A DNA stretch of 64,000 bases from assembly GCA_021790895.1 (NCBI GenBank), contig JAJYFM010000002.1, forward strand, positions 1-64,000, given 5' to 3'. How positions within the stretch are numbered: the stretch's first letter is position 1; each line of letters begins with the position of its first letter. Of the stretch, positions 1-64,000 are shown piece after piece. The position numbers and the translations under genes were made by a program. Under the pieces are notes generated by a model that was given only the letters and a program-made list of their open reading frames with translations, searched no databases and was not told the DNA's origin. Source of the DNA: a bacterium (GTDB lineage Bacteria; Vulcanimicrobiota; Vulcanimicrobiia; Vulcanimicrobiales; Vulcanimicrobiaceae).

Positions 1-129
1 GTCGGTCGCCAATCTCGATAACGGGCTCGAGGCCCGAGGCGCCTTCGGCGTGGCCGACAGTGGACTTCACCCCAGATTCGAGGCGAAGCCGCCGGATTTC
101 CCGGCCAATCCCAACATATCAGGCGCGCC

Positions 130-480
130 TGTCACGCCGAGTAGCGGCCGAAGGCCGCGTATCGAGGCGCGCGCAAAGCGATCCCTCGATACGCGGCCCT
201 ACGGGCGGCTACTCGGGATGACAAAACTGGCGCGATCCCTCGATACGCCGTCTACGGCGGCTACTCGGGATGACAAAACCGGCGCGATCCCTCGATACGC
301 CGCCTACGGCGGCTACTCGGGATGACAAAACCGGCGCGATCCCTCGATACGCCGTCTACGGCGGCTACTCGGGATGACAAAACCGGCGCGATCCCTCGAT
401 ACGCCGCCTACGGCGGCTACTCGGGATGACAAAACCGGCGCGATCCCTCGATACGCCGCCTACGGCGGCTACTCGCGATG
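130..480. repeat. Array of 52-bp hairpin repeats
   Basis: Six near-identical units begin at about 181, 235, 287, 339, 391 and 443. The spacing is 54 bp once and then 52 bp. Each unit carries the core CGATACGCCGCCTACGGCGG, which folds into a GC stem around a TAC loop, followed by CTACTCGGGATGACAAAAC. A diverged copy in the opposite orientation sits at about 130-167. Stem bases vary between units (GCGGCCTTCGGCCGC, GCCCTACGGGC, GCCGCCTACGGCGGC), but pairing is kept. No unique spacers separate units, so this is not a CRISPR. Positions 1-129 hold no convincing gene. The array lies just past the 3' end of the M28 peptidase gene and could act as a terminator or a REP-like element. Confidence 0.9.
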
Positions 481-493
481 ACGGAGTGCTTCC

Positions 494-1828
494 TTACTTA
501 CGGACGGGGGTTGGAAAGACGCCGACGCTGCGGAGGCCCTTTGCGTCGACGCTGCGGACCGCAAAGAGATCGTCGTCGTAGCTGATGGGGAGCGTCACCG
601 TGGTGACGTTGCCGACCGCGCGTACGTGCTGCCAGGTTGCGGCATCGGTTTTGCGCCAGAGAACTTCGTAGCCGACGGCGTCGGCCGAGCGGCGCCACCG
701 GAGCGTCGTCGTGTAGCCGAGGTGCGCGAGCACGATGTGCACGTGCGTCGGCGCAGCCGGGCCGAGGGCGAGCGTGGCGAGTGCCGCAACGTTGGCGCGC
801 GTCGACTGTGCGAGGTACTGCGGGTCGATATATTGCGGCAGGTCACCGTACTGGATTCCATTTTGTACGCGAACATTTTGATGCTGATGTTCGAAGACTT
901 CACTTGCCTCGGTGAAGCGAATCGCCGGATAGCCGACGCCCTGAAACGATTCTTGATCGCCGCCACGCAAAAAACGGTCGGCGCGGAAAATCTCCTGGAT
1001 GTGCAGGTGTGGGAGATAGATCTTATCGGTCGAGACGATAAAGCGTGCGAGTTCGCGCGACGGCGAATCGTTCTCGGTGCCGAGCAGGTTGACGAGCTTG
1101 CGCTTCGCGCCGAGCGGGAGCGCTTCGCTGAAAATGCGGAGCGTATGAAAGACGCTGCGCCCCGTATGCGTCTTCGAATTTCCGACGATATCGTTATTGA
1201 GATCGGCGAGAATCGGCGCGTGCTTCGCCGCCATCTCCTTTGCAAAGTGGTTGGAACCCCACAACCCGAGCTCTTCACCGTCGAAACACGCGAAGATAAT
1301 CGTGCCGCGAAAATGCGTTGCGGCCATGACGCGTGCGGCCTCCAGCACCGCCGAGGTTCCCGAACCGTTATCGTCGGCACCAGGCGCGACGCCGAGCCCG
1401 TCGGTACAGTTTCCATTACAGTCGTCGTAATGGCTCGACATTACGTAGATGCGCCCCGGCTCGCTGCCGCGTAAGGTCGCGATGACGCTCGATTCGGTCA
1501 CCGCGCGCGGCGTGTATTTGAGTTTCGGCTGCACGTAGGTATCGAGACGCACCGTCATGCGCCCGCCGGTCGTCGCCGCAATCTTTCGAAACTGCGCAAC
1601 GATCCAATCGCGCGCCGCGAAAACGCCCTGCGTTTTCGTCGAATGGATCTCCGAAAAATCGTTGCGCGTGCGAAAACCGACGAGTCTCTCGTCGATCGCG
1701 CGCAGGTGGCTCGCCGAGACGGCGCGCACCATAGCGAGAATGCGTGGATCGGGGCGTACGGAGGGGGCCGAGGCGGCGGTTGCTGTGAGGGCAACGGCGG
1801 CGGCAAAGGCGATCGATCGTGCAAGCAT
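494..1828 (-). CDS. Secreted M28-family zinc aminopeptidase
   Basis: The 444-residue protein starts with a signal peptide (hydrophobic to about residue 20, ASA cleavage region). It then has an M28 peptidase domain. The usual two-zinc ligands are visible: His in SSHYDD, Asp in GADDNGSG, the Glu pair in DGEELG, Asp in NNDIVG and a late His in EHQHQN. The last 90 residues look like a fibronectin-III-type beta domain, common at the C-terminus of secreted M28 enzymes. It probably trims N-terminal residues from peptides outside the cytoplasm. Its 5' end lies back-to-back with the GIY-YIG ORF and may overlap the latter's uncertain start. Substrate is unknown. Confidence 0.9.
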   Translation of the reverse strand: MLARSIAFAAAVALTATAASAPSVRPDPRILAMVRAVSASHLRAIDERLVGFRTRNDFSEIHSTKTQGVFAARDWIVAQFRKIAATTGGRMTVRLDTYVQPKLKYTPRAVTESSVIATLRGSEPGRIYVMSSHYDDCNGNCTDGLGVAPGADDNGSGTSAVLEAARVMAATHFRGTIIFACFDGEELGLWGSNHFAKEMAAKHAPILADLNNDIVGNSKTHTGRSVFHTLRIFSEALPLGAKRKLVNLLGTENDSPSRELARFIVSTDKIYLPHLHIQEIFRADRFLRGGDQESFQGVGYPAIRFTEASEVFEHQHQNVRVQNGIQYGDLPQYIDPQYLAQSTRANVAALATLALGPAAPTHVHIVLAHLGYTTTLRWRRSADAVGYEVLWRKTDAATWQHVRAVGNVTTVTLPISYDDDLFAVRSVDAKGLRSVGVFPTPVRK

Positions 1829-2666
1829 CCTTCAGACTTGCACCTCGCTACGACAAATCCCGCAGCGCGGAACCCCCGTCGTCTACGTGCTGGAGTGCGC
1901 CGACGGCGCGCTCTATACCGGCTGGAGTAACGACCTCGCGAGCCGAGTGCGCGCGCATCTCCGCGGCCGTGCCGCCAAGGCGACGCGACGGGCGCCGCCG
2001 GTTCGCTTGCATGCTTGGTGGCAGACCGATTCCGCGACGAATGCGCGTTCGACCGAGGCCCGCTTCAAGCGCCTTTCTCGGCACGAAAAGCTCGCGTTAT
2101 TGGCACGGGCGGAGGCCTTTGGGTATCGGGTTATCGAATCGCCGTTCGTTCCACGAGCCGTCCAGGGGGGAAAATCGATGGCCACACCACCGCAGCCGGA
2201 GGAGCGCGATGCGCTCTTAGAAACGGCACGCACGCACGTCGTTCGAATCGAAACGCCGAAGGGCGATATGCTGCTCTCACTCAATTCGGAGGCCGCACCG
2301 AATCACGCGGCGGCATTCGTCAAACTCGTTCAAGCGGGTTTTTACGACGGCCTGAATTTTCATCGTGTCGAACCGGGATTCGTCATTCAGGGCGGTTGCC
2401 CGGATGGCGACGGAACCGGTGGCCCCGGCTATCGCCTCAAGGCGGAGTTCAGCACGCTTCCGCACGTGCGCGGGACCCTGGCGATGGCACGCTCCTCGCA
2501 TCCCGATTCTGCCGGCTCGCAGTTTTACATCTGCTTGGATGATGCGCGCTTTCTCGACGGGCAATATACCGTCTTCGGGCAGTTAATTGACGGATTCGAG
2601 ACGCTCGACGCTATTCGCCGCGGTGACGCGATGACGCGCGTAACGATGGAACCTCGCGCAGCCTAG
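1785..2666 (+). CDS. GIY-YIG nuclease domain joined in frame to cyclophilin
   Basis: One uninterrupted frame encodes a GIY-YIG endonuclease domain (YVLECADGALYTGWSNDL, then an Arg and a downstream Glu) followed by a cyclophilin-type peptidyl-prolyl isomerase (FHRVEPGFVIQGG, SQFYICLDD, YTVFGQ). No stop separates them. The 5' end is uncertain: GTG at 1785 and ATG at 1740 are in frame, but both overlap the divergent peptidase gene, and GTG at 1887 would cut the GIY motif. An internal ATG at 2178 with a strong ribosome-binding site could give a free 162-residue cyclophilin. The TAG stop shares CTAG with the stop of the convergent ABC permease. It may be a true fusion, or two genes that lost the stop between them. 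Confidence 0.75.
   Translation: MRATAAAKAIDRASILQTCTSLRQIPQRGTPVVYVLECADGALYTGWSNDLASRVRAHLRGRAAKATRRAPPVRLHAWWQTDSATNARSTEARFKRLSRHEKLALLARAEAFGYRVIESPFVPRAVQGGKSMATPPQPEERDALLETARTHVVRIETPKGDMLLSLNSEAAPNHAAAFVKLVQAGFYDGLNFHRVEPGFVIQGGCPDGDGTGGPGYRLKAEFSTLPHVRGTLAMARSSHPDSAGSQFYICLDDARFLDGQYTVFGQLIDGFETLDAIRRGDAMTRVTMEPRAA
2164..2180 (+). promoter_or_regulatory. Internal ribosome-binding site and start for cyclophilin
   Basis: The run AGGGGGG lies seven bases before an in-frame ATG at 2178. The protein from that ATG begins just ahead of the cyclophilin fold, so an independently translated cyclophilin is likely whatever happens upstream. Confidence 0.6.
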
Positions 2667-3457
2667 GAACCCGTTCCCTGATAGCGGTTGAGTCCGAATC
2701 TCCAGAATACGTAGGAGATGCCGCTCCAGAGCAGGCCGATCAGCGGCGTGAGGAGCCCGACTTCGGGAGAGAGTCCAAACGCCGTATCGTGCTTTCCGAG
2801 GAGATAGCTCGCCGGAAAATAGTTCATGAAGGCAAACGGCAAGACGTAGGCGAGGACGATCCGCACTGCGCGCGTGTAGATACTGATCGGGTAGCGCGTA
2901 AAATCTTGCTCTAACGACATGACCGCCCAGCGCAACGTGTCGACGCGAATCAGCCAGAATGAGAGCGACGCGACGAAGAGCGAGATGCCGAGGTCGATAC
3001 CCGCACCGCCGCAGACGACGGCGGCGATGACGAGTATCGTTAGCGCCGAGATATGAATTCCCGCAACCCCGGTGGCGATCGCGAGCGTCACGCAACCGAG
3101 AATGAAGCCGTCCGGGAACGTGCGCGAGGGAACGGTGAGAACTTGAAAAAGCGTATCGAACGGGCGAACGAAGAACCGGTCGAAGCGTCCTTCGCGGATA
3201 TATTCTGGAACGTAGACGACGTTATAGAAGAGTGCGTTGTGAAGTTCGTGCGCCGTCATCCAAAGCGCGTAGAGAAAGAACATTTCACGAAGGTTCCAGC
3301 CGTTCATTGACGGGAAGCGCATCATCGTTACGGCAAGCGCGGCGAGCGCCGTCCCGTGGTAGACGATCGTAAAACCGAGCCACATAAAAAAGTCGGCGCG
3401 GTACTCGGCCATCGTGAGAAGATTGATTTTCCAATACTGCAGGTAAGCGGCGAGCAT
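2663..3457 (-). CDS. ABC-2 type transporter permease (second subunit)
   Basis: The 264-residue integral membrane protein has about six hydrophobic segments and the amphipathic N-terminus typical of the ABC-2_2 (DUF990-like) permeases found in two-permease exporters. ATG at 3457 is chosen because the homologous region begins there (MLAAYLQYWKINLL) and it lies 5 bp after the stop of the other permease. It ends the operon ATPase, beta-helix protein, permease 1, permease 2. The exported substrate is unknown. Related systems are annotated as drug, polysaccharide or lipid exporters, and the sequence does not discriminate among these. Confidence 0.85.
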   Translation of the reverse strand: MLAAYLQYWKINLLTMAEYRADFFMWLGFTIVYHGTALAALAVTMMRFPSMNGWNLREMFFLYALWMTAHELHNALFYNVVYVPEYIREGRFDRFFVRPFDTLFQVLTVPSRTFPDGFILGCVTLAIATGVAGIHISALTILVIAAVVCGGAGIDLGISLFVASLSFWLIRVDTLRWAVMSLEQDFTRYPISIYTRAVRIVLAYVLPFAFMNYFPASYLLGKHDTAFGLSPEVGLLTPLIGLLWSGISYVFWRFGLNRYQGTGS

Positions 3458-3462
3458 CTCGG

Positions 3463-4257
3463 TTAGCCCCCCTGCACGACGACGTGCCGGGCCGCGGCGC
3501 GCCAGAGAAGAAACGATGCGCCGGCGGTCGCCACAAGCCACGCTGCTTGAACGACCAGTGCAGTCGCCCACTGCTGCGGTGGAATGATGCCGATGTAGAT
3601 GAGCAGCGGCGTCGAATAGATCGCCGCGAACGGCAGCGCGAAGACCGCGCGCCCGAACCACCCGGGGAAGAACGCAAGCGGCAGAATCTGCCCGCTGAGA
3701 AGATCGGAGATCCAGCGCACGATCAGTTGGAGCCCGAAGGTCTCGAGCGTCCAGAAGGCCACTCCGTTCATGAGGAAGTTTACGAAAAAGTTCACCCCGT
3801 ATCCGAGTGCGAACGAGAGCACGAAGGCCGCGAGCGTCGTTGCCGACGGCACGTCGATATGAACCAGGAGCAACGAAAAAAGCAGCGACGGAAGAATCGC
3901 CAGGGCGTGTACCATCGTTTGGCCGACGCCGTCGCTGAAGTAGGCAAAGGGAACGACGATCGGTTTCATGAGGTCGAGCGCGATGCCGCCTTCGCGTAAT
4001 TTTTCGCGAATCACGCGCGTGCCGTCAACCTCCAAAACGAGCGACATGAGCATCGCCACCGTCGCATAGGTAATCATCGCGTGGAGCGGCAGCCCCGTCG
4101 GCGCGATGTTGTGCGCGTAGAGCGCCGTCCAGAGCGAACGCAAGAGGTAGACGCGGAGCACCACCGACCCGACCTCGGCGAGCAGTTCGATACGATAGGT
4201 GGCTTCGCGCGCGAATGCTTTGCGCGCGTACTCGATGTAGGGCGCGAATACGGTCAC
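3463..4257 (-). CDS. ABC-2 type transporter permease (first subunit)
   Basis: A 264-residue membrane protein with six predicted helices, paralogous in layout to its downstream partner. ATG at 4257 overlaps the stop of the beta-helix gene (ATGA), which implies translational coupling. Together the two permeases would form a heterodimer served by the ATPase encoded first in the operon. Confidence 0.85.
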   Translation of the reverse strand: MTVFAPYIEYARKAFAREATYRIELLAEVGSVVLRVYLLRSLWTALYAHNIAPTGLPLHAMITYATVAMLMSLVLEVDGTRVIREKLREGGIALDLMKPIVVPFAYFSDGVGQTMVHALAILPSLLFSLLLVHIDVPSATTLAAFVLSFALGYGVNFFVNFLMNGVAFWTLETFGLQLIVRWISDLLSGQILPLAFFPGWFGRAVFALPFAAIYSTPLLIYIGIIPPQQWATALVVQAAWLVATAGASFLLWRAAARHVVVQGG

Positions 4258-5012
4258 GAAGGCGGGCGTTTTTTGGTCGCTTCTTTTCGACGCTGCTCCA
4301 TCTCTTGGAGCTCGAGCATCATCGCATCGACGACGCCGCCGACATCGGCGACCTGCTGCTGCGGCGGCTCCTCGCCGGCTCGGCGCGCGACCGGTTTGGT
4401 GCTGCGCTCGCTATCGATACGCGCATCGGTAGCGTGGAATGCGCGCAGGAAGCGCGAGTAGGCGGCCGCGGCTTTCGCGCGCGCCGAGGAACCGGCCTCG
4501 ATATTAAAGACCGTCTCGAAGAAGTTGAGCCGCTCCGCAAGCTCGGCGGCTTTCTCCGGTCCAAAGATCGCCGCTGGGTTGCCGGCTGCGATGTGCTGCA
4601 TCGGGACGCTCGCACCGCGAGCGAGCCGTGCATTGACGTGCACGATGCCGCCGATCGCGACGCCGCTTCCGGCCTCCATATGCGCTCCGTTAAAGACCCG
4701 CGCGCCGGAAGCGATAAAGCATCCGTCGTCGATGCGGGCGCCGACCACGAAAGCACCGGGGCCGACGATGCAATCTTTCCCGATCTGCGTCGGGAATTGC
4801 AGCGCCTTCCCACCGCTGCTTTTCACGACCGCGTTCTCCATGATGACGGTACGCGCGCCGATCTCCAACGGCGCACCCTCGGCGGTCAGAACCGCTCCGT
4901 GCAAGATCGCGCAATCAGGGCCGACGACGACCTCACCGGAGAGAACGGCGCTCGGTGCCACGTAGGCGCTGGAATGAATCTTCGGTTTCCCTCCGCCGCT
5001 GCTGAATATCAT
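4254..5012 (-). CDS. Left-handed beta-helix protein, gamma-carbonic-anhydrase-like without zinc ligands
   Basis: Residues 1-165 show the hexapeptide rhythm of a left-handed beta-helix and align by eye with the gamma-carbonic anhydrase/YrdA family. Family landmarks are recognisable, but the three zinc histidines are replaced. Where the family has Asn-x-x-x-His this protein has NAVVK, and where it has GHGAxxHG this one has GPGAFVVG. Residues about 180-252 form an extra charged, helical tail absent from the 170-180-residue enzymes. The gene overlaps both the ATPase (ATGA at 5009-5012) and permease 1 by 4 bp, so it is embedded in the exporter operon. A structural or regulatory role is more likely than CO2 hydration, but that is inference. 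Confidence 0.8.
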   Translation of the reverse strand: MIFSSGGGKPKIHSSAYVAPSAVLSGEVVVGPDCAILHGAVLTAEGAPLEIGARTVIMENAVVKSSGGKALQFPTQIGKDCIVGPGAFVVGARIDDGCFIASGARVFNGAHMEAGSGVAIGGIVHVNARLARGASVPMQHIAAGNPAAIFGPEKAAELAERLNFFETVFNIEAGSSARAKAAAAYSRFLRAFHATDARIDSERSTKPVARRAGEEPPQQQVADVGGVVDAMMLELQEMEQRRKEATKKRPPS

Positions 5013-6028
5013 GCGCTGCGTCCCTCCCCTGCATAGCCTTGCGTGTAGATGTGCCGGATGATTCCTTCGAGTTCCGGCTCTTCGATAGCGATATCCTCGA
5101 CGCTGTATCGCTCGCTGACCTCGCGCACCAGGCGATCGGCGCGTTGGGTGGCGCGGTCGAAAACGAAGCGCGCCGTCATGCCGTCGCTCTCTTCGAGGCG
5201 CGCACCCGGAATCGCCGGCGCCGATGTCGGCTCGGTAAATCGCACCACAAGCCTCCGTTCTCGCCCGTACTCGTCTTTGATCCGCTCGATCGGGCCGTCG
5301 AAAATAATTCGCCCGTGGTCGATGAGGACGATGCGTCGACAGAGGCGCTCGACGTCGGCGAGATCGTGCGTGGTGAGGATGACCGTCGTCGCCTGTTCGC
5401 GATTGATGCGCTCGACGAAGGTGCGAATCGCCTCTTTGGCCACCACGTCGAGCCCGATCGTCGGCTCGTCGAGGTAGAGGATCGGCGGCTCGTGCAGCAT
5501 CGCCGCGGCAAAATCGGCGCGCATGCGCTGGCCGAGCGAGAGCTGACGAACCGGCGTACGCAAAAAGTCACCCATCTCGAGCAACTCGACGAAGGCATCG
5601 AGCGAACGTCGATAGTGCGGAGTCGGGATACCGTAGATCGCGCGCAGCAATTCGAAAGAATCGATGAGCGGAAGATCCCAGTAGAGCTGCGTTCGCTGTC
5701 CGAAGACGACGCCGATATTGCGCGCGTTCTCGCGGCGCTTGCGGTGGGGAACGATACCGGCGACCTCGATCTCGCCGGCGCTGGGAACGAGGATGCCCGT
5801 CAGCATTTTAATCGTCGTCGATTTCCCCGCGCCGTTCGGCCCGATATAGCCGACGAGTTCGCCGCGTTCTATCTCCATCGAGACGCCCGCGACCGCAATG
5901 CGATCCTCGTAGACCGGCGAGAAGAGCCCGCGCAGCGCGCCGAGCGCTCCCGGAGAGCGCTTCGCACTGCGGAAGACTTTGCGGAGGTCGCGCGTGACGA
6001 TCAGCGGCATCTCGGCACTCTTCGCCAT
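5009..6028 (-). CDS. ABC exporter ATP-binding subunit
   Basis: The 339-residue ATPase has Walker A GPNGAGKST, signature LSLGQRM, Walker B ILYLDEPTIGLD, and a His switch in LTTHDL. The C-terminal 70-80 residues after the ATPase core resemble the extension found in daunorubicin/ABC-2 exporter ATPases. It is the first gene of a four-gene operon on the minus strand, with two permeases and the beta-helix protein downstream. Confidence 0.9.
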   Translation of the reverse strand: MAKSAEMPLIVTRDLRKVFRSAKRSPGALGALRGLFSPVYEDRIAVAGVSMEIERGELVGYIGPNGAGKSTTIKMLTGILVPSAGEIEVAGIVPHRKRRENARNIGVVFGQRTQLYWDLPLIDSFELLRAIYGIPTPHYRRSLDAFVELLEMGDFLRTPVRQLSLGQRMRADFAAAMLHEPPILYLDEPTIGLDVVAKEAIRTFVERINREQATTVILTTHDLADVERLCRRIVLIDHGRIIFDGPIERIKDEYGRERRLVVRFTEPTSAPAIPGARLEESDGMTARFVFDRATQRADRLVREVSERYSVEDIAIEEPELEGIIRHIYTQGYAGEGRSA

Positions 6029-6061
6029 GCGCGCTGCGGCTGCCCTCGCCGCGGTACTGCA

Positions 6062-6096
6062 GAAAAAAAACGAGCCGCGGGGGGCGGCTCGTTTCC
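6062..6096 (-). terminator. Rho-independent terminator of the histone-like gene
   Basis: The inverted repeat AACGAGCCGC/GCGGCTCGTT with a short G loop is followed, on the minus strand, by a run of eight U (AAAAAAAA at 6063-6070 on the plus strand). It ends the histone-like transcript before the ABC operon. Confidence 0.85.
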
Positions 6097-6118
6097 TCGG
6101 AAAACAAAAACGCCGGGT

Positions 6119-6478
6119 TTAGGCTGCTGCCTTCTTCCGGCGTGCTGTCGCTTTCCGTGCGCGCGGTTTGCTCACTTTGCGAGCTACCTTGCGGGTCGCG
6201 CGCTTCGCGGTCTTGCGCTTCGTGGTCTTGCGTTTCGCGGTGGCGCGCTTTGCCGTTTTGCGCTTTGCCGTTTTACGCTTCGCCGTTTTACGCTTCGCCG
6301 TCTTGCGGGCCGGGCGCTTCGCTGCCTTGCGGCGGGTGGTTTTCTTGCGCGCGGTCGCTTTGCGGGCGGTCTTCTTGCGCGTCGCCTTCTTACGGGCGGG
6401 CGCCTTGCGAGCCGCCTTTTTCGGGGCGGCTTTCTTGGCGGCACGTTTCGGTGCAGCCTTGCTCTTTTTAACAGCCAT
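6119..6478 (-). CDS. Histone H1-like Lys/Ala/Arg-rich nucleoid protein
   Basis: The 119-residue, extremely basic protein is built almost wholly of Lys, Arg, Ala and Thr in short tandem motifs (KRKTA and ARKKT units). It has no hydrophobic core, like eukaryotic H1 tails and bacterial Hc1/AlgP-type proteins. It likely binds DNA non-specifically and compacts the nucleoid. ATG at 6478 is the first start before the repeats. A sigma70-like promoter lies upstream and a strong terminator downstream, so it is monocistronic. The coding repeats make it prone to length changes. Confidence 0.85.
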   Translation of the reverse strand: MAVKKSKAAPKRAAKKAAPKKAARKAPARKKATRKKTARKATARKKTTRRKAAKRPARKTAKRKTAKRKTAKRKTAKRATAKRKTTKRKTAKRATRKVARKVSKPRARKATARRKKAAA

Positions 6479-6530
6479 CGTTCTTGTACGATGTCCTTTC
6501 TCCGGTCGTGTGACCGGGGTTATTGCCTTC

Positions 6531-6559
6531 CTTATACTCGATGCAGGATGTAAATGCAA
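6531..6559 (-). promoter_or_regulatory. Sigma70-like promoter of the histone-like gene
   Basis: On the minus strand TTGCAT (6559-6554) is followed after 17 bases by TATAAG (6536-6531). This fits a housekeeping promoter about 50 bp upstream of the histone-like start. The spacer is optimal; the -35 and -10 each differ slightly from consensus. Confidence 0.5.
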
Positions 6560-6645
6560 GTTTTGTCGCAGTTCCAAGCGAATGGCAACCACCTCTGCGC
6601 GGATCGCCGCAGTCCGTTTGACCTCTCTGAAAGGCTCGCACCAAC

Positions 6646-7425
6646 ATGCATGTCGTCGTCGACGATATCGATCTCTATGCCGACGTTCGGGGTGACGGCG
6701 ACGCCGTCGTCCTGCTGCACGGCTTCCCATTCACGCATCGCATCTGGGATGAAACGGCGATCGCGCTTGCCGGCGAGTATCGCGTTGTCGCTCCGGATCT
6801 GCGCGGCATGGGCGCGTCGAACGGCACGGCGGGCCCGTACCTCATGGAACAACTCGCGGGGGATCTCGCCGCATTACTCGATGCGTTGGGAATCGAACGC
6901 GCGACGATCGTCGGGCATTCGCTCGGCGGGTACGTCGCGCTCGCGTTCGCGCGCATGTACGATGCTCGCGTTGCGAGATTGGCGCTCGTCACCAGTCGGC
7001 TCATCGCCGATACGCCGGAGATCGCCGCCTCCCGTCGCGAACTTGCCGCACAAATTGAAGTGCAGGGTACGATCGAACGAGCACTCGACGAACTCGTGCC
7101 GCGGCTCATCGCGTCGCGACGTCGGGACGCGTTGCTCGATCGCGTGCGCGCGATCGCCGGCGAAAATCATCCGTCGGGGCTTGCGGCGATGATGCGCGGC
7201 ATGGCGTTGCGCGACGATGCCCACGATATTGCCGAGGAGCTCGCGATGCCGGTCGCGGTGATCGCCGGGGCGGAGGATCCGATTATCCCGATCGCCGAGG
7301 CCCGCGACATCGCGCGGAGCTTTCCGCATGCCGAACTCGTGGAGATCGAGGGGGTCGCCCACCTCCCCATGATCGAGGAACCGGTCGCTCTCGAGCGCGC
7401 GATTCGCGCGCTGCTCGCTCGATAA
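6646..7425 (+). CDS. Alpha/beta-fold hydrolase
   Basis: The 259-residue protein has the whole alpha/beta hydrolase pattern: oxyanion LLHGFPFTHRIWDE, nucleophile elbow GHSLGG, acid in AGAEDPI and catalytic His in GVAHLPM. It resembles 3-oxoadipate enol-lactonase, haloperoxidase and esterase relatives, and sequence alone does not fix the substrate. No signal peptide, so it is cytoplasmic. It is divergent from the histone-like gene. Confidence 0.85.
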   Translation: MHVVVDDIDLYADVRGDGDAVVLLHGFPFTHRIWDETAIALAGEYRVVAPDLRGMGASNGTAGPYLMEQLAGDLAALLDALGIERATIVGHSLGGYVALAFARMYDARVARLALVTSRLIADTPEIAASRRELAAQIEVQGTIERALDELVPRLIASRRRDALLDRVRAIAGENHPSGLAAMMRGMALRDDAHDIAEELAMPVAVIAGAEDPIIPIAEARDIARSFPHAELVEIEGVAHLPMIEEPVALERAIRALLAR

Positions 7426-7442
7426 CCGAGCGTATGCTTGCT

Positions 7443-7631
7443 TTAGCGCAGCGTCGGAAGACGCCCGGAGCGGCTGAGCGCGCGCCAGATCAGGAGTCCA
7501 CCGAGCACGACCCCCGCGAGAATCGCGGCGACGATGGCGACCTTCAATAGAGCGAAGGCCACGATGATCGCAATAAAGAGAGCCGCGATGCCGATGGTGA
7601 GGCGAAGGTAGAGCGCGAGGGTCGGGTTCAT
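7443..7631 (-). CDS. Small two-helix membrane protein
   Basis: A 62-residue protein with two hydrophobic helices (about residues 9-30 and 33-50) and a basic C-terminus. No family recognised. It faces the hydrolase gene convergently with an 18-bp gap. Confidence 0.6.
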   Translation of the reverse strand: MNPTLALYLRLTIGIAALFIAIIVAFALLKVAIVAAILAGVVLGGLLIWRALSRSGRLPTLR

Positions 7632-7677
7632 GAAGGGTACTCCTTGTCCAGCGAGCCGAATTCCCGGGGAAGGGGCT

Positions 7678-7704
7678 TGAAGGTTCGTGTCGATTTACCG
7701 ATAC
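7678..7704 (+). promoter_or_regulatory. Sigma28 (FliA)-like promoter
   Basis: TGAAGGTT, 11 bases, then ACCGATAC matches the flagellar sigma28 consensus TAAAGTTT-N11-GCCGATAA at 6 of 8 positions in each box with exact spacing. It is 28 bp upstream of the YjfB-like start. An inverted repeat TTTACC/GGTAAA overlaps the -10 box and could be an operator. Confidence 0.45.
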
Positions 7705-7732
7705 TAGATAGGTAAAGTTTCGGGAGGTCTCT

Positions 7733-7888
7733 ATGGATATTGCTGCTCTCTCCAGCGCCGCCTCGGGCTCGGTCGGCGCCGCCATCAACGTCGCGCTGCT
7801 CAAAGCAACGCAGAATCTCGACCAGAACGAAGCCGCGCTGCTCTTCGCATCGATCGGCCTCGGCCAATCGGTGAATGCGCTTGCATAG
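7733..7888 (+). CDS. YjfB-like putative motility protein
   Basis: A 51-residue ORF beginning MDIAALSSAASG and continuing with VALLKATQNLDQNE. This fits the YjfB family (short proteins of the pattern MDI-A-LS ... VLKKALD ... Q). The ribosome-binding site GGGAGG sits five bases before the ATG. Family members are associated with motility but have no known mechanism. The gene has its own candidate sigma28 promoter and its own terminator. Confidence 0.75.
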   Translation: MDIAALSSAASGSVGAAINVALLKATQNLDQNEAALLFASIGLGQSVNALA

Positions 7889-7949
7889 AGGACCAACGGC
7901 GGCACGTGCCGCGTTCGGTCGTGCACTGCTTGGTGCCGGCTCCGGAAAC

Positions 7950-7975
7950 AAGCCGCTTCGGCGGCTCGTTTTTTT
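7950..7975 (+). terminator. Terminator after the YjfB-like gene
   Basis: AGCCGC-TTCG-GCGGCT forms a stable tetraloop stem, followed by CG and seven T. It isolates the small gene from the helicase that follows. Confidence 0.9.
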
Positions 7976-8053
7976 GTTTGACGCAATACCGGTGCAGCCG
8001 TCGACGATCGACGGCTCGACGGCCCCGAAGCGACCATAGATTCTTTCGCTCGC

Positions 8054-10636
8054 CTGCACGGCTCCGTCGCTCGCTGGTGCTCGGAAAGGCTCGTCGAGGC
8101 GAGTGCACCGCAGCGCGAGGGAATCCCGGCAATACTCGACGGCCATCACGTTTTCATCTGCTCGCCGACCGGCACGGGGAAAACGTTGACGGCATTTTTG
8201 CCGATCTTTTCCGATCTCGCCGAACGACGAGATCGCGACGAGTTGTTCGCGCGCACCTTCGCTCTCTACGTTTCGCCGCTCCGAGCATTGGGATACGACG
8301 TCGAGCATAACGTCCGCCGCCCGTTGCGGGAAATGGGTTTACTCGAGCGCCCCAATTCAGAGCGTGCGCGCGTTCGTCGCGGGCGCATTCGCGAGCATTT
8401 CGTGCGTACCGGCGTTCGCACCGGCGATACCCCACCGGAAGAGCGGCGCCTCATGCTTTCGCGCCCACCGCATATCTTGATGACGACGCCGGAGTCGCTG
8501 GCGCTCATGCTGGCGATGGAGCGTTACCGCGTGACGCTGCGCGATATCCGTTTCATCGTTCTTGATGAAGTGCACGCGCTTGCCGGCAACAAGCGCGGCG
8601 CCCAGTTGAGCCTGCTTTTGGAGTCACTCGAAGCGTTCACTCGCGCACCGGCGCAACGAATCGGGCTCTCGGCGAGTGTCGCTCCGATCGAGCGCGCCGC
8701 CCGCTATCTCGTCGGTACGGATCGTCCTTACGCGGTGGTCGATACGCGCGCCTTGCGCGAGACACGTCTCGATATCCGCGCGCCGTTTACCGGCGCGATG
8801 GCTCCGCTAGCGACGCTCGCGCGCAGCGCAGCCTCGGCGATCGATCGCGCAGGTACGACGCTCGTGTTTACCAACGTGCGCAGCCAGACCGAGCGCATCG
8901 CCTACGAGTTGCGCCTCCTCGAAGGCGAGGGCGTTCCGATTGAGACGCTCGAAGGCGACGCCGCGCCGCGTCATTCCGATGCACGCATCGGCGTGCATCA
9001 CAGCGCGCTGGAGCGGAGCGTTCGCCATCGCACCGAAGCGCGATTGCGCGCGGGCGAACTGCGCGCGGTCGTTTGCTCCGCATCATTGGAACTCGGTGTC
9101 GATATCGGGGCGATCGAGCAAGTGCTTCTCATCGGCGGCGCGCGCGGCGTCGTTACAACGTTGCAGCGTATCGGTCGCGCCGGGCACCGCCCCGGCGATA
9201 TCGCGCGCGGCGTCGTTCTCGCCCAGGATCGCGACGACATCATCGAGGCGGCGGCGACGCGGCGTTGCATCGCCGATGCTGCGATCGAAGAGATCGCCGT
9301 TCCACGCGTGCCGCTCGACGTGCTCGCGCAGTGGATGGTTTCGTGCGTCGTTCCCGAGCGGCGCGTCGACCTCGATGAGCTCATGCAGGTCGCGCGGCGC
9401 GCGACGCCCTTCGCCGAGCTGGAGCGCGAGGATCTGTTCGCCTGCGCCGCCTATCTCGGCGGCGGCGGCGTCGCCGGCGAACCCGCGCACGTTCGACGGA
9501 TCGGATTCGATGGGCGAACGATCTGGGGTTTGGGGCGTGAGGCAAGCGCCGCATTCTTTGAAAACATCGGCACGATTCCCGACGAACGCAGCGTACCGGT
9601 CCGCATCGCCGGAGAGCGGTCCTTCGGACGACTCGAAGAGGATTTCGTCGACCGTTTGCGCGTCGGCGATATCTTCGTTCTTGAAGGACGCACGGTGCGG
9701 GTCGAATCGATCGATCGCTCGGGTATTACGACGCGCGCGCATCGCGGGCGACCGACGGTTCCGCAATGGAACTCGAATATTCGCGGCATTGAAACGCCGC
9801 TCGCAGATGAGATCGAGCGGTTGCGGGTCGGGGTCGCAGATCGCATAACGGCGGGAGAGCGCTTCGAAGCCACCGTCTGGCTGGAGCGGCGGTATGGACT
9901 GAGCGAAGATCTTCGCGAGCGGGTCGTCGCCTACATCGAACAACAGCTTGCGGTGAGCGCGATACCGCGGCGAGATCGCCCGATCGTCGAAATCTACCAC
10001 CTCGATGGATTGCAAAGCGCGGTCGTACTGACGGGAATCGGGCGAAAAGCGAACGAGGCGCTTGCGCGGGTCGCAGCGACGCGCATTGCGCGCATTGCGA
10101 GCGGTTCGGTGCGGATCCTCACCGACGATCTGGGAATCATGCTGCAACTCCCCCCGCGAACGCGCTTGCAGGATGCGCAGTGGGAACGGCTGCTCGAGGA
10201 GGAGGGCTTCGATGGCGACCTGCGCGAGGGGCTACTCGGCTCGACGCTCCTGCGAACGCATTTCCGCTACGTCGCCAACACCGGACTCCTGGTGCTGCGG
10301 CGCGCGAACGGCCGTTCGCTGCGCGCCTCCTCGCTCCGTTGGAACAGCGGCCGTATTCTCGATCGACTCGTTCGCGAAGATGCTCGCTTCCCGCTCGTGC
10401 GCGAAGCGTTTCGCAGCGTCTGCGAAGATGTTCTCGATGCGGAACGCGCGCGGAACTTTTGTGCCTCGTTGCTCGCTCCGCCGCGCATCCTGCACCCTCC
10501 GGTCGCATCGCCGATGAGTTTTGGGATCCTCACGTCATCGTTCGGCGACGATGTCGCGGTCGCCGACCGCAGCGAGTTGGTCGATGCACTCCACGAACGG
10601 GTGCTCGCCTATCTTGCGGGAGCGATCGCTCCGTGA
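8054..10636 (+). CDS. Lhr-type ATP-dependent DNA helicase
   Basis: A roughly 860-residue superfamily 2 helicase. Motifs: PTGTGKT (Walker A), VLDEVHAL (DExH), LSAS (motif III), VFTNVRSQTERIAYEL, and QRIGRAGHRPGD (motif VI). These are followed by the long winged-helix/Lhr C-terminal region. The protein matches the ligase-associated DEXH helicase group, and the next gene encodes the matching PdeM nuclease with a GTGA overlap. The start is a problem: the frame is open from 7982, yet no ATG, GTG or TTG occurs before the Walker A lysine. TTG at 8186 would delete the P-loop, so a CTG (8054) or ATA (8036) start is the best available guess. Confidence 0.85.
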   Translation: MHGSVARWCSERLVEASAPQREGIPAILDGHHVFICSPTGTGKTLTAFLPIFSDLAERRDRDELFARTFALYVSPLRALGYDVEHNVRRPLREMGLLERPNSERARVRRGRIREHFVRTGVRTGDTPPEERRLMLSRPPHILMTTPESLALMLAMERYRVTLRDIRFIVLDEVHALAGNKRGAQLSLLLESLEAFTRAPAQRIGLSASVAPIERAARYLVGTDRPYAVVDTRALRETRLDIRAPFTGAMAPLATLARSAASAIDRAGTTLVFTNVRSQTERIAYELRLLEGEGVPIETLEGDAAPRHSDARIGVHHSALERSVRHRTEARLRAGELRAVVCSASLELGVDIGAIEQVLLIGGARGVVTTLQRIGRAGHRPGDIARGVVLAQDRDDIIEAAATRRCIADAAIEEIAVPRVPLDVLAQWMVSCVVPERRVDLDELMQVARRATPFAELEREDLFACAAYLGGGGVAGEPAHVRRIGFDGRTIWGLGREASAAFFENIGTIPDERSVPVRIAGERSFGRLEEDFVDRLRVGDIFVLEGRTVRVESIDRSGITTRAHRGRPTVPQWNSNIRGIETPLADEIERLRVGVADRITAGERFEATVWLERRYGLSEDLRERVVAYIEQQLAVSAIPRRDRPIVEIYHLDGLQSAVVLTGIGRKANEALARVAATRIARIASGSVRILTDDLGIMLQLPPRTRLQDAQWERLLEEEGFDGDLREGLLGSTLLRTHFRYVANTGLLVLRRANGRSLRASSLRWNSGRILDRLVREDARFPLVREAFRSVCEDVLDAERARNFCASLLAPPRILHPPVASPMSFGILTSSFGDDVAVADRSELVDALHERVLAYLAGAIAP

Positions 10637-11364
10637 CCGCGGGGCCGCGCGCGCTCGCTCTCTCGCTCGGCGACGGCGCGACCGCGCTCGCCGGCGGATT
10701 GCTGTGGTTGGAAAGCTCCGCGTCGATCGTCGTCGCCGATCTCCACCTCGGCTACGAAGAAGCGATCGGCGGTGCGCTCCCCTTGTGGAGCCTCGACGAG
10801 AGCTTGCAACGCATCGCAACGGCGATCGACGCCCATCGCGCGCGCGAACTCGTCTTGCTCGGCGATGTCCTCCACCATTCCCGCCTCAGCGATGCTGCCG
10901 GCGATCGTGTCGTTGCCGCGATGCGGCATTTGCGGAGTATCTGCTCGCTAATCGTCGTTGCAGGTAATCATGAAGGGCCGACGCGCGGGAGCGCGTTGCT
11001 CGGCGATTCCGTCGAGGAGATCGAACGCGCAGGCATGCTGCTCCATCACGGAGATCACCCGCGGATCGGTGGATTCCGCCATATTATCGGGCACCTTCAT
11101 CCAAGCGTTGTCCTTGGCGGCGAACGCAGCGTTCCCGCATTTTTATCGGCGCGCGAGTTGATCGTCGTCCCCGCGGCGACTCCCTATTCGCGCGGTCTCA
11201 ATATCCTCACGCGCGATTGTCGTGATGCAATCGGTGCCTATGGTGCGCGTCCATCATCGACGCAGGTCATCGCAGCAACCGCCGAGCATTGCTATCCTTT
11301 CGGCAGCATCGGCGAACTCGCGCGTGCGGCGCGCGCGTTGCGGTTCCCCGAACGCAACGGCTAA
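10633..11364 (+). CDS. pdeM: PdeM-like ligase-associated metallophosphoesterase
   Basis: The 243-residue calcineurin-type phosphoesterase has ADLHLGYE (DxH), GDVLHH (GDxxH), GNHE and GHLHP, the full bimetal ligand set. The family PdeM is an endonuclease encoded beside Lhr helicase, an MBL exonuclease and an ATP-dependent ligase. GTG at 10633 overlaps the helicase stop. The gene converges on the Nudix gene with overlapping stops (CTAA). A partner exonuclease is encoded at 24191-25150. Confidence 0.85.
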   Translation: MTAGPRALALSLGDGATALAGGLLWLESSASIVVADLHLGYEEAIGGALPLWSLDESLQRIATAIDAHRARELVLLGDVLHHSRLSDAAGDRVVAAMRHLRSICSLIVVAGNHEGPTRGSALLGDSVEEIERAGMLLHHGDHPRIGGFRHIIGHLHPSVVLGGERSVPAFLSARELIVVPAATPYSRGLNILTRDCRDAIGAYGARPSSTQVIAATAEHCYPFGSIGELARAARALRFPERNG

Positions 11365-11906
11365 AAAACGCCGTGTGCCAAACCGATCGAAAAGGCGGAG
11401 AGCGAGGGCCCGGCGTGCATGCGGCGATCGCGCACGGCCGCGAACAATTCTTCGAGCGATAGCTCGGCCGCTTCGATCTGCTCGGTCGGCTCGAGGTTCG
11501 GGTCGGCGACGCGATGGGCGCCGTCGGCGAAGAAGAGATACGCAATGGAGGTCGAGCGCACGGGGTCGGGGCGAAATTCCCCGAGCAGTTGCCAGCTTGG
11601 AGCATCGTACCCCGTCTCTTCGCGCATCTCGCGTTTCGCACAATGCAACGGCTCTTCATCGTGCTCTAACGATCCGGCGACGAACTCGAGCCCTACATCG
11701 TCGGATGCGTAGCGGTACTGATCGATTGCAAGAAAGCGCTGCGTCGTGGTGCGAGCGATAACGATGGCGAAGCCTCGCGCTTCGCGAATGTAATAATCGG
11801 GGAGCACGGTTCCATTGGGAAGTTCGATCTCGTCTCGACGAATTTTCAGGTAGGTCGAGTCGATGAGGTAGGTGCTCCTGAGGCGTTTCCAGTGCGGACG
11901 ATCCAT
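11361..11906 (-). CDS. Nudix hydrolase, ADP-ribose pyrophosphatase type
   Basis: The 181-residue protein contains a perfect Nudix box (GSLEHDEEP then REMREETGY) and the N-terminal ARRDEIELPNG-like strand seen in ADP-ribose/GDP-mannose pyrophosphatases. ATG at 11906 begins the conserved region. It probably hydrolyses nucleoside diphosphate sugars such as ADP-ribose. Confidence 0.85.
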   Translation of the reverse strand: MDRPHWKRLRSTYLIDSTYLKIRRDEIELPNGTVLPDYYIREARGFAIVIARTTTQRFLAIDQYRYASDDVGLEFVAGSLEHDEEPLHCAKREMREETGYDAPSWQLLGEFRPDPVRSTSIAYLFFADGAHRVADPNLEPTEQIEAAELSLEELFAAVRDRRMHAGPSLSAFSIGLAHGVF

Positions 11907-11958
11907 GCCGGGTAGGTGCGACGGGGCTTTGCGAAGCCCTTGCTCGAATGGGGCCGAT

Positions 11959-13557
11959 ATGGAGAGTACGTTTCTTGTTGTCGGTGCCGGTACGATGGGC
12001 CTCGGCATCGCCCTGCTCGCCGCAGAGCGCGGTGAAAATGTCGAACTCGTCGAGACCGATGCAGCCGCTCGAGCGCGAGCGGCCCAACGGATCGCCGGCA
12101 CATCGATTCAATTACTGGAAGCGGTTCCCGCGCAGAGCCTCGCGCAGATTGCGTTGGAAGCCGTTCCGGAACGCCTCACGCTCAAGCGCGATACGCTGCA
12201 AGCAATGGAGGCGGCGCTCGCACCGGATGCGGTCGTCGCGACGAATACCTCCTCGCTCGCTCTCGCCGAGCTGGCAAAAGGCTTGCATCGCCCGGAGCGA
12301 TTCGTCGGCATGCACTTCTTTAATCCACCGCAGCAGATGCCGTTGGTCGAAGTGGTTTTTACCGATTCGAGCGATAACGACGCCGTCGAACGCGTTCGCG
12401 CACTCGCCGAGCGGTTGGGAAAAACGGCGGTTGAGGCGAGCGACACGCCGGGCTTTATCGTCAATCGCGTCGCTCGGCCGTTCTATCTGCAAGCGTTACG
12501 TGCCGAGAACGACGCCGTCGCGACGGTCGAGGAGATCGACGAACTCGCGCTTGGAATCGGTTTTCCGATGGGTCCCTTTGCGCTGATGGACTTCATCGGT
12601 CTCGACATTAATTTAGCGACGAGCCGCTCGCTCTACGAACGAACGGGCGCTCCGCGCTTCGAACCGGTTGAATCGCAGGTCGCTCTCGTGGAATCCGGCG
12701 CGCACGGCCGCAAGAGCGGGAAAGGCTTCTACAACTACGAGCTCGGCGAGCGTCCGCCGCGATCGGTCGAGCCACCGGAGCGTGCCGACGAAGAAACGTT
12801 CGACGAGCGCATCTGCGTGCTGGGCTTCGGCGCGCTCGCCGACGACCTTGCAAGCGAAGCGGAGGCCGCCTTCGGATCGATCGATCGCATCGAGAACGAT
12901 GAATTTCTCGTCGACATCGACTCTTCGGTGAGTATCGCCTTCGATGCCGGGGATGGAACGACCGACCGTATCGAGGCCCTCCTAGAGATCGAAGGGCTCC
13001 TCGATGCGAGTTGCGCGATCTTTTTCGATGCTTATAGTACCGATAGCAAAGCGTTGTTCAAGCGCGCGCGCCATCCCGAGCGTTTTATCGGCTACGGTAT
13101 TTTGGGGCTCTTCGTTTCGCAACGCGCGATCGAGATCGTCGACCACGACGAACTCGACGACGATATGCTTGCGCTCGCGCAAGAGTTCTTCGAACGGCTC
13201 GGCAAACGGGTTGTTCTCGTTGCCTCTTCGCCCGGGCTCGTTCTCGGAAGACTCGTCGGATCGATCGTCAACGAGGCGGTGATCGCGGTGCACGAGGATG
13301 TTGCGAGTGCCGAAGATGTCGATCTCGCCATGCGCTTAGGCACGAATTATCCGCTCGGCCCGATCGCGTGGGGGCGCGAGATCGGCGGAGCGCGCATTGC
13401 GCGCATCTTGCGCGCCGTTGCCGCTGAGTACGGCCCCGACTTCGGCCCGCATCGCTCGCTCTGGTTGCTCGATATCGACGAAGAGGGCGAACTCCCCGAC
13501 GGTACGCCGCTCGCCGAGGATGGAAGCGACGCCGGAAGCGAAGGGGAGACGGAATGA
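11959..13557 (+). CDS. paaH: 3-hydroxyacyl-CoA dehydrogenase, PaaH-like
   Basis: The 532-residue protein has an N-terminal Rossmann domain (VVGAGTMGLGIA), the catalytic HFFNP motif, and a 3HCDH C-terminal domain ending GRKSGKGFYNYE. It then repeats the plan with a degenerate second nucleotide-binding domain lacking the glycine motif (ICVLGFGALADDLA) and a second 3HCDH domain. This duplicated plan is that of PaaH/PaaC enzymes, which oxidise 3-hydroxyadipyl-CoA. It starts an operon with thiolase and aldehyde dehydrogenase, both joined by ATGA overlaps. The gene symbol is by analogy. Confidence 0.85.
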   Translation: MESTFLVVGAGTMGLGIALLAAERGENVELVETDAAARARAAQRIAGTSIQLLEAVPAQSLAQIALEAVPERLTLKRDTLQAMEAALAPDAVVATNTSSLALAELAKGLHRPERFVGMHFFNPPQQMPLVEVVFTDSSDNDAVERVRALAERLGKTAVEASDTPGFIVNRVARPFYLQALRAENDAVATVEEIDELALGIGFPMGPFALMDFIGLDINLATSRSLYERTGAPRFEPVESQVALVESGAHGRKSGKGFYNYELGERPPRSVEPPERADEETFDERICVLGFGALADDLASEAEAAFGSIDRIENDEFLVDIDSSVSIAFDAGDGTTDRIEALLEIEGLLDASCAIFFDAYSTDSKALFKRARHPERFIGYGILGLFVSQRAIEIVDHDELDDDMLALAQEFFERLGKRVVLVASSPGLVLGRLVGSIVNEAVIAVHEDVASAEDVDLAMRLGTNYPLGPIAWGREIGGARIARILRAVAAEYGPDFGPHRSLWLLDIDEEGELPDGTPLAEDGSDAGSEGETE

Positions 13558-14759
13558 GCGCGCGCGAGGTCTGGGTGGTCGATGCCGTACGCACGCCGAT
13601 CGGTCGACTCGGCGGCGCGCTCGCCGGCGTGCGTCCGGACGATCTCGCCGCGACGGCGGTGCGCGCGTTGCTCGAGCGCACGAAAGTCGATCCGGCGGAG
13701 ATCGGCGACATCTATTTCGGAGCGGCAAACCAGAGCGGCGAGGATAATCGTAATCTCGCGCGGATGGCCGGATTGCTTGCCGGGTTGCCGGTCGAGGTTC
13801 CCGGCGTCACGTTCAACAGGCTCTGCGGCTCGAGTTTGCAAGCGATCAACAGCGCCGCGCATGCGATTGCGTGGGGCGAATGCGAGGCGATCGTCGCCGG
13901 CGGCGTCGAATCGATGACGCGAGCGCCCTACGTGCTGCCGAAGAACGCGCAACCCTTTGCGCGCGACGCGCGGCTCTATGATACGACGATCGGATGGCGC
14001 ATGGTGAACCCGAAGATGCCGGAGAAGTGGACGATTTCGCTCGGTGAAACCGCCGAACGTGTCGCCGATCTCGACGGGATACCGCGTGAGGCGCAAGATC
14101 GTTTCGCACTTGCGTCGCAAGAAAAATGCGCGGCAGCGGTTGCGCGCGGCGCATTCGACGATGAGATCGTCGAGGTAACAATCGCTGCGCGTGAGGGCGA
14201 GCGATCGGTAACGCGCGACGAACATCCACGCCCGGATACGCGCTACGAACGGCTCGCAGCGCTCGCTCCCGCATTTCGCCCAGGCGGTACGGTGACTGCC
14301 GGGAACTCCTCGGGAATGAACGACGGCGCCGCTGCGCTCTTACTCGTCGAGGCGCAATTTGCGCAACGACACGCGATGCAACCGCTCGCGCGGATTCGTT
14401 CGACCGGTGTCGCCGGCGTCTCGCCCGAGATCATGGGCGTGGGGCCGGTTCCCGCGACGCAGCGAGCGTTGCGCGCGGCCGGGCTGCGCATTGATGAGAT
14501 CGATCTCGTCGAGCTCAACGAAGCGTTTGCATCGCAATCGCTTGCCTGCGTCGCTCGGCTCGGGCTCGATTCTGCGCGCGTCAACGTCAACGGAGGAGCG
14601 ATTGCGCTGGGTCACCCCCTCGGTGCAAGCGGCGCGCGAATTGTGACGACGCTGCTCCACGAGATGCGGCGACGGCGGACGCGTTACGGATTGGCAACGA
14701 TGTGCATCGGTGTCGGACAAGGGATCGCGACGATCTTCGAAGGAATGGCCTCGAAATGA
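13554..14759 (+). CDS. Acetyl-CoA acyltransferase (thiolase), PaaJ-like
   Basis: The 401-residue thiolase has the nucleophile Cys in [10 protein letters not shown], His in the NEAFA region and the second Cys/His region in [11 protein letters not shown]. The opening [13 protein letters not shown] and the end GxGIATIFE are those of beta-ketoadipyl-CoA/acetyl-CoA acyltransferases. It would cleave 3-oxoacyl-CoA made by the preceding dehydrogenase. ATG at 13554 overlaps the dehydrogenase stop. Confidence 0.9.
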
Positions 14760-16237
14760 ACGGCACGGAGCGCGCAACAAAACTGCTCGTCGGCGGAAAA
14801 TGGATCGAGAGCGAGCGCAGTTACATCGACTATAACCCTGCGACCGGGAAAGAACTCGCACGCATTGCCGATGCGTCGAAGGCCGATTGCGATGCCGCAG
14901 TCACCGCCGCCCGCACCGCGTTCGACGCCGGGAAGTGGTCGGGAATGCCCGCATCACGGCGCGCAAAAATACTCAATCGAATGGCAGCGCGCATCGGTGA
15001 GATGGCGAGTTCGATTATGGAGTCGGAGATTCGCGATAACGGAAAAGCATCGGCGACTGCGAAAGGCGAGATCGGCGCGATCGTCGACTGCTTCGAATTT
15101 TATGCCGGGGCGATTTTAACGTTCGGCGGGCAAACGCTCTCCGGCCCGCTCCCGAGCTATCTTTCCTACACGTTGCGCGAACCCGTCGGCGTCGTCGGCG
15201 CGATCGTCCCCTGGAATTTTCCGCTCCTGCTCGCGAGTTGGAAGGTCGCACCGGCGCTCGCCGCCGGCTGCGCCGTGGTGCTCAAACCGGCGCCTGCGAC
15301 ACCGTTAACGGCGCTCGCGCTCGGTGAAATTGCGCTGGAGTGCGGAGTCCCCGAAGGCATTCTCAACGTCGTCACCGGTGAAGGGCGCGAACTCGGGCAG
15401 TGGATCGTCGAACATCCGGGCGTCGACAAGATCGCGTTTACCGGCAGCACGCAGACGGGACGGATCGTCGCGGCAACCGCTGCACAGACGCTCAAGCGCG
15501 TGACGTTGGAGCTCGGCGGAAAATCGCCGACGCTGGTTTTCGACGATGCCGATATCGACGCCGCGGTCGCCGCATCGATCTATGCAATCTATTACAACAG
15601 CGGTCAGGCTTGTGAAGCGCGCTCGCGCGTACTCGTCCACGAATCGGTCTACGATCGCTTTCTCGAGATGTTTGCCGCAAGAAGCGCCGGGCTGCGTCAA
15701 GGCGATCCGCTCGACCCACAGACGCAGATCGGTGCGATCACGCTCCGCGAGCAGTTCGAAAAAATCGAACGCTATTGCGCGCTCGGAATCGAAGATGGTG
15801 CGCGCCTGATTTTCGGCGGAAAGGCGGCGCAGATCGATGGCGAGTTTTCCGAAGGGATGTTCTGGCAGCCGACGGCCTTCGAAGCCGATCCAAGCACGCG
15901 CATCGCGCGCGAGGAAATTTTCGGGCCGGTCGTTGTCTTCTCACGCTTTCGCGATGAACGCGAAGCGATTGCGATGGCGAACGATTCCGATTATGGGCTC
16001 GCCGCGAGCGTATGGACGCGCGATGTCGGGCGCGCCCATCGCGTCGTCCGCGCGCTACGGAGCGGCACCGTCGCGGTCAATGCGCCCTACTCCGTTTTCC
16101 CGGGCGTTCCGTTCGGTGGCTACAAGTCCTCAGGATACGGACGCGATCTTTCGGCCGATACGCTCTCGCTCTATAGCGAAACGAAAAGCGCGCTGCTCCA
16201 AATCGGAGAGCGCGCGATGAATCCGTTCGGCGTATAG
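14756..16237 (+). CDS. NAD(P)-dependent aldehyde dehydrogenase
   Basis: The 493-residue class I aldehyde dehydrogenase shows [25 protein letters not shown], catalytic Glu in LELGGKSP and catalytic Cys in [11 protein letters not shown]. It resembles betaine- and phenylacetaldehyde-type enzymes. Its operon with dehydrogenase and thiolase suggests it feeds an acyl-CoA pathway, but the aldehyde is unknown. ATG at 14756 overlaps the thiolase stop. Confidence 0.9.
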
Positions 16238-16259
16238 CTGCGGCGCGCGGGCCGCGGGG

Positions 16260-16676
16260 CTAATTCCCCAGCGTCAGCGGATTGGCAGAGGAGGTGCTCT
16301 GCCAGTTCGACGTGCAGAGTTGATAGGTGGTCGTTGCACCCGATGCCGTCGACTGCGTGAAGAAGCAGTAGACGGTTCCCGGAGTCATCGCCGTAAATTC
16401 GACCTCTCCGGAGGCATTGGTGGTCAGTTGCTGGAGCACGTTGGCGGGAACCGCGCAGCCGCCGCTAGTGCAGAGTGAGACGCCGACATTGGGAACCGGC
16501 GTCGCTGAAACGATGACTTTCACGAACGCAGTGGTAACCGCGGGGTTCGCGGTCGGCGCCGTCGTCGGCGCCGTCGTCGGCGTGGAAAAAGCGGCCAGCC
16601 CATTATTGGAGTTACAGGCGACAACGGAGAGCGCGAGCGCGAGCAGCGCGCCGGCGATGATAAACGGTCGTGGCAT
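16260..16676 (-). CDS. Small lipoprotein with Ig/CarboxypepD-like domain
   Basis: The 138-residue protein has a lipobox (LSVVAC) after a short signal, a Thr/Pro/Ala-rich linker, and a small beta domain with four cysteines (LCTSGGC plus two later). The phrase TTNASGEVEF resembles carboxypeptidase-regulatory-like domains in two other lipoproteins of this window. Probably surface-attached; function unknown. Confidence 0.7.
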   Translation of the reverse strand: MPRPFIIAGALLALALSVVACNSNNGLAAFSTPTTAPTTAPTANPAVTTAFVKVIVSATPVPNVGVSLCTSGGCAVPANVLQQLTTNASGEVEFTAMTPGTVYCFFTQSTASGATTTYQLCTSNWQSTSSANPLTLGN

Positions 16677-16692
16677 AGCCGTCCAAAGTGCG

Positions 16693-18207
16693 CTATCCGG
16701 GCTGCGGCTTCCTCTCGTTCGCATCGCCGATCGGGAGAACGCGTGAGATGTGGGGCGGCAGGAGTCCCTTGCCGAGCCGCGCCCAGCGCGGATTCCCGTC
16801 GTCGAGGAGCACCGAGGCACCGCGCTCGCGGAGCAATTCGCCGATGCGACTCTCGGACTCGATAAATGCCGCATCGCAGTCCTGCGATCGCGCGAAGGCA
16901 ACGCTCGCTTCGTCGGTGTCGGCGAGGACGACGACGTAGCCCTCTTCCTCCAACTTGCGCGTACGCTCGGTGCTTGCGGGGTCGATGCCGGCGAGGACGA
17001 CGACGGGTCGGCGCAGCTTCAGCACGCGCGACGCGATGATCGAGAGCGCCGACGAGACGGAGACCGTGAACACGATAACGACAAAGAGCACCTCGGAGTA
17101 GCGGTTGCCGCCGCGGAAGCCCCAAGCCGTGAGTTGTGTTGCGTAGTAGGTTGCTAGCGAGACGGCGACGATGCCGCGCGGAAAGACGGTGCAGGCAAAG
17201 ATACGCTCGCGAATGTTGAGCGTCGAACGCGCCGTTGCAAAGGCGACGACGATAATGCGGAGGAGTACGAGCGTTCCCGAGATCGCCGCACCGACGCCGA
17301 CGAGTGGAAGCACCGAAGCGATCCGAATCTGCGATGCGAGCAGCACGAAGACCGTCGAGAGTGCGAGGATCGAGAGATCTTCTTTGTACGAACGAAGCAA
17401 TCGTTCGCTGGGAAGGCCGCGAAAATCGACGATCAATGCGCACGCGATGATCGCGGTCAAGCCGCTCTCTTGCGCGACGAACTCGCCGAGCGCATAGGCG
17501 CCGAATGCCAACGCAAGCAGCAAGAGTTTCGTAACATCGCTCGACCACGACCGAGCAAAACGGCGCAGCAAGAAGAGCCCGATCGAACCGATAACGAGGC
17601 CGACGATGGCGCCGGAACCGAGTCGTTCTATTGTCGCTAGTGCGGTGAGAAACGGGCCGCGCTCGCGCGTGGTGAACGAAGTGAAGGTCGCGGCCGCGAC
17701 GATCACGCCCATCGCGTCGAGAAGAATTCCCTCCGATTCGAGGAGATGGCGCAGCTCCGGGCGCAGCCGCAATCGCGCGAGCAGCGGCCCGGTAACGGTT
17801 GGGCCGGTGACGATACACGCCGATGCGAGCATCGCCGCGACGATCGTCGAGAGCCCGAATGCGCGGGCAAGATGCGGTATCACCAGCAGCGTGATGCCCG
17901 CGCCGCCGATGACGAGCAAAAAGAGCGGGCGTTTCGGCAGCCTTCCGATATCGATGCGGAGTGTCGCTTCAAAGAGCACGATGACCACGCAGAGCGAGAG
18001 TAACGCTCTCGTCGCCGGCGCAGCGAGGTCGAGATGGAGGAAGTTGAGGCCGCTGGGGCCGAGAGCGAGGCCGACCAAGAGTAACGTAATGATTGAAGGA
18101 ATACCGAAGCGTCGCGAGAGCGCTCGCGCGAGCATCGCTGCGACGAGCACCGCCGCGGCCCCGAATTCCACGACCAGTGCCGGGTAGTGTGTGAAGATCG
18201 AACTCAC
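16693..18207 (-). CDS. Cation/proton antiporter with nucleotide-binding C-terminus
   Basis: A 504-residue protein with 11-13 transmembrane segments of the CPA1/NhaP-KefB superfamily, with acidic core residues around SEGILLDAMGVI. A Rossmann-like TrkA-N region follows (RPVVVLAGIDPASTER to VVLADTDEAS). GTG at 18207 overlaps the stop of the PaaX-like gene, so the two are co-translated. Pairing an antiporter with a PaaX regulator is uncommon. Confidence 0.85.
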   Translation of the reverse strand: MSSIFTHYPALVVEFGAAAVLVAAMLARALSRRFGIPSIITLLLVGLALGPSGLNFLHLDLAAPATRALLSLCVVIVLFEATLRIDIGRLPKRPLFLLVIGGAGITLLVIPHLARAFGLSTIVAAMLASACIVTGPTVTGPLLARLRLRPELRHLLESEGILLDAMGVIVAAATFTSFTTRERGPFLTALATIERLGSGAIVGLVIGSIGLFLLRRFARSWSSDVTKLLLLALAFGAYALGEFVAQESGLTAIIACALIVDFRGLPSERLLRSYKEDLSILALSTVFVLLASQIRIASVLPLVGVGAAISGTLVLLRIIVVAFATARSTLNIRERIFACTVFPRGIVAVSLATYYATQLTAWGFRGGNRYSEVLFVVIVFTVSVSSALSIIASRVLKLRRPVVVLAGIDPASTERTRKLEEEGYVVVLADTDEASVAFARSQDCDAAFIESESRIGELLRERGASVLLDDGNPRWARLGKGLLPPHISRVLPIGDANERKPQPG

Positions 18208-19073
18208 GGACGAGCGTTCCGATCGAAGAAGCGATTCGAGCGATCGTGCAGTAGCGCGTAGTATTCGCGGAAGATCGCCGCTGCGACGCTTCCGGGCCAA
18301 TGTGCGGGAAGCAGCACGCTCGGCAGTGCGGGGTCGACGTAGGTGAATTTGCGATAATCGTGGACCAGCCAGAGCCGCTCGACGAATGCTTCGCGCTCGC
18401 CGAAGCGGTGCTCGCTCCGCTCCACGCTCAATCGCGGCCGATAGAGTTCGGTAAATCGCTGGTAGGCGGCGGCGATCCCAGGGAGGTCCCAACAGCGGGC
18501 GACGAGCGCGGCGTCGGTGTCCGGTCCGCGATGCGAGCTTTCGAAGATCGCGATGCTCTCGCTCGCCTCCGCCTCGCGAGCGGCCGCTGCGACGGCGGCG
18601 AGGTCGCCGTTCGGGGAGATCCAGGTCGCGGTTGCCAGCGGCGCCCAGCCGAGGACGGCGAGCTCCTTGCGTAGGCGGTCGCGACGGTCGCGAAGCCGTT
18701 CGTCGATGGAGTAGACGAGCATGCGCCAGAGACCGTCCCAGTCCACCAACGGGCCGTAAATACGCGGGCTCAGCTCCTCGATGCGTCGCCGACCCCGTTC
18801 GGTCACGCTGTAGAAGGCACGGTTGCCGCTGCGCTCCGCTCGCAGCCAACCTTGCCGGGCGAGGCGCGAGACCGACTGGCGGACGGCGGCTTCGGAGACG
18901 CCGAAGGCATCCATCAGGCGGACGAGCCCTGCGAGCGCGACCCGCTGATCGCCGGCGCGTCGGGTCACGATATCGCCGAAGATATTGAAAATGAAGGAAT
19001 TCGGGCGCGAAACCTCTCTGGTGAGACTTTTATCGTATATCACTTCTTGCACGGTATGCGATTCTTTTGTCAC
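18204..19073 (-). CDS. PaaX-family transcriptional repressor
   Basis: The 289-residue regulator has a GntR-like winged helix (VSEAAVRQSVSRLARQGWL), a PaaX central domain and a C-terminal PaaX_C-like region. In the family it senses phenylacetyl-CoA and represses paa genes. It is divergent from the BoxB-like gene with only 22 bp between the annotated starts, so it very likely regulates that gene. The N-terminal 20 residues before FNIFGD are not conserved in the family, and GTG codons a few residues in are alternative starts. Confidence 0.85.
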   Translation of the reverse strand: MTKESHTVQEVIYDKSLTREVSRPNSFIFNIFGDIVTRRAGDQRVALAGLVRLMDAFGVSEAAVRQSVSRLARQGWLRAERSGNRAFYSVTERGRRRIEELSPRIYGPLVDWDGLWRMLVYSIDERLRDRRDRLRKELAVLGWAPLATATWISPNGDLAAVAAAAREAEASESIAIFESSHRGPDTDAALVARCWDLPGIAAAYQRFTELYRPRLSVERSEHRFGEREAFVERLWLVHDYRKFTYVDPALPSVLLPAHWPGSVAAAIFREYYALLHDRSNRFFDRNARP

Positions 19074-19095
19074 AATAGTCCTTGCCGGAGGGTGT

Positions 19096-20223
19096 ATGGC
19101 TGCGCGAATCTCGACTTTTGACGACTGGATCGACCTGCTTCAGTCATGGCAGAACGACATTGGGTTGGATCGTGAGCTGATCGAACGGTTTATGCCGGGG
19201 TATCGCTTCGAGGCAAAGTACGGTGAATTGCCGACCTCCGAGATCTATTTCGGTGATTTTAAGGGCGGGCGCCGTTGGGAGCGTGTGACCGAGATTCCCG
19301 ACCAGCGCATGCGCGATGCAGCGTTGAATATGATCGTCTATCAGGGCGATACGGAGTTTGCTTCGAACGAGCAGCAACGTTTCCTGGTGAATAACGCGCC
19401 GACGGAGTACGACCTCGCCGCACTCGTGCGCATTATGGTCGAAGAGACGCGACACGGTTATCAAATGTGCCATCTCCTCGTCGAACAGTTCGGGAGTGAA
19501 GGCAGGATCGAAGCGCAGAAGATGCTCGAGCGGCGCGCGTTCGGGAAAAAGAACCGCTTGCTCAATGCGTTTAACGAAGATGTGACGCACTGGCTCGACT
19601 TCTTTGCGTACACGAATTTTATGGATCGTGACGGCAAGTTTCAGTTGACGATGCTCTCACATTCGGCATTCGCTCCGCTCGCTGCTTCAATGGGCCCGAT
19701 GCTGCGGGAGGAGAGCTTCCACATGGGCACCGGCATCTCGGGCCTGCGCCGCATTGCGAAAGCCGGCGTTATTCCGGTGGAAATCCAGCAAAAATATTAC
19801 AATAAGTGGATCTCGGGATCGCTCGATCTCTTCGGCACCGATCACTCCGGCTCGGCGCAATGGGCCTATACCTGGGGCATCAAAGGGCGTGTCGACGAAG
19901 ATAAGCTTGACGGCGGAGCCGATAAAGAGACGCTCAACGAACGCGCGCGCGAGCAGTTCTACGACGAAGTCGTTCAGACGGTGCAACGCGTGAACGACGT
20001 CAATGTTAGTGAGAAGAAACTCTACGTTCCCGATATGAAATTCAATCGGAAGATCGGGCAGTATGCGGATCGGCATTTCTCGACCGACGGTCGGACGCTC
20101 TCGGAAGAAGAATGGAAGGCGTATGAAGCGAGCGTCCTCCCGTCGCCCGCCGACGATCGCTTGCTCAAGGAATACTTCAAAGACCCATCGTGGATCGCCG
20201 CTAAGGGCGACCTCCGCGCATAA
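19096..20223 (+). CDS. BoxB/PaaA-family diiron oxygenase
   Basis: The 375-residue protein carries the carboxylate/His ligands of benzoyl-CoA epoxidase BoxB: Glu in GDTEFAS, Glu and His in VEETRHGYQM, and Glu and His in REESFHMG, plus DRDGKFQL between them. It is shorter than typical BoxB (about 470) and longer than PaaA. It should insert oxygen into an aromatic-CoA ring or a similar substrate. No reductase, PaaB/C/D/E or BoxA gene lies in the window. The start has a good GGAGG, and a weak promoter (TTGCAC-N18-CACAAT, 19047-19076) falls under the divergent repressor start. Confidence 0.85.
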   Translation: MAARISTFDDWIDLLQSWQNDIGLDRELIERFMPGYRFEAKYGELPTSEIYFGDFKGGRRWERVTEIPDQRMRDAALNMIVYQGDTEFASNEQQRFLVNNAPTEYDLAALVRIMVEETRHGYQMCHLLVEQFGSEGRIEAQKMLERRAFGKKNRLLNAFNEDVTHWLDFFAYTNFMDRDGKFQLTMLSHSAFAPLAASMGPMLREESFHMGTGISGLRRIAKAGVIPVEIQQKYYNKWISGSLDLFGTDHSGSAQWAYTWGIKGRVDEDKLDGGADKETLNERAREQFYDEVVQTVQRVNDVNVSEKKLYVPDMKFNRKIGQYADRHFSTDGRTLSEEEWKAYEASVLPSPADDRLLKEYFKDPSWIAAKGDLRA

Positions 20224-20265
20224 TTCAACGCACCTCACACGTCAAGAAAGAAAAGAGAACGAACG

Positions 20266-21120
20266 ATGAGCGGAAACGGCAGCGCAACCCAGAGCACCCC
20301 TTTCGGCCGCGAGGAGCGCGCATTCGACGGTAAGCGCGTCATCAACTATCACGTTGACGGGCATATCGCCGTCGTCGAGATGGATGACCCGCCGGCAAAT
20401 ACCTACACGCACGAAATGATGCGTCAACTCGACGAAGCGTTCGTCGACGCGCGCTTCGATCCCAACGTCGAGGTCATTCTCATCATCGGGAAGGGCGAAA
20501 AATTCTTTTCAGCGGGCGCGAATATCGCAATGCTCAATTCGGTAACGCCGGAATTTAAGTATATGTTCTGCCTGCACGCCAACGAAACGCTCTCGCGTTT
20601 GGAGCAGACGCCGAAGCTGGTGATCGCAGCGCTCAACGGGCACTGCGTCGGGGGCGGTATGGAGATTGCAATGGCCGCCGACATCCGCATCGCGCGGAAG
20701 GACGCAGGGAAAATCGGTCTCCCCGAGGTTGCGCTCGGCGTTCTTCCCGGCACCGGCGGCACGCAGCGTCTTGCCCGACTTGTCGGGAAATCGCGGGCGA
20801 TTGAACTGATGGTGACCGGAAAGACCTTTAGCTTCGAACAAGCCGCCGATTGGGGAATCGTCAACGAGATCATCGAAGGCGATGCCGCGAGTTTTCGCGA
20901 GCAGATGCTCGCGTATGCGCGACAGTTCTGCACGCCGAACAAGGCTCCGATGGCGGTAGGACATATCAAGCGCGCGGTCCAAAGCGGCGCAGAGATGCCG
21001 TTGGAAGCCGGGCTGACCCTCGAACGCGAATTGCAATCGTTGCTCTTTAAGAGCGGTGACGCCAAAGAAGGCATCGCCGCCTACAACGAAAAGCGCGTGG
21101 CCCGCTTTAAAAACGGGTGA
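20266..21120 (+). CDS. Enoyl-CoA hydratase/isomerase
   Basis: The 284-residue crotonase-fold protein has the oxyanion stretches FSAGANIAML and GHCVGGGMEIAMA, and the catalytic Glu in LPEVALGVLPGTGGTQRL. A roughly 25-residue N-terminal extension precedes the fold. It lies 42 bp after the diiron oxygenase and probably acts on the ring-opened product of that enzyme. Confidence 0.9.
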   Translation: MSGNGSATQSTPFGREERAFDGKRVINYHVDGHIAVVEMDDPPANTYTHEMMRQLDEAFVDARFDPNVEVILIIGKGEKFFSAGANIAMLNSVTPEFKYMFCLHANETLSRLEQTPKLVIAALNGHCVGGGMEIAMAADIRIARKDAGKIGLPEVALGVLPGTGGTQRLARLVGKSRAIELMVTGKTFSFEQAADWGIVNEIIEGDAASFREQMLAYARQFCTPNKAPMAVGHIKRAVQSGAEMPLEAGLTLERELQSLLFKSGDAKEGIAAYNEKRVARFKNG

Positions 21121-21356
21121 AACGCTGGGAGACGCGGCTCGCCCTGCTCGCGGTGATCCTCGCGAGCCTCTCGGCGTTGAATATCCCGGGGCGTCTCCTG
21201 TTCGCGCTCACCGCGATGCTGCTGCTCTCAATCATTGCAAGCGCGCGACTGCGCGCCGCACTCTACGGTAAAAAAGAGCGCCCCACCGGCTTCGACGCTG
21301 CCTCCACGGCAGCGCGAATCCGCGAGGAGCGCTCGCACCGTTTTACCCGCCGCTAG
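21117..21356 (+). CDS. Small membrane protein, family unknown
   Basis: A 79-residue protein with two hydrophobic helices (about residues 6-22 and 28-44) and a basic, hydrophilic tail. GTG at 21117 overlaps the hydratase stop (GTGA), which supports it being real and co-expressed. Confidence 0.55.
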   Translation: MKRWETRLALLAVILASLSALNIPGRLLFALTAMLLLSIIASARLRAALYGKKERPTGFDAASTAARIREERSHRFTRR

Positions 21357-21408
21357 CTGAGGGAAGCCGCGGCCGGGGCTTCCGAGCGCTTCGTCGAAAC
21401 GGAGCGCC

Positions 21409-21684
21409 ATGGTTACCGCTTTCATCCTCATGAACGTCGAGCGCCCACGTCTGAAATCGATCGCCGACGATCTCCTCGCCATCGACGGCATCGCCGAGGT
21501 CTACTCCGTCGCCGGACCCTTCGATCTCGTTGCGATTGCGCGCGTACGCGAGCACGGGCAACTCAACGATCTCGTCACCGAACGCATGAGTGCACTCGAG
21601 GGAATCGAGTCGACCGAGACGCTGATTGCCTTCCGATCTTTTGCGAAAAAAGATCTTGGCTTGCTCTGGGATATCGGAGAATAG
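21409..21684 (+). CDS. Stand-alone Lrp/AsnC effector-binding domain protein
   Basis: The 91-residue protein is a RAM/Lrp-AsnC C-terminal domain without the DNA-binding half (FILMNVE, YSVAGPFDLVAIARV, TLIAFRSF). Such proteins form ring oligomers and bind amino acids. The last 21 codons recur at 24111-24174, on the far side of a lower-GC cassette, so this 3' end appears to be an integration target. Confidence 0.85.
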   Translation: MVTAFILMNVERPRLKSIADDLLAIDGIAEVYSVAGPFDLVAIARVREHGQLNDLVTERMSALEGIESTETLIAFRSFAKKDLGLLWDIGE

Positions 21685-21908
21685 CGCGCCGTCGTTTTCA
21701 TTGAGCGCGATGTCTGGATAGTGAGTTGAATGAGCCGCTCAACTGCTATTCGCCACCTGACTTCGCCGCGTTTTATTGCGTCAAGAACGCCGCATTTTTG
21801 GAGAAAGCCGAAGGCGATCGAGGGGTACAACTAGTCTGCATCATCGAGCCGAAATTTCGCCCAAAAAAGAACCGAGCTGTGGCGAGCGTAAAAACAACGG
21901 GCAAACGG

Positions 21909-22784
21909 TTACGCTATAATTGATTCAAAACCATCAGAGGCGCCCGTTTTGCGTTTTGAAGTTCGCGGAATTAGGAATCGCATTAAAACGGCCAAAAGAA
22001 CGAAAGATGCGCCCCCCAAGGTGTACCAGGTCAAGGGTTCGCGGCCAAACCAGCCGCCGAGAAGGAGCGCCAGCGCGCCAATAATTACGTCGGTATAGGC
22101 AGTTCTCTCTGCACCGATCGTCACGACTAAATACCCAAATATCAAGCTTCCAAAGCCCGTGACAGCGATTCCAAGGGTAATACCAACGCCGATTGAACCG
22201 AGGGAAGGATGAGGAGGGAGCACAAGCGCCGGGCTAAGGGCAGCTAAGGAAATCAAGCTCACGGGCACCATTGCCCCTCCGCCTCTGGACCACCGTTCTA
22301 AAAGCACATATCCAGCCGCATACGATATTACGCCGCCGATACAAATAGCCATTGCTAACGGCTGCGTTGCAATTGAGTGCGATCCTTGAACCATCAAATA
22401 AACACCGAAAATCGCAGCGGTAGAACAAAGGCCCATGACGATGCCGAAATTTTCCATTTTCAGAAGTGCTCTAATAATGCCGGCAGCCATTGGAGTCCCA
22501 GCGAAGCAAACCGCAACAAAACCTGTTGTAAGCAGATTGACGCTGCTATACATTATCACGCCTGGAATAAGATTTAAGAAGACCGCAACGATGCTCGCCT
22601 TTCTCCACGGTATCGCACCAGGGCGAAAATAGCGCAATAAAATAATGCTCCCCGCCGCCAGTCGTAGTGCGTATGCTGACCAGGGAGAAATGTCGGCGCC
22701 CTGGTACTTCATCAATAAGTAACTCGGACTCCACAACAATATGATCGCCAGGAAGGCGATAATGGCAATTATTTGTTTTCTAAT
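21909..22784 (-). CDS. EamA/DMT-family transporter
   Basis: A 10-helix drug/metabolite-transporter protein (two EamA repeats) of about 290 residues. The usual start codons begin only at TTG 22739, which removes most of helix 1. The frame is open back to the stop of the upstream acetyltransferase, encodes a fitting hydrophobic helix, and offers an ATT at 22784. Translation may be coupled to the gene before it, whose stop is 15 bases upstream. Codon use and GC are lower than in the flanking genes. Cargo unknown; amino acids or metabolites are typical. Confidence 0.75.
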   Translation of the reverse strand: MRKQIIAIIAFLAIILLWSPSYLLMKYQGADISPWSAYALRLAAGSIILLRYFRPGAIPWRKASIVAVFLNLIPGVIMYSSVNLLTTGFVAVCFAGTPMAAGIIRALLKMENFGIVMGLCSTAAIFGVYLMVQGSHSIATQPLAMAICIGGVISYAAGYVLLERWSRGGGAMVPVSLISLAALSPALVLPPHPSLGSIGVGITLGIAVTGFGSLIFGYLVVTIGAERTAYTDVIIGALALLLGGWFGREPLTWYTLGGASFVLLAVLMRFLIPRTSKRKTGASDGFESIIA

Positions 22785-22799
22785 AGCGCAGCCACCGCG

Positions 22800-23927
22800 T
22801 TAGAGGTTTTTTTCCATCCAGATGAATCGCCTGAATCCGCTTTTCTCTAAATTTTTAATGGACCTAACGTTGTCGTCGTAAACATCAGCGCGAAGTGTTT
22901 TTAGACCCATTTGAATGGCTTGTTTTTCTAAAAGCATCATGATTTGCCCGCCGTATGATTTCCCGCGCTCGTTTGGATGAACCAAGAATCCGAATGTGCC
23001 CATAAATTGGCTTTCACGGGTTATAGTAAACCCGCCGATTCGCTGGGCGTTTTGAAAAACCGTAAAAACAGTTCGTTTTCTCAAAAAAGACTTGAACTCA
23101 CTTAATGAGTCGATAGGAGCAGCGTACATTTGCCTGCGAACTTCTGGATCAGAATAGAGCGCCATCCAAAAAGGCATGTCCTCATCCACGACAGCGCGCG
23201 CTTCGAGTGTGCCGTGTATAAGTGGGGCATCCAGTGTAAAAGGCTGTTCGAGCGGCGCAAGTTGATACGTCTCGAAGAAAATGCTTGCCACGGCACCGTT
23301 GACATATCCCTTGCGAGTTTTTCGCCCCCGCACGAACTCCCAAAACGCGTGATGATAATCTTTTGACGTAAAGGCGTCTCTACAAAAATGCGCTCTCAAT
23401 GTTGGTTTGTTCAGTTGGTTAGCCAAGTAAATTTGCCACACGCGCCGCGATTCAACTCCTAAACTTAGCGTGGCAACAAAAATTTGTTCGTACGCAAGGC
23501 ATAGACTGCCCAACCATACTCGTTGTTCTGCCGTCAGTGAGTGCGGCGGATAAAGCGGCGGCGTATCTATACTGGGCGACGAGGGCTCAACAAGCATTTG
23601 TGCATAATCACTGTTGACAAGAGCCTGATCGTACAACTGCCCAAGGCGTGAAAGGGCAATGCTCCAACTGGTTGTTTCGCTTTGTCGGATTTGTGTAAGG
23701 ACGGCATAAGAGGTTCCGAGGAGGGCCAAGCCGCTTACAAAAATGCCCACCCAGCTCCCCCATCCTGACATTGCGTCGAAGCGTGAGTTGAGGCGTAAGG
23801 CTAGAGCAACGATTATTGAAATGGCCACGACAGTCAGGACTACAAAAAGCGGGATCCCAATCGTTCGGGAGCCTTCGATCAGGGTGCTGGCTGAACTGTA
23901 CTGGCGATCTTCCGGTGAAGACTTCAT
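22800..23927 (-). CDS. Membrane-anchored GNAT acetyltransferase
   Basis: The 375-residue protein has two N-terminal transmembrane helices (about 27-45 and 58-77) and a middle helical region of unknown family. The C-terminal GNAT domain has an acetyl-CoA loop in HPNERGKSYGGQIM, and DDNVRSIKNLEKSGFRR is the typical RimJ/RimL-like end. It likely acetylates a small molecule or peptide at the membrane. It is paired with the EamA transporter on the same strand inside the cassette. Confidence 0.8.
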   Translation of the reverse strand: MKSSPEDRQYSSASTLIEGSRTIGIPLFVVLTVVAISIIVALALRLNSRFDAMSGWGSWVGIFVSGLALLGTSYAVLTQIRQSETTSWSIALSRLGQLYDQALVNSDYAQMLVEPSSPSIDTPPLYPPHSLTAEQRVWLGSLCLAYEQIFVATLSLGVESRRVWQIYLANQLNKPTLRAHFCRDAFTSKDYHHAFWEFVRGRKTRKGYVNGAVASIFFETYQLAPLEQPFTLDAPLIHGTLEARAVVDEDMPFWMALYSDPEVRRQMYAAPIDSLSEFKSFLRKRTVFTVFQNAQRIGGFTITRESQFMGTFGFLVHPNERGKSYGGQIMMLLEKQAIQMGLKTLRADVYDDNVRSIKNLEKSGFRRFIWMEKNL

Positions 23928-24108
23928 AGGGGGCTCGATTCACCAATCGCCTCGTAGAGCCCCTTTACAAGAAGACGGGGTGGGGACACATTTTCTTGGT
24001 CTGGTGCGTCGGAGGGCACCTTGCCGCCACCATTCAGTCGGCAATAATCAGCAAGGGTACTTTTGCTCGGCAGTCAGTCGTCCTTTTCCCCGCTGCCACA
24101 AATCGTAA

Positions 24109-24174
24109 TTGCTCATCGCGTTCCGTTCTTTTGCGGAAAAAGATCTTGGCTTGCTCTGGGATATCGGGGAGTAG
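24109..24174 (+). pseudogene. Detached 3' end of an Lrp/AsnC-domain gene
   Basis: Codons read LLIAFRSFAEKDLGLLWDIG then Glu and TAG, matching the end of the intact gene at 21684 except for one Lys to Glu change. Six of the seven base differences in the 64-bp repeat are synonymous third positions, so this copy evolved as coding DNA before it was separated. It lies 16 bp from the convergent exonuclease stop. Confidence 0.85.
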
Positions 24175-24190
24175 CATGCGGCGTGCGCTC

Positions 24191-25150
24191 CTAAAAAAAC
24201 GATAGTTGCGCGTGCTCTTCGAGATACTCGGCATCGATGCCGATCCGTCGCAGCCGGTGCGTGAAATCTTCGCGGCCGTGGACGAGCAAAACTTTGCGTG
24301 GCTGTACGAGTTCGATCGTTTTTAGCAATGATGGATAGTCGGCGTGGTCGGAGAGCGCGAACGTTCGGTCGACTCCATAGCGATAGCGCGCGCTGCGGTC
24401 GATCGCCCAACCGGTGAGCATGGCAGTTCGCGTGCGGCCTGCGCGCGGCGGCGCGTTCGATCGCCCCGGCGGGCGAATCTCGGCAAAGCCGCCGACGACA
24501 TCATCGTGCACTTCCTCGGGCAACGCCACGCCGCATGCGCGATAGACCTCGGCGATCTTCGCGACCGCCGAATGCAGGCGGATCGGGATTCCCGCCGCAC
24601 CGAGGATTGCCATCGCCTCCTGCGCCTTCCCGAGGGAGTAGGCGTAGAAGATCGGCGTCGCGTCGTCCTCAAGTGCCGCGCGCGCGAAACCGACAATCTC
24701 TGCCTCGATCTCCTCGCGTCGCGGAAAGACGTACTGCGGCGAGCCGAAGGTGCATTCCATCACCAGAACATCAGCGGCTTTGATCTCGGTCGCTTCGGCG
24801 GTTCGCGATGGCGCGAGTTTGAAATCGCCGGTGTAGACATGCCTTCCCGACGAACCTTCAACGAGCAGTTGTGCGCTTCCGAGCACGTGCCCGGCGGCGA
24901 AGAGCGTCAGGCGATGCTCGCCGATCTCCCACGGCTCGTTGAAGCGATGGGTTTCAAATACGCTGCGCTTGCGCGAGCGGAAACGCACCGCGCAGAGCGC
25001 CGCCGTCTCGGGGGTACAGATGACGACGTCGTGCTCGCGGGCATGGTCGGAGTGAGCGTGGGAGACATAGCTACGCTCGCGGCGTCGCGATGCATCGACC
25101 CAGAGATCGAGCGTCGGCAGGTAGAGACTTGCGTCGCGCTTGGCGAACAT
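24191..25150 (-). CDS. MBL-fold exonuclease, ligase-associated DNA damage response type
   Basis: The 319-residue metallo-beta-lactamase/beta-CASP protein has [36 protein letters not shown] and HGREDF. It matches the ligase-associated exonuclease family (SNM1/Artemis-like) rather than hydrolases such as glyoxalase II. Start ATG 25150 is 57 bp from divergent cysK. Its expected partners, Lhr and PdeM, are at 8-11.4 kb. Confidence 0.8.
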
Positions 25151-25207
25151 ACGCCGAAGGCGCTTCGGTGCAACGCTCGTCCGTTCTTGCGCGTTGAAGG
25201 TGGAACT

Positions 25208-26182
25208 ATGGCTCGTATCTATGACTCGATTGTCGATACATTCGGCAACACGCCGCTCGTGCGGATCCCGCGGCTGAATGCCGATCTGCCCGGACAGGTT
25301 CTGGTAAAAGTCGAATCCTTTAATCCCGCGGGCTCGGTGAAAGATCGTATCGGCATCGCGATGATCGAAGCGGCGGAGGCCGATGGTCGCCTGCGCCCCG
25401 GAATGGCCATCGTCGAGCCGACGAGCGGGAATACCGGAATCGCGCTCGCTTTTGTCGCAGCTGCAAAAGGCTATCCGATTCTCCTCGTAATGCCGGAGAC
25501 AATGACGATCGAACGTCGGAGCCTGCTGAAAGCCTACGGCGCGCAACTCGTACTAACACCGGGGAGCGAAGGCATCAAAGGCTCGATCGCGCGCGCGGCG
25601 GCGATCCGCGAGAGTGCGCCGGAGCGCTACTTCATGCCGCAGCAATTTGAGAATCCAGCGAACCCGGAGATCCATTACCGAACGACCGCTGAAGAGATTT
25701 GGCGCGATACCGATGGAAGCGTCGACCTCTTTGTTGCCGCCGTTGGAACCGGCGGAACGTTAACCGGCGTCGGACGGCTGCTCAAGGAGCGGCGGCCGGG
25801 CGTGCGCGTCGTCGCGGTCGAGCCCGATGCCTCGCCGGTGCTCTCCGGCGGCGAACCCGGCTCGCATAAAATCCAGGGAACCGGCACGGGCTTTATCCCG
25901 CCGATTCTCGATACCGCAATCTACGATGAGATCGTGCGCGTGACCGACGGTGAGGCGATCGCGATGGCGCGCCGCGCGGCGCGCGAGGAAGGCCTGCTCG
26001 TCGGCATTTCGGCGGGCGCGAATATCCATGCCGCACTCGAAATTGCGGCGCGTCCGGAGATGCGTGGGAAGCGCATCGTCACTATCGGTTGCGACACCGG
26101 CGAGCGATACCTCAGCAATCCGGTCTTCTCCGAACTCGCAGCGGTCGTCGTCGACGAACGCGTTGCAGCGGAGTCTCCGTAA
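25208..26182 (+). CDS. cysK: Cysteine synthase (O-acetylserine sulfhydrylase)
   Basis: The 324-residue PLP enzyme has the PLP lysine in [11 protein letters not shown], the TSGNTGIAL substrate loop and GTGGTLTG phosphate loop. It makes cysteine from O-acetylserine and sulfide. It leads an operon with asparaginase II (start abuts the stop) and metH. Confidence 0.95.
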
Positions 26183-27220
26183 TTGGGAGCAGAGGAACTC
26201 GGCGGCGTTGCTGCCATCGAAGTCCGCCGCGGCGCATCGGTCGAGTCGTGGCATCGCATCGCGGCGTGCGCGTGCGACGCATCGGGACGAACGCTCTTTG
26301 CGATGGGAGCGATCGATCGCCCGGTCTATCTCCGTTCCGCTGCGAAACCGTTCATCGCCGCGACGGCGGTTGCGGCCGGCGTGCGCGAGGCATTCGGGCT
26401 GACGATGGAAGAGATCGCCGTCATGTCGGCCTCGCACAGCGGCGAACCGTTCCATGTCGCTGCGGTTCGTTCGATCCTGCATAAAATCGATCTCGATGAG
26501 TCGGCGTTGCAGTGCGGTACGCATCTTCCGCTCGACGAAAGCAGCGCCCACGAATTGATTCGCTCCGGGGTCGCGCCGAGTTCGGTGCACGATAATTGCT
26601 CCGGAAAGCATGCGGGAATTCTTGCGCTGACGCAACTCCTCGGCGCCGATGTTGCCGGCTATCGTGAGGCGAAGCACCCCGCACAGCGAGCGATTCTCGA
26701 TCTCTGCGCGCGAGCGTGCGATGACGACGCCGAGCGTTGGCCGATCGCACTCGACGGCTGCGGCATTCCGGTCTTCGCAACGCCGCTGCGGAACGCAGCG
26801 CTCGCCTTCGCTCGATTCGCGACGTTGACGGGGCTTCCCGATCGCGAGTTACAGGCGTTGCTCGTCGTACGCGATGCGATGCTCTCGCACCCGGAGTACG
26901 TTGCCGGGACGGGACAGTTCGATACGCGGTTGATGAGCGCTGCGGGCGGCGCGCTCGCGTCGAAGGTCGGCGCGGAGGGCGTCTCCGGCGTCGCCTCAAT
27001 GACGGCGGGATTGGGCTTCGCCCTCAAGGTTGTCGACGGCGCCTCGCGCGCGCGGCCGCCGGCGGTTCTCGCAGGATTACGGGTGCTCGGCGCACTCCCG
27101 CAGAGCGCTGAGGCAGAACTTACAGACCTCGCCGAACCGATCGTTTATACTCGGAAGGGAGCGCGGGCCGGTGAGATCCGCGCGCGCACAAACGATTTTA
27201 CGGAGGCATGTACGGGCTGA
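26183..27220 (+). CDS. L-asparaginase II (ReAV/AnsA-type)
   Basis: The 345-residue protein shows the asparaginase II family signatures SASHSGEP, HDNCSGKHAG and CGIPVFATPL, unrelated to the classical bacterial type I/II fold. In the characterised Rhizobium member the Cys/Lys cluster binds zinc, and the same residues are present here. TTG at 26183 follows the cysK stop directly. It releases ammonia from asparagine. Confidence 0.85.
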   Translation: MGAEELGGVAAIEVRRGASVESWHRIAACACDASGRTLFAMGAIDRPVYLRSAAKPFIAATAVAAGVREAFGLTMEEIAVMSASHSGEPFHVAAVRSILHKIDLDESALQCGTHLPLDESSAHELIRSGVAPSSVHDNCSGKHAGILALTQLLGADVAGYREAKHPAQRAILDLCARACDDDAERWPIALDGCGIPVFATPLRNAALAFARFATLTGLPDRELQALLVVRDAMLSHPEYVAGTGQFDTRLMSAAGGALASKVGAEGVSGVASMTAGLGFALKVVDGASRARPPAVLAGLRVLGALPQSAEAELTDLAEPIVYTRKGARAGEIRARTNDFTEACTG

Positions 27221-27221
27221 A

Positions 27222-30200
27222 TTGACCAGCTATCTCGACGCTCTTCAAGAGCGAGTTGTGCTGTTCGACGGCGCCATGGGCACGCAGCTCATGGCGTTGG
27301 ATTTAACGGCGGCCGATTTCGGCGGCGAACGTCAACTCGGCTGCAACGAGGCTCTGGTGCTCTCGCGTCCGGAACTCATTCGCTCGATTCACGAGCGCTA
27401 TTTCGAGGCGGGCGCCGATGTCGTCGAGACCGATACCTTTACCGCATCGCGACTCAAACTCGATGAGTTCGGAATCGGCGAGCATACCTATGCGGTCAAT
27501 CACGATGCGGCACAACTCGCGCGCAAGGCCGCCGACGCCTATAGCACGCCGAGCCGTCGGCGCTTCGTTGCGGGCTCGATGGGACCGACGGGAATGCTCG
27601 TATCGTCGAGCGATCCATCACTTTCGAAGATTACCTTCGCCGAACTCGCAGAAATCTACGGAGAGCAGGCGCGCGCACTCGTCGACGGCGGCGTCGATCT
27701 CTTGCTGCTGGAGACGATGCAGGATCTCTTAGAACTCAAAGCCGCGATCGTCGGCATCGGGCGCGTCTTTCGCGACGGAGTGCGCCGGGTTCCCATTCAG
27801 GCGCAACCGACGTTGATTACCGAAGGACGGATGTTGCTCGGTACCGATATCTCGGCGGTCTGCGCGGTTCTCGATGCGCTGCCGATCGATGTGATCGGAC
27901 TCAACTGCTCGACCGGCCCGACGCAGATGCGCGACTCCGTTCGGTATCTCGGCGAAAATTCGCGGTGCTACGTCAGCGTTATTCCAAACGCCGGCCTGCC
28001 CCTCATGGGGCCCAAAGGCGAGACGATCTATCCGGAGACGCCGAGCGAACTCACGGCAGAGCTCATGGAATTCGTTCGCGAGTTTGGTGTCCGAGCGATC
28101 GGCGGGTGCTGCGGCACGACTCCCGAGCATATCGTGTCATTGCGCGCGGCGCTCGACGCAAGTGCAGAGGCGCGGTTGCCCCATCGCGCCGCCCCCGCAC
28201 GCGCGGAGTTCGTTGCAAGCGCGATGACGGCGGTCTCGTTAGAGCAGGAACCGCGCCCGCTTATCGTCGGCGAACGCATCAATAGCCAGGGGTCGCGTCG
28301 GGTCAAGCGTCTGCTTCTCGCGGATGATTACGAAGCGATCGGGCAACTCGCCCGCGATCAAATTGAGGGCGGCGCGCACGTCCTCGATGTCTGCACCGCA
28401 CTCACCGAGCGTACCGACGAACCCGAACAGATGCGTGCCGTCGTTCGGCGGCTCGCACAATCGGTCGAAGCGCCGCTGATGGTCGATTCCACTGAAGCCG
28501 CGGTGCTGCGCAGCGCACTGGAGAACTATCCGGGGCGCGCGATCGTCAATTCCGTTCATCTCGAGAGCGGCCGCGCGAAGATCGATGCGATCTTGCCGAT
28601 GGCGATCGAGCACGGCGCCGCCGTCGTCGCACTCACAATCGATGAAGTCGGCATGGCAAAAACGGCGCAACGGAAGGCCGAGGTTGCCAAGCGCATCTAC
28701 GATATCGTCGTCGGCGAGTATGGCTTGCCGCCGCGGGCGCTCATTTTCGACGATCTTACGTTTACCCTCGCAACCGGCGATGTCGAATATATCGATTCGG
28801 CGCGCGAAACGATCGACGGCATTCGTGCGATCAAGGCGGCGCTTCCGGGCGTCCTCACCTCGCTTGGCGTCAGTAATGTCTCGTTCGGGCTCAAGCCCGC
28901 CGCCCGCGCCGCGCTGAACTCCGTCTTTCTGCATCACTGTGTTGAAGCGGGGCTCGACCTCGCGCTCGTTCATCCCAAAGAAATTACGCCGTATGCCGAG
29001 CTCGACGCCGAGGCGCGCGAGGCATGCGACGACTTGGTCTTCAATCGCCGCTCCGATGCGTTGGCGCGCTTCATCGAACGCTATGAAAACGTCGTCGTGC
29101 AAACCGAAGACGAGCGAGCGGCCGACGACGAGCAGACTCCCGCCGAGACGCGCATCCATCAAGCGATTCTGCGTCGTAAGAAAGACGGCATCGAAGCGAT
29201 GCTCGACGAGGTGTTGCAGCGCCACACCCCCGTCGAGGTACTCAACGAAGTGTTGTTGCCGGCGATGAAGGATGTCGGCGACCGATTCGGGGCGGGGGAA
29301 TTAATTCTCCCCTTCGTGTTGCAGTCCGCGGAGGTGATGAAACGCGCCGTTGCGCACGTCGAGCAATTTCTCGAGCGCCGCGAAGGCAGCACGAAAGGAA
29401 CGGTCGTGTTGGCGACGGTCTTCGGCGACGTTCACGATATCGGGAAGAACCTCGTCCATACGATTCTTTCCAATAACGGCTATACCGTCCACGACCTCGG
29501 CAAACAGGTGCCGATGAACGTCATTCTCGAGAAGGCAACCGAAGTGAATGCCGACGCGATCGGTCTCTCCGCGTTGTTGGTCTCGACCAGCAAGCAGATG
29601 CCGGTCTGCGTGCAAGAACAGGATGCGCGAGCGTTGAGCTTCCCCGTCATCGTCGGCGGCGCTGCCATCAATCGCGATTTCGGCAGGCGCATCGCGTTGC
29701 TCGATGACGGACAACGCCCCTTCGAGCCCGGAGTTTTTTACGCGAAGGATGCTTTCGAAGGGCTCGACATTATGGACGTCTTGACCGGCGACGGAGAGCG
29801 ACGCCGAAAATTCGTCGAACGCGTGAAAGCTGAGGCGATCGGCGCGCAAGCGAAGCTCCGCGAGGCGGCGAGCCCATCGGGAGAGCTTCGCATCTCCGCT
29901 GTGAAGCGCGTCGTCGTCGAGCCGCCGACGCCGCCGTTTTGGGGCGCACGGACGCTCGCCGAGATCGATGTGCGCGAGCTCTGGGACTGCTTCGATCTCA
30001 AGTCGCTCTACCGACTCTCGTGGGGCGCCGGCAATCAGAAGGGCGAAGCCTTTGAAACGACGGTACGCGAGGAGTTCGAACCGCGGCTTGCCCGCTATCG
30101 CGCCGAGGCCGAACGCGGCGAGATCATCCACCCGCGCGTTGCGTACGGCTATTTTCCGGTCGCCGGAATCGGCAACGATGTGCTTTTCTATGATCCGGAG

Positions 30201-30695
30201 GACCCAACGCGCGAAGTGGCGCGCATGGCGTTTGCTCGGCAACGCGGCGGCGAGCATCTCTCGCTCGCCGACTACCTGCGCGAGCCGATCGACGGAGCAG
30301 CCTCGGATCTCCTTGCGCTCCAAGTCGTCACCGTCGGCGCAGAGGTCGCCGAGCAGATCGAAGCGCTGCAAGCGCGCGGCGAGTTCAGCGAATCGTACTT
30401 TCTTCACGGGTTCTCGGTTCAATCTGCGGAGGCGTTGGCGGAGTGGAGCCATCGACGTATTCGCCGCGAACTTGCTTTGGATCCCGAGCGAGGAAAGCGT
30501 TACTCGTGGGGTTATGGAGCTTGCCCCGATCTCGCGCAGCATGAGATTGCGTTCGGCTTGCTCGACGCCGAGCGCAGAATCGGCGTACGCTTGACCGAGA
30601 GCTTCCAAATCGTTCCCGAGCAGTCGACGGCCGCGCTGGTGATCCACCATCCGAACGCGAGTTATTTCAACGCGGCAGCAACGATCGAGCGCTGA
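27222..30695 (+). CDS. metH: Cobalamin-dependent methionine synthase
   Basis: The roughly 1157-residue protein has all four modules in order: homocysteine domain (LFDGAMGTQ; zinc Cys in GGCCGTTPEH), folate/pterin domain (GERINSQGSR), B12-binding domain (DVHDIGKN His ligand motif) and SAM-activation domain (RYSWGYGACPDL, FQIVPEQSTAAL). It methylates homocysteine with methyl-tetrahydrofolate. TTG at 27222 is the nearest start, with GGAGG 15-20 bp upstream overlapping the asparaginase end. It depends on B12, for which this window also encodes uptake genes. Confidence 0.95.
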   Translation: MTSYLDALQERVVLFDGAMGTQLMALDLTAADFGGERQLGCNEALVLSRPELIRSIHERYFEAGADVVETDTFTASRLKLDEFGIGEHTYAVNHDAAQLARKAADAYSTPSRRRFVAGSMGPTGMLVSSSDPSLSKITFAELAEIYGEQARALVDGGVDLLLLETMQDLLELKAAIVGIGRVFRDGVRRVPIQAQPTLITEGRMLLGTDISAVCAVLDALPIDVIGLNCSTGPTQMRDSVRYLGENSRCYVSVIPNAGLPLMGPKGETIYPETPSELTAELMEFVREFGVRAIGGCCGTTPEHIVSLRAALDASAEARLPHRAAPARAEFVASAMTAVSLEQEPRPLIVGERINSQGSRRVKRLLLADDYEAIGQLARDQIEGGAHVLDVCTALTERTDEPEQMRAVVRRLAQSVEAPLMVDSTEAAVLRSALENYPGRAIVNSVHLESGRAKIDAILPMAIEHGAAVVALTIDEVGMAKTAQRKAEVAKRIYDIVVGEYGLPPRALIFDDLTFTLATGDVEYIDSARETIDGIRAIKAALPGVLTSLGVSNVSFGLKPAARAALNSVFLHHCVEAGLDLALVHPKEITPYAELDAEAREACDDLVFNRRSDALARFIERYENVVVQTEDERAADDEQTPAETRIHQAILRRKKDGIEAMLDEVLQRHTPVEVLNEVLLPAMKDVGDRFGAGELILPFVLQSAEVMKRAVAHVEQFLERREGSTKGTVVLATVFGDVHDIGKNLVHTILSNNGYTVHDLGKQVPMNVILEKATEVNADAIGLSALLVSTSKQMPVCVQEQDARALSFPVIVGGAAINRDFGRRIALLDDGQRPFEPGVFYAKDAFEGLDIMDVLTGDGERRRKFVERVKAEAIGAQAKLREAASPSGELRISAVKRVVVEPPTPPFWGARTLAEIDVRELWDCFDLKSLYRLSWGAGNQKGEAFETTVREEFEPRLARYRAEAERGEIIHPRVAYGYFPVAGIGNDVLFYDPEDPTREVARMAFARQRGGEHLSLADYLREPIDGAASDLLALQVVTVGAEVAEQIEALQARGEFSESYFLHGFSVQSAEALAEWSHRRIRRELALDPERGKRYSWGYGACPDLAQHEIAFGLLDAERRIGVRLTESFQIVPEQSTAALVIHHPNASYFNAAATIER

Positions 30696-30759
30696 TATCC
30701 CGAAAGGGAATCCCTCCGCGCCTACCTAATCGGCAAAGAAACTGCTGACGGGAGAACTT

Positions 30760-32217
30760 ATGGCAAAGCACGCCGCCGGCTTGCGGGCATCGAAGCCGCT
30801 CTCTATTCACGTTGACGAGCTCATGCGTCGGCTTTCCACGCGAACCGCGACCATCGGCGTTATCGGCCTGGGCTATGTCGGGCTGCCGCTCGCCGTTGAA
30901 TTTGCGACGAAGTTCCCGAAAGTGCTTGGTTTTGATATCAGCGACGAGCGCGTCTTGGTGTTAAACGCCGGGCGTTCGCCGATTCGCGATGTGCCTGAGG
31001 AGCGCGTTGGCGAGTTGGTCGCCGCCGGGCGCTTCGAATGCACCAGCGAATTTACGCGGCTTGCCGAGTGCGATGCGGTCGTCATCTGCGTTCCGACGCC
31101 GCTCGGGATCGGAAATCTTCCCGACCTCACCTGTATTTTCGACGCCGCCGAGCAGGTGGCTGGGGCATTGCGGCATGGGCAATTGGTCGTTTTGGAGTCG
31201 ACGACCTATCCGGGTACCACCGAAGAAGTACTCGTCCCGATTCTCGAGCGCTCGAACCTTCATGCGGATCGCGATTTTCTGGTGGCGTTCTCACCGGAGC
31301 GTATCGATCCCGGCCGCGACTTGCCGCTCCATTTGATCCCGAAGATTATCGGCGGCTGTAGCGAGCGCTCGGCCGACGCGGCGCGATTGTTGTACGGAGC
31401 GGTCTTCGACGAAACGCCGGTCGTCTCGTCGGCGCGTGCCGCTGAAACGGTAAAACTTCTGGAAAATACATTCCGCCTCGTCAATATCGGCTTCATCAAT
31501 GAGTTTGCACGGCTCTGCCGCCAGCTCAATATCGATTCAGGGGAAGTCATCGCGGCGGCGTCGACCAAGCCATTCGGGTTCATGCCCTTTCAACCCGGTC
31601 CCGGCGTCGGCGGACATTGCATACCACTCGACCCGCACTATCTTGCCTGGGAATCGAAACGGCAGGGCTTTACCTCGCGCTTCATCGAGCTCGCTGAAGA
31701 TATCAATTCGCAGATGCCGAGCTACGTCGTCGATCTTATTTCCGGAGCGTTGAACGAATCGAGAAAATCGCTGCGCGATGCCCATGTCCTCGTCATCGGC
31801 GTGGCCTACAAGCGAAATATCGACGATACGCGGCGTAGCCCCGCCGTTGCGGTGATCGATCGCTTGAGAATGCGCGGTGCCGTCGTCTCCTATCACGATC
31901 CCTACGTCGCCGAACTCGACGGAAGACACAATGATTGGCCGGAGTGGCGCCCGCGCGTCATCGTGCCCTACGAACGTCGCGCCGGGGAGCCGTCCGATGA
32001 AGCGAGCTCGCATCGGCGCCGCCGCGTCGATACGTTGACCAGCGTTCCGCTCGATCCCGGGCATCTGGCTCGTGCCGACTGTGTGGTCATTTTAACCGAT
32101 CACGACGTTATCGACTACCAGGCGATTCTCGACAACGCCACGCTCATTGTCGATACGCGACAGGCGATTTCCGCTGAAAAAGCGGCGGCATCGTCGGCAC
32201 GGGTATATGCGTTGTGA
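30760..32217 (+). CDS. Nucleotide-sugar dehydrogenase (UDP-GlcNAc/ManNAc type)
   Basis: The 485-residue protein has a Rossmann start GLGYVGLPLAVEF and the catalytic Cys in PGPGVGGHCIPLDP. It keeps the three-domain WecC/WbpA layout, which oxidises the C6 hydroxyl of a UDP-sugar to the uronic acid. A roughly 25-residue insertion near residue 400 is hydrophilic. It overlaps the epimerase by 4 bp (GTGA) and starts the polysaccharide-type locus. Confidence 0.9.
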   Translation: MAKHAAGLRASKPLSIHVDELMRRLSTRTATIGVIGLGYVGLPLAVEFATKFPKVLGFDISDERVLVLNAGRSPIRDVPEERVGELVAAGRFECTSEFTRLAECDAVVICVPTPLGIGNLPDLTCIFDAAEQVAGALRHGQLVVLESTTYPGTTEEVLVPILERSNLHADRDFLVAFSPERIDPGRDLPLHLIPKIIGGCSERSADAARLLYGAVFDETPVVSSARAAETVKLLENTFRLVNIGFINEFARLCRQLNIDSGEVIAAASTKPFGFMPFQPGPGVGGHCIPLDPHYLAWESKRQGFTSRFIELAEDINSQMPSYVVDLISGALNESRKSLRDAHVLVIGVAYKRNIDDTRRSPAVAVIDRLRMRGAVVSYHDPYVAELDGRHNDWPEWRPRVIVPYERRAGEPSDEASSHRRRRVDTLTSVPLDPGHLARADCVVILTDHDVIDYQAILDNATLIVDTRQAISAEKAAASSARVYAL

Positions 32218-33188
32218 GAGTTCTCGTTACGGGTGGAGCGGGCTTTATCGGCTCGCATCTCTGCGACGCGCTGCTCGATGCCGGCCACGAAGTAAGGGCG
32301 CTCGACGATCTCTCCACCGGTACTCTCGCGAACCTTACCGCCGCGCTCGCTCGCCCCGGTTGCGATTTTATTGAAGGAGATATTCGCAATACATCGCTCG
32401 TCGAGCGCGCCTTAGAACATTGCGATGCCGTCGTCCACCTCGCCGCGCGAATCGGCTTGCGCATTATCGTCGAGAGTCCGTTCGACACCCTCGACGTCAA
32501 TGCGCGCGGCACGGAGAGCGTCGTGCAGGCAGCATTAAAGAACAACACGCCGGTTCTCGTGGCTTCTACGTCGGAGGTCTACGGATATTCGACAAAGATC
32601 CCGTCGAACGAGGACGACCCGATCTGTTTCGGGTCGCCGACGATCGGGCGGTGGAGCTATGCCTGCGCCAAAGCATATGACGAGTTCTATGCGCTTGCGC
32701 TACATCGCGAGCGCGGACTGCCGGTCGTCGTCGTCCGCCTCTTCAACACGGTCGGTGCGCGACAAAGCGGTCGTTACGGCATGGTCATCCCGCGCCTTAC
32801 CGAGCAGGCACTCACCGGTAAGGCATTAACGGTCTATGGCGACGGAACGCAGACGCGTTGTTTTTGTTCGGTGCGCGATGTTACCGCTGCGCTTTCGACG
32901 ATCGTCTCGCGGATACACGCATTGGCCGGCGAGGTATTGAACATCGGAAATCCGGTTGAAATGACGATTTTGAATTTAGCCAAAGAGATTCTCGAGCGCA
33001 CCGCATCGACGTCAACGATCGAGTTCGTACCATTTTCACAAGCGTACCCTGTGGGGTTCGAAGAGATCATGCGCCGCGTTCCCGATATATCGAAAGCTCG
33101 ACAAGCGATCTCTTTCGATCCCAAGGTCCCGCTCGAAAGCATCCTCGACGACGTCATCGCGGGGCTACGCTCGACGGCGAAACGATGA
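32214..33188 (+). CDS. NAD-dependent UDP-sugar epimerase/dehydratase
   Basis: The 324-residue extended SDR enzyme has TGGAGFIGSHL and the YxxxK pair in SYACAKAYDEF. It is close to UDP-glucuronate/UDP-glucose 4-epimerases (LFNTVGARQ, VYGDGTQTRCF). GTG 32214 overlaps the dehydrogenase stop. It would interconvert or decarboxylate the product of that enzyme. Confidence 0.9.
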   Translation: MRVLVTGGAGFIGSHLCDALLDAGHEVRALDDLSTGTLANLTAALARPGCDFIEGDIRNTSLVERALEHCDAVVHLAARIGLRIIVESPFDTLDVNARGTESVVQAALKNNTPVLVASTSEVYGYSTKIPSNEDDPICFGSPTIGRWSYACAKAYDEFYALALHRERGLPVVVVRLFNTVGARQSGRYGMVIPRLTEQALTGKALTVYGDGTQTRCFCSVRDVTAALSTIVSRIHALAGEVLNIGNPVEMTILNLAKEILERTASTSTIEFVPFSQAYPVGFEEIMRRVPDISKARQAISFDPKVPLESILDDVIAGLRSTAKR

Positions 33189-33970
33189 AGCGTTGGTTGG
33201 CGGTCGTGGCCGTAGCGTTCGCGGTCGGCATTCCGACCGGTGCCGACGCGCTCTGTCGCATCCCTCCGCCTCCGACGGAGCGAGTAACGGTGCAAGAAGG
33301 CGTATCGAGTGCAACGCTCACCAAAGGGCGGGGAACGTGGAGCAGCAGTTCGCTGCTGGTCGAGGAGCGCGACGGGAATAAACATTCCGCCTACATCCGC
33401 GCAGCCGATGACGTGCGCTTCGGGCAGAACGATAACGAATACGAAGGAGGTGCGTATCTGGCGCTCACTCCTCATGCAATCGCCGACGTCATCGGTTCGT
33501 TTAGCCCCCAGCACCACGTGTTGCCGGCCTCAAGCGTTCAAGGGGATATGGATTTTCGTGCCGGAGCCGGCTATGGGTATCAAGTGGGATACGTTGCCCG
33601 CCGGTACAGCGCGGTCGACGCCGCTATCGGGCACCTCGGGATGGATCGGTACTTTCGCGATCTTCGTCTCGCCGGAACGCTGACGTTTGCGCGCCTATCG
33701 AACGTTCCCGGCGTCGCGCTCTCCGAGGGAATCTCATTGGCGCGCTACCTGCCGTGCGATACCGAAAACATTTCGTTTTCAACCGGGCGCGACGTCGAGA
33801 ACGTCGGTTTCGGAACGCCGCCGGCGGTCTATCACAGCTTGGCGCTCTTTCTCGGTGATACGCACCGGCTCAGCTCTCACATCGGATTAAACATCGGCAT
33901 GGGCTGGTTTGGATTGACCGGCGCATACGATCGTTTCGAGGTACGCATTGCACTCCGCGAGCGCCTCTGA
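33185..33970 (+). CDS. YaiO-family outer-membrane beta-barrel protein
   Basis: The 261-residue protein has a signal peptide (cleavage near ADA-L) followed by alternating hydrophobic strands ending in an Arg-Leu terminus. The length and flow (YEGGAYLAL, GYQVGYVARRY, GLNIGMGWFG) fit the YaiO barrel family. Its members often sit beside HEAT-repeat and glycosyltransferase genes, as here. It is likely the export porin of the polysaccharide. ATGA overlap with the epimerase. Confidence 0.7.
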   Translation: MKRWLAVVAVAFAVGIPTGADALCRIPPPPTERVTVQEGVSSATLTKGRGTWSSSSLLVEERDGNKHSAYIRAADDVRFGQNDNEYEGGAYLALTPHAIADVIGSFSPQHHVLPASSVQGDMDFRAGAGYGYQVGYVARRYSAVDAAIGHLGMDRYFRDLRLAGTLTFARLSNVPGVALSEGISLARYLPCDTENISFSTGRDVENVGFGTPPAVYHSLALFLGDTHRLSSHIGLNIGMGWFGLTGAYDRFEVRIALRERL

Positions 33971-35093
33971 GCCGCTGCTGTGGCTCATCGAACTCAGCGT
34001 CCTGTTTTCGTCGATCATGACCGCAGCGTTGGTCGTTGCGTTCGTTTTCTTACGCACGCGCAACTCCATCGTCAGGAAAAGACAGGAGCGCCTCACGGGG
34101 CGCTGGCGCTCGATTTTTAAAACGGCATATACCGGCGAGGCATTGCCCGAGGTCTTGCCGCGGGTGAGTCGGCGCGATTGGTTTACCGTGATGGGACTGT
34201 TTTCGCAGTTCCACCAACTCCGCGACAAAGATCGCGACCGAGCGCGCGAGGTGCTGCCGAAACTCGATAGCCTCGCCTACGATATCCGCCTCGACCGGCA
34301 CGCGCTCTACTGGCTCAATCGTGGTGACGATGCGGAGAAGATTCTTGCCTTGACCGCGCTCGGACAGTTGCGCGAATCGGCCGCTCTTGACGATGCGATA
34401 CGGCTCTCCGCCGACGAAGGGGCGGAGCTCTCGCGTGCTGCCGCACAATGTGCACTGCGGATCGACGCCCGTTTTACCGACGGAGTGCTGGAACTCGTTC
34501 GAGATCGCGACGATTGGGTTCGCTCGCGGGTCGAAACGATGTTAAAAGAGATCGATCAGGTCGATCTCGACGAAGCCTTGCGCGCCGCGATCGGAACTGC
34601 CGACGACGCGGGGAAGCGACGGCTCCTCGATTTCGTGCGCTTTTGTTCGCCATCTCCGGCGCGCGCGGTCTGCAAGCGCGTGCTCGAAGAATCGGAGGAT
34701 GAAGAGACGATCGCCGCCGCGCTACGTTCGCTCGCGCCGCTGGCATCTGAAGAAGATCGGGCGCTGGCGTTAAAATACTGCGCGCACGAATCGCCGATCG
34801 TCTTGCTCTCGGCATTGCGCGTCCTGCGGAAGTGCGTCCGTTACGATGACCGAGAAACACTGTTACGGTTGGCCTCGCACCGAGATTATTGGGTTCGTTT
34901 GCGCGCAGCCGAGGCAATTGTCGAACTCTATGGGGAGAGCGGCCTTATCGAAGAATTTCTCGAGGAGGTCGACGACCGTTATGCGCGCGATGCGATCGCC
35001 CAAGCGATCGCCGAACGAAAAATGATGGCCCACCGCTCGCGGTTGCGCGATCGTCGCGCGGCCTCACAAGGCGCTCCCGAGGCGCGGCTGTGA
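33948..35093 (+). CDS. Membrane-anchored HEAT-repeat protein
   Basis: The 381-residue protein has one N-terminal transmembrane helix (about 12-35) then tandem helical HEAT-like repeats (for example LALTALGQLRE, VLLSALRVLRK, WVRLRAAEAIVEL). TTG 33948 overlaps the YaiO end. It probably acts as a scaffold linking the glycosyltransferase at the inner membrane to the export apparatus. Confidence 0.8.
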   Translation: MHSASASEPLLWLIELSVLFSSIMTAALVVAFVFLRTRNSIVRKRQERLTGRWRSIFKTAYTGEALPEVLPRVSRRDWFTVMGLFSQFHQLRDKDRDRAREVLPKLDSLAYDIRLDRHALYWLNRGDDAEKILALTALGQLRESAALDDAIRLSADEGAELSRAAAQCALRIDARFTDGVLELVRDRDDWVRSRVETMLKEIDQVDLDEALRAAIGTADDAGKRRLLDFVRFCSPSPARAVCKRVLEESEDEETIAAALRSLAPLASEEDRALALKYCAHESPIVLLSALRVLRKCVRYDDRETLLRLASHRDYWVRLRAAEAIVELYGESGLIEEFLEEVDDRYARDAIAQAIAERKMMAHRSRLRDRRAASQGAPEARL

Positions 35094-36526
35094 GCGTCAA
35101 CGGCCACGCGACGATCGAGGCGATTGTCGTCTTTATCGAGTCGGGGCTCTTTCTGTATTTCCTGATTATCAACGGTTACTATGCTTTTACCGGCGGTGTC
35201 GCGCTTTTTCGATTGCCGAGTTTCGTAAAAATGCACCTTGCCGACCCCGTGCGCCGTTCGAACTCCACGCTCGATCGTCCGGTGACGATGCTTGTTCCGG
35301 CATATAACGAACGAGAGATCATCGTGACCTCGGTGCGCTCGATGCTCGCCTTAGAATATGTAAACTTCGAAATCGTCGTCATTAACGACGGTTCGAACGA
35401 CGATACCCTCGAGCGTTTGCACGAAGCGTTCGACCTCGAGCCGTACGAAGGAATCTATCGCGTCGAACTGCCGACGGAAGAAGTGCGGGAGGTCTACCAG
35501 TCGCGCCTGCACCCGGAACTGCGGGTAATCGACAAAGTCAACGGCGGGAAAGGCGACGCGCTCAATGCCGGCATCAATCTCTCGCGCTATCCGCTCCTTT
35601 TTACCGCCGATGCCGATTCCTATTATCATCGGCAGACCTTGCAGTGGATGGTGGAGCCGTTCCAGCGGGATCGCCGAACCGTGGTGGTCGGGGGCGCGGT
35701 TGCGGTCGGGAATGCGTCGACCCCGGTCGACGATAAGCCCTTCGAGCCGTCGCTGCCGAAGAATCTGATGCAGCTCTTTCAAGTGTTGGAGTACCTACGC
35801 GCGTTTTTAGCGACGCGCATGGGCTTTGCGCCGTTCAACGCGCTGGGCATCGTCTCGGGAGCCTGTGGACTCTGGCGTCGCGACATCATTATCGCGTGCG
35901 AAGGCTTTCGAACCGATACCATCTGGGAAGATATGGAGATGACGCTGCGCGTCCATAATTATTGCATCAACACGGGGCAACCATATCGCATCGCGTTCTC
36001 GCCGTTCCCGGTCTGTTGGACCGACGTACCGGCTTCGCCGAAGGTGCTCTACAATCAACGAAAGGGCTGGCACCGCCATCTTTCGGAGTGCGTGATCATC
36101 CATCGGAAATTGCTCTTCGGGCACGGCGGGATGTTTAGCTGGGTGACGATGCCTTATTTGGTATTTTTTGAGTGGCTCGCCCCGATCGTCGTGATCGGAG
36201 GGGTGATTTTTTCGGTGACGATGGCCGCCCTCGGGTTTCTCGATTGGAATACGCAATGGTGGCTGCTGGGGCTGGTCTTCGTCCTCGCGATGTTCGGATC
36301 GATCATCAGCATTTTGCTCGATGAAATTTCGTTCACCGCCTATCGGCTCAGCCAGGTCTGGGTGCTCTTCGCCGCCGCGCTTTTGGAGAATTTCGGCTAT
36401 CGCCAGTTCGTGATGGTCGCGAATTTTTCGGGCTTGATGGCATGGTTGTTCCGTCGGCCGGTTCGAGGAAGCACGAAGTATCCTGGACTTTTTGTCGCAC
36501 CCTGGGTTCCCAAGCGTCGCGACTGA
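35090..36526 (+). CDS. Family 2 processive glycosyltransferase
   Basis: The 478-residue membrane protein has an N-terminal helix, a GT-A domain with INDGSNDD, DADS (metal-binding), EDMEM (catalytic base) and QRKGW (the QxxRW-like acceptor motif), then three or four C-terminal helices. The layout is like poly-GlcNAc (PgaC) and hyaluronan synthases, so it likely makes a surface polysaccharide. GTG 35090 overlaps the HEAT stop. Confidence 0.9.
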   Translation: MSVNGHATIEAIVVFIESGLFLYFLIINGYYAFTGGVALFRLPSFVKMHLADPVRRSNSTLDRPVTMLVPAYNEREIIVTSVRSMLALEYVNFEIVVINDGSNDDTLERLHEAFDLEPYEGIYRVELPTEEVREVYQSRLHPELRVIDKVNGGKGDALNAGINLSRYPLLFTADADSYYHRQTLQWMVEPFQRDRRTVVVGGAVAVGNASTPVDDKPFEPSLPKNLMQLFQVLEYLRAFLATRMGFAPFNALGIVSGACGLWRRDIIIACEGFRTDTIWEDMEMTLRVHNYCINTGQPYRIAFSPFPVCWTDVPASPKVLYNQRKGWHRHLSECVIIHRKLLFGHGGMFSWVTMPYLVFFEWLAPIVVIGGVIFSVTMAALGFLDWNTQWWLLGLVFVLAMFGSIISILLDEISFTAYRLSQVWVLFAAALLENFGYRQFVMVANFSGLMAWLFRRPVRGSTKYPGLFVAPWVPKRRD

Positions 36527-36598
36527 GGGAGCAGAAGCAGGAACCCCCAGGCCGACGGGAGGAGTACCTTTTGCTTCCCGAGATTTGGAGGATAGCGC

Positions 36599-37633
36599 AT
36601 GTCTCTCACCCCTCGTGGGATCCTACTCGCGGTCATCGCCGTGCTGCGATTTGCGTTGGGTCTCGTCGTTTGGGTCGCTTCCGTCGTTTTGCTGGGGCTT
36701 TTTGCGCTGGAATTCGTGCATGCGCCGCACCTCGAAACGACGGCGCTCGTGAAACTCGCGCATCGCCTTGGCGATGCCGACATTCGCATCGTCTCGCGGT
36801 GGTTCGGGCTCTCCTGGCCGAGCGGCGCGCGCATCAGCTACGTCCCGCTCGGGATGGCGATCGCGATCTGGATCGCCAAGGGCATTCTCGATTCGGTCTT
36901 ACAACGGCTCGATTATATCGTCCGTCATACCTTGAAGGCCTCGACGCGCAGCGGTCTGAGCGCATCGCATGGAGGTGGAGCCGACGGCGGAATCTCGATG
37001 CGGAAACTCGATGCCGAATCCGAGCATCATCGCAGCATCTTGCTCAAGCGCTATCGCGAGATTGAAGGCGCGCTCAAATCCTCGTCCCGCAAGCCGTGTA
37101 CCTTTCTTTCGATCGATATCGTCGGCTCCACGAAAATGAAGATCGGCGAGCGCCCGACGGCGGTCGCGGCGACCTTCCAGGCCTACGAAGAGATGGTGCG
37201 CAACACGTTCGATTCCTACAGCGTGTGGAAGCAGACATGGACACCCGACGGCGTCATGGCCTGTTTTCTCGACCGCGACCTTGGCGTCGCGGCGGGGCAG
37301 CGCGTTCTCGCCGAACTCGAGCCGTTCAATAAAAATGAAAATCAACTGCGAACGCCGATCGAGGTCCGTTGCGGGCTCAACGACGGCGAGGTGGTGATTT
37401 TCGAAGATAGCCAATTGGAGAAGGTCGCCGACCACGCGATCGATGTCGCCGGACACATGCAGAAGCACGCCGATATCAACGCGCTCTGGCTGAGCACCGA
37501 AGTATTCGGGCGCATGGAGAACAAGAGCGGTTTCGCGCCGGTCGAGGCCGAGGTCGATGGCTTTGCGGTGATGGAATGGAAGCCGACCGCCGGAGAAGCG
37601 TCGGCGCCAGGGGAGAGCGACCGGGCAGGCTAA
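36599..37633 (+). CDS. Membrane-anchored class III nucleotidyl cyclase
   Basis: The 344-residue protein has two N-terminal transmembrane helices (about 10-35 and 80-100) and a cytoplasmic cyclase homology domain. Metal aspartates are visible in FLSIDIVGST and TPDGVMACF; the purine-binding Lys/Asp positions need alignment. It probably makes cAMP or cGMP. It follows the polysaccharide genes by 72 bp and may regulate them. Confidence 0.75.
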   Translation: MSLTPRGILLAVIAVLRFALGLVVWVASVVLLGLFALEFVHAPHLETTALVKLAHRLGDADIRIVSRWFGLSWPSGARISYVPLGMAIAIWIAKGILDSVLQRLDYIVRHTLKASTRSGLSASHGGGADGGISMRKLDAESEHHRSILLKRYREIEGALKSSSRKPCTFLSIDIVGSTKMKIGERPTAVAATFQAYEEMVRNTFDSYSVWKQTWTPDGVMACFLDRDLGVAAGQRVLAELEPFNKNENQLRTPIEVRCGLNDGEVVIFEDSQLEKVADHAIDVAGHMQKHADINALWLSTEVFGRMENKSGFAPVEAEVDGFAVMEWKPTAGEASAPGESDRAG

Positions 37634-37643
37634 TCCGTCGAGC

Positions 37644-38864
37644 ATGAGATCGCCTCGCATCGCCGCGCTTGCGGCCCTTCTTTTGCTCGCCGCACCACTA
37701 ACCGCTTGCTCGAGCGGCCCGACCCCCGCCTCGACGACGATCGGGATTGGGGTCGATCTCCCGCTCTCCGGGGCCGATGCCTCGGTCGGCACCAGTACGC
37801 TCAACGGCATCAAACTCGCGGTCAACCGCGCAAACGCCAAGGGCGTCCCGGGCGGCTTCACCTTTGCCGTCCAGGCGCTCGACGATACGCAGCAGGGCGT
37901 GCATAATCCGCAGCAGGGTGCGAGCAACGTCCGCACGTTGATCGCCGATGACAGCGTGCTGGCGATTATCGGGCCCTACAACTCAAACGTCGCCGCTGCC
38001 GAGATTCCGATTACCAACGAAGCGGGGATCGTGCAGATCAGCCCGTCGGCGGTGAGCGACGGCCTCACGCTCGGCAAGGACGCCGCGATGCTGCGCCGCG
38101 CAAATCCGAGCGTCAACACCTTTTTCCGCGTCTGCACGACTGATTCGCGGCAAGGGTCGGCGGCGGCGCGCTTCGCGCTCGATCTCAAACTCAAACGCGT
38201 CTATATCGTCGACGACAACGAGACCTACGGGCTCGATCTCGCAAATGTTTTCGCCCACGACTTTGCAAAACTCGGCGGCACGGTGCTGGGGCGCGATCAC
38301 ATCGCTCCCGACACTCAAGATTTCAAAGCACTGCTCCTGAAGATCAAGGGATACCATCCCGACTTTATTTTCTTCGGTGGTACGACGAGCACCGGCGGTG
38401 GTTTGCTGCGCCGTCAGATGTTCGATGTCGGCATGGGGAAACTGCCGTTCATGGGCGGTGATGGCATCCCCGACATCGCCGAGGTTGCAAAGAAGCGGGC
38501 CGACGGTACCTATTACACGGTCGCCGCGCCGAACGCCGACTTGTTGCCCGCCGCAAAGAAATTCGTCGCCTCCTACAAAGCGAAGTTCGGGGGCGATGTC
38601 GGCCCATACAGCGCGAACGCCTACGCCGCGACCGAGGTCGCGATCTCGGCGATCGAACAAGCGATTATCGCGAACGGGAAGAAGATGCCGACGCGTGCAG
38701 AGGTGCTGGCGAAGATCCCGCGGAGTGCAAAGAACGAAGTGCATACGCCGATCGGTCCGATATCGTTCGATAAATACGGTGACGTTCGCAAACCGGTCAT
38801 CTCGCTGTATGTGATTCGGAACGGTCGCTCGTCATTTATCGAACAACTCAACCTAGGCGAATAA
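37644..38864 (+). CDS. livK: Branched-chain amino-acid ABC transporter, binding lipoprotein
   Basis: The 406-residue periplasmic-binding protein has a lipobox (LTACSS) and the Leu/Ile/Val-binding fold: GVDLPLSG, ALDDTQQGV, AIIGPYNSN and YIVDDNETYG. The first of five liv genes in an operon on the plus strand. Confidence 0.9.
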   Translation: MRSPRIAALAALLLLAAPLTACSSGPTPASTTIGIGVDLPLSGADASVGTSTLNGIKLAVNRANAKGVPGGFTFAVQALDDTQQGVHNPQQGASNVRTLIADDSVLAIIGPYNSNVAAAEIPITNEAGIVQISPSAVSDGLTLGKDAAMLRRANPSVNTFFRVCTTDSRQGSAAARFALDLKLKRVYIVDDNETYGLDLANVFAHDFAKLGGTVLGRDHIAPDTQDFKALLLKIKGYHPDFIFFGGTTSTGGGLLRRQMFDVGMGKLPFMGGDGIPDIAEVAKKRADGTYYTVAAPNADLLPAAKKFVASYKAKFGGDVGPYSANAYAATEVAISAIEQAIIANGKKMPTRAEVLAKIPRSAKNEVHTPIGPISFDKYGDVRKPVISLYVIRNGRSSFIEQLNLGE

Positions 38865-38868
38865 CGGC

Positions 38869-39780
38869 TTGCACGAGTTTCTCGCTCAACTAGCCAACGG
38901 CGTCGAGCTCGGCGCGATCTATGCTTTGATCGCACTGGGCTACACGCTGGTCTACGGCATTCTCGAGCTCATCAACTTCGCGCACGGCGATGTCTACACG
39001 TTCGGTTCATTTACCGCCCTTGTCGTGCTGGTCGCCCTGCGAGCGGCGCACGTCCTGCACGGGGTCGGTCTCATCCTCGGCATCGTTGCGGCGTTGCTCG
39101 TCGCAATTCTCGCGTGCGCGCTCCTCAATGCTGGCATCGAACGGCTTGCCTATCGGCGTTTACGGAAGGCGCCGCGTCTCGCGCCGCTCATTACCGCCAT
39201 CGGCGTCTCGTTCATGCTCGAAAACCTGATCGAACTCTGGCAGGGCTCGGCGCCGGTCCCCTTCCCCAATGTGATCCCGAATCCGGAGTTGAGATTCGGC
39301 GCGCTTCAGGTCGGCGTCCAACAGATCGTCGTCGTTGCACTCGCGATCGTGACGATGATCGCGCTGCACTATTTCGTGCAACGGAGCCGACTCGGGAAAG
39401 CCATGCGCGCAGTCGCCCAGGATCGTGACGCTGCATCGCTCGTGGGGATCAACGTCGATCGCACGATTGCGATTACCTTCCTCATCGCGGGAGCGCTCGC
39501 GGGCGTCGCCGGCTTCGTCGGCGGCGTCTCCTTCGGTTCGGCGTGGTTCCTCAACGGTTTCGGTGCCGGTCTACGCGCGTTTACCGCCGCCGTGCTCGGC
39601 GGAATTGGGAATATCGCCGGGGCGATGCTCGGCGGCTTTCTCATCGGCCTCCTCGAATCGTTCTCGACTTGGTTTATCGGCGGACAATGGAGCAACGTCG
39701 CGGTCTTCTCCGTGCTTATTCTCGTCCTCGTCTTTCGCCCGAGCGGGCTGCTCGGTGAATCGTTACCGGAGAAGGTGTGA
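38869..39780 (+). CDS. livH: Branched-chain amino-acid ABC permease LivH
   Basis: The 303-residue permease with 8 helices opens GVELGAIYALIALGYTL and carries GMVNFAHG-like NFAHGDVYT plus the EAA-type loop (RAVAQDRDAASLVGIN). TTG 38869 is 5 bp after livK. GTG overlap links it to livM. Confidence 0.9.
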   Translation: MHEFLAQLANGVELGAIYALIALGYTLVYGILELINFAHGDVYTFGSFTALVVLVALRAAHVLHGVGLILGIVAALLVAILACALLNAGIERLAYRRLRKAPRLAPLITAIGVSFMLENLIELWQGSAPVPFPNVIPNPELRFGALQVGVQQIVVVALAIVTMIALHYFVQRSRLGKAMRAVAQDRDAASLVGINVDRTIAITFLIAGALAGVAGFVGGVSFGSAWFLNGFGAGLRAFTAAVLGGIGNIAGAMLGGFLIGLLESFSTWFIGGQWSNVAVFSVLILVLVFRPSGLLGESLPEKV

Positions 39781-40853
39781 TTTACGCGTACGCCTTCGTC
39801 GCGATTGCGGCGTGCGTGGCGATCGAACGCTTTCACAACCGCCGTGCGAAGATCGCGATCGCGCTGGCGCTCGCCGCCTTTCTCGCCATCGCGCCACGTT
39901 TTTACGGGAACGAGGCGGTCTTCAGCATCCTTGCCGACGCGGCCGTCTATGTCATGCTCGCCCTCGGCCTCAATATCGTCGTCGGTTTTGCCGGCTTGCT
40001 GGACCTCGGTTATGCCGCCTTTTTTGCCATCGGCGCTTATACGTACGGGATGCTCGCAAGCCCGCAGTTCGGGTTGCACCTCCCGTTTTGGGTGCTGCTC
40101 TTTCTCGCCGCTGCGCTCGCCGCGCTCTTCGGTGCGCTGCTCGGCGCGCCGACGCTGCGCCTCCATGGCGACTATCTCGCGATCGTCACCTTGGGCTTCG
40201 GTGAGATCGTCCCGCAGATCTTTCAGAATCTCACGAAATATACCGGCGGCCCCAACGGCATCGCGGCACTCGATATCCCGAGCTTTTTCGGACATTCGTT
40301 CGGCGCATCGGTGATGCCGTATTACTATATCGCGCTCTTGGGGATCGTCGCTGCACTCTGGATCTCGCGCAACCTTCGTGAGAGCCGGCTAGGGCGCGCA
40401 TGGATGGCGATTCGCGAGGATGAGCTTGCAGCGAAACATGCGGGGATCAACGTTCTACGCTCCAAACTCGCGGCGTTCGCCATCGGCGCATCGTTCTCGG
40501 GAATCGGCGGCGTGCTCTTTGCCGCCAAACTCGCGCTCGTCTCCCCCGATCTCTTCGGCTTCCAGGTCAGCGTGTTGATCGTTTCGATGTTGGTGCTCGG
40601 CGGGATGGGAAATATCGTCGGCGTCGTCGTCGGAAGCCTGTTATTGACCATCGTCAACTCGGCGCTCTTACCGCAAATCAACTCGCTGGTCGACACGACC
40701 TTCCATACGACCATCGACCTCTCGAATATCCATTTTCTTATCTACGGCGCGATTCTCGTGGGCATTATGCTCTTCCGACCCGAGGGATTGCTTCCGAATC
40801 GCGAACGGCGTGACGAATTCCATCATAACGGGGAAGCCGAGGCCGAAGCATGA
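39777..40853 (+). CDS. livM: Branched-chain amino-acid ABC permease LivM
   Basis: The 358-residue permease has NIVVGFAGLLDLGYAAF, the EAA loop AIREDELAAKHAGIN, and LVLGGMGNI. Starts at GTG 39777 inside the livH stop and overlaps livG by ATGA. A charged tail ends it. Confidence 0.9.
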   Translation: MIYAYAFVAIAACVAIERFHNRRAKIAIALALAAFLAIAPRFYGNEAVFSILADAAVYVMLALGLNIVVGFAGLLDLGYAAFFAIGAYTYGMLASPQFGLHLPFWVLLFLAAALAALFGALLGAPTLRLHGDYLAIVTLGFGEIVPQIFQNLTKYTGGPNGIAALDIPSFFGHSFGASVMPYYYIALLGIVAALWISRNLRESRLGRAWMAIREDELAAKHAGINVLRSKLAAFAIGASFSGIGGVLFAAKLALVSPDLFGFQVSVLIVSMLVLGGMGNIVGVVVGSLLLTIVNSALLPQINSLVDTTFHTTIDLSNIHFLIYGAILVGIMLFRPEGLLPNRERRDEFHHNGEAEAEA

Positions 40854-41611
40854 GTCTGCTCGAGCTTTCTGGTGTGAGCAAACGCTTCGGGGCATTGACG
40901 GCCGTCGCGAACGTGACGCTCGGTGTCGAAGAAGGTGCGATCTTCGGCATCATCGGCCCCAACGGCGCCGGAAAATCGACCCTCTTCAATCTCTTGACGG
41001 CGATCTACCGATTCGACGAAGGATGTATTGCAATCGACGGTACGTCGCTTGCGGGGATGACGACGCAAGAAATCGCGCGCCTCGGCGTCGCGCGAACGTT
41101 CCAGAACCTTCGGCTACTCGGCAACGCATCGGCCCTAGCGAACGTGATGGTCGGCGAACACCTTTTACTGCGGGCGAATATTCTCGACGCCTTGTTGAAT
41201 ACCACGCGCGAGCGCCGCGAACGCGCGGAGGCGGAGCAGCGCGCTCGCGAACTGCTGCGTTTTGTCGGCATCGCCGGGATCGACGAACAATTTGCGCGCA
41301 ATCTTTCGTATGGCACGCAACGTCGCCTCGAGATCGCGCGAGCGCTCGCTGCTCGGCCGCGTTTGCTGCTGCTCGACGAACCCGCCGCCGGCTTGAACCC
41401 GTCAGAGAAGCGCGATTTGGTGGCCCTGATTCGCTCGATTCGCGATGGCGGCGCAACCGTGCTGCTGATCGAACATGACATGGGCTTGGTCATGAATCTT
41501 TGCGAGCGCATTGCGGTGCTCGACTACGGGGAGAAGATTGCCGAAGGAACGCCGAACGAGATTCGCGAGCATCCGCGCGTAATCGAAGCCTACTTGGGTG
41601 CCCCGGCGTGA
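40850..41611 (+). CDS. livG: Branched-chain amino-acid ABC ATPase LivG
   Basis: The 253-residue ATPase has GPNGAGKST, LSYGTQRRLEIARAL, LLLDEPAAGLN, and the long insertion typical of LivG (VGEHLLLRANILDAL). Overlaps livF by GTGA. Confidence 0.92.
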   Translation: MSLLELSGVSKRFGALTAVANVTLGVEEGAIFGIIGPNGAGKSTLFNLLTAIYRFDEGCIAIDGTSLAGMTTQEIARLGVARTFQNLRLLGNASALANVMVGEHLLLRANILDALLNTTRERRERAEAEQRARELLRFVGIAGIDEQFARNLSYGTQRRLEIARALAARPRLLLLDEPAAGLNPSEKRDLVALIRSIRDGGATVLLIEHDMGLVMNLCERIAVLDYGEKIAEGTPNEIREHPRVIEAYLGAPA

Positions 41612-42324
41612 ACGCGTTGCTCGATGTTCGTGGGCTTGAGGTACGATACGGCGGCATCGTCGCGTTGCGCGGCATCGACTTTCGCGTGGACGAGGGCGAA
41701 ATCGTCGCACTTCTCGGCGCGAACGGTGCGGGAAAGACGACGACACTGCGCGCGATCTCGGGCTTGCTGCCGATCCGCGCCGGCGATCTCACCTTCGCCG
41801 GAACGAATTTTCGCAAGCACGGCGCCGATGCGATTGCGCGGCTCGGCATCGCGCACGTACCGGAGGGTCGGCGCGTCTTTACGCGCATGACGGTTCGCGA
41901 GAACCTCGAGCTCGGTGGATATGCCGTCGCGGCGCGGCGCGAACTCGATGTCCGTATCGATGAGGTACTTTCAATTTTTCCGCGACTTCACGAACGCATC
42001 GCGCAGCGAGCCGGAACCCTTTCGGGGGGCGAGCAGCAGATGCTGGCGATCGGTCGCGCGCTCGTGGCGCAGCCGCGATTGCTGGTGCTCGACGAGCCGT
42101 CGCTTGGGTTGGCGCCGTTGATCGTCGCGCAGATCTTCGAGGTTCTGCGCGATATCCACCGCCGCGGGACGACAATCGTGCTCGTCGAACAGAACGCACA
42201 CGCGGCCCTGGCGCTTGCGGATCGGGGCTACGTTCTGCGCAACGGCGAGATCGCGCGCAACGATACGGCCGCCAACCTTGCGCGAGATCCGGCGGTGGTG
42301 GCGGCGTACTTAGGAGGGGAATAA
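41608..42324 (+). CDS. livF: Branched-chain amino-acid ABC ATPase LivF
   Basis: The 238-residue ATPase has GANGAGKTTTL, PEGRRVFTRMTVRENLELG, LSGGEQQMLAIGRAL and VLDEPSLGLAP, the LivF pattern. GTG 41608 overlaps livG. It completes the livKHMGF set for importing Leu, Ile, Val or related amino acids. Confidence 0.92.
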   Translation: MNALLDVRGLEVRYGGIVALRGIDFRVDEGEIVALLGANGAGKTTTLRAISGLLPIRAGDLTFAGTNFRKHGADAIARLGIAHVPEGRRVFTRMTVRENLELGGYAVAARRELDVRIDEVLSIFPRLHERIAQRAGTLSGGEQQMLAIGRALVAQPRLLVLDEPSLGLAPLIVAQIFEVLRDIHRRGTTIVLVEQNAHAALALADRGYVLRNGEIARNDTAANLARDPAVVAAYLGGE

Positions 42325-42325
42325 C

Positions 42326-42814
42326 ATGCCCGGTGGTTCGCTTCCATTTTCAATAGGGATGGCTCAAGGGACGCCGATTACCGCGATCATCGCACAGATG
42401 ATCGCGCCCGCCGTCTTTATTCTTGCCTGCGGGAATTTACTCAACGTGACGATGACGCGGGTGGTGCGAGCGGTCGATCGGGCGCGCGCCCTGTTTGTAG
42501 AGATTCACGCACTACCAACGGGAGGCGATAATCACCGCGAGGCGATTCTCGCCGAGTTGCGCCTCTACCAGACCCGTATCAACTACCTGCAACGCGCGCT
42601 TTCGGCATATCATTTGGCGATTGGGATCTTCGTTCTCGCAAGCCTTGCCGTTGCGCTCAACGCGCTCACGCGCGACGCGCTTCCGTGGTTGCCGACGGCG
42701 CTCACGGTCGGCGGAACGATTACCGTCCTTGTCGGGGCGATCGGCGTCTTTCTCGAAACGCGTGTGTCGACCGATGCGATGAAAGCAGAGATCGCGCGCG
42801 AACTCCAGTCGTGA
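42326..42814 (+). CDS. DUF2721 family membrane protein
   Basis: A 162-residue protein with three transmembrane segments and the DUF2721 hallmarks: a PAVFILACGNLLNV opening helix followed by RVVRAVDRAR. Function unknown. One base follows the livF stop, so it may be part of that operon, but a transport role is not shown. Confidence 0.8.
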   Translation: MPGGSLPFSIGMAQGTPITAIIAQMIAPAVFILACGNLLNVTMTRVVRAVDRARALFVEIHALPTGGDNHREAILAELRLYQTRINYLQRALSAYHLAIGIFVLASLAVALNALTRDALPWLPTALTVGGTITVLVGAIGVFLETRVSTDAMKAEIARELQS

Positions 42815-42821
42815 AGAAACC

Positions 42822-43967
42822 TTAGTTCGGAACGAGAGCCTCGGCGCGCCGGTAGACGAACTCGCCGCCGACCATCGTCGCCATCACTTCGTAACGGTCG
42901 TCCCAAAACGAGAGATCCGCGCGCATGCCGACCGCGATGCGCCCAATCTCGCTCTGTGCCCCAATCGTGCGCGCAGGCGCGTGCGAAGCCGCCACGATTG
43001 CTTGTGCGAACGGCAAACCGGTGAACGCCATATAGTTTCGCAGAGCGCGATCCATCGTGAGCGCGCTTCCGGCGATCGTGCCGTCGTCGGCGCGCATGAC
43101 GCCGCCTTCGACGCGATAGCCCGGCCCGGCCGGGGGCATAAAATCAGTGGTGAGCACGACGCGGTCGCCGAGCATACGGTAGAGCAAATCGACCATCGGC
43201 GGCGAGACGTGATGTCCGTCGCAGATGAGTTGCACGGTAGTGCGTCGATCTTGCATGAACGCTGCGAGCAAGGAGGGATCGCGGTGATCGAGCGGTCCCA
43301 TGCCGTTAAACGCATGCGTGAGGCTTCGGTAGCCGGTACCGATCGCGAGTAATCCCTCCGCATAGCGCGCTGCGGTATGGCCGGCGGAGCAAGCGACGCC
43401 GTTTTCGAGCATCGCGCGAACGAATTCGCTCGCACCTTCGACCTCCGGTGCGAGCGTCACCATGACGAGCGCTCCGCGACAGGCATCGACCATCTCTTGC
43501 GCGCGCACGCTCGATGCCGCAAGCAAACAATCGCCGCGATGAACGCGGCGGAACTTCGTATTGAGAAAGGGCCCCTCGAAATGGATGCCGAGGCAGCGCG
43601 CTCCCTGCGGTTCACTCTCCTCCAACACATGCGCGGCCTCGACGATCTCCGAGGCAGCGTGCAGCATCGATTCCCACGGCGCGGTCATGACCGAAGCGAC
43701 GAAGCCGGTCGCACCGGTCGCGGCATAGGCGCGCGAGGCGACCGGAACGGCGTATCCCTGATCGCGATTGAAGAGCATGTCATCGGCGCCGTTGGTGTGC
43801 AGGTCGACGAGCCCGGGTGCGACCGAGCAACCCTCCGGGCAGAGATACTCGCTGGAACCTTCGGCGGGAAGAATCGCTGCAATATGGCCGCGATCGATCG
43901 CAAGCCGCGCGTAAGCCGAACTGCCGTCGCCTAGGGCGAGGAAGGCCGGGCCGATGATGATAGGCAT
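42822..43967 (-). CDS. nagA: N-acetylglucosamine-6-phosphate deacetylase
   Basis: The 381-residue amidohydrolase has the metal motif GLVDLHTNGADD, HFEGPFLN, SAGHTAA, THAFNGM, CDGHHVSP and TTDFMPPAG, the NagA signature set. It removes acetate from GlcNAc-6-phosphate for recycling or entry to glycolysis. No nagB or PTS gene is adjacent. Confidence 0.9.
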   Translation of the reverse strand: MPIIIGPAFLALGDGSSAYARLAIDRGHIAAILPAEGSSEYLCPEGCSVAPGLVDLHTNGADDMLFNRDQGYAVPVASRAYAATGATGFVASVMTAPWESMLHAASEIVEAAHVLEESEPQGARCLGIHFEGPFLNTKFRRVHRGDCLLAASSVRAQEMVDACRGALVMVTLAPEVEGASEFVRAMLENGVACSAGHTAARYAEGLLAIGTGYRSLTHAFNGMGPLDHRDPSLLAAFMQDRRTTVQLICDGHHVSPPMVDLLYRMLGDRVVLTTDFMPPAGPGYRVEGGVMRADDGTIAGSALTMDRALRNYMAFTGLPFAQAIVAASHAPARTIGAQSEIGRIAVGMRADLSFWDDRYEVMATMVGGEFVYRRAEALVPN

Positions 43968-44010
43968 ACCGAAATACTGCTTCGACGGGCCCGGGTTACC
44001 CCCTCGGACA

Positions 44011-46740
44011 CTATCCTCCGAAGAGGCGACGCAGGAAGGCGGGCCCGGCTGCTCGGGCTACGACGGGTGCAGCGGGGCGTTGAACCTCGCGGCCGATCTC
44101 GGCGTTCGAGCGCTCGAGGCGGGCCAGGCGATCCATGTGCGCGGTCGCGTGTCCGTCGAGCGTCTCGCGCAGGGCGTCGAGTTCGTTCCAGCCGGCAGGG
44201 GCTCGCCCGGCTGCGCGCGCGCCTGCAAACTCTTGCGCCGAGACGGTAAAGATACGTGCCGCCGGAATCTTTCGTTCGGTAAGATAGCGGCGCGCAAGAT
44301 CGAGTACGTTCCGTCGTTCGCCCGCGCTTTCGTTGTCGGCCATCGTATGTGCGAAGAGCAGCGGTTTGCCGAGCTCGGCGATGCGTTCGAAGAGACTCAA
44401 TTCGCGCTCGGAGAGTTGACGAGAGAAGAGGCAGAGCACTTCGCTCGCGCTGCGCGCAGCCATGAGCGCGATATCTTCGGCATCGATATCGCCGGAATCG
44501 AACGCCGGCGCATGAACCAACACCAACTCGCGCGGAAACTTCCACGGAGTGAGGACGAGCACCGGTGATCTCCGCGCGGCCTCGCCGACCGTGGAGGGAT
44601 CGATCTCGCTCCACGATCCGTGGTGGTCGAGCGCAAAGGCTTCATTGCGTTCGCCGTAGCGGACGTGAATCGGGAAACGCGCCATGCCGGGAATCTCGTC
44701 GCCGAGTACGGCGTTCCCCGCGAACGCATCGATCAGCGAGGATTTTCCGCGCCGTAATGCTCCCAATACCGCGACGCGCCAGCGTTGCGGACGCAATCCG
44801 CGGGCGTATGCGTCAGCGTCGAGGCTCGGATCGCTGTGCGCGCGACGGAGCATCTCCGTGCCGGGGTCGACTGCGGCGATCTCCGGCTCTTCGCGAAGAA
44901 AGGCGTCGGCGATGCGCGCGATATCGGCGAGCTCCAATGCGATCTTCGCGCGCCGCGTACGCATGGCATCGGTAACGGCGGCGACGGATCCGGCGGCCGC
45001 CGCCTCGAGCGCGCGTTCGATGCTCCCGATCCCTGCGTCGCGTGCGCTGCGACCAGCCTCGATCAGCGCGGTATCGAGCGCCGCATCGACGCGATCGATA
45101 TTTTGTCCGATGCGTGTTCCTAAATCTTCGACGTCGATGCGCAGCGCCGGAAAGATCGAGGCGCGTAAATCGGCGATCAACTCTCGCTTCATGTACGTTT
45201 CGTTTGCGGCAGCGGCGAAACGCATCGAGATCGCGTGGACGAGGGCGATCGCCGGGCCGCCGATTGCGTCGAGCACGATCGTTGCCGCGATTGCGGTGGC
45301 GGGCTCGCCGCTCCAGAGGCTCGTGCCGGGCTGCCCCCCGAACGCGGCGGCAGCGGATTCGACGAGCGAGAAACGCAACGGGATATCGGTGCCGCCGCCG
45401 CGCTCGATCTCCTCGAGCGGTTCGACGGCAAGGAGGGCGATGCGCTTGGCGAAGGCCTCGACGGCTTGGGCGGTCACGCGGTCGACCAACACGTGCAACC
45501 GGGCACGATCGCGCAATTTCGCAATATCGGTGGTGTCGAACGCTTGCGCGAGGGCGAGCTCGAGCTCTTCGGCGAGTGCGGCGCTCTCCTTCGCAAGCAG
45601 TAGGCGGCGTTTTTCGCCCTCTTCGACGAGACGGCGGCGTTGCAGCGCAATGCGCTCGTCGAGGTCGACGAGTTGTGGTTTGCGCGCGACGAGTTCGCCT
45701 TGCAGCCGATCCTTCGGGAGCGCGAGCATCGCGAGGTCGCCGTCGATGTGAGCGATTGCGTCGCTGCCGACGCGCGCAGCGGCATCGCGTGCGCGGCGGA
45801 GGCGCGAACGCCCGGTGCGCGCGATCAACGATGCATCGAGCGCTTCGAGGAAGGGCTGGAAGCGACTCGATGCAACGCGCTCGGCGTTTTCATCGAAGGT
45901 CCCTTCGACGTAATCCCGCGCCGAGAGCGGATAGACGAAGGTTCCCGGCGCGTGAATCGCCGCGAGCCGTTCGATGCGTTCGGTGGCGTTCTGCCAGGCC
46001 GGGCGCCCGTCGGCGCTCAAACGGCTCCAAAGATCGATTTTCGTTTGAACGATAAAAATGCTGTCGATATGGCGCCGCACGATGCCCAAGAACGATGCAT
46101 CGCCTTCGCTAAACGGCTGTTGCGTATCGATGAGATAGAGCACCGCATCGGCACCGGGAAGAAAGCCGAGCGTCGCGCGACGGTGCGCGGGATTCGCCGA
46201 TGCGAGCCCCGGCGTGTCGGCGACGAGAAAACCGCGCGCGAGAAAATCCGATGGCGTCTTTACCCGGACGCGCGTCGGCGCATCGCTCTCATCGGTGGTT
46301 GCGGTATGCATGGTGCCGACATCACCGGAGCCGACGGCGATAAAGCGGTTCAGGCGGTCGAGCGGGATGCGTTCGGATCGGCCGCTTTCATAATAGGCGG
46401 TCGCTTCGTCTTTCTCGCCGTCTTCGAGTTCGGTAATCGTCGCTGTGGAGGGATTGATATCGACGGCGAGCAGGCCGACGAGGCGTCGCGCATCGCCGCT
46501 GCTCTCGCGTCGAAACTTTCCCAGCAGCGCGTTGAGAAGGTACGATTTTCCGCTCGAGAATTCGCCGACCACCGCCAAGACGAACTTCCCGCGCGCGAGC
46601 ATTTCCCGCGCGGAGCGTACCGGTGCGCATTCGTTGTCGCCGAGCGCTTCTTCAAGAACGAGGAGACGCGCGACGAGTTCGTCGCGCGTCCGGTCGTATC
46701 GCCGCATTGCATCGGCGCTGACGTTCTTGAATCCGCTCAA
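44011..46740 (-). CDS. Double dynamin-like GTPase
   Basis: The 909-residue protein carries two P-loop GTPase modules. Module 1: GEFSSGKS near residue 59, DTPG near 175 and TKID near 233. Module 2, from about residue 670: GALRRGKSSLIDAF and acidic motifs but no clear DTPG (DSGDI/FDSGDID region). A long helical stalk lies between. It resembles the fused bacterial dynamin-like proteins (DynA type) that remodel or repair membranes. Hydrophobic stretches near 490-530 may be a paddle. Confidence 0.8.
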   Translation of the reverse strand: MSGFKNVSADAMRRYDRTRDELVARLLVLEEALGDNECAPVRSAREMLARGKFVLAVVGEFSSGKSYLLNALLGKFRRESSGDARRLVGLLAVDINPSTATITELEDGEKDEATAYYESGRSERIPLDRLNRFIAVGSGDVGTMHTATTDESDAPTRVRVKTPSDFLARGFLVADTPGLASANPAHRRATLGFLPGADAVLYLIDTQQPFSEGDASFLGIVRRHIDSIFIVQTKIDLWSRLSADGRPAWQNATERIERLAAIHAPGTFVYPLSARDYVEGTFDENAERVASSRFQPFLEALDASLIARTGRSRLRRARDAAARVGSDAIAHIDGDLAMLALPKDRLQGELVARKPQLVDLDERIALQRRRLVEEGEKRRLLLAKESAALAEELELALAQAFDTTDIAKLRDRARLHVLVDRVTAQAVEAFAKRIALLAVEPLEEIERGGGTDIPLRFSLVESAAAAFGGQPGTSLWSGEPATAIAATIVLDAIGGPAIALVHAISMRFAAAANETYMKRELIADLRASIFPALRIDVEDLGTRIGQNIDRVDAALDTALIEAGRSARDAGIGSIERALEAAAAGSVAAVTDAMRTRRAKIALELADIARIADAFLREEPEIAAVDPGTEMLRRAHSDPSLDADAYARGLRPQRWRVAVLGALRRGKSSLIDAFAGNAVLGDEIPGMARFPIHVRYGERNEAFALDHHGSWSEIDPSTVGEAARRSPVLVLTPWKFPRELVLVHAPAFDSGDIDAEDIALMAARSASEVLCLFSRQLSERELSLFERIAELGKPLLFAHTMADNESAGERRNVLDLARRYLTERKIPAARIFTVSAQEFAGARAAGRAPAGWNELDALRETLDGHATAHMDRLARLERSNAEIGREVQRPAAPVVARAAGPAFLRRLFGG

Positions 46741-46751
46741 ACAGGTAGTCG

Positions 46752-47252
46752 CTATGCGGTTCGCAGATGCGCTTCAAGCATCCAGAGGCTCTTGTCGGCA
46801 GCCCGACAGAGCTCGGTGTAGATATCCGCAGTGGCTTGGTCGCCAAGCTTCGCGCTCGCGTCGATCTGTTCGCGGAGATGGTTCGCGAAGATCGCCATGC
46901 GTTCGGCGAGTGCTTCGAGGTGCTGTTTCCCGTCGACGGCGTGGTGTGGGTACTCACCGAGGATCGATCGTTCGGCTGCGATTTTGGCGGTGCCGAGCGC
47001 GGTGCCGCCAAGCTGCAGGACGCGCTCGGCGACGAGATCGACGGCGGCCTCCGCTTCGGTTGCGAGGGTATCGAAAAATTCATGAAGCGCGATAAAGTGC
47101 GGGCCGGCAACATTCCAGTGCGCCTGCTTGATCTGCGTCTGAAAATCGAGTGCGGTCGCTAAGGTCGCGTTCAGCAGCGCGATGAGCCGCTCGCGGCCTT
47201 GCACCGGCAAATCGACGCGGGTGCGGTGGAGAAGTGAATTGGTTGCGGTCAT
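46752..47252 (-). CDS. dps: Dps-family ferritin-like DNA-protection protein
   Basis: The 166-residue four-helix protein has the Dps ferroxidase pattern QAHWNVAGPHFIALHEFFD and VDLVAERVLQLGG. It forms a dodecamer that stores iron and detoxifies peroxide. ATG 47252 is preferred over 47270 because AAGGA lies about 10 bp upstream of it. Confidence 0.9.
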   Translation of the reverse strand: MTATNSLLHRTRVDLPVQGRERLIALLNATLATALDFQTQIKQAHWNVAGPHFIALHEFFDTLATEAEAAVDLVAERVLQLGGTALGTAKIAAERSILGEYPHHAVDGKQHLEALAERMAIFANHLREQIDASAKLGDQATADIYTELCRAADKSLWMLEAHLRTA

Positions 47253-47332
47253 TCTACGGTCGTCCTTCATGCTTTGGTCGAGGTGTGTAACTCCGCATCA
47301 ACCACGGTAGCGTGGCCGAGGTTTCGGCGCCG

Positions 47333-48685
47333 CTACTTTCCTCGAATGAGCCTCAGTGCGACGTCCCGCTCGCGCTCCATGCTCGCACGGTCGTCCGCCT
47401 CGACGTTCAGGCGCAGTAAGGGTTCGGTATTGGAGGGCCGGATATTCATCCACCAATGGGGGTAGGAGATGGTGAGGCCGTCGAGATGGTCGACCTCGGC
47501 GTCGGGATATGCCTCGGCGAGTCGGCGAAGCGTCTCTTGGGTATTCTCGACGTGGGTGTTGATCTCGCCGGAACGCACGCGCGTATCGATCGGCGCGATT
47601 GTCGCGCTGACCGTCGATCCACTCTCGCTCAAGAGTTCCAAACACGACATCAGGGCGATCATTCCGGAATCGGCATACCAGTTGTCGCGGAAATAAAAAT
47701 GCCCGCTATGTTCGCCGCCGAAGACGACATCATCGTCGCGCATGATTTTTTTAATAATCGAGTGTCCGACCTGCGAGCGGATGGGAACGCCGCCGTGCGC
47801 GAGGATCTGTTCGGGGACGCTGCGGCTGCAGATCAGGTTGTAGAGAATCTTTGCGCCGGGGTAGCGTTTGAGCGAGCTGATGGCAACGAGTGCAGTGACG
47901 GTGCTTCCATCGATAATCTCGCCGCGTTCGTCGACTAAGAACATGCGGTCGGCATCACCGTCGAACGCAACTCCGAGATCGCAGCCGTGCTTGCGCACCG
48001 CGGCCTGGAGATCGAGCATGTTCTCCGGCTCGATCGGGCTTGCGGGATGGTTCGGAAAGTTGCCGTCGAGTTCGAAGAAGAGCGGCACGACGGTGCATGG
48101 AAGGGCTTTGAAAACGTGCGGAACCGTCGCACCGGCCATGCCGTTCCCGGCGTCAATCGCAATTTTAAACGGTTTGATCTTCGAGCGATCGACAAAACTC
48201 AGGGCATGTTCGGCGAAATCGTCGAGGACGAAGCGCTCCGAGATCGTGCCGGGTCGCGCGGCCTTCGGCGGCAAATCATCGGCGAGAATGCGATCGCGGA
48301 TCTGCCGCAGGCCACCCTCGAAGGAGATCGCCTGGGCTTCGGAGCGCGTAAATTTCATTCCGTTGTATTTTGCCGGGTTATGCGACGCGGTAATCATCAC
48401 GCCGCCGTCAAAGCCGTACTTGCCGACGGCAAAATAGAGGGCATCGGTGGAGACCAGCCCGATCGAGACCACATCGGCGCCTGCCTCGGTCGCCCCACGA
48501 GCGAGCGCGGCGAAGAGATCTTCGCCGCTCGGGCGCATATCGCGGCCGACGACGATACGCTTCGCCCCAAGGAGCGGGACGAAGCAGCGGCCGATTTTGT
48601 AGGCTAAGTCGACGTTAATCTCGGATGGAAAGATCCCTCGGACGTCGTAGGATTTGAAAACGCTCTCAATCGCTGATTTTTCCAT
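47333..48685 (-). CDS. Phosphomannomutase/phosphoglucomutase
   Basis: The 450-residue alpha-D-phosphohexomutase has the catalytic Ser in TASHNPAKYNG, the metal loop DGDADR, sugar loop GEHSGH and phosphate loop RPSNTEPLLR. It interconverts hexose 1- and 6-phosphates for nucleotide-sugar synthesis and could supply the polysaccharide locus. ATG 48685 begins KSAIESVFKSYDVRG, the family start. Confidence 0.92.
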   Translation of the reverse strand: MEKSAIESVFKSYDVRGIFPSEINVDLAYKIGRCFVPLLGAKRIVVGRDMRPSGEDLFAALARGATEAGADVVSIGLVSTDALYFAVGKYGFDGGVMITASHNPAKYNGMKFTRSEAQAISFEGGLRQIRDRILADDLPPKAARPGTISERFVLDDFAEHALSFVDRSKIKPFKIAIDAGNGMAGATVPHVFKALPCTVVPLFFELDGNFPNHPASPIEPENMLDLQAAVRKHGCDLGVAFDGDADRMFLVDERGEIIDGSTVTALVAISSLKRYPGAKILYNLICSRSVPEQILAHGGVPIRSQVGHSIIKKIMRDDDVVFGGEHSGHFYFRDNWYADSGMIALMSCLELLSESGSTVSATIAPIDTRVRSGEINTHVENTQETLRRLAEAYPDAEVDHLDGLTISYPHWWMNIRPSNTEPLLRLNVEADDRASMERERDVALRLIRGK

Positions 48686-48733
48686 GGCTCTAGGCGCTCT
48701 TCGGAGGGGCTCTTTACGAAACCTACCATTCGG

Positions 48734-50071
48734 TTGGCGGGAACGGTTGCTTCGACGCTCTTCATAGCGGTAGCGATTTTTTTCTCCTTGCGCGTCGCCA
48801 CGGTGACGAGAACGCGCCTGGCGATTCTTCTCGCGCGGGAGCACACCGTTACCGCCGCAGCGATGTTGATGAGTCGCGTCGCGCTCTCTCGCGTCGATAT
48901 CGTGGGTGCGCTGCAGATCGAGGGGCGTAAGCCGACTGCCGCGGCGCAAAAGACCTTTCAGAGAGCTGACGCGCTACGTCATAGGGAATTGAAGAAGGTC
49001 GAACGCGTCGTAACGGCCGAGCATCTTCGCGACGCCGCTGCGGCGTTGAACCTCTACGGCGGAGTCGATCGCGTGCTGCGTAAAGAGATCGCCGGGCCGA
49101 TGTTCGCCGGAAAGCTCGCCGCGACCGACGAGATCGAAGAGTCGATTCGCGTACTTTCTGAAGTCGAGGGGAACTACGAACGGAGCGTCACCATCGACCT
49201 TGCTCGCCGTGAAGATGCGCTCGACGCAGAAGTGCGGGCAACGATTGATTCGGCGATCTATCTGCGCTCGATCTGGCTCTTGGGGTTCGGTGTCCTTGCG
49301 CTCGGCGTCAATTTGTATAGCGCGCGTCTCTATCGACAACTCGCCGACGAACGCACCGTCACAAAAATTCTTCAACGTGCATTCATCAGCAGCCATGTAC
49401 CGCTGCCGAACTGCGAGATCGGCAGCGCTTATAAATCGGCCGACGCGCATGCCGCCGTCGGCGGCGATCTCTTCGACGTCTATCGGCTCTCGAACGAGCT
49501 CGCGCTTTTGCTCATCGCCGACGTCAGCGGGAAGGGCGTCGATGCGGCGGTCATCACCGCTTTCGTGAAATTCACCGTGCGTGGGATCGCGCTGCGCCGT
49601 CGTGACCCGGCGCAGATTCTCAGCGAGTTCAATGTCGCATTCGGACAGACCGTCGAAAATCCGTATCTCTTCGTCTCGATGTTCGTCGGAATACTCGACA
49701 CGACAAAAGGCGAGCTCACCTACGCCAGCGCCGGGCACGACTCGGCGTTCGTTCGACACGGCCACGACGTGCGTCAACTCAGCGTCACCGGACCGGTGAT
49801 CGGCGTCTTACTCGAACCCTACGAGACAAAATCGGCGATCTTCGATGACGGCGATTCTTTGGTGCTGGCGACCGATGGGCTGACCGAGGCGCGGAACCCG
49901 GCAGGCGATCTGCTCGGTGAGGAGGCAGCGATGGGGATCATCGCCGAGGCCCCCACCGAGCCGCAGCAACTCGCCGATTATATCGTCGAACGCATTCGCG
50001 AGCGTTGCGGCGGGCGGCTGCGCGACGATGTGGCGATTCTCGCGCTACGCATGCACGTACCGGACGCCTAA
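48734..50071 (+). CDS. Membrane SpoIIE-type PP2C phosphatase
   Basis: The 445-residue protein has a first transmembrane helix, a periplasmic helical sensor (about 40-180), a second transmembrane helix near 190, and a PP2C/SpoIIE domain. The metal motifs are GGDLFDV, DVSGKG, GHDSAF, ATDGLTEA and RDDVAIL. Such proteins dephosphorylate anti-anti-sigma factors. No STAS or anti-sigma gene is adjacent. TTG 48734 is the first start, and the N-terminus could be a few codons longer. Confidence 0.85.
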   Translation: MAGTVASTLFIAVAIFFSLRVATVTRTRLAILLAREHTVTAAAMLMSRVALSRVDIVGALQIEGRKPTAAAQKTFQRADALRHRELKKVERVVTAEHLRDAAAALNLYGGVDRVLRKEIAGPMFAGKLAATDEIEESIRVLSEVEGNYERSVTIDLARREDALDAEVRATIDSAIYLRSIWLLGFGVLALGVNLYSARLYRQLADERTVTKILQRAFISSHVPLPNCEIGSAYKSADAHAAVGGDLFDVYRLSNELALLLIADVSGKGVDAAVITAFVKFTVRGIALRRRDPAQILSEFNVAFGQTVENPYLFVSMFVGILDTTKGELTYASAGHDSAFVRHGHDVRQLSVTGPVIGVLLEPYETKSAIFDDGDSLVLATDGLTEARNPAGDLLGEEAAMGIIAEAPTEPQQLADYIVERIRERCGGRLRDDVAILALRMHVPDA

Positions 50072-50084
50072 TCCCTTGCGATAG

Positions 50085-50855
50085 CTACGTATGCGCCGGA
50101 ACGACGATCGTTCGGCCATCTTCGGTGCGCGCCCGATGCATGGCGATGCCGTAGGCTTCGTCGAGCAGCGGGCTGGCGAGCACTTCGGCGGGCGGAGCGA
50201 GTGCGAGCATGCGTCCGCAGCCCAAGAGCAAAATGCGGTCGGCGACCGCCGCTGCTTCGTTGATGTCGTGAAGAACGCAGAGGACGCTCGTCCCGTTCTG
50301 CGTCCGTTCGCGGAGAAGCCCGAGGACGTTATGTGCGACGCGAACGTCGAGGTGGGTCGTCGGCTCGTCGAGTAAGAGCGAGGGCGCGCCCTGCGCGAGC
50401 GCCATCGCGATCCAGACGCGCTGCTGTTCGCCGCTGCTGAGATGGGTGAAAATTCGGTCGAGGTAGGCTTCGATATGCGTTGCCGCGACCGCCGCTTCAA
50501 TCGCGCGTTCGTCGGCGTCGCTCTCCGAAAATCGCCACCACGGGCGGTGGGGAAATCGACCGATCGCAACGACATCGCGAACGCGTAATTCATCGGCGAG
50601 CAACTCATCGGAGGAGAGCATTGCGATATGCCGAGCGCGTTGTGCGACGGCGAGACGGTGGACCGGTGTACCGTCGAGTTCGATCGTTCCCGTGGCCGGA
50701 GTATCGAAGCCCGCGCACGCGCGCAGCAACGTCGTCTTTCCGACGCCGTTGGGGCCGAGAAGCGCGACGAATTCACTGGGACGAAGCTCGAATTCGATGC
50801 CGTCGAGCACGCGCCGACCGCCGCGTTCGAGGGAAACTCCGCGAGCGCGAATCAT
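50085..50855 (-). CDS. btuD: Cobalamin/iron-siderophore ABC ATPase (BtuD-like)
   Basis: The 256-residue ATPase has GPNGVGKTTLLRA, LSSGEQQRVWIAMAL and LLLDEPTTHLDV, of the FecE/BtuD group. It overlaps the permease gene by ATGA and lies in the riboswitch-controlled btuBCD operon, so the substrate is probably vitamin B12. Confidence 0.88.
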   Translation of the reverse strand: MIRARGVSLERGGRRVLDGIEFELRPSEFVALLGPNGVGKTTLLRACAGFDTPATGTIELDGTPVHRLAVAQRARHIAMLSSDELLADELRVRDVVAIGRFPHRPWWRFSESDADERAIEAAVAATHIEAYLDRIFTHLSSGEQQRVWIAMALAQGAPSLLLDEPTTHLDVRVAHNVLGLLRERTQNGTSVLCVLHDINEAAAVADRILLLGCGRMLALAPPAEVLASPLLDEAYGIAMHRARTEDGRTIVVPAHT

Positions 50856-51832
50856 CGCCGATGCTCGCGACGGAGATAGATGATGATGAAGATCGGGATT
50901 CCGGCGAAGGCCAAGACGATACCGAGAGGAAGTTCGCGCGGCGCGATGACCGAACGAGCGATCGCGTCGGCGGCAATCGCCATTGCCGCGCCGAGAAAAG
51001 CGCTCGCCGGCAAGAGCGCGCGTGCATCGCTGCCGACGACGCGACGCGCGAGGTGGGGAACAATGAGCCCGACGAAACCGACCATCCCGGCAAGCGATAC
51101 CGCCGCTGCGGTTAAGAGCGTTGCCGAGCCGAGGATCGACCATTGCGCGCGTTCGATATCGAGCCCGATACCGCGAGCGCGAACATCGCCGATGCGTAAC
51201 GCATCGAGCGAGCGGATGTTGCCGATCGCAACGACCGCTCCGACGACGGCGTAGGGAAGTGCAAAGCGAAGATCGTTCCAACCGCGTCCGGCGAGGCTGC
51301 CGATGAGCCACGCTTGCAGCGTTAATTGAAACGAGATGCTCCGCGCGAGGACGCTGAGCAGCGCGACCGATGCCGCGAGCAGTGCGGAGATCGCGACCCC
51401 GGCGAGAATTAGGCGCGTCGCATCGATCCCGCCGCCGCGCCGCGCGAGAGCGGCGACCAACAGCGATGCGCCGAGGCCGCCGAGAAAACCGATCGCGGGA
51501 AGCACGGAGAGCGCGATACCGAACGCAAGCGCAAAGGCGATCGCCACTGCGGCGCCGGCACTGGTACCAATGAGGTAGGGGTCGACGAGGGGATTGCGCA
51601 GCATCCCTTGCAGTTGTACGCCCGCGAGTGCGAGCGCCGAGCCGACGAGCGCCGCGCAGAGTACGCGCGGCATACGGAGTTGCCAGAGTATCGTGTGCGC
51701 GACGTCGTGTGCGTGCGGATTCGTAAGCGCCTGGAGGATTCGTGAAAACGGAAGTGCGTCTCCACCGACGGCGAGCCCAACGCCCGCAGCGAGCAGCGCT
51801 GCGAGTGGAGGGAGAAGCCGTCGGTAGAGCAT
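50852..51832 (-). CDS. btuC: Cobalamin ABC permease (BtuC-like, FecCD family)
   Basis: The 326-residue permease with about 10 helices carries LPRVLCAALVGSALALAG and RNPLVDPYLIGTSAGAA and the GMVGFVGLIVPHLAR motif of FecCD proteins. Nine bases after btuB. Confidence 0.9.
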   Translation of the reverse strand: MLYRRLLPPLAALLAAGVGLAVGGDALPFSRILQALTNPHAHDVAHTILWQLRMPRVLCAALVGSALALAGVQLQGMLRNPLVDPYLIGTSAGAAVAIAFALAFGIALSVLPAIGFLGGLGASLLVAALARRGGGIDATRLILAGVAISALLAASVALLSVLARSISFQLTLQAWLIGSLAGRGWNDLRFALPYAVVGAVVAIGNIRSLDALRIGDVRARGIGLDIERAQWSILGSATLLTAAAVSLAGMVGFVGLIVPHLARRVVGSDARALLPASAFLGAAMAIAADAIARSVIAPRELPLGIVLAFAGIPIFIIIYLRREHRR

Positions 51833-51841
51833 GTCCGCTCG

Positions 51842-53743
51842 CTACCTCGTCGAGATCTCGACCGAGAAGTTGCGACCGGGCATCGGGTAACCCGAGACGA
51901 GTGCGTAGCGTTCGTTGCCGAGATTATCGCCGCGCAACGTAATTGTGGTATGGCGGGCGAGATTCCAGCGGACGAACGCCGAGAGATCCGTGTAGCCGAT
52001 CGCTTGCGCGAACGGGGGGTTCGGCTGCGGGTTGCCGTTGATGTCGTAATAGACTTCGTTGGCGGGGTCGTTTCGCAAGCCGGCGGTGGTCGCCGTAATG
52101 CCCCATGACCGAAGTCCGGCGCGCATCGGATGTGCCGAGAGATAGTCGAGCGTGAGTCGCGACGAGATCACTGGGCCGCGCCCGTAAATACGCGCGTTCG
52201 TCGTGAGATCTTGCGCGCGATAGAGATCGGTAATCGAGGTGTTCACCCCGATGCCGTGGAGTCGCCGCGTCGCCGCGGTGAAGGTGAAGCCCTGGAGCGA
52301 CGCCTGGTCGACGTTCTCGGGAATAAAAAGCGGTGGAGCGTACACGATGAGGTTGTTTGCGCGCGTGTCGAAAAACGTGAGCGCGCTTCCACCGAGTATG
52401 CGTTCGTTCGAGAGCGTGAGATCGGCGACGCGGGCGCGCTCCGGTTGCAGGTTGGGGTTCGAGCACGGAAAGGTCGCGGGGCATGGGAAGTAGAGTTCGA
52501 AGATCGTCGGCGCGCGAAACGCCGTCGCGTAATTCGCACGGAGCACGGTGTCTCCGCCGAGCGCGAAGCGACCGCCGAGCGATGGTGAGAGCGAATTTCC
52601 GGCGCTGCCGTCGCGTTCACCGCGAACTCCAAGATAATACGAATCGCTTTTGCCGGCGAACCAGTGCTCTTGCACGTAGAGCGCACTCTGCGAAACGCTC
52701 GGCGCGGCGACGCCGCTGGGAGAATTATCGATGAGCGACGTTCCACGCGAGAGATCGATGCCGTAGAGAAGATCTGCGTTCGCTGCATGGACGATGTTGC
52801 GCAGGTCGAGACTTGTCGCAGCATAGCGCGAGACGGTTTGGCAGCCGGCCCCGATACAGGACGTATAGGCGAGGGCATCGGAGGAGGCGGCAAGTTGCGC
52901 GATGCTTTCGCTCTGCGCGCGTCGGTAGGCGAAACGACCATGAATGTAGCTGTCGACGGTATCTTGCCGCGAGGTCGGCGTGTAGTTGCCGTAGTTTCCG
53001 GGGACGCCGAGATGCTGCGAGGTAAGGCCGAGATTGAATCGAGCGGCAATTTTTCCGAAGTGGTGTGTGAAGTCGCTGCGGATGGTCGAACGTTCGACGT
53101 CGGCATTCACGCGGCTCGTTCCGTCGGGAAGCGCATAGGCGTTTCCGGCGACGTAGCGTTCGATACTCAGGTAGGGTAAATCGACGCGCAGGTCGTCGGT
53201 TCCGAATGAGCCCGTGCGAAGGTCGAAGCGCGTATGGCGTCGCGGAGCGGTAATGATGTTGATGACGCCGCCGATTGCGCCTGAGCCGAAGAGCGTCGAG
53301 CCGCCGCCTTCGACGACCTCGATGCGTTCGACACCTGCCGTCGAGACCGTCGAGAGGTCGGGTGCGCCGAGTTGCATGCCGCGTAACGGCGTGCCGTCGA
53401 GGAGCACGAGTGTCTCATCGGAGGTCGCTCCACGCATCGTAATCGATGCGCCGGCTCCGGGGCCATAGCGCGAAACGAACGCGCCGGGGATCGATGCGAT
53501 CGCTTGAGCGATGCTCGTCCAGCCACGTTGCGCAATCTCTGCGCGCGTGATGACGTAGGTGGTGCGAACCGCTTCATCGAGCGCTTCATTTGAACGGTCG
53601 GCGGTGACGACGTGCACGATCGTGCGCAGCGGTTTTGCCGAGGGCTTGGGAGTGGGAACGGCGGCGCGAGCGATCGCCGCGGAGGAGAAGAAAAATAGCG
53701 CGCACAACGCCGTGCGCGAAACAGCACGAAAAGAAGCGTGCAT
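51842..53743 (-). CDS. btuB: TonB-dependent outer-membrane cobalamin receptor
   Basis: The 633-residue protein has a signal peptide, then a plug domain (TTYVITRAEI, PGAFVSRYGPGAGASI, MRGATSDETLVLLDG, GVINIIT) and a beta-barrel ending NFSVEIST then Arg. ATG 53743 has AAAGGA upstream. The cobalamin riboswitch in its leader supports B12 as ligand. Confidence 0.9.
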   Translation of the reverse strand: MHASFRAVSRTALCALFFFSSAAIARAAVPTPKPSAKPLRTIVHVVTADRSNEALDEAVRTTYVITRAEIAQRGWTSIAQAIASIPGAFVSRYGPGAGASITMRGATSDETLVLLDGTPLRGMQLGAPDLSTVSTAGVERIEVVEGGGSTLFGSGAIGGVINIITAPRRHTRFDLRTGSFGTDDLRVDLPYLSIERYVAGNAYALPDGTSRVNADVERSTIRSDFTHHFGKIAARFNLGLTSQHLGVPGNYGNYTPTSRQDTVDSYIHGRFAYRRAQSESIAQLAASSDALAYTSCIGAGCQTVSRYAATSLDLRNIVHAANADLLYGIDLSRGTSLIDNSPSGVAAPSVSQSALYVQEHWFAGKSDSYYLGVRGERDGSAGNSLSPSLGGRFALGGDTVLRANYATAFRAPTIFELYFPCPATFPCSNPNLQPERARVADLTLSNERILGGSALTFFDTRANNLIVYAPPLFIPENVDQASLQGFTFTAATRRLHGIGVNTSITDLYRAQDLTTNARIYGRGPVISSRLTLDYLSAHPMRAGLRSWGITATTAGLRNDPANEVYYDINGNPQPNPPFAQAIGYTDLSAFVRWNLARHTTITLRGDNLGNERYALVSGYPMPGRNFSVEISTR

Positions 53744-53787
53744 ACCCGGTCCTTTCAACGCGAGGTGGTGATGCAAAACGCTCCGAG

Positions 53788-53965
53788 ATCGGTATCCTGA
53801 CTCTGCGGATCATCGCCGTTTGGCCTTGGTCTTCCCGTCGCCGAAGCGACAGTGACGAAAGGCGGCTCCCCGCTAACAGTGGCGCGACCGTGCCGGATTC
53901 TCACCGGCTTCCCGCACCCGGGCGTAGCGGCGCCTATTGGCCGACGCAGGCACGGGTTCCTGGTA
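53788..53965 (-). promoter_or_regulatory. Cobalamin (AdoCbl) riboswitch
   Basis: Read on the minus strand, the leader contains GCGGGAAGCCGGTGAGAATC, then CGGTCGCGCCACTGTTAGCG (the B12 box) and ends with CAGGATACCG, the conserved 3' element. It precedes btuB by about 45 bp and would lower btuB-btuC-btuD expression when B12 is plentiful. The 5' limit is approximate. Confidence 0.93.
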
Positions 53966-53983
53966 CTGCGAAGGTCGCTCGCT

Positions 53984-54805
53984 GTGCTTCACGTTCTTCG
54001 CGGTACGTTGCTCGCTGCAAGCCTGCTCGCTCCACACCGCATCGTCTCGCTACTGCCGTCGTTCACCGAAGATATCTGTGCGCTCGGGCTCCAGGCCCAA
54101 CTCGTCGCCGTCTCGGCGTATTCGCGCGATATTCCCTGCGCGAAGGGGCTACCGCGCATCGGCGACTACCAGAGTGTCGACAACGAACGCATCGTTGCAT
54201 TACACGCCGATCTCGTCATCGGCCTACCCTCGCAGGCAGAGCTCATCGCACCGTTACGCGGATTGGGCGTTCGGGTGGTCCTGCTGCACGACGAAAGTTA
54301 CCGGGATATTTTTCGCGATATTACGCGCATCGGAGCGGCGGCGGGGGTCTCGCAGCGCGCCGCGCGGCTCGTCGCCGGATTGCGGCGGCAGGCTGCGGCG
54401 CTGCACGCGCGCACGCGTTCGTTTCGCACGCATCCGCGCGTCTTCGTCACGTTGAGCGTCGAGCCGATCTGGACGGTCGGGCCGCAGAGTTATATCGCGA
54501 GCATGATCGAACTTGCGGGCGGCCGCCTTGCGGTGACGCAACTCGCGCAACCCTATGCGATGTTTAGCCCGGAGCGATTGCTCGCCGCGCGCCCGGACGT
54601 CATCGTCGCTACACGCGATAGCGGGATCGACAGCGTTCTCGCAAAAGCGCCGTGGCGCGATCTCCCGGCGGTACGCCTCCATCGCATTCTCATTCCGCCG
54701 AACGATGATATTCTCGTACATCCCAGTCCCCGTTTTATAGAAGGGCTCCGTTGGCTCATCCGTCAGTTCCAACCGATAGCAAACAGCAGCGCGCACTCGT
54801 CGTAG
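53984..54805 (+). CDS. btuF: Cobalamin-binding periplasmic protein (BtuF-like)
   Basis: The 273-residue protein has a short signal-like N-terminus and the BtuF/TroA fold: RIVSLLPSFTEDICALG, YSRDIPCAKGLPRIGDY and DLVIGL. Start GTG 53984 with GAAGGT upstream. It lies divergent from btuB, beyond the riboswitch, so it may not be under the same control. No lipobox is seen. Confidence 0.8.
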   Translation: MLHVLRGTLLAASLLAPHRIVSLLPSFTEDICALGLQAQLVAVSAYSRDIPCAKGLPRIGDYQSVDNERIVALHADLVIGLPSQAELIAPLRGLGVRVVLLHDESYRDIFRDITRIGAAAGVSQRAARLVAGLRRQAAALHARTRSFRTHPRVFVTLSVEPIWTVGPQSYIASMIELAGGRLAVTQLAQPYAMFSPERLLAARPDVIVATRDSGIDSVLAKAPWRDLPAVRLHRILIPPNDDILVHPSPRFIEGLRWLIRQFQPIANSSAHSS

Positions 54806-55872
54806 CGGTCGATCTGCGCGACCCGAAACGTCCGCTCGAACCCGAGTTGGCGGAGTTCGAAGCGCTCGCTCGCGCCGTCGGGGTGACGATCTGCGAGCGC
54901 ATCGTACAGAAGCGCGATGCCCCCGACCCGGCCACGTTGATCGGCTCGGGATTGCTCGCCGAACTGCCGGCGCGCGCCGCGGCGCTCGATTGCAATCTTT
55001 TGCTTGTTTTCAACGAACTGCGCCCGCGCCAACGAAAGAATATCGAAAAGGCGCTCTCGCTGCCGATCGTCGACCGCACGATGTTGATTCTCGACGTCTT
55101 TGCACAGCGCGCGCGTTCGCATGAGGGGAAGCTGCAAGTCGAGTTGGCGCAGTTACGGTACCGTTCGACGAAGCTCGCCGGCAGCGGCGCCGATCTCTCG
55201 CGCTTGGGTGGCGGTGTCGGTACGCGCGGCCCCGGCGAGACGAAGCTCGAGGTCGATCGGCGGCGCATCGCCGCCCGCATTCTTTTGCTGGAGAAACGCA
55301 TGGCCGAGGTGCGCCGTGGGCGCGCGACGCGACGGCGCGAGGGTGGTGAGGAGTTGCGCGTCGCGCTCGTCGGTTATACGAACGTCGGAAAATCATCGTT
55401 GCTCAACGCGCTTGCGCGCAGCGATATCTTTGTTGCCGACCAACCCTTTGCGACGCTCGACCCGACGACGCGACGCGTCTATCTCGGGCCTGAGGTATTT
55501 GCGCGCATCAGCGATACCGTCGGCTTTATTACCGATCTGCCCAGCGAACTCGTCGAAGCGTTTCGCGCTACGCTCGAAGAGCTCAACGAGGTCGACCTGC
55601 TGCTCGAGGTGCTCGACGCATCGAACCCCGACACGCCGCGACAGCGCGCGGCGGTCGATACGATTTTGCACGAACTTCAACTCGATGCGACGCCGCGCTT
55701 CGTCGTTTTCAACAAAGGCGATGCGGCGCGCGACGATGTCGGCATCACCGCCGATGCATATGTCGTGAGCGCCCGTACCGGCGCGGGGATCGACGCCCTA
55801 CGGGGTGCTCTTAGCGAACGTGCATCGGGTGAGCGAGATCGCTTGCAGCGGGCTCGGCCAGCCACACCGTAA
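54751..55872 (+). CDS. hflX: GTPase HflX
   Basis: The 373-residue protein has the HflX N-terminal domain with DRTMLILDVFAQRARSHEGK and GTRGPGETKLEVDRR, then a GTPase with GYTNVGKSSLLN, DTVGFITDLP and NKGD. HflX splits stalled ribosomes under stress. TTG 54751 gives a 55-bp overlap with btuF; a later start could remove it but would cut conserved sequence little. Confidence 0.93.
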   Translation: MAHPSVPTDSKQQRALVVAVDLRDPKRPLEPELAEFEALARAVGVTICERIVQKRDAPDPATLIGSGLLAELPARAAALDCNLLLVFNELRPRQRKNIEKALSLPIVDRTMLILDVFAQRARSHEGKLQVELAQLRYRSTKLAGSGADLSRLGGGVGTRGPGETKLEVDRRRIAARILLLEKRMAEVRRGRATRRREGGEELRVALVGYTNVGKSSLLNALARSDIFVADQPFATLDPTTRRVYLGPEVFARISDTVGFITDLPSELVEAFRATLEELNEVDLLLEVLDASNPDTPRQRAAVDTILHELQLDATPRFVVFNKGDAARDDVGITADAYVVSARTGAGIDALRGALSERASGERDRLQRARPATP

Positions 55873-56887
55873 CATCGGAGGCGAGCCAGAGTGCCATCTG
55901 TTCGAGATGGCCGCTATAAAAATGACGGATGCGCGAGAAGGCTGCGTAGGCTTCGTGTCGGTCGCGAATGGTATAGCCCGCGGTTTCGAGGCGCTCGCAT
56001 GCAACAAGGAAATGCTCCTCTTCGATGCGTTCGCCGGGAGCGTGTGGGAGCATGAAGTAGTTTGCAAGATCGCTGAGGAGGTGGCGCGCGGCGCCAAGGA
56101 GCGCGCGCGCTTCGGCTTGCGCGTAGGGCGCATCGACGGTCGTCACCGTGATTGCTGCCGCATCGAGCACCGCACCGAGCGAACTCATCCAGGAATGGTT
56201 ATCGTGGGCGGAGCGAAAGAGCGCGATCTGCGGATAGGCAAGCGTTTGGTCGAGCGTGCTGACGCACCACGATTCCGCTTCGCGCAAAAATGCCGCGAGC
56301 TCTTGCGGCGCTTTCGTGTCGGCACAAAAGAGCAACAAGCCGATGCCGCTCGGCGGCGCTCCCGCGCGCGCACTCAAGCGCACGACGAATTCTTCGCGTC
56401 GGTTGAACGCGGCGAGCATCGTCAACAGAAACGAGGCGAGAACGGCGATGATCGTCACACCGGTCGCTCCGGTTACGAGCGCGACGAGGCGGGTAACGCC
56501 GTTTCCAGGAACGATGTCGCCGAAACCGATCGTCAGCAAGGTGACGCCGGCGAAGTAGATCGAACCCGGGCCGCTGGGGTGCGGGTGGAGATGGTCGCGC
56601 AGCGCATAGAAGATGCCGCCGAAGCCGAGGATGAGCAGCGTGATCCAGATGCCGATCTGCACGAAGAGGTTGAACGGTGCGAAGAGTGAGAGAAATTCGT
56701 CGCGACGACCGTGTTCGTTCACGTTCGCGGCGATGCGTTTCCATATCGGCCAGCCGACGCGCGAGAGCGTGCCGCTCGCGCGCCACGTGCGATTCGATGC
56801 GCGTGGAATGACGGCGAGAAAAATATCGCGTAAGGACAGCGCCACGAGAAGAAGGCCGCCGAGGGCGGAGAGCGCATCGAGCCACAT
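55811..56887 (-). CDS. Two-helix potassium channel protein
   Basis: The 358-residue protein has an N-terminal helix, a second pair of helices and the K+ selectivity filter TIGFGDIVPG, then a C-terminal soluble region with no clear RCK/TrkA-N motif. It overlaps the HflX 3' end by 62 bp on the opposite strand. Confidence 0.85.
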   Translation of the reverse strand: MWLDALSALGGLLLVALSLRDIFLAVIPRASNRTWRASGTLSRVGWPIWKRIAANVNEHGRRDEFLSLFAPFNLFVQIGIWITLLILGFGGIFYALRDHLHPHPSGPGSIYFAGVTLLTIGFGDIVPGNGVTRLVALVTGATGVTIIAVLASFLLTMLAAFNRREEFVVRLSARAGAPPSGIGLLLFCADTKAPQELAAFLREAESWCVSTLDQTLAYPQIALFRSAHDNHSWMSSLGAVLDAAAITVTTVDAPYAQAEARALLGAARHLLSDLANYFMLPHAPGERIEEEHFLVACERLETAGYTIRDRHEAYAAFSRIRHFYSGHLEQMALWLASDVTVWLAEPAASDLAHPMHVR

Positions 56888-56992
56888 GGGCGCGCTCTTC
56901 GCCGTGGAAGCGGGTGGTTCCGCGAACGCAAGCGGGCGGTGCAGAGAAGCGGCGGTGTCGCACGACTCGAAGGCAGGGGAACAGCGTCGGCT

Positions 56993-59299
56993 ATGGGCTC
57001 GCAGCGCGCTTTTACGATGCTTGAAACGATCGCTGCTCTCGGAATCGTCGTGCTCGTGCTGCTCGCGGGACTGCGCATCGCGACGCTCGCTCGCAGCCCC
57101 GGCGCAACGGCGGATGCCGCCGCGCAACTCGATGGCGCGCTTGCCCTTGCCCGCTCGCTCGCCCGCGCTTCGGGGAACGGCGCGACGCTCGTCGTTCTGC
57201 CGCGCAACGACACGCACGGAAACAGGATCGTCGGTTTTCGCATCGTGATCTACCGGGGGCGCCCTACCGCTGCCGGAGCGGCGACCCTCGCGCGCGCGCT
57301 GCCGCTGGTCGCCGATGCAACCCTCCGTGAAGCGAGCCTCGGCGCGCCGCCGCTCGCGATATTCTTTCGGCGCGACGGCAGCGCGGTTGCGCTCGCGCAC
57401 CCGTCGCTCGGCGGAAGCGCGGCAGCGCCGCAACTTGCGACGATCGCCGCGGAGCCACCCTGCCCGAGCGCAACCGGAGTATCGCTGCTCGTCACGCGCA
57501 ACGGTGCGACCGCAACGCGCAGCATTCCGTGCCCCGTCGCCGAGGGCGCGGCTGCGGCACCACAGGCTTCGATGACGCCGAACCCGCCGACACTTTCACC
57601 GCGCACGTTGGTATTCGCATGGCCGAGCGCGCCGGTGCAATGGTTTGCGGTGGCGGAGTTCGGCTATCGGGGATGGTTCGCCGCGATGGGCGCTGCGATG
57701 CAAAATTTTACCTGTCGCGCGAACGCTACGACGGTGGTGATGTTTCCGAGTTCGCCGCCGTACTCCGGGCCGCAGTCGCTCGCCGATGCGCAGAGCTTTC
57801 CACCGCCGCCGAATGCGGTGCCGTATGCCTATGCGGCGAGTGCGAGTCGTACCGCCGGCGCGATGGACGATGCGCCGGCGCATTTCCCGGTGCATCCCGT
57901 CGCGGCGGGAATCTGCGCCGTTCCGATCGTCGATGCATTCGCGCAACACAGCGATCCGTGGGGAAACCCACTCGTCGTCGCGACGCAGGTCATGGGGTGG
58001 CTAACGCTCGCGAATCCTGCAACCGGCGCAATCGCAACGGCGAAGAGTGCGCCGCTGGTCGCAAACAGCGCGCCGCTTGCGTCGGGGAAGAGCGTCACGG
58101 TCGATGCGAGTAAAGGCTACGACAACGATGCGGCGGGAATTGTTTTTACGGCCCCGATCTGGAGTTCGACGAGTTGCGGTAGCGCGCTCACGTTCACTGC
58201 GGCGGGGAACAACACGGCGGGCAGCGCCCCGACCGGCACCGCGACACATGCCTTTATGATAACGAACGGCAACCCACCGAGCAGCGCGCTTACCTGCACG
58301 GGCACGATCACCGACCAGTACGGCGAACCGCGCGTCGCCTTTACGGTGAATGTTGCCGCATCGGCTGTGGCCTCGTTACTGACCTGGCCTGCTGGGGGCG
58401 TGGTCGAGGCGGCCTCGGGGGCGACGCTGGCGATGCTGCCGATGCACGAGCCGCTCATCGCACAGTTGTTCGGTGCAGAGATCGCCGATGCGACGCTGAC
58501 GCTTGGCTGCAAAGCCGTCGCGCTTCCACAGGGTGGAATCTATCCCGTAAACGCCGGGTACTACGCAAACGACGCGAATATCCCGACGCAAGTCCTCGGG
58601 ATACTGAAAAACCAGGGCTACAGCGTTGATGCGACCGGCTGCGTTTTGCAGAATAATGTGCCCGCCGCGCAAGCCCCGCTCGTCGCGTACGAACCGGGCG
58701 ACACAAGCGCGACGACACCGACGTATCAACCCACAGCGCAAAACTGTTCCAATATCGTCTCGCTCGGGCAGCCAACACCGTTAAACGCCCTCCGTGTACC
58801 ATTTGGCCCACAGGTGCTTATCCCGGTGATTCCCGGCACGAATGCGGGAAGTTGCTCGGTCACGGTCGCGACGACGCCCGCCCAGGCGAGCGCGCCTGCG
58901 AACGGCAGCGGACTCGTTCCGGTACAGGTGGTGGGGTCATGTGGCACAACGCTTGCGATTGGGCAATCGTGTTACCCGAGATTCAACTTTCCGCCATCGG
59001 TGAGCACGTTCTGCCTCCCCGATAATCCGCCGTCTTATCAAAGCGGTTACACCGGAGGGACTGAGTATATCGTGAGCAGTTCACCGACGAGCGGAGTGGT
59101 GCTTGTGAACGGAGCAACGTCACCAATGCTCGTGAAGAGCATGCCACTCATCACGCGGATTGGGGCGGGAACGATTAGCGTCGAAGGGCTCGCGCAGTAT
59201 CAATCAAACACAGTAGAGAAAAAGCCAGTTTCGGGTTCCACCTGTATAACGGTTAACTCCTACAAGCCTTTCCCCGGCAACATGCTGACCATCAACTAA
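56993..59299 (+). CDS. Very large prepilin-like protein
   Basis: The 768-residue protein begins RAFTMLETIAALGIVVLVLL, a type IV prepilin leader with the cleavage-site pattern (A|FTMLE) and the Glu at +5. Typical pilins are 150-200 residues. The remainder is an extracellular Ala/Thr/Pro-rich region with Ig-like stretches (SVTVDASKGYDNDA) and several cysteines, ending with no pilin signature. It could be a tip adhesin or minor pseudopilin fused to a binding region. Confidence 0.7.
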   Translation: MGSQRAFTMLETIAALGIVVLVLLAGLRIATLARSPGATADAAAQLDGALALARSLARASGNGATLVVLPRNDTHGNRIVGFRIVIYRGRPTAAGAATLARALPLVADATLREASLGAPPLAIFFRRDGSAVALAHPSLGGSAAAPQLATIAAEPPCPSATGVSLLVTRNGATATRSIPCPVAEGAAAAPQASMTPNPPTLSPRTLVFAWPSAPVQWFAVAEFGYRGWFAAMGAAMQNFTCRANATTVVMFPSSPPYSGPQSLADAQSFPPPPNAVPYAYAASASRTAGAMDDAPAHFPVHPVAAGICAVPIVDAFAQHSDPWGNPLVVATQVMGWLTLANPATGAIATAKSAPLVANSAPLASGKSVTVDASKGYDNDAAGIVFTAPIWSSTSCGSALTFTAAGNNTAGSAPTGTATHAFMITNGNPPSSALTCTGTITDQYGEPRVAFTVNVAASAVASLLTWPAGGVVEAASGATLAMLPMHEPLIAQLFGAEIADATLTLGCKAVALPQGGIYPVNAGYYANDANIPTQVLGILKNQGYSVDATGCVLQNNVPAAQAPLVAYEPGDTSATTPTYQPTAQNCSNIVSLGQPTPLNALRVPFGPQVLIPVIPGTNAGSCSVTVATTPAQASAPANGSGLVPVQVVGSCGTTLAIGQSCYPRFNFPPSVSTFCLPDNPPSYQSGYTGGTEYIVSSSPTSGVVLVNGATSPMLVKSMPLITRIGAGTISVEGLAQYQSNTVEKKPVSGSTCITVNSYKPFPGNMLTIN

Positions 59300-59315
59300 G
59301 AGTCTGCGCGAATCA

Positions 59316-59353
59316 GAACAAATACCGGAGCGTTTTCGCTCCGGTATTTGTTC
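59316..59353 (+). terminator. Perfect 17-bp hairpin, probable terminator
   Basis: GAACAAATACCGGAGCG-TTTT-CGCTCCGGTATTTGTTC is a perfect inverted repeat. It lies just after the prepilin-like stop, with no long T run. It could terminate transcription from both sides. Confidence 0.65.
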
Positions 59354-59379
59354 CGTGGCACGTTCCTCGCGCCGTGTTT

Positions 59380-59439
59380 TTAGGGCCAAACCGGCACGTT
59401 GGGGTCGGTGAACGAACGCGGGTCGATGGGAAACTCCAC
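59380..59439 (-). pseudogene. Detached 3' end of a lipoprotein gene
   Basis: The codons read VEFPIDPRSFTDPNVPVWP and stop, the same as the last residues of the lipoprotein at 60586 except Val for Ala at the first. Three of four base differences in this stretch are synonymous. Confidence 0.85.
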
Positions 59440-59518
59440 CGTCTATTGGTCGGGATATGCATGACGCGTTGATTTCGTGTGCGGCAGGAGGTGCGCGTCT
59501 GTTTCGATAGGGGCACAA

Positions 59519-59547
59519 ATGACAAATGGCTTCTTTTCAAGTATACT
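59519..59547 (+). promoter_or_regulatory. Sigma70-like promoter of the AbiE-type pair
   Basis: ATGACA, 17 bases, TATACT: one mismatch at -35 and one or two at -10, optimal spacing. The -10 ends seven bases before the first ATG at 59554, so the transcript may be leaderless. Confidence 0.65.
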
Positions 59548-59553
59548 ATTGAA

Positions 59554-59787
59554 ATGATGATGCGCCATCGCCATCTCGTCGATCACGATTACTGGAGCAA
59601 GCCGAAAATTGATGACGTGCTCGAACGCGGCACGCTTGCCGATTGGGATGCCTTGCGTGTCGCCGTCGAGCAAGATCGCACCGTAGCAGCGGACACATTG
59701 GTTGTCGTGAGAGCGAATCGGCGCTACGGAACATCGCCGCTTTGGGAGCGGTTTATCCTTCGGCAATACCCGGAGTTCATTGAATGA
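59554..59787 (+). CDS. Small partner (putative antitoxin) of the nucleotidyltransferase
   Basis: The 77-residue protein starts at three consecutive ATG codons (MMMRHRHLVDHDYW) and is acidic in the centre (KIDDVLERGTLADWDALR). It overlaps the next gene by ATGA. No family is recognised with certainty; position and size suit the antitoxin of a type IV AbiE-like pair. Confidence 0.65.
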   Translation: MMMRHRHLVDHDYWSKPKIDDVLERGTLADWDALRVAVEQDRTVAADTLVVVRANRRYGTSPLWERFILRQYPEFIE

Positions 59788-60509
59788 TTCATCGACTTAC
59801 AAGTGTTCAAACGCAAGACGATTGGGAACGGGTACTCTCCGCCGCTGCTTACGTTCAACAAATTGTCCCCGACGCAATACTTGTTGGTGGAAGCGCAGCA
59901 GCGATCTACGCCAAGCATCGTTTTTCAGCCGACGACGATCATGTCGTTGCGGATCTCAAGGATCGCTTCGCACGAGTGCTTTCCGATCTCGAAACTGTTT
60001 CGGGTTGGCAAACATCTCGCATCCAACCGCCAGTGCTTATCCTTGGAAATTTTGAAGGCGTCGATACAGGCATACGTAATCTCATTCGGTCGGAGCCACT
60101 AGAAACAACACGCGTCACGACGACTGCTGGCGATATTATTATTCCGACGATTGAAGAGATGTTTCGCATCAAATCGTGGTTGGTGGTGAAGCGTAACGCC
60201 ATGCGTGATTATATCGACACGGTGGCGCTCGCCGATAAGATTGGTGACGAACGCGCCGTCGAAGCATTGCGAGGATTAGATACGCTCTATCCGCAACCAG
60301 GTCAATCGACGCTTATGCAGTTAGCGAAGCAACTTGCCGAGCCCCATCCATACGATGATGCTGCCGATCTACGTATTTACAAGAGTTTACGATCTCCATA
60401 CACGAATACCTCATACTTGATACAACGATCGCTCGATCTTGCCGAAGGAATTGCGTTCGATCGTTGTCGCGCGCAAGAAGTCGAACGCGATCGTGGATTT
60501 GCGCGTTAA
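59784..60509 (+). CDS. AbiEii/MenT-like nucleotidyltransferase (putative toxin)
   Basis: The 241-residue protein shows the nucleotidyltransferase core GGSAAAIYAKHRFSADDDHV, the GGxxxxxxHR-S-D-D/D pattern of AbiEii/AbiGii toxins, and a later helical part. Such proteins add nucleotides to tRNA or other targets in toxin-antitoxin and phage-defence systems. Whether this one is active is not known. Confidence 0.8.
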   Translation: MIHRLTSVQTQDDWERVLSAAAYVQQIVPDAILVGGSAAAIYAKHRFSADDDHVVADLKDRFARVLSDLETVSGWQTSRIQPPVLILGNFEGVDTGIRNLIRSEPLETTRVTTTAGDIIIPTIEEMFRIKSWLVVKRNAMRDYIDTVALADKIGDERAVEALRGLDTLYPQPGQSTLMQLAKQLAEPHPYDDAADLRIYKSLRSPYTNTSYLIQRSLDLAEGIAFDRCRAQEVERDRGFAR

Positions 60510-60522
60510 TCGTTCAAAGAAG

Positions 60523-60564
60523 AAAAAAAAAAGACCCGGGGTGGTACGCTCGGGGTCTTTTTTA
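60523..60564. terminator. Bidirectional terminator
   Basis: AAGACCC and GGGTCTT stems around a short loop, with ten A on the left and six T on the right. It would stop transcription of the nucleotidyltransferase (plus) and of the lipoprotein (minus). Confidence 0.8.
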
Positions 60565-60585
60565 AGCGCCTCTCGCGCCGTGTTT

Positions 60586-61554
60586 TTAGGGCCAAACCGG
60601 CACATTGGGGTCGGTGAACGAACGCGGGTCGATGGGGAATTCCGCACTCTCCATCGTTGTGCTCGAAATTGTTCCCGGAAGGTACTGCCCTGCGAACCAC
60701 AACGTCTGCGGGTTGACCGCGTAGGCGTTGGCACCGGGCGCGAATGAACTTGCGACCCCACTTAGGCAACTCACTCCGCCCTCTTGCCATTCGTTTCCGG
60801 TCGTAATAGATCCGAACGCATTATTCGGCCACGGTGCGTTGTAGTAGTTCGGGCTCTGGTGGAACATATTCGTTGCCCGCACGTTCTCCAACAGCCACTC
60901 GTCGATGCTCCCTGCGGGCAGGTTGTTCGATGCGCGCTCTTGCTGCCAATCGACGAAGCACGGCGTCTCGGTCGTCGGATTCAGCGTTGCGAGCCGATAC
61001 TCGCCGTTGGTCTCCCACGGTTGCGGGGTAATCGTCGGCACGGGCGGCAACGTCGGTGCAAGCAGCGTTTGATTGCCACCTGTCAGCGTCACGTTGTCGT
61101 GAACGGTCGCCTGCACCGGGTCGGTATCGCTCGTGCTGTCGTTGCCGATGACGAGCAGGTAGTGCCCGTTGGGCGCGCCGTTGAGCGTGAACTGCCCGCT
61201 CGCGTTGGTCGTCGCCTGCGGCGAGGGCAGCGGGGTCGGGCAGCCGTCGTTCTCCGGGGTGATTTGCGCGGTCGGTGGCGGGGTGCCGCAGGTGCCGGGG
61301 CCGTTGCCCCAGGGCATCAGCACGACGCGGACGCCGGAGAGTGGCGAGCCGTTGGCGTCGTTCACCACGACGCCCGAGGCGTTGGTGGTCAATGACGAGC
61401 CAGGGGTCGAGACCGGGCTGGAGACCGGCGTGGGGCTTGCGCCGCCGCCAGCCGGCAACGGGGTCGAGCCGCCACCCCCACCGCCGCAGGCGACGAGTCC
61501 CCCAACCATAGCAAGAGCGACGAATGCATAGAGGCTCTGTTGAGTCTTCATCAC
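60586..61554 (-). CDS. Lipoprotein with CarboxypepD-regulatory-like domain
   Basis: The 322-residue protein has a lipobox (GGLVACGG) and a Gly/Ser/Pro-rich linker. A beta domain follows (ASGVVVNDANGSPLSGVRVV, then TTNASGQFTLNGAP) and a C-terminal part of unknown type with two cysteines. Its last 20 codons recur at 59380-59439. Confidence 0.75.
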   Translation of the reverse strand: MMKTQQSLYAFVALAMVGGLVACGGGGGGSTPLPAGGGASPTPVSSPVSTPGSSLTTNASGVVVNDANGSPLSGVRVVLMPWGNGPGTCGTPPPTAQITPENDGCPTPLPSPQATTNASGQFTLNGAPNGHYLLVIGNDSTSDTDPVQATVHDNVTLTGGNQTLLAPTLPPVPTITPQPWETNGEYRLATLNPTTETPCFVDWQQERASNNLPAGSIDEWLLENVRATNMFHQSPNYYNAPWPNNAFGSITTGNEWQEGGVSCLSGVASSFAPGANAYAVNPQTLWFAGQYLPGTISSTTMESAEFPIDPRSFTDPNVPVWP

Positions 61555-61714
61555 CGTGCTCTCTCCGAAGTTGCCGCGCGGTTTCCTTCCGAAAGAGGCG
61601 GCGCACGCAGAAATTGAGATCGTCGTTCGAATGTGTCACGACGCTCGCATTTCGTCAGGTGCCTCGACTCGGCGAATCGCGCAACGAGGGTGGCGATGCA
61701 TCGCCGCGCAGAGC

Positions 61715-62335
61715 TCAGTCGTCGTTATCGCCTGGCGCTCGATGTGTTTCTAGAACGTAATTCCAGTCCGGGCTCGTGACGGGAAATCCGTCGCTTCGTA
61801 TGCGCCACGCAATGTTCCGTGCCGTCGGGTCCCATTGCTCATCGTTCAGTTCGGTTTCTCCGATGATAAAGCCGGGGGGTTGGATGGCGCGTGCGGTATC
61901 GAGGCAAAAAGTGCGTATATGCGCGTCGTAGGGTACCCATTGAGCGTGCTGTTCTTCGTGGTATCCGAGTTCGGCCCGTTCGATCGTATAAAACTGGTAC
62001 AACGTCTCAGGAACCACGGTGTTTCCGGGCATGGAGTGTTCGCGTTTTTTGTATCTCATGAACGTTTTGTGCAGTGAGCGAAGCACGTTCTCGAGTTCTT
62101 TTGGCGCCGAATAGAGCCGAAGTCCACGGCGGACCACGATATCGAGCTGCGCGGGCTTCGCACCGATTTCGCTAAATTTCACCGTTGGCTTTACACGGAA
62201 AGAATAAAGAAAAGCTGTTTGATAGTCGATGCCCGATTCGATGTTGATTTCAAGGGTAACCGGATCGCGGCTACAGGTATTGATGTGGTGGAGAACATCG
62301 AAGGAATATTCTTCAATAGGCAAATCAACGAGCAC
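61715..62335 (-). CDS. Hypothetical protein
   Basis: The 206-residue protein is charged, with no signal peptide or membrane segment and no recognised motif. GTG 62335 has AAGGAG upstream. The gene is AT-richer than neighbours, suggesting acquisition. No flanking repeats were found. Positions 61555-61714 hold only the 14-bp palindrome GGCGATGCATCGCC at 61692. Confidence 0.6.
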   Translation of the reverse strand: MLVDLPIEEYSFDVLHHINTCSRDPVTLEINIESGIDYQTAFLYSFRVKPTVKFSEIGAKPAQLDIVVRRGLRLYSAPKELENVLRSLHKTFMRYKKREHSMPGNTVVPETLYQFYTIERAELGYHEEQHAQWVPYDAHIRTFCLDTARAIQPPGFIIGETELNDEQWDPTARNIAWRIRSDGFPVTSPDWNYVLETHRAPGDNDD

Positions 62336-62454
62336 AGGAACGCTCCTTCCGAGGGTCGTTTTTGGGGCTCTGTTGCTTCGACGTTTGCGAAGAAAAATCC
62401 TGTCGTATGAATGGCGCTATGCGAATGCGCATCGGTTCATACGCGCGTCGAAAA

Positions 62455-62934
62455 TTACGCCCCCGGCGTCGGTGTCGGTGCAGTCGTCGGCGTTGATGTC
62501 GGAGCCGGGCTCTGGCTCGCCGCGGCGCTTGCCGAGGGTGCGGGGCTCGGGCTCGGTGTCGCCGGCGGCGGAAGCGTTGCCTGGCCGGCTGGTAACGCTG
62601 CGGGAACCAGGCGAATGTAGCGAGCATTCGCCGTCTTGTTTTGTAACACGAAGATGCGCTTCGACACGAAGGTGTAACCTGGGGCGTGAACCTCCACTAC
62701 CTGGTTGCCGATCGGTACCCCGGTAAGGACGAAACCGCCCTGTTTGTCGGCGTTTGCCGTAAAGAGCGATCCAACCGACACGAGGGCCTGGGGAATCGGC
62801 CGATTGGTCGTTGCGTCGAGTACGCGGCCGACGATCGTCCCGTACGACTGGACGCCTACGACATTTGGCGGTGGCGAGCAACTGCTGCCGATCGCGGTAA
62901 GAACGAGTAAGGCGATGACGAGCGTACGTTGCAT
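62455..62934 (-). CDS. CarboxypepD-regulatory-like lipoprotein
   Basis: The 159-residue protein has a lipobox (AIGSSC), a carboxypeptidase-regulatory-like beta domain (IVGRVLDATTNRPIPQALV) and a Pro/Ser/Ala/Thr-rich tail. ATG 62934 precedes the signal. Probably surface-attached; function unknown. Confidence 0.8.
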   Translation of the reverse strand: MQRTLVIALLVLTAIGSSCSPPPNVVGVQSYGTIVGRVLDATTNRPIPQALVSVGSLFTANADKQGGFVLTGVPIGNQVVEVHAPGYTFVSKRIFVLQNKTANARYIRLVPAALPAGQATLPPPATPSPSPAPSASAAASQSPAPTSTPTTAPTPTPGA

Positions 62935-63000
62935 ATTTACGACGATACGCCGCCATTCGCCAGGGTTCCCTGGGGGGCTCGCCAAAAACATGAGTTTGCA

Positions 63001-63354
63001 ATGAATCCGTACCTACCGGTCGCGATCTTTCTGGCAGTCGCGCTCGCTGCAGCCTTGCTCTTTACCGTGCTTCCCGGGCTGCTCGCGCAGCGGAAGCCCA
63101 ATCCACTCAAACTCGAAGCCTATGAATGCGGCGTCGAACCGACCTCGTCGGTATCGGGGCGCTTCCCGGTTCGCTTCTACCTCATCGCGATGCTCTTCGT
63201 CATCTTCGATGTCGAAGCGGCATCCTTCTATCCGTGGGCGGTCGAGCTACACGCACTCAAACTCTTCGGTCTGCTCGAGATGGCGGTTTTTATCGTCGTC
63301 CTCGGTATCGGATACGCGTATGTTTGGAAGCGTGGAGGTTTAGCGTGGAAGTAG
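63001..63354 (+). CDS. nuoA: NADH-quinone oxidoreductase subunit A
   Basis: The 117-residue protein has three transmembrane helices and the NuoA loop YECGVEP and [19 protein letters not shown]. It starts the complex I operon. Confidence 0.95.
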
Positions 63355-63824
63355 GGCCCGGGCACTTTCTTTTAACGAAGCTCGATGACGTTGCGCGCTG
63401 GGCGCAGAGTTCGAGCGTTTGGCCGTTGACGATGGGCCTTGCCTGTTGCGCGATCGAAATGATGACCGTGACGGCGCCGGAGTACGATATCGCGCGCTTG
63501 GGCTCCGAGGTCTTTCGGAGTTCGCCGCGTCAGGCCGATCTAATGATCGTCTCGGGGCGCGTCGCGCAAAAGATGGCTCCGGTCGTCAAGCGCTTGCACG
63601 ACCAGATGGCCGATCCGAAGTGGGTCATCTCGATGGGCGCCTGCGCGAGTTCGGGCGGCGTCTTCGATAACTACGCCGTCGTGCAAGGCGTCGATACGAT
63701 CATTCCGGTCGATGTCTACGTGCCCGGTTGCCCGCCGACCCCCGACGGCTTGCTCTACGCCGTCAACCTCATTCAACAGCAGATTCGCGAAGGCGGGCGC
63801 GGCGGCGTCCTCGCGCGCGGTTAG
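63345..63824 (+). CDS. nuoB: NADH-quinone oxidoreductase subunit B
   Basis: The 159-residue protein carries the N2 [4Fe-4S] ligands: tandem Cys in [10 protein letters not shown], Cys in [11 protein letters not shown] and Cys in [15 protein letters not shown] 63345 overlaps nuoA by 10 bp. Confidence 0.95.
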
Positions 63825-63855
63825 CACACGTTCGAGCGCAAGAAGAAAGGCCCGA

Positions 63856-64000
63856 ATGCCGAGCACACAAACGCCTTCGATTACGGGGTTGGCAACCGAT
63901 CCGACGAGTCTCCGCGCCGATGTCGGCGATGCCGAGGTGCGTCGCGTCGATCGTGCCGCGTTGCGCGCAACGATGGAGGAACTTCACGCGCAGGGATACT
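63856..64000 (+). CDS. nuoC: NADH-quinone oxidoreductase subunit C, partial
   Basis: The first 48 codons follow nuoB; AAGAAAGG precedes the ATG. Sequence so far is only a variable N-terminus (ALRATMEELHAQGY resembles the NuoC start), so identity rests on position and this short match. It is cut by the window end. Confidence 0.65.
   Translation, partial: MPSTQTPSITGLATDPTSLRADVGDAEVRRVDRAALRATMEELHAQGY

What the first reader, a model, noticed from the sequence alone, without database searches (positions are those of the whole stretch)
4254..5012. Gamma-carbonic-anhydrase fold without zinc histidines inside an exporter operon
The beta-helix protein has lost the three metal histidines and gained a charged C-terminal tail, and it overlaps both exporter genes by 4 bp. 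It may have been repurposed as a transporter subunit, assembly factor or acyl-transfer scaffold.
Basis: partly seen in the sequence, partly recalled or inferred. Interest (0 to 1): 0.55.

Follow-up and report, generated by a model that had tools for sequence, protein, structure and literature searches.

The report
Zinc-less carbonic-anhydrase-fold protein beside exporter
This gene makes a carbonic-anhydrase-shaped protein that really has lost its zinc-binding histidines, but the same loss is found in all relatives sampled across many bacterial phyla, and the protein is kept in lineages that have lost the neighbouring exporter, so it is not simply an exporter part.

Summary
ORF 4254-5012 (minus strand, 252 aa) is a left-handed beta-helix protein of gamma-carbonic-anhydrase type. 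All three zinc-histidine columns are replaced (K64, P85, V90). It has a linker and C-terminal helix, and 4-bp overlaps (ATGA, GTGA) with an ABC ATPase and a PF06182 permease. The order ATPase-protein-PermA is conserved in most Ca. Eremiobacterota that carry it, and in none of the other phyla examined.

The histidine loss did not arise in this operon: every sampled member of a subfamily of ~200-aa proteins in Actinomycetota, Proteobacteria, Acidobacteriota, Bacillota, Chloroflexota and others lacks all three histidines and has no such transporter nearby. Only the tail is Eremiobacterial. Three separate lineages lost the exporter cleanly and a fourth is losing it. All keep the gene, in one genus at dN/dS 0.06-0.13. 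Forty genomes keep the permease without the gene. The protein is thus separable from the exporter.

The old pocket looks remodelled rather than decayed (E45, E59, K/R64, H193, D196 nearly invariant). Best reading: a zinc-free beta-helix adaptor or ligand-binding protein with a lineage-specific docking tail, co-transcribed with but not obligate to the exporter. Partner and ligand are unknown. New variant of a known kind; moderate interest.

The parts
4254..5012 (-). GCAL: zinc-less gamma-CA-like left-handed beta-helix protein, 252 aa
4563..5012 (-). beta-helix domain, residues 1-150; zinc-histidine columns occupied by K64 (4821-4823), P85 (4758-4760), V90 (4743-4745); subfamily-conserved E45 (4878-4880), E59 (4836-4838), H125 (4638-4640)
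4425..4562 (-). C-terminal alpha-helices, residues 151-196, with conserved Y185, L189, H193, D196
4347..4424 (-). low-confidence (disordered) Pro/charge-rich linker, residues 197-222
   Evidence: pLDDT about 44-51
4254..4346 (-). C-terminal helix (residues 223-252) found only in Eremiobacterota members, plus stop codon
5009..6028 (-). ABC exporter ATPase (DrrA-like), upstream in the operon; ATGA overlap with GCAL
3463..4257 (-). PermA, PF06182 ABC-2 type permease; GTGA overlap with GCAL
2663..3457 (-). PermB, second PF06182 permease, starting 5 bp after the PermA stop

Best explanation
GCAL belongs to a pan-bacterial, uncharacterised subfamily of gamma-CA-like beta-helix proteins that lack the zinc site. 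SHOWN (sequence and model): beta-helix head; no zinc histidines; conserved E45, E59, K/R64, P85, H193, D196; an Eremiobacteria-only linker and C-terminal helix; operon position inside an ABC exporter; retention under purifying selection after exporter loss. INFERRED: the head is a homotrimer in which glutamates E45/E59 and K/R64 replace the zinc bridge between subunits and form a remodelled ligand pocket with H193/D196. The tail is a docking helix on a flexible tether. The protein works as a soluble, non-catalytic adaptor or ligand-binding scaffold. It was inserted once between the ATPase and first permease genes in an ancestor of the order and is co-expressed with the exporter, but its essential partner lies elsewhere or includes more than the exporter.
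For: Zinc columns replaced in every sampled subfamily member; conserved residues E45, E59, K/R64, P85, H193, D196; confident beta-helix model with tethered C-helix and gamma-CA fold hits. Operon order is conserved within Eremiobacteria and absent elsewhere. GCAL is kept without the exporter in g21, g27 and G108/G109, and in G104 where the ATPase is broken; these fall on separate branches of the GCAL tree. dN/dS is 0.06-0.13 in exporter-less g21, against 0.04-0.16 in exporter-bearing genera with full-length copies. The tail persists even where the distal coils are deleted, a deletion seen in several branches. Precedent for a gamma-CA-fold subunit lacking zinc histidines in a membrane complex: plant complex I CAL2 lacks two of three (PMC7447434).
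Against: No partner, ligand or oligomeric state is shown. Adaptor versus enzyme is not decided: conserved acidic and His/Asp residues would suit either. The near-constant gene order in most carriers, with translational coupling, argues for some functional tie to the exporter. The C-helix is not amphipathic by hydrophobic moment (0.22, same as shuffles).
Confidence: 0.45

Rival explanations
1. GCAL is an enzyme with a relocated active site (for example acyl transfer, hydrolysis or isomerisation) built from E45, E59, K/R64, H193, D196 and, in full-length forms, H125. It modifies a metabolite that the exporter may carry.
For: Residues are invariant or nearly so across phyla. LbH relatives include PaaY and NeuD-type enzymes (weak hits). 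Strong purifying selection.
Against: H125 and the distal coils are deleted in many natural Eremiobacterial copies that stay in the operon. No enzyme family model passes its cut-off. No consistent metabolic neighbour genes outside the phylum.
Confidence: 0.27
2. GCAL is a dedicated exporter subunit or assembly factor that holds ATPase and permeases together through its tail.
For: Gene order ATPase-GCAL-PermA in 60 of 68 carrier genomes plus the short forms of genus g19; 4-bp overlaps on both sides; tail confined to the phylum with this operon.
Against: Three clean exporter losses plus one decaying operon with GCAL kept under selection; 40 genomes with PermA but no GCAL; no co-occurrence signal.
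Confidence: 0.15
3. GCAL is a CcmN-like adaptor whose C-terminal helix is an encapsulation peptide for a protein shell.
For: Same layout: LbH head, disordered linker, terminal helix (CcmN and encapsulation peptides described in PMC12339742).
Against: No PF00936 shell gene in the own genome or nine genus mates; the helix has no amphipathic moment.
Confidence: 0.03
4. GCAL is still a carbonic anhydrase using shifted histidines.
For: Gamma-CA fold; some subfamily members have H86 and H88 one and three residues after the old ligand column.
Against: H86 and H88 are not conserved and are absent in the window protein; the R, D and Q columns of the classical site are T43, E45 and M58.
Confidence: 0.04
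5. GCAL is a passenger gene with no role in this lineage.
For: Repeated coil deletions and outright loss in some lineages.
Against: dN/dS 0.04-0.16 in full-length copies and 0.11-0.28 in short ones; conserved tail and head residues.
Confidence: 0.04

Closest known systems
Prokaryotic gamma-carbonic anhydrases (CamH/Cap/YrdA type; PDB 6sc4, 6ive, 1v3w, 3tio)
   Same: Left-handed beta-helix with C-terminal helix, about 30% identity to 6ive
   Different: All three zinc histidines and the R/D/Q active-site columns are replaced; extra segment carrying H125; C-terminal linker and helix
Plant mitochondrial complex I CAL subunits (gamma-CA-like)
   Same: Gamma-CA fold with zinc ligands lost (CAL2 lacks two of three, PMC7447434), serving in a membrane complex
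   Different: Distant in sequence; structural place in complex I is proven, whereas no partner is known here
Uncharacterised 'gamma carbonic anhydrase family protein' of about 200 aa (Agrobacterium, Roseibium, Streptomyces, Priestia and others)
   Same: Same subfamily: 38-49% identity over residues 1-196, same loss of zinc histidines, same conserved E45/E59/R64/H193/D196
   Different: No C-terminal linker or helix and no ABC exporter beside them
CcmN/CcmM of carboxysomes
   Same: LbH head followed by linker and terminal element
   Different: No shell genes; family scores far below cut-off (36 vs 550 bits for CcmM, 13.5 vs 100 for CcmN)
DrrAB-like ABC exporters with PF06182 permease pairs
   Same: The operon around GCAL
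   Different: Typical operons of this kind, also in class relatives G045 and G017, have no LbH gene inside

Membership tests
Gamma-carbonic anhydrase | Left-handed beta-helix fold | tested here: met
   AlphaFold2 pLDDT 88; Foldseek to 6ive/6sc4 E about 1e-10
Gamma-carbonic anhydrase | Three zinc-binding histidines | tested here: not met
   K64, P85, V90 at those columns (alignments); lost in all sampled subfamily members
Gamma-carbonic anhydrase | Conserved Arg/Asp (RGD) and Gln (IQD) active-site columns | tested here: not met
   T43-A44-E45 and M58-E59 (alignments)
Gamma-carbonic anhydrase | Score above the curated family cut-off (NF050158, 250 bits) | tested here: not met
   55.8 bits; the own-genome gamma-CA-type paralogue itself scores 154.5
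Gamma-carbonic anhydrase | Trimer and CO2 hydration | not testable with these tools
   needs purified protein
Zinc-less gamma-CA-like subfamily (unnamed, 'TAE..MENAV(R/K)..GP') | E45, E59, K/R64, P85, H193, D196 with zinc histidines absent | tested here: met
   40 Eremiobacterota and 28 other sequences
Zinc-less gamma-CA-like subfamily (unnamed, 'TAE..MENAV(R/K)..GP') | H125 in the extra distal segment | tested here: met
   present in the window protein and in 28/28 outside sequences; deleted in about a quarter of the Eremiobacterial ones
LbH acyltransferase | Hexapeptide repeats | tested here: met
   PF00132 44 bits
LbH acyltransferase | Match to an acyltransferase family above cut-off | tested here: not met
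   NeuD 34 of 160.8 bits, LpxA/LpxD/GlmU lower
LbH acyltransferase | CoA binding and catalytic histidine loop | not testable with these tools
   no coordinates of a trimer available
Subunit of the ABC exporter | Conserved operon position | tested here: met
Subunit of the ABC exporter | Present only when the exporter is present, and the reverse | tested here: not met
   7 genomes GCAL only, 40 PermA only
Subunit of the ABC exporter | Physical association | not testable with these tools
   needs co-purification
CcmN-like shell adaptor | Shell (BMC) proteins in the genome | tested here: not met
   none in G000 or nine genus mates

The most novel reading that the evidence does not exclude
Databases hide, under the name 'gamma carbonic anhydrase family protein', a distinct family present in many phyla. 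In it the zinc site was replaced by a Glu/Glu-Arg(Lys) cluster plus a new His-xx-Asp pair on the C-terminal helix, giving a metal-free function (enzyme or ligand sensor) never assigned. Eremiobacteria tethered it through a new tail to a partner and coupled its expression to an exporter.
Probability: 0.25. Interest if true: 0.6.

Novelty: new variant of a known kind. Interest (0 to 1): 0.4.

Why it matters
A group of bacterial proteins is labelled carbonic anhydrase although every member sampled lacks the zinc ligands, so the label is probably wrong for them; their conserved residues point to a different, unassigned job. The Eremiobacterial loci add a natural experiment: several independent losses of the exporter leave the beta-helix gene under selection, which separates operon neighbourhood from functional dependence.

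Tried and rejected
Repurposing inside this operon: rejected, because the histidine loss is subfamily-wide. Obligate exporter subunit: disfavoured by exporter-less carriers. Shifted histidines as a new zinc site: H86 and H88 are not conserved. Microcompartment adaptor: no shell genes in the genus. Amphipathic tail: hydrophobic moment 0.22, same as shuffles. Tail fused to other proteins: every tail hit with E below about 1e-3 belongs to a GCAL gene (two are GCAL pieces cut by contig ends); the few weaker hits elsewhere look like chance. Plasmid neighbours of the subfamily gave no consistent partner (two records without annotation). Literature: no paper found on gamma-CA-like proteins in Eremiobacterota or beside ABC exporters in the library held. 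RicA of Brucella was considered as a precedent, but it keeps its histidines (PMC3527289).

Full report
WHAT IS THERE. The window lies in a 2.1 Mb, 84% complete genome whose relatives are named Candidatus Eremiobacterota. On the minus strand four genes follow one another: an ABC ATPase (6028-5009, DrrA-like), the gene in question (5012-4254, here GCAL), and two PF06182 ABC-2 permeases, PermA (4257-3463) and PermB (3457-2663). GCAL overlaps its neighbours by ATGA and GTGA, so translational coupling is plausible; PermB starts 5 bp after PermA.

FOLD AND ZINC SITE. GCAL matches the hexapeptide repeat, gamma-CA chains of the PDB by sequence and by fold. An AlphaFold2 model from 68 natural sequences has pLDDT near 98 over most of the beta-helix (1-150), about 90 over helices 151-196, below 52 over the linker, and about 56-80 over a last helix 224-247. 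In the alignments with 9f5x_s and 6sc4 printed, the three zinc histidines correspond to K64, P85 and V90; the RGD column triplet is T43-A44-E45 and the IQD triplet is I57-M58-E59. The gamma-CA model NF050158 gives 55.8 bits against a cut-off of 250. The genome also holds a separate, more typical gamma-CA paralogue (contig 65), itself with Glu at the third ligand column.

THE LOSS IS OLD. A scan of genome contigs found the same subfamily in Streptomyces, Micromonospora, Solirubrobacter, Blastocatellia, Alpha-, Beta- and Deltaproteobacteria, Chloroflexota, Bacillota, Planctomycetota and others, and plasmids add Priestia, Agrobacterium and Rhizobium. These are about 200 aa, 38-49% identical, and all sampled ones lack the three histidines. 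None has the ATPase-permease pair nearby (three have only a distant ~30% ATPase hit). Residues E45, E59 and P85 are invariant in 68 sequences; K/R64, H193 and D196 nearly so; H125 is in all 28 outside sequences but deleted in about a quarter of the Eremiobacterial ones. In the tree the outside sequences form one group (98/95), so the Eremiobacterial copies trace to one ancestor. What is special to Eremiobacteria is the linker and last helix.

LINK TO THE EXPORTER. Of 117 class genomes, 68 have a clear GCAL; in 60 of these PermA follows directly on the same strand. Adding the short forms of genus g19 gives 66 genomes with both genes, 7 with GCAL only, 1 cut by a contig end, 40 with PermA only and 3 with neither found (one of which, G036, has a PermA fragment at a contig end). 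Presence and absence show no association (Fisher p = 0.74; relatedness not corrected). GCAL-lacking operons fall mostly in one clade plus the G017 line, and the sister family f3 lacks GCAL, which fits one gain in the order and one or two later losses (inference).

EXPORTER LOST, GCAL KEPT. G029, G086 and G087 (one genus) and G035 have no PF06182 permease and no such ATPase anywhere; GCAL sits intact between the same outer neighbours, a divergent MFS gene and the cyclophilin gene, that flank the complete operon elsewhere. G108 and G109 also lack PF06182; there GCAL runs into a beta-lactamase-like gene. In G104 the ATPase is a broken remnant, PermA is not found and a partial PF06182 sits on another contig. 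These cases lie on separate branches of the GCAL tree with exporter-bearing lineages between. GCAL in the exporter-less genus shows dN/dS 0.06-0.13, like exporter-bearing genera. Hence GCAL has a role that does not need this exporter.

DELETED COILS. In several Eremiobacterial branches the same distal segment, about residues 120-162 including H125, is missing while the head, helices and tail stay. A model of such a form (L128) keeps a shorter beta-helix, the helices and the last helix (pLDDT 84). So H125 and the distal coils are dispensable here and the tail is not; this favours docking or scaffolding over an active site at H125.

MECHANISM. Inferred: a zinc-free beta-helix trimer whose interface pocket has been rebuilt with E45/E59, K/R64 and possibly H193/D196, with a tethered helix that docks on a partner. 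Plant complex I CAL2, which lacks two of the three histidines and is built into a membrane complex, is a working precedent (PMC7447434). Whether the pocket binds a ligand or catalyses something is open; that rival is the closest competitor. Not shown: oligomer state, geometry of the conserved residues (no model coordinates were available), partners, activity.

VERDICT. Observation correct; reading as a locally repurposed transporter part not supported. New variant of a known kind, moderate interest. The most valuable by-product is a sampled subfamily that annotation calls carbonic anhydrase but that lacks the catalytic residues.

Noticed in passing
window 1557-2666 (+): One ORF fuses a GIY-YIG nuclease domain (PF01541) and a cyclophilin peptidyl-prolyl isomerase (PF00160); the same fusion is seen in relatives L042 and L043.
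   Followed up: partly
L001 (own genome contig 65), L037, L038: The Eremiobacterial gamma-CA paralogues read GHxxxMEDC: the third zinc histidine is a glutamate.
   Followed up: no
relatives, between PermA and PermB (L044, L046, L050): This interval is an insertion hot spot: DNA-glycosylase-like, pirin-like, Rieske-oxygenase-like, sigma-factor-like and other genes by sequence.
   Followed up: no
L123, L126-L135, L133/L136, L121, L124, genus g19 loci: The distal beta-helix coils of GCAL (about residues 120-162) are missing in several branches of the tree while head and tail remain, suggesting repeated deletion of the same segment.
   Followed up: partly
window 6119-6478 (-): Short Lys/Ala-rich histone-H1-like protein next to the ABC operon; a similar gene sits near GCAL in L043.
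   Followed up: no
L185:477-1361, L186:5386-6270, L045: A PF13354 beta-lactamase-like gene follows PermB, or GCAL itself where the exporter is lost.
   Followed up: no
G011, G023 and other classes of the phylum: Microcompartment shell genes occur sporadically in the phylum but not in this genus.
   Followed up: no
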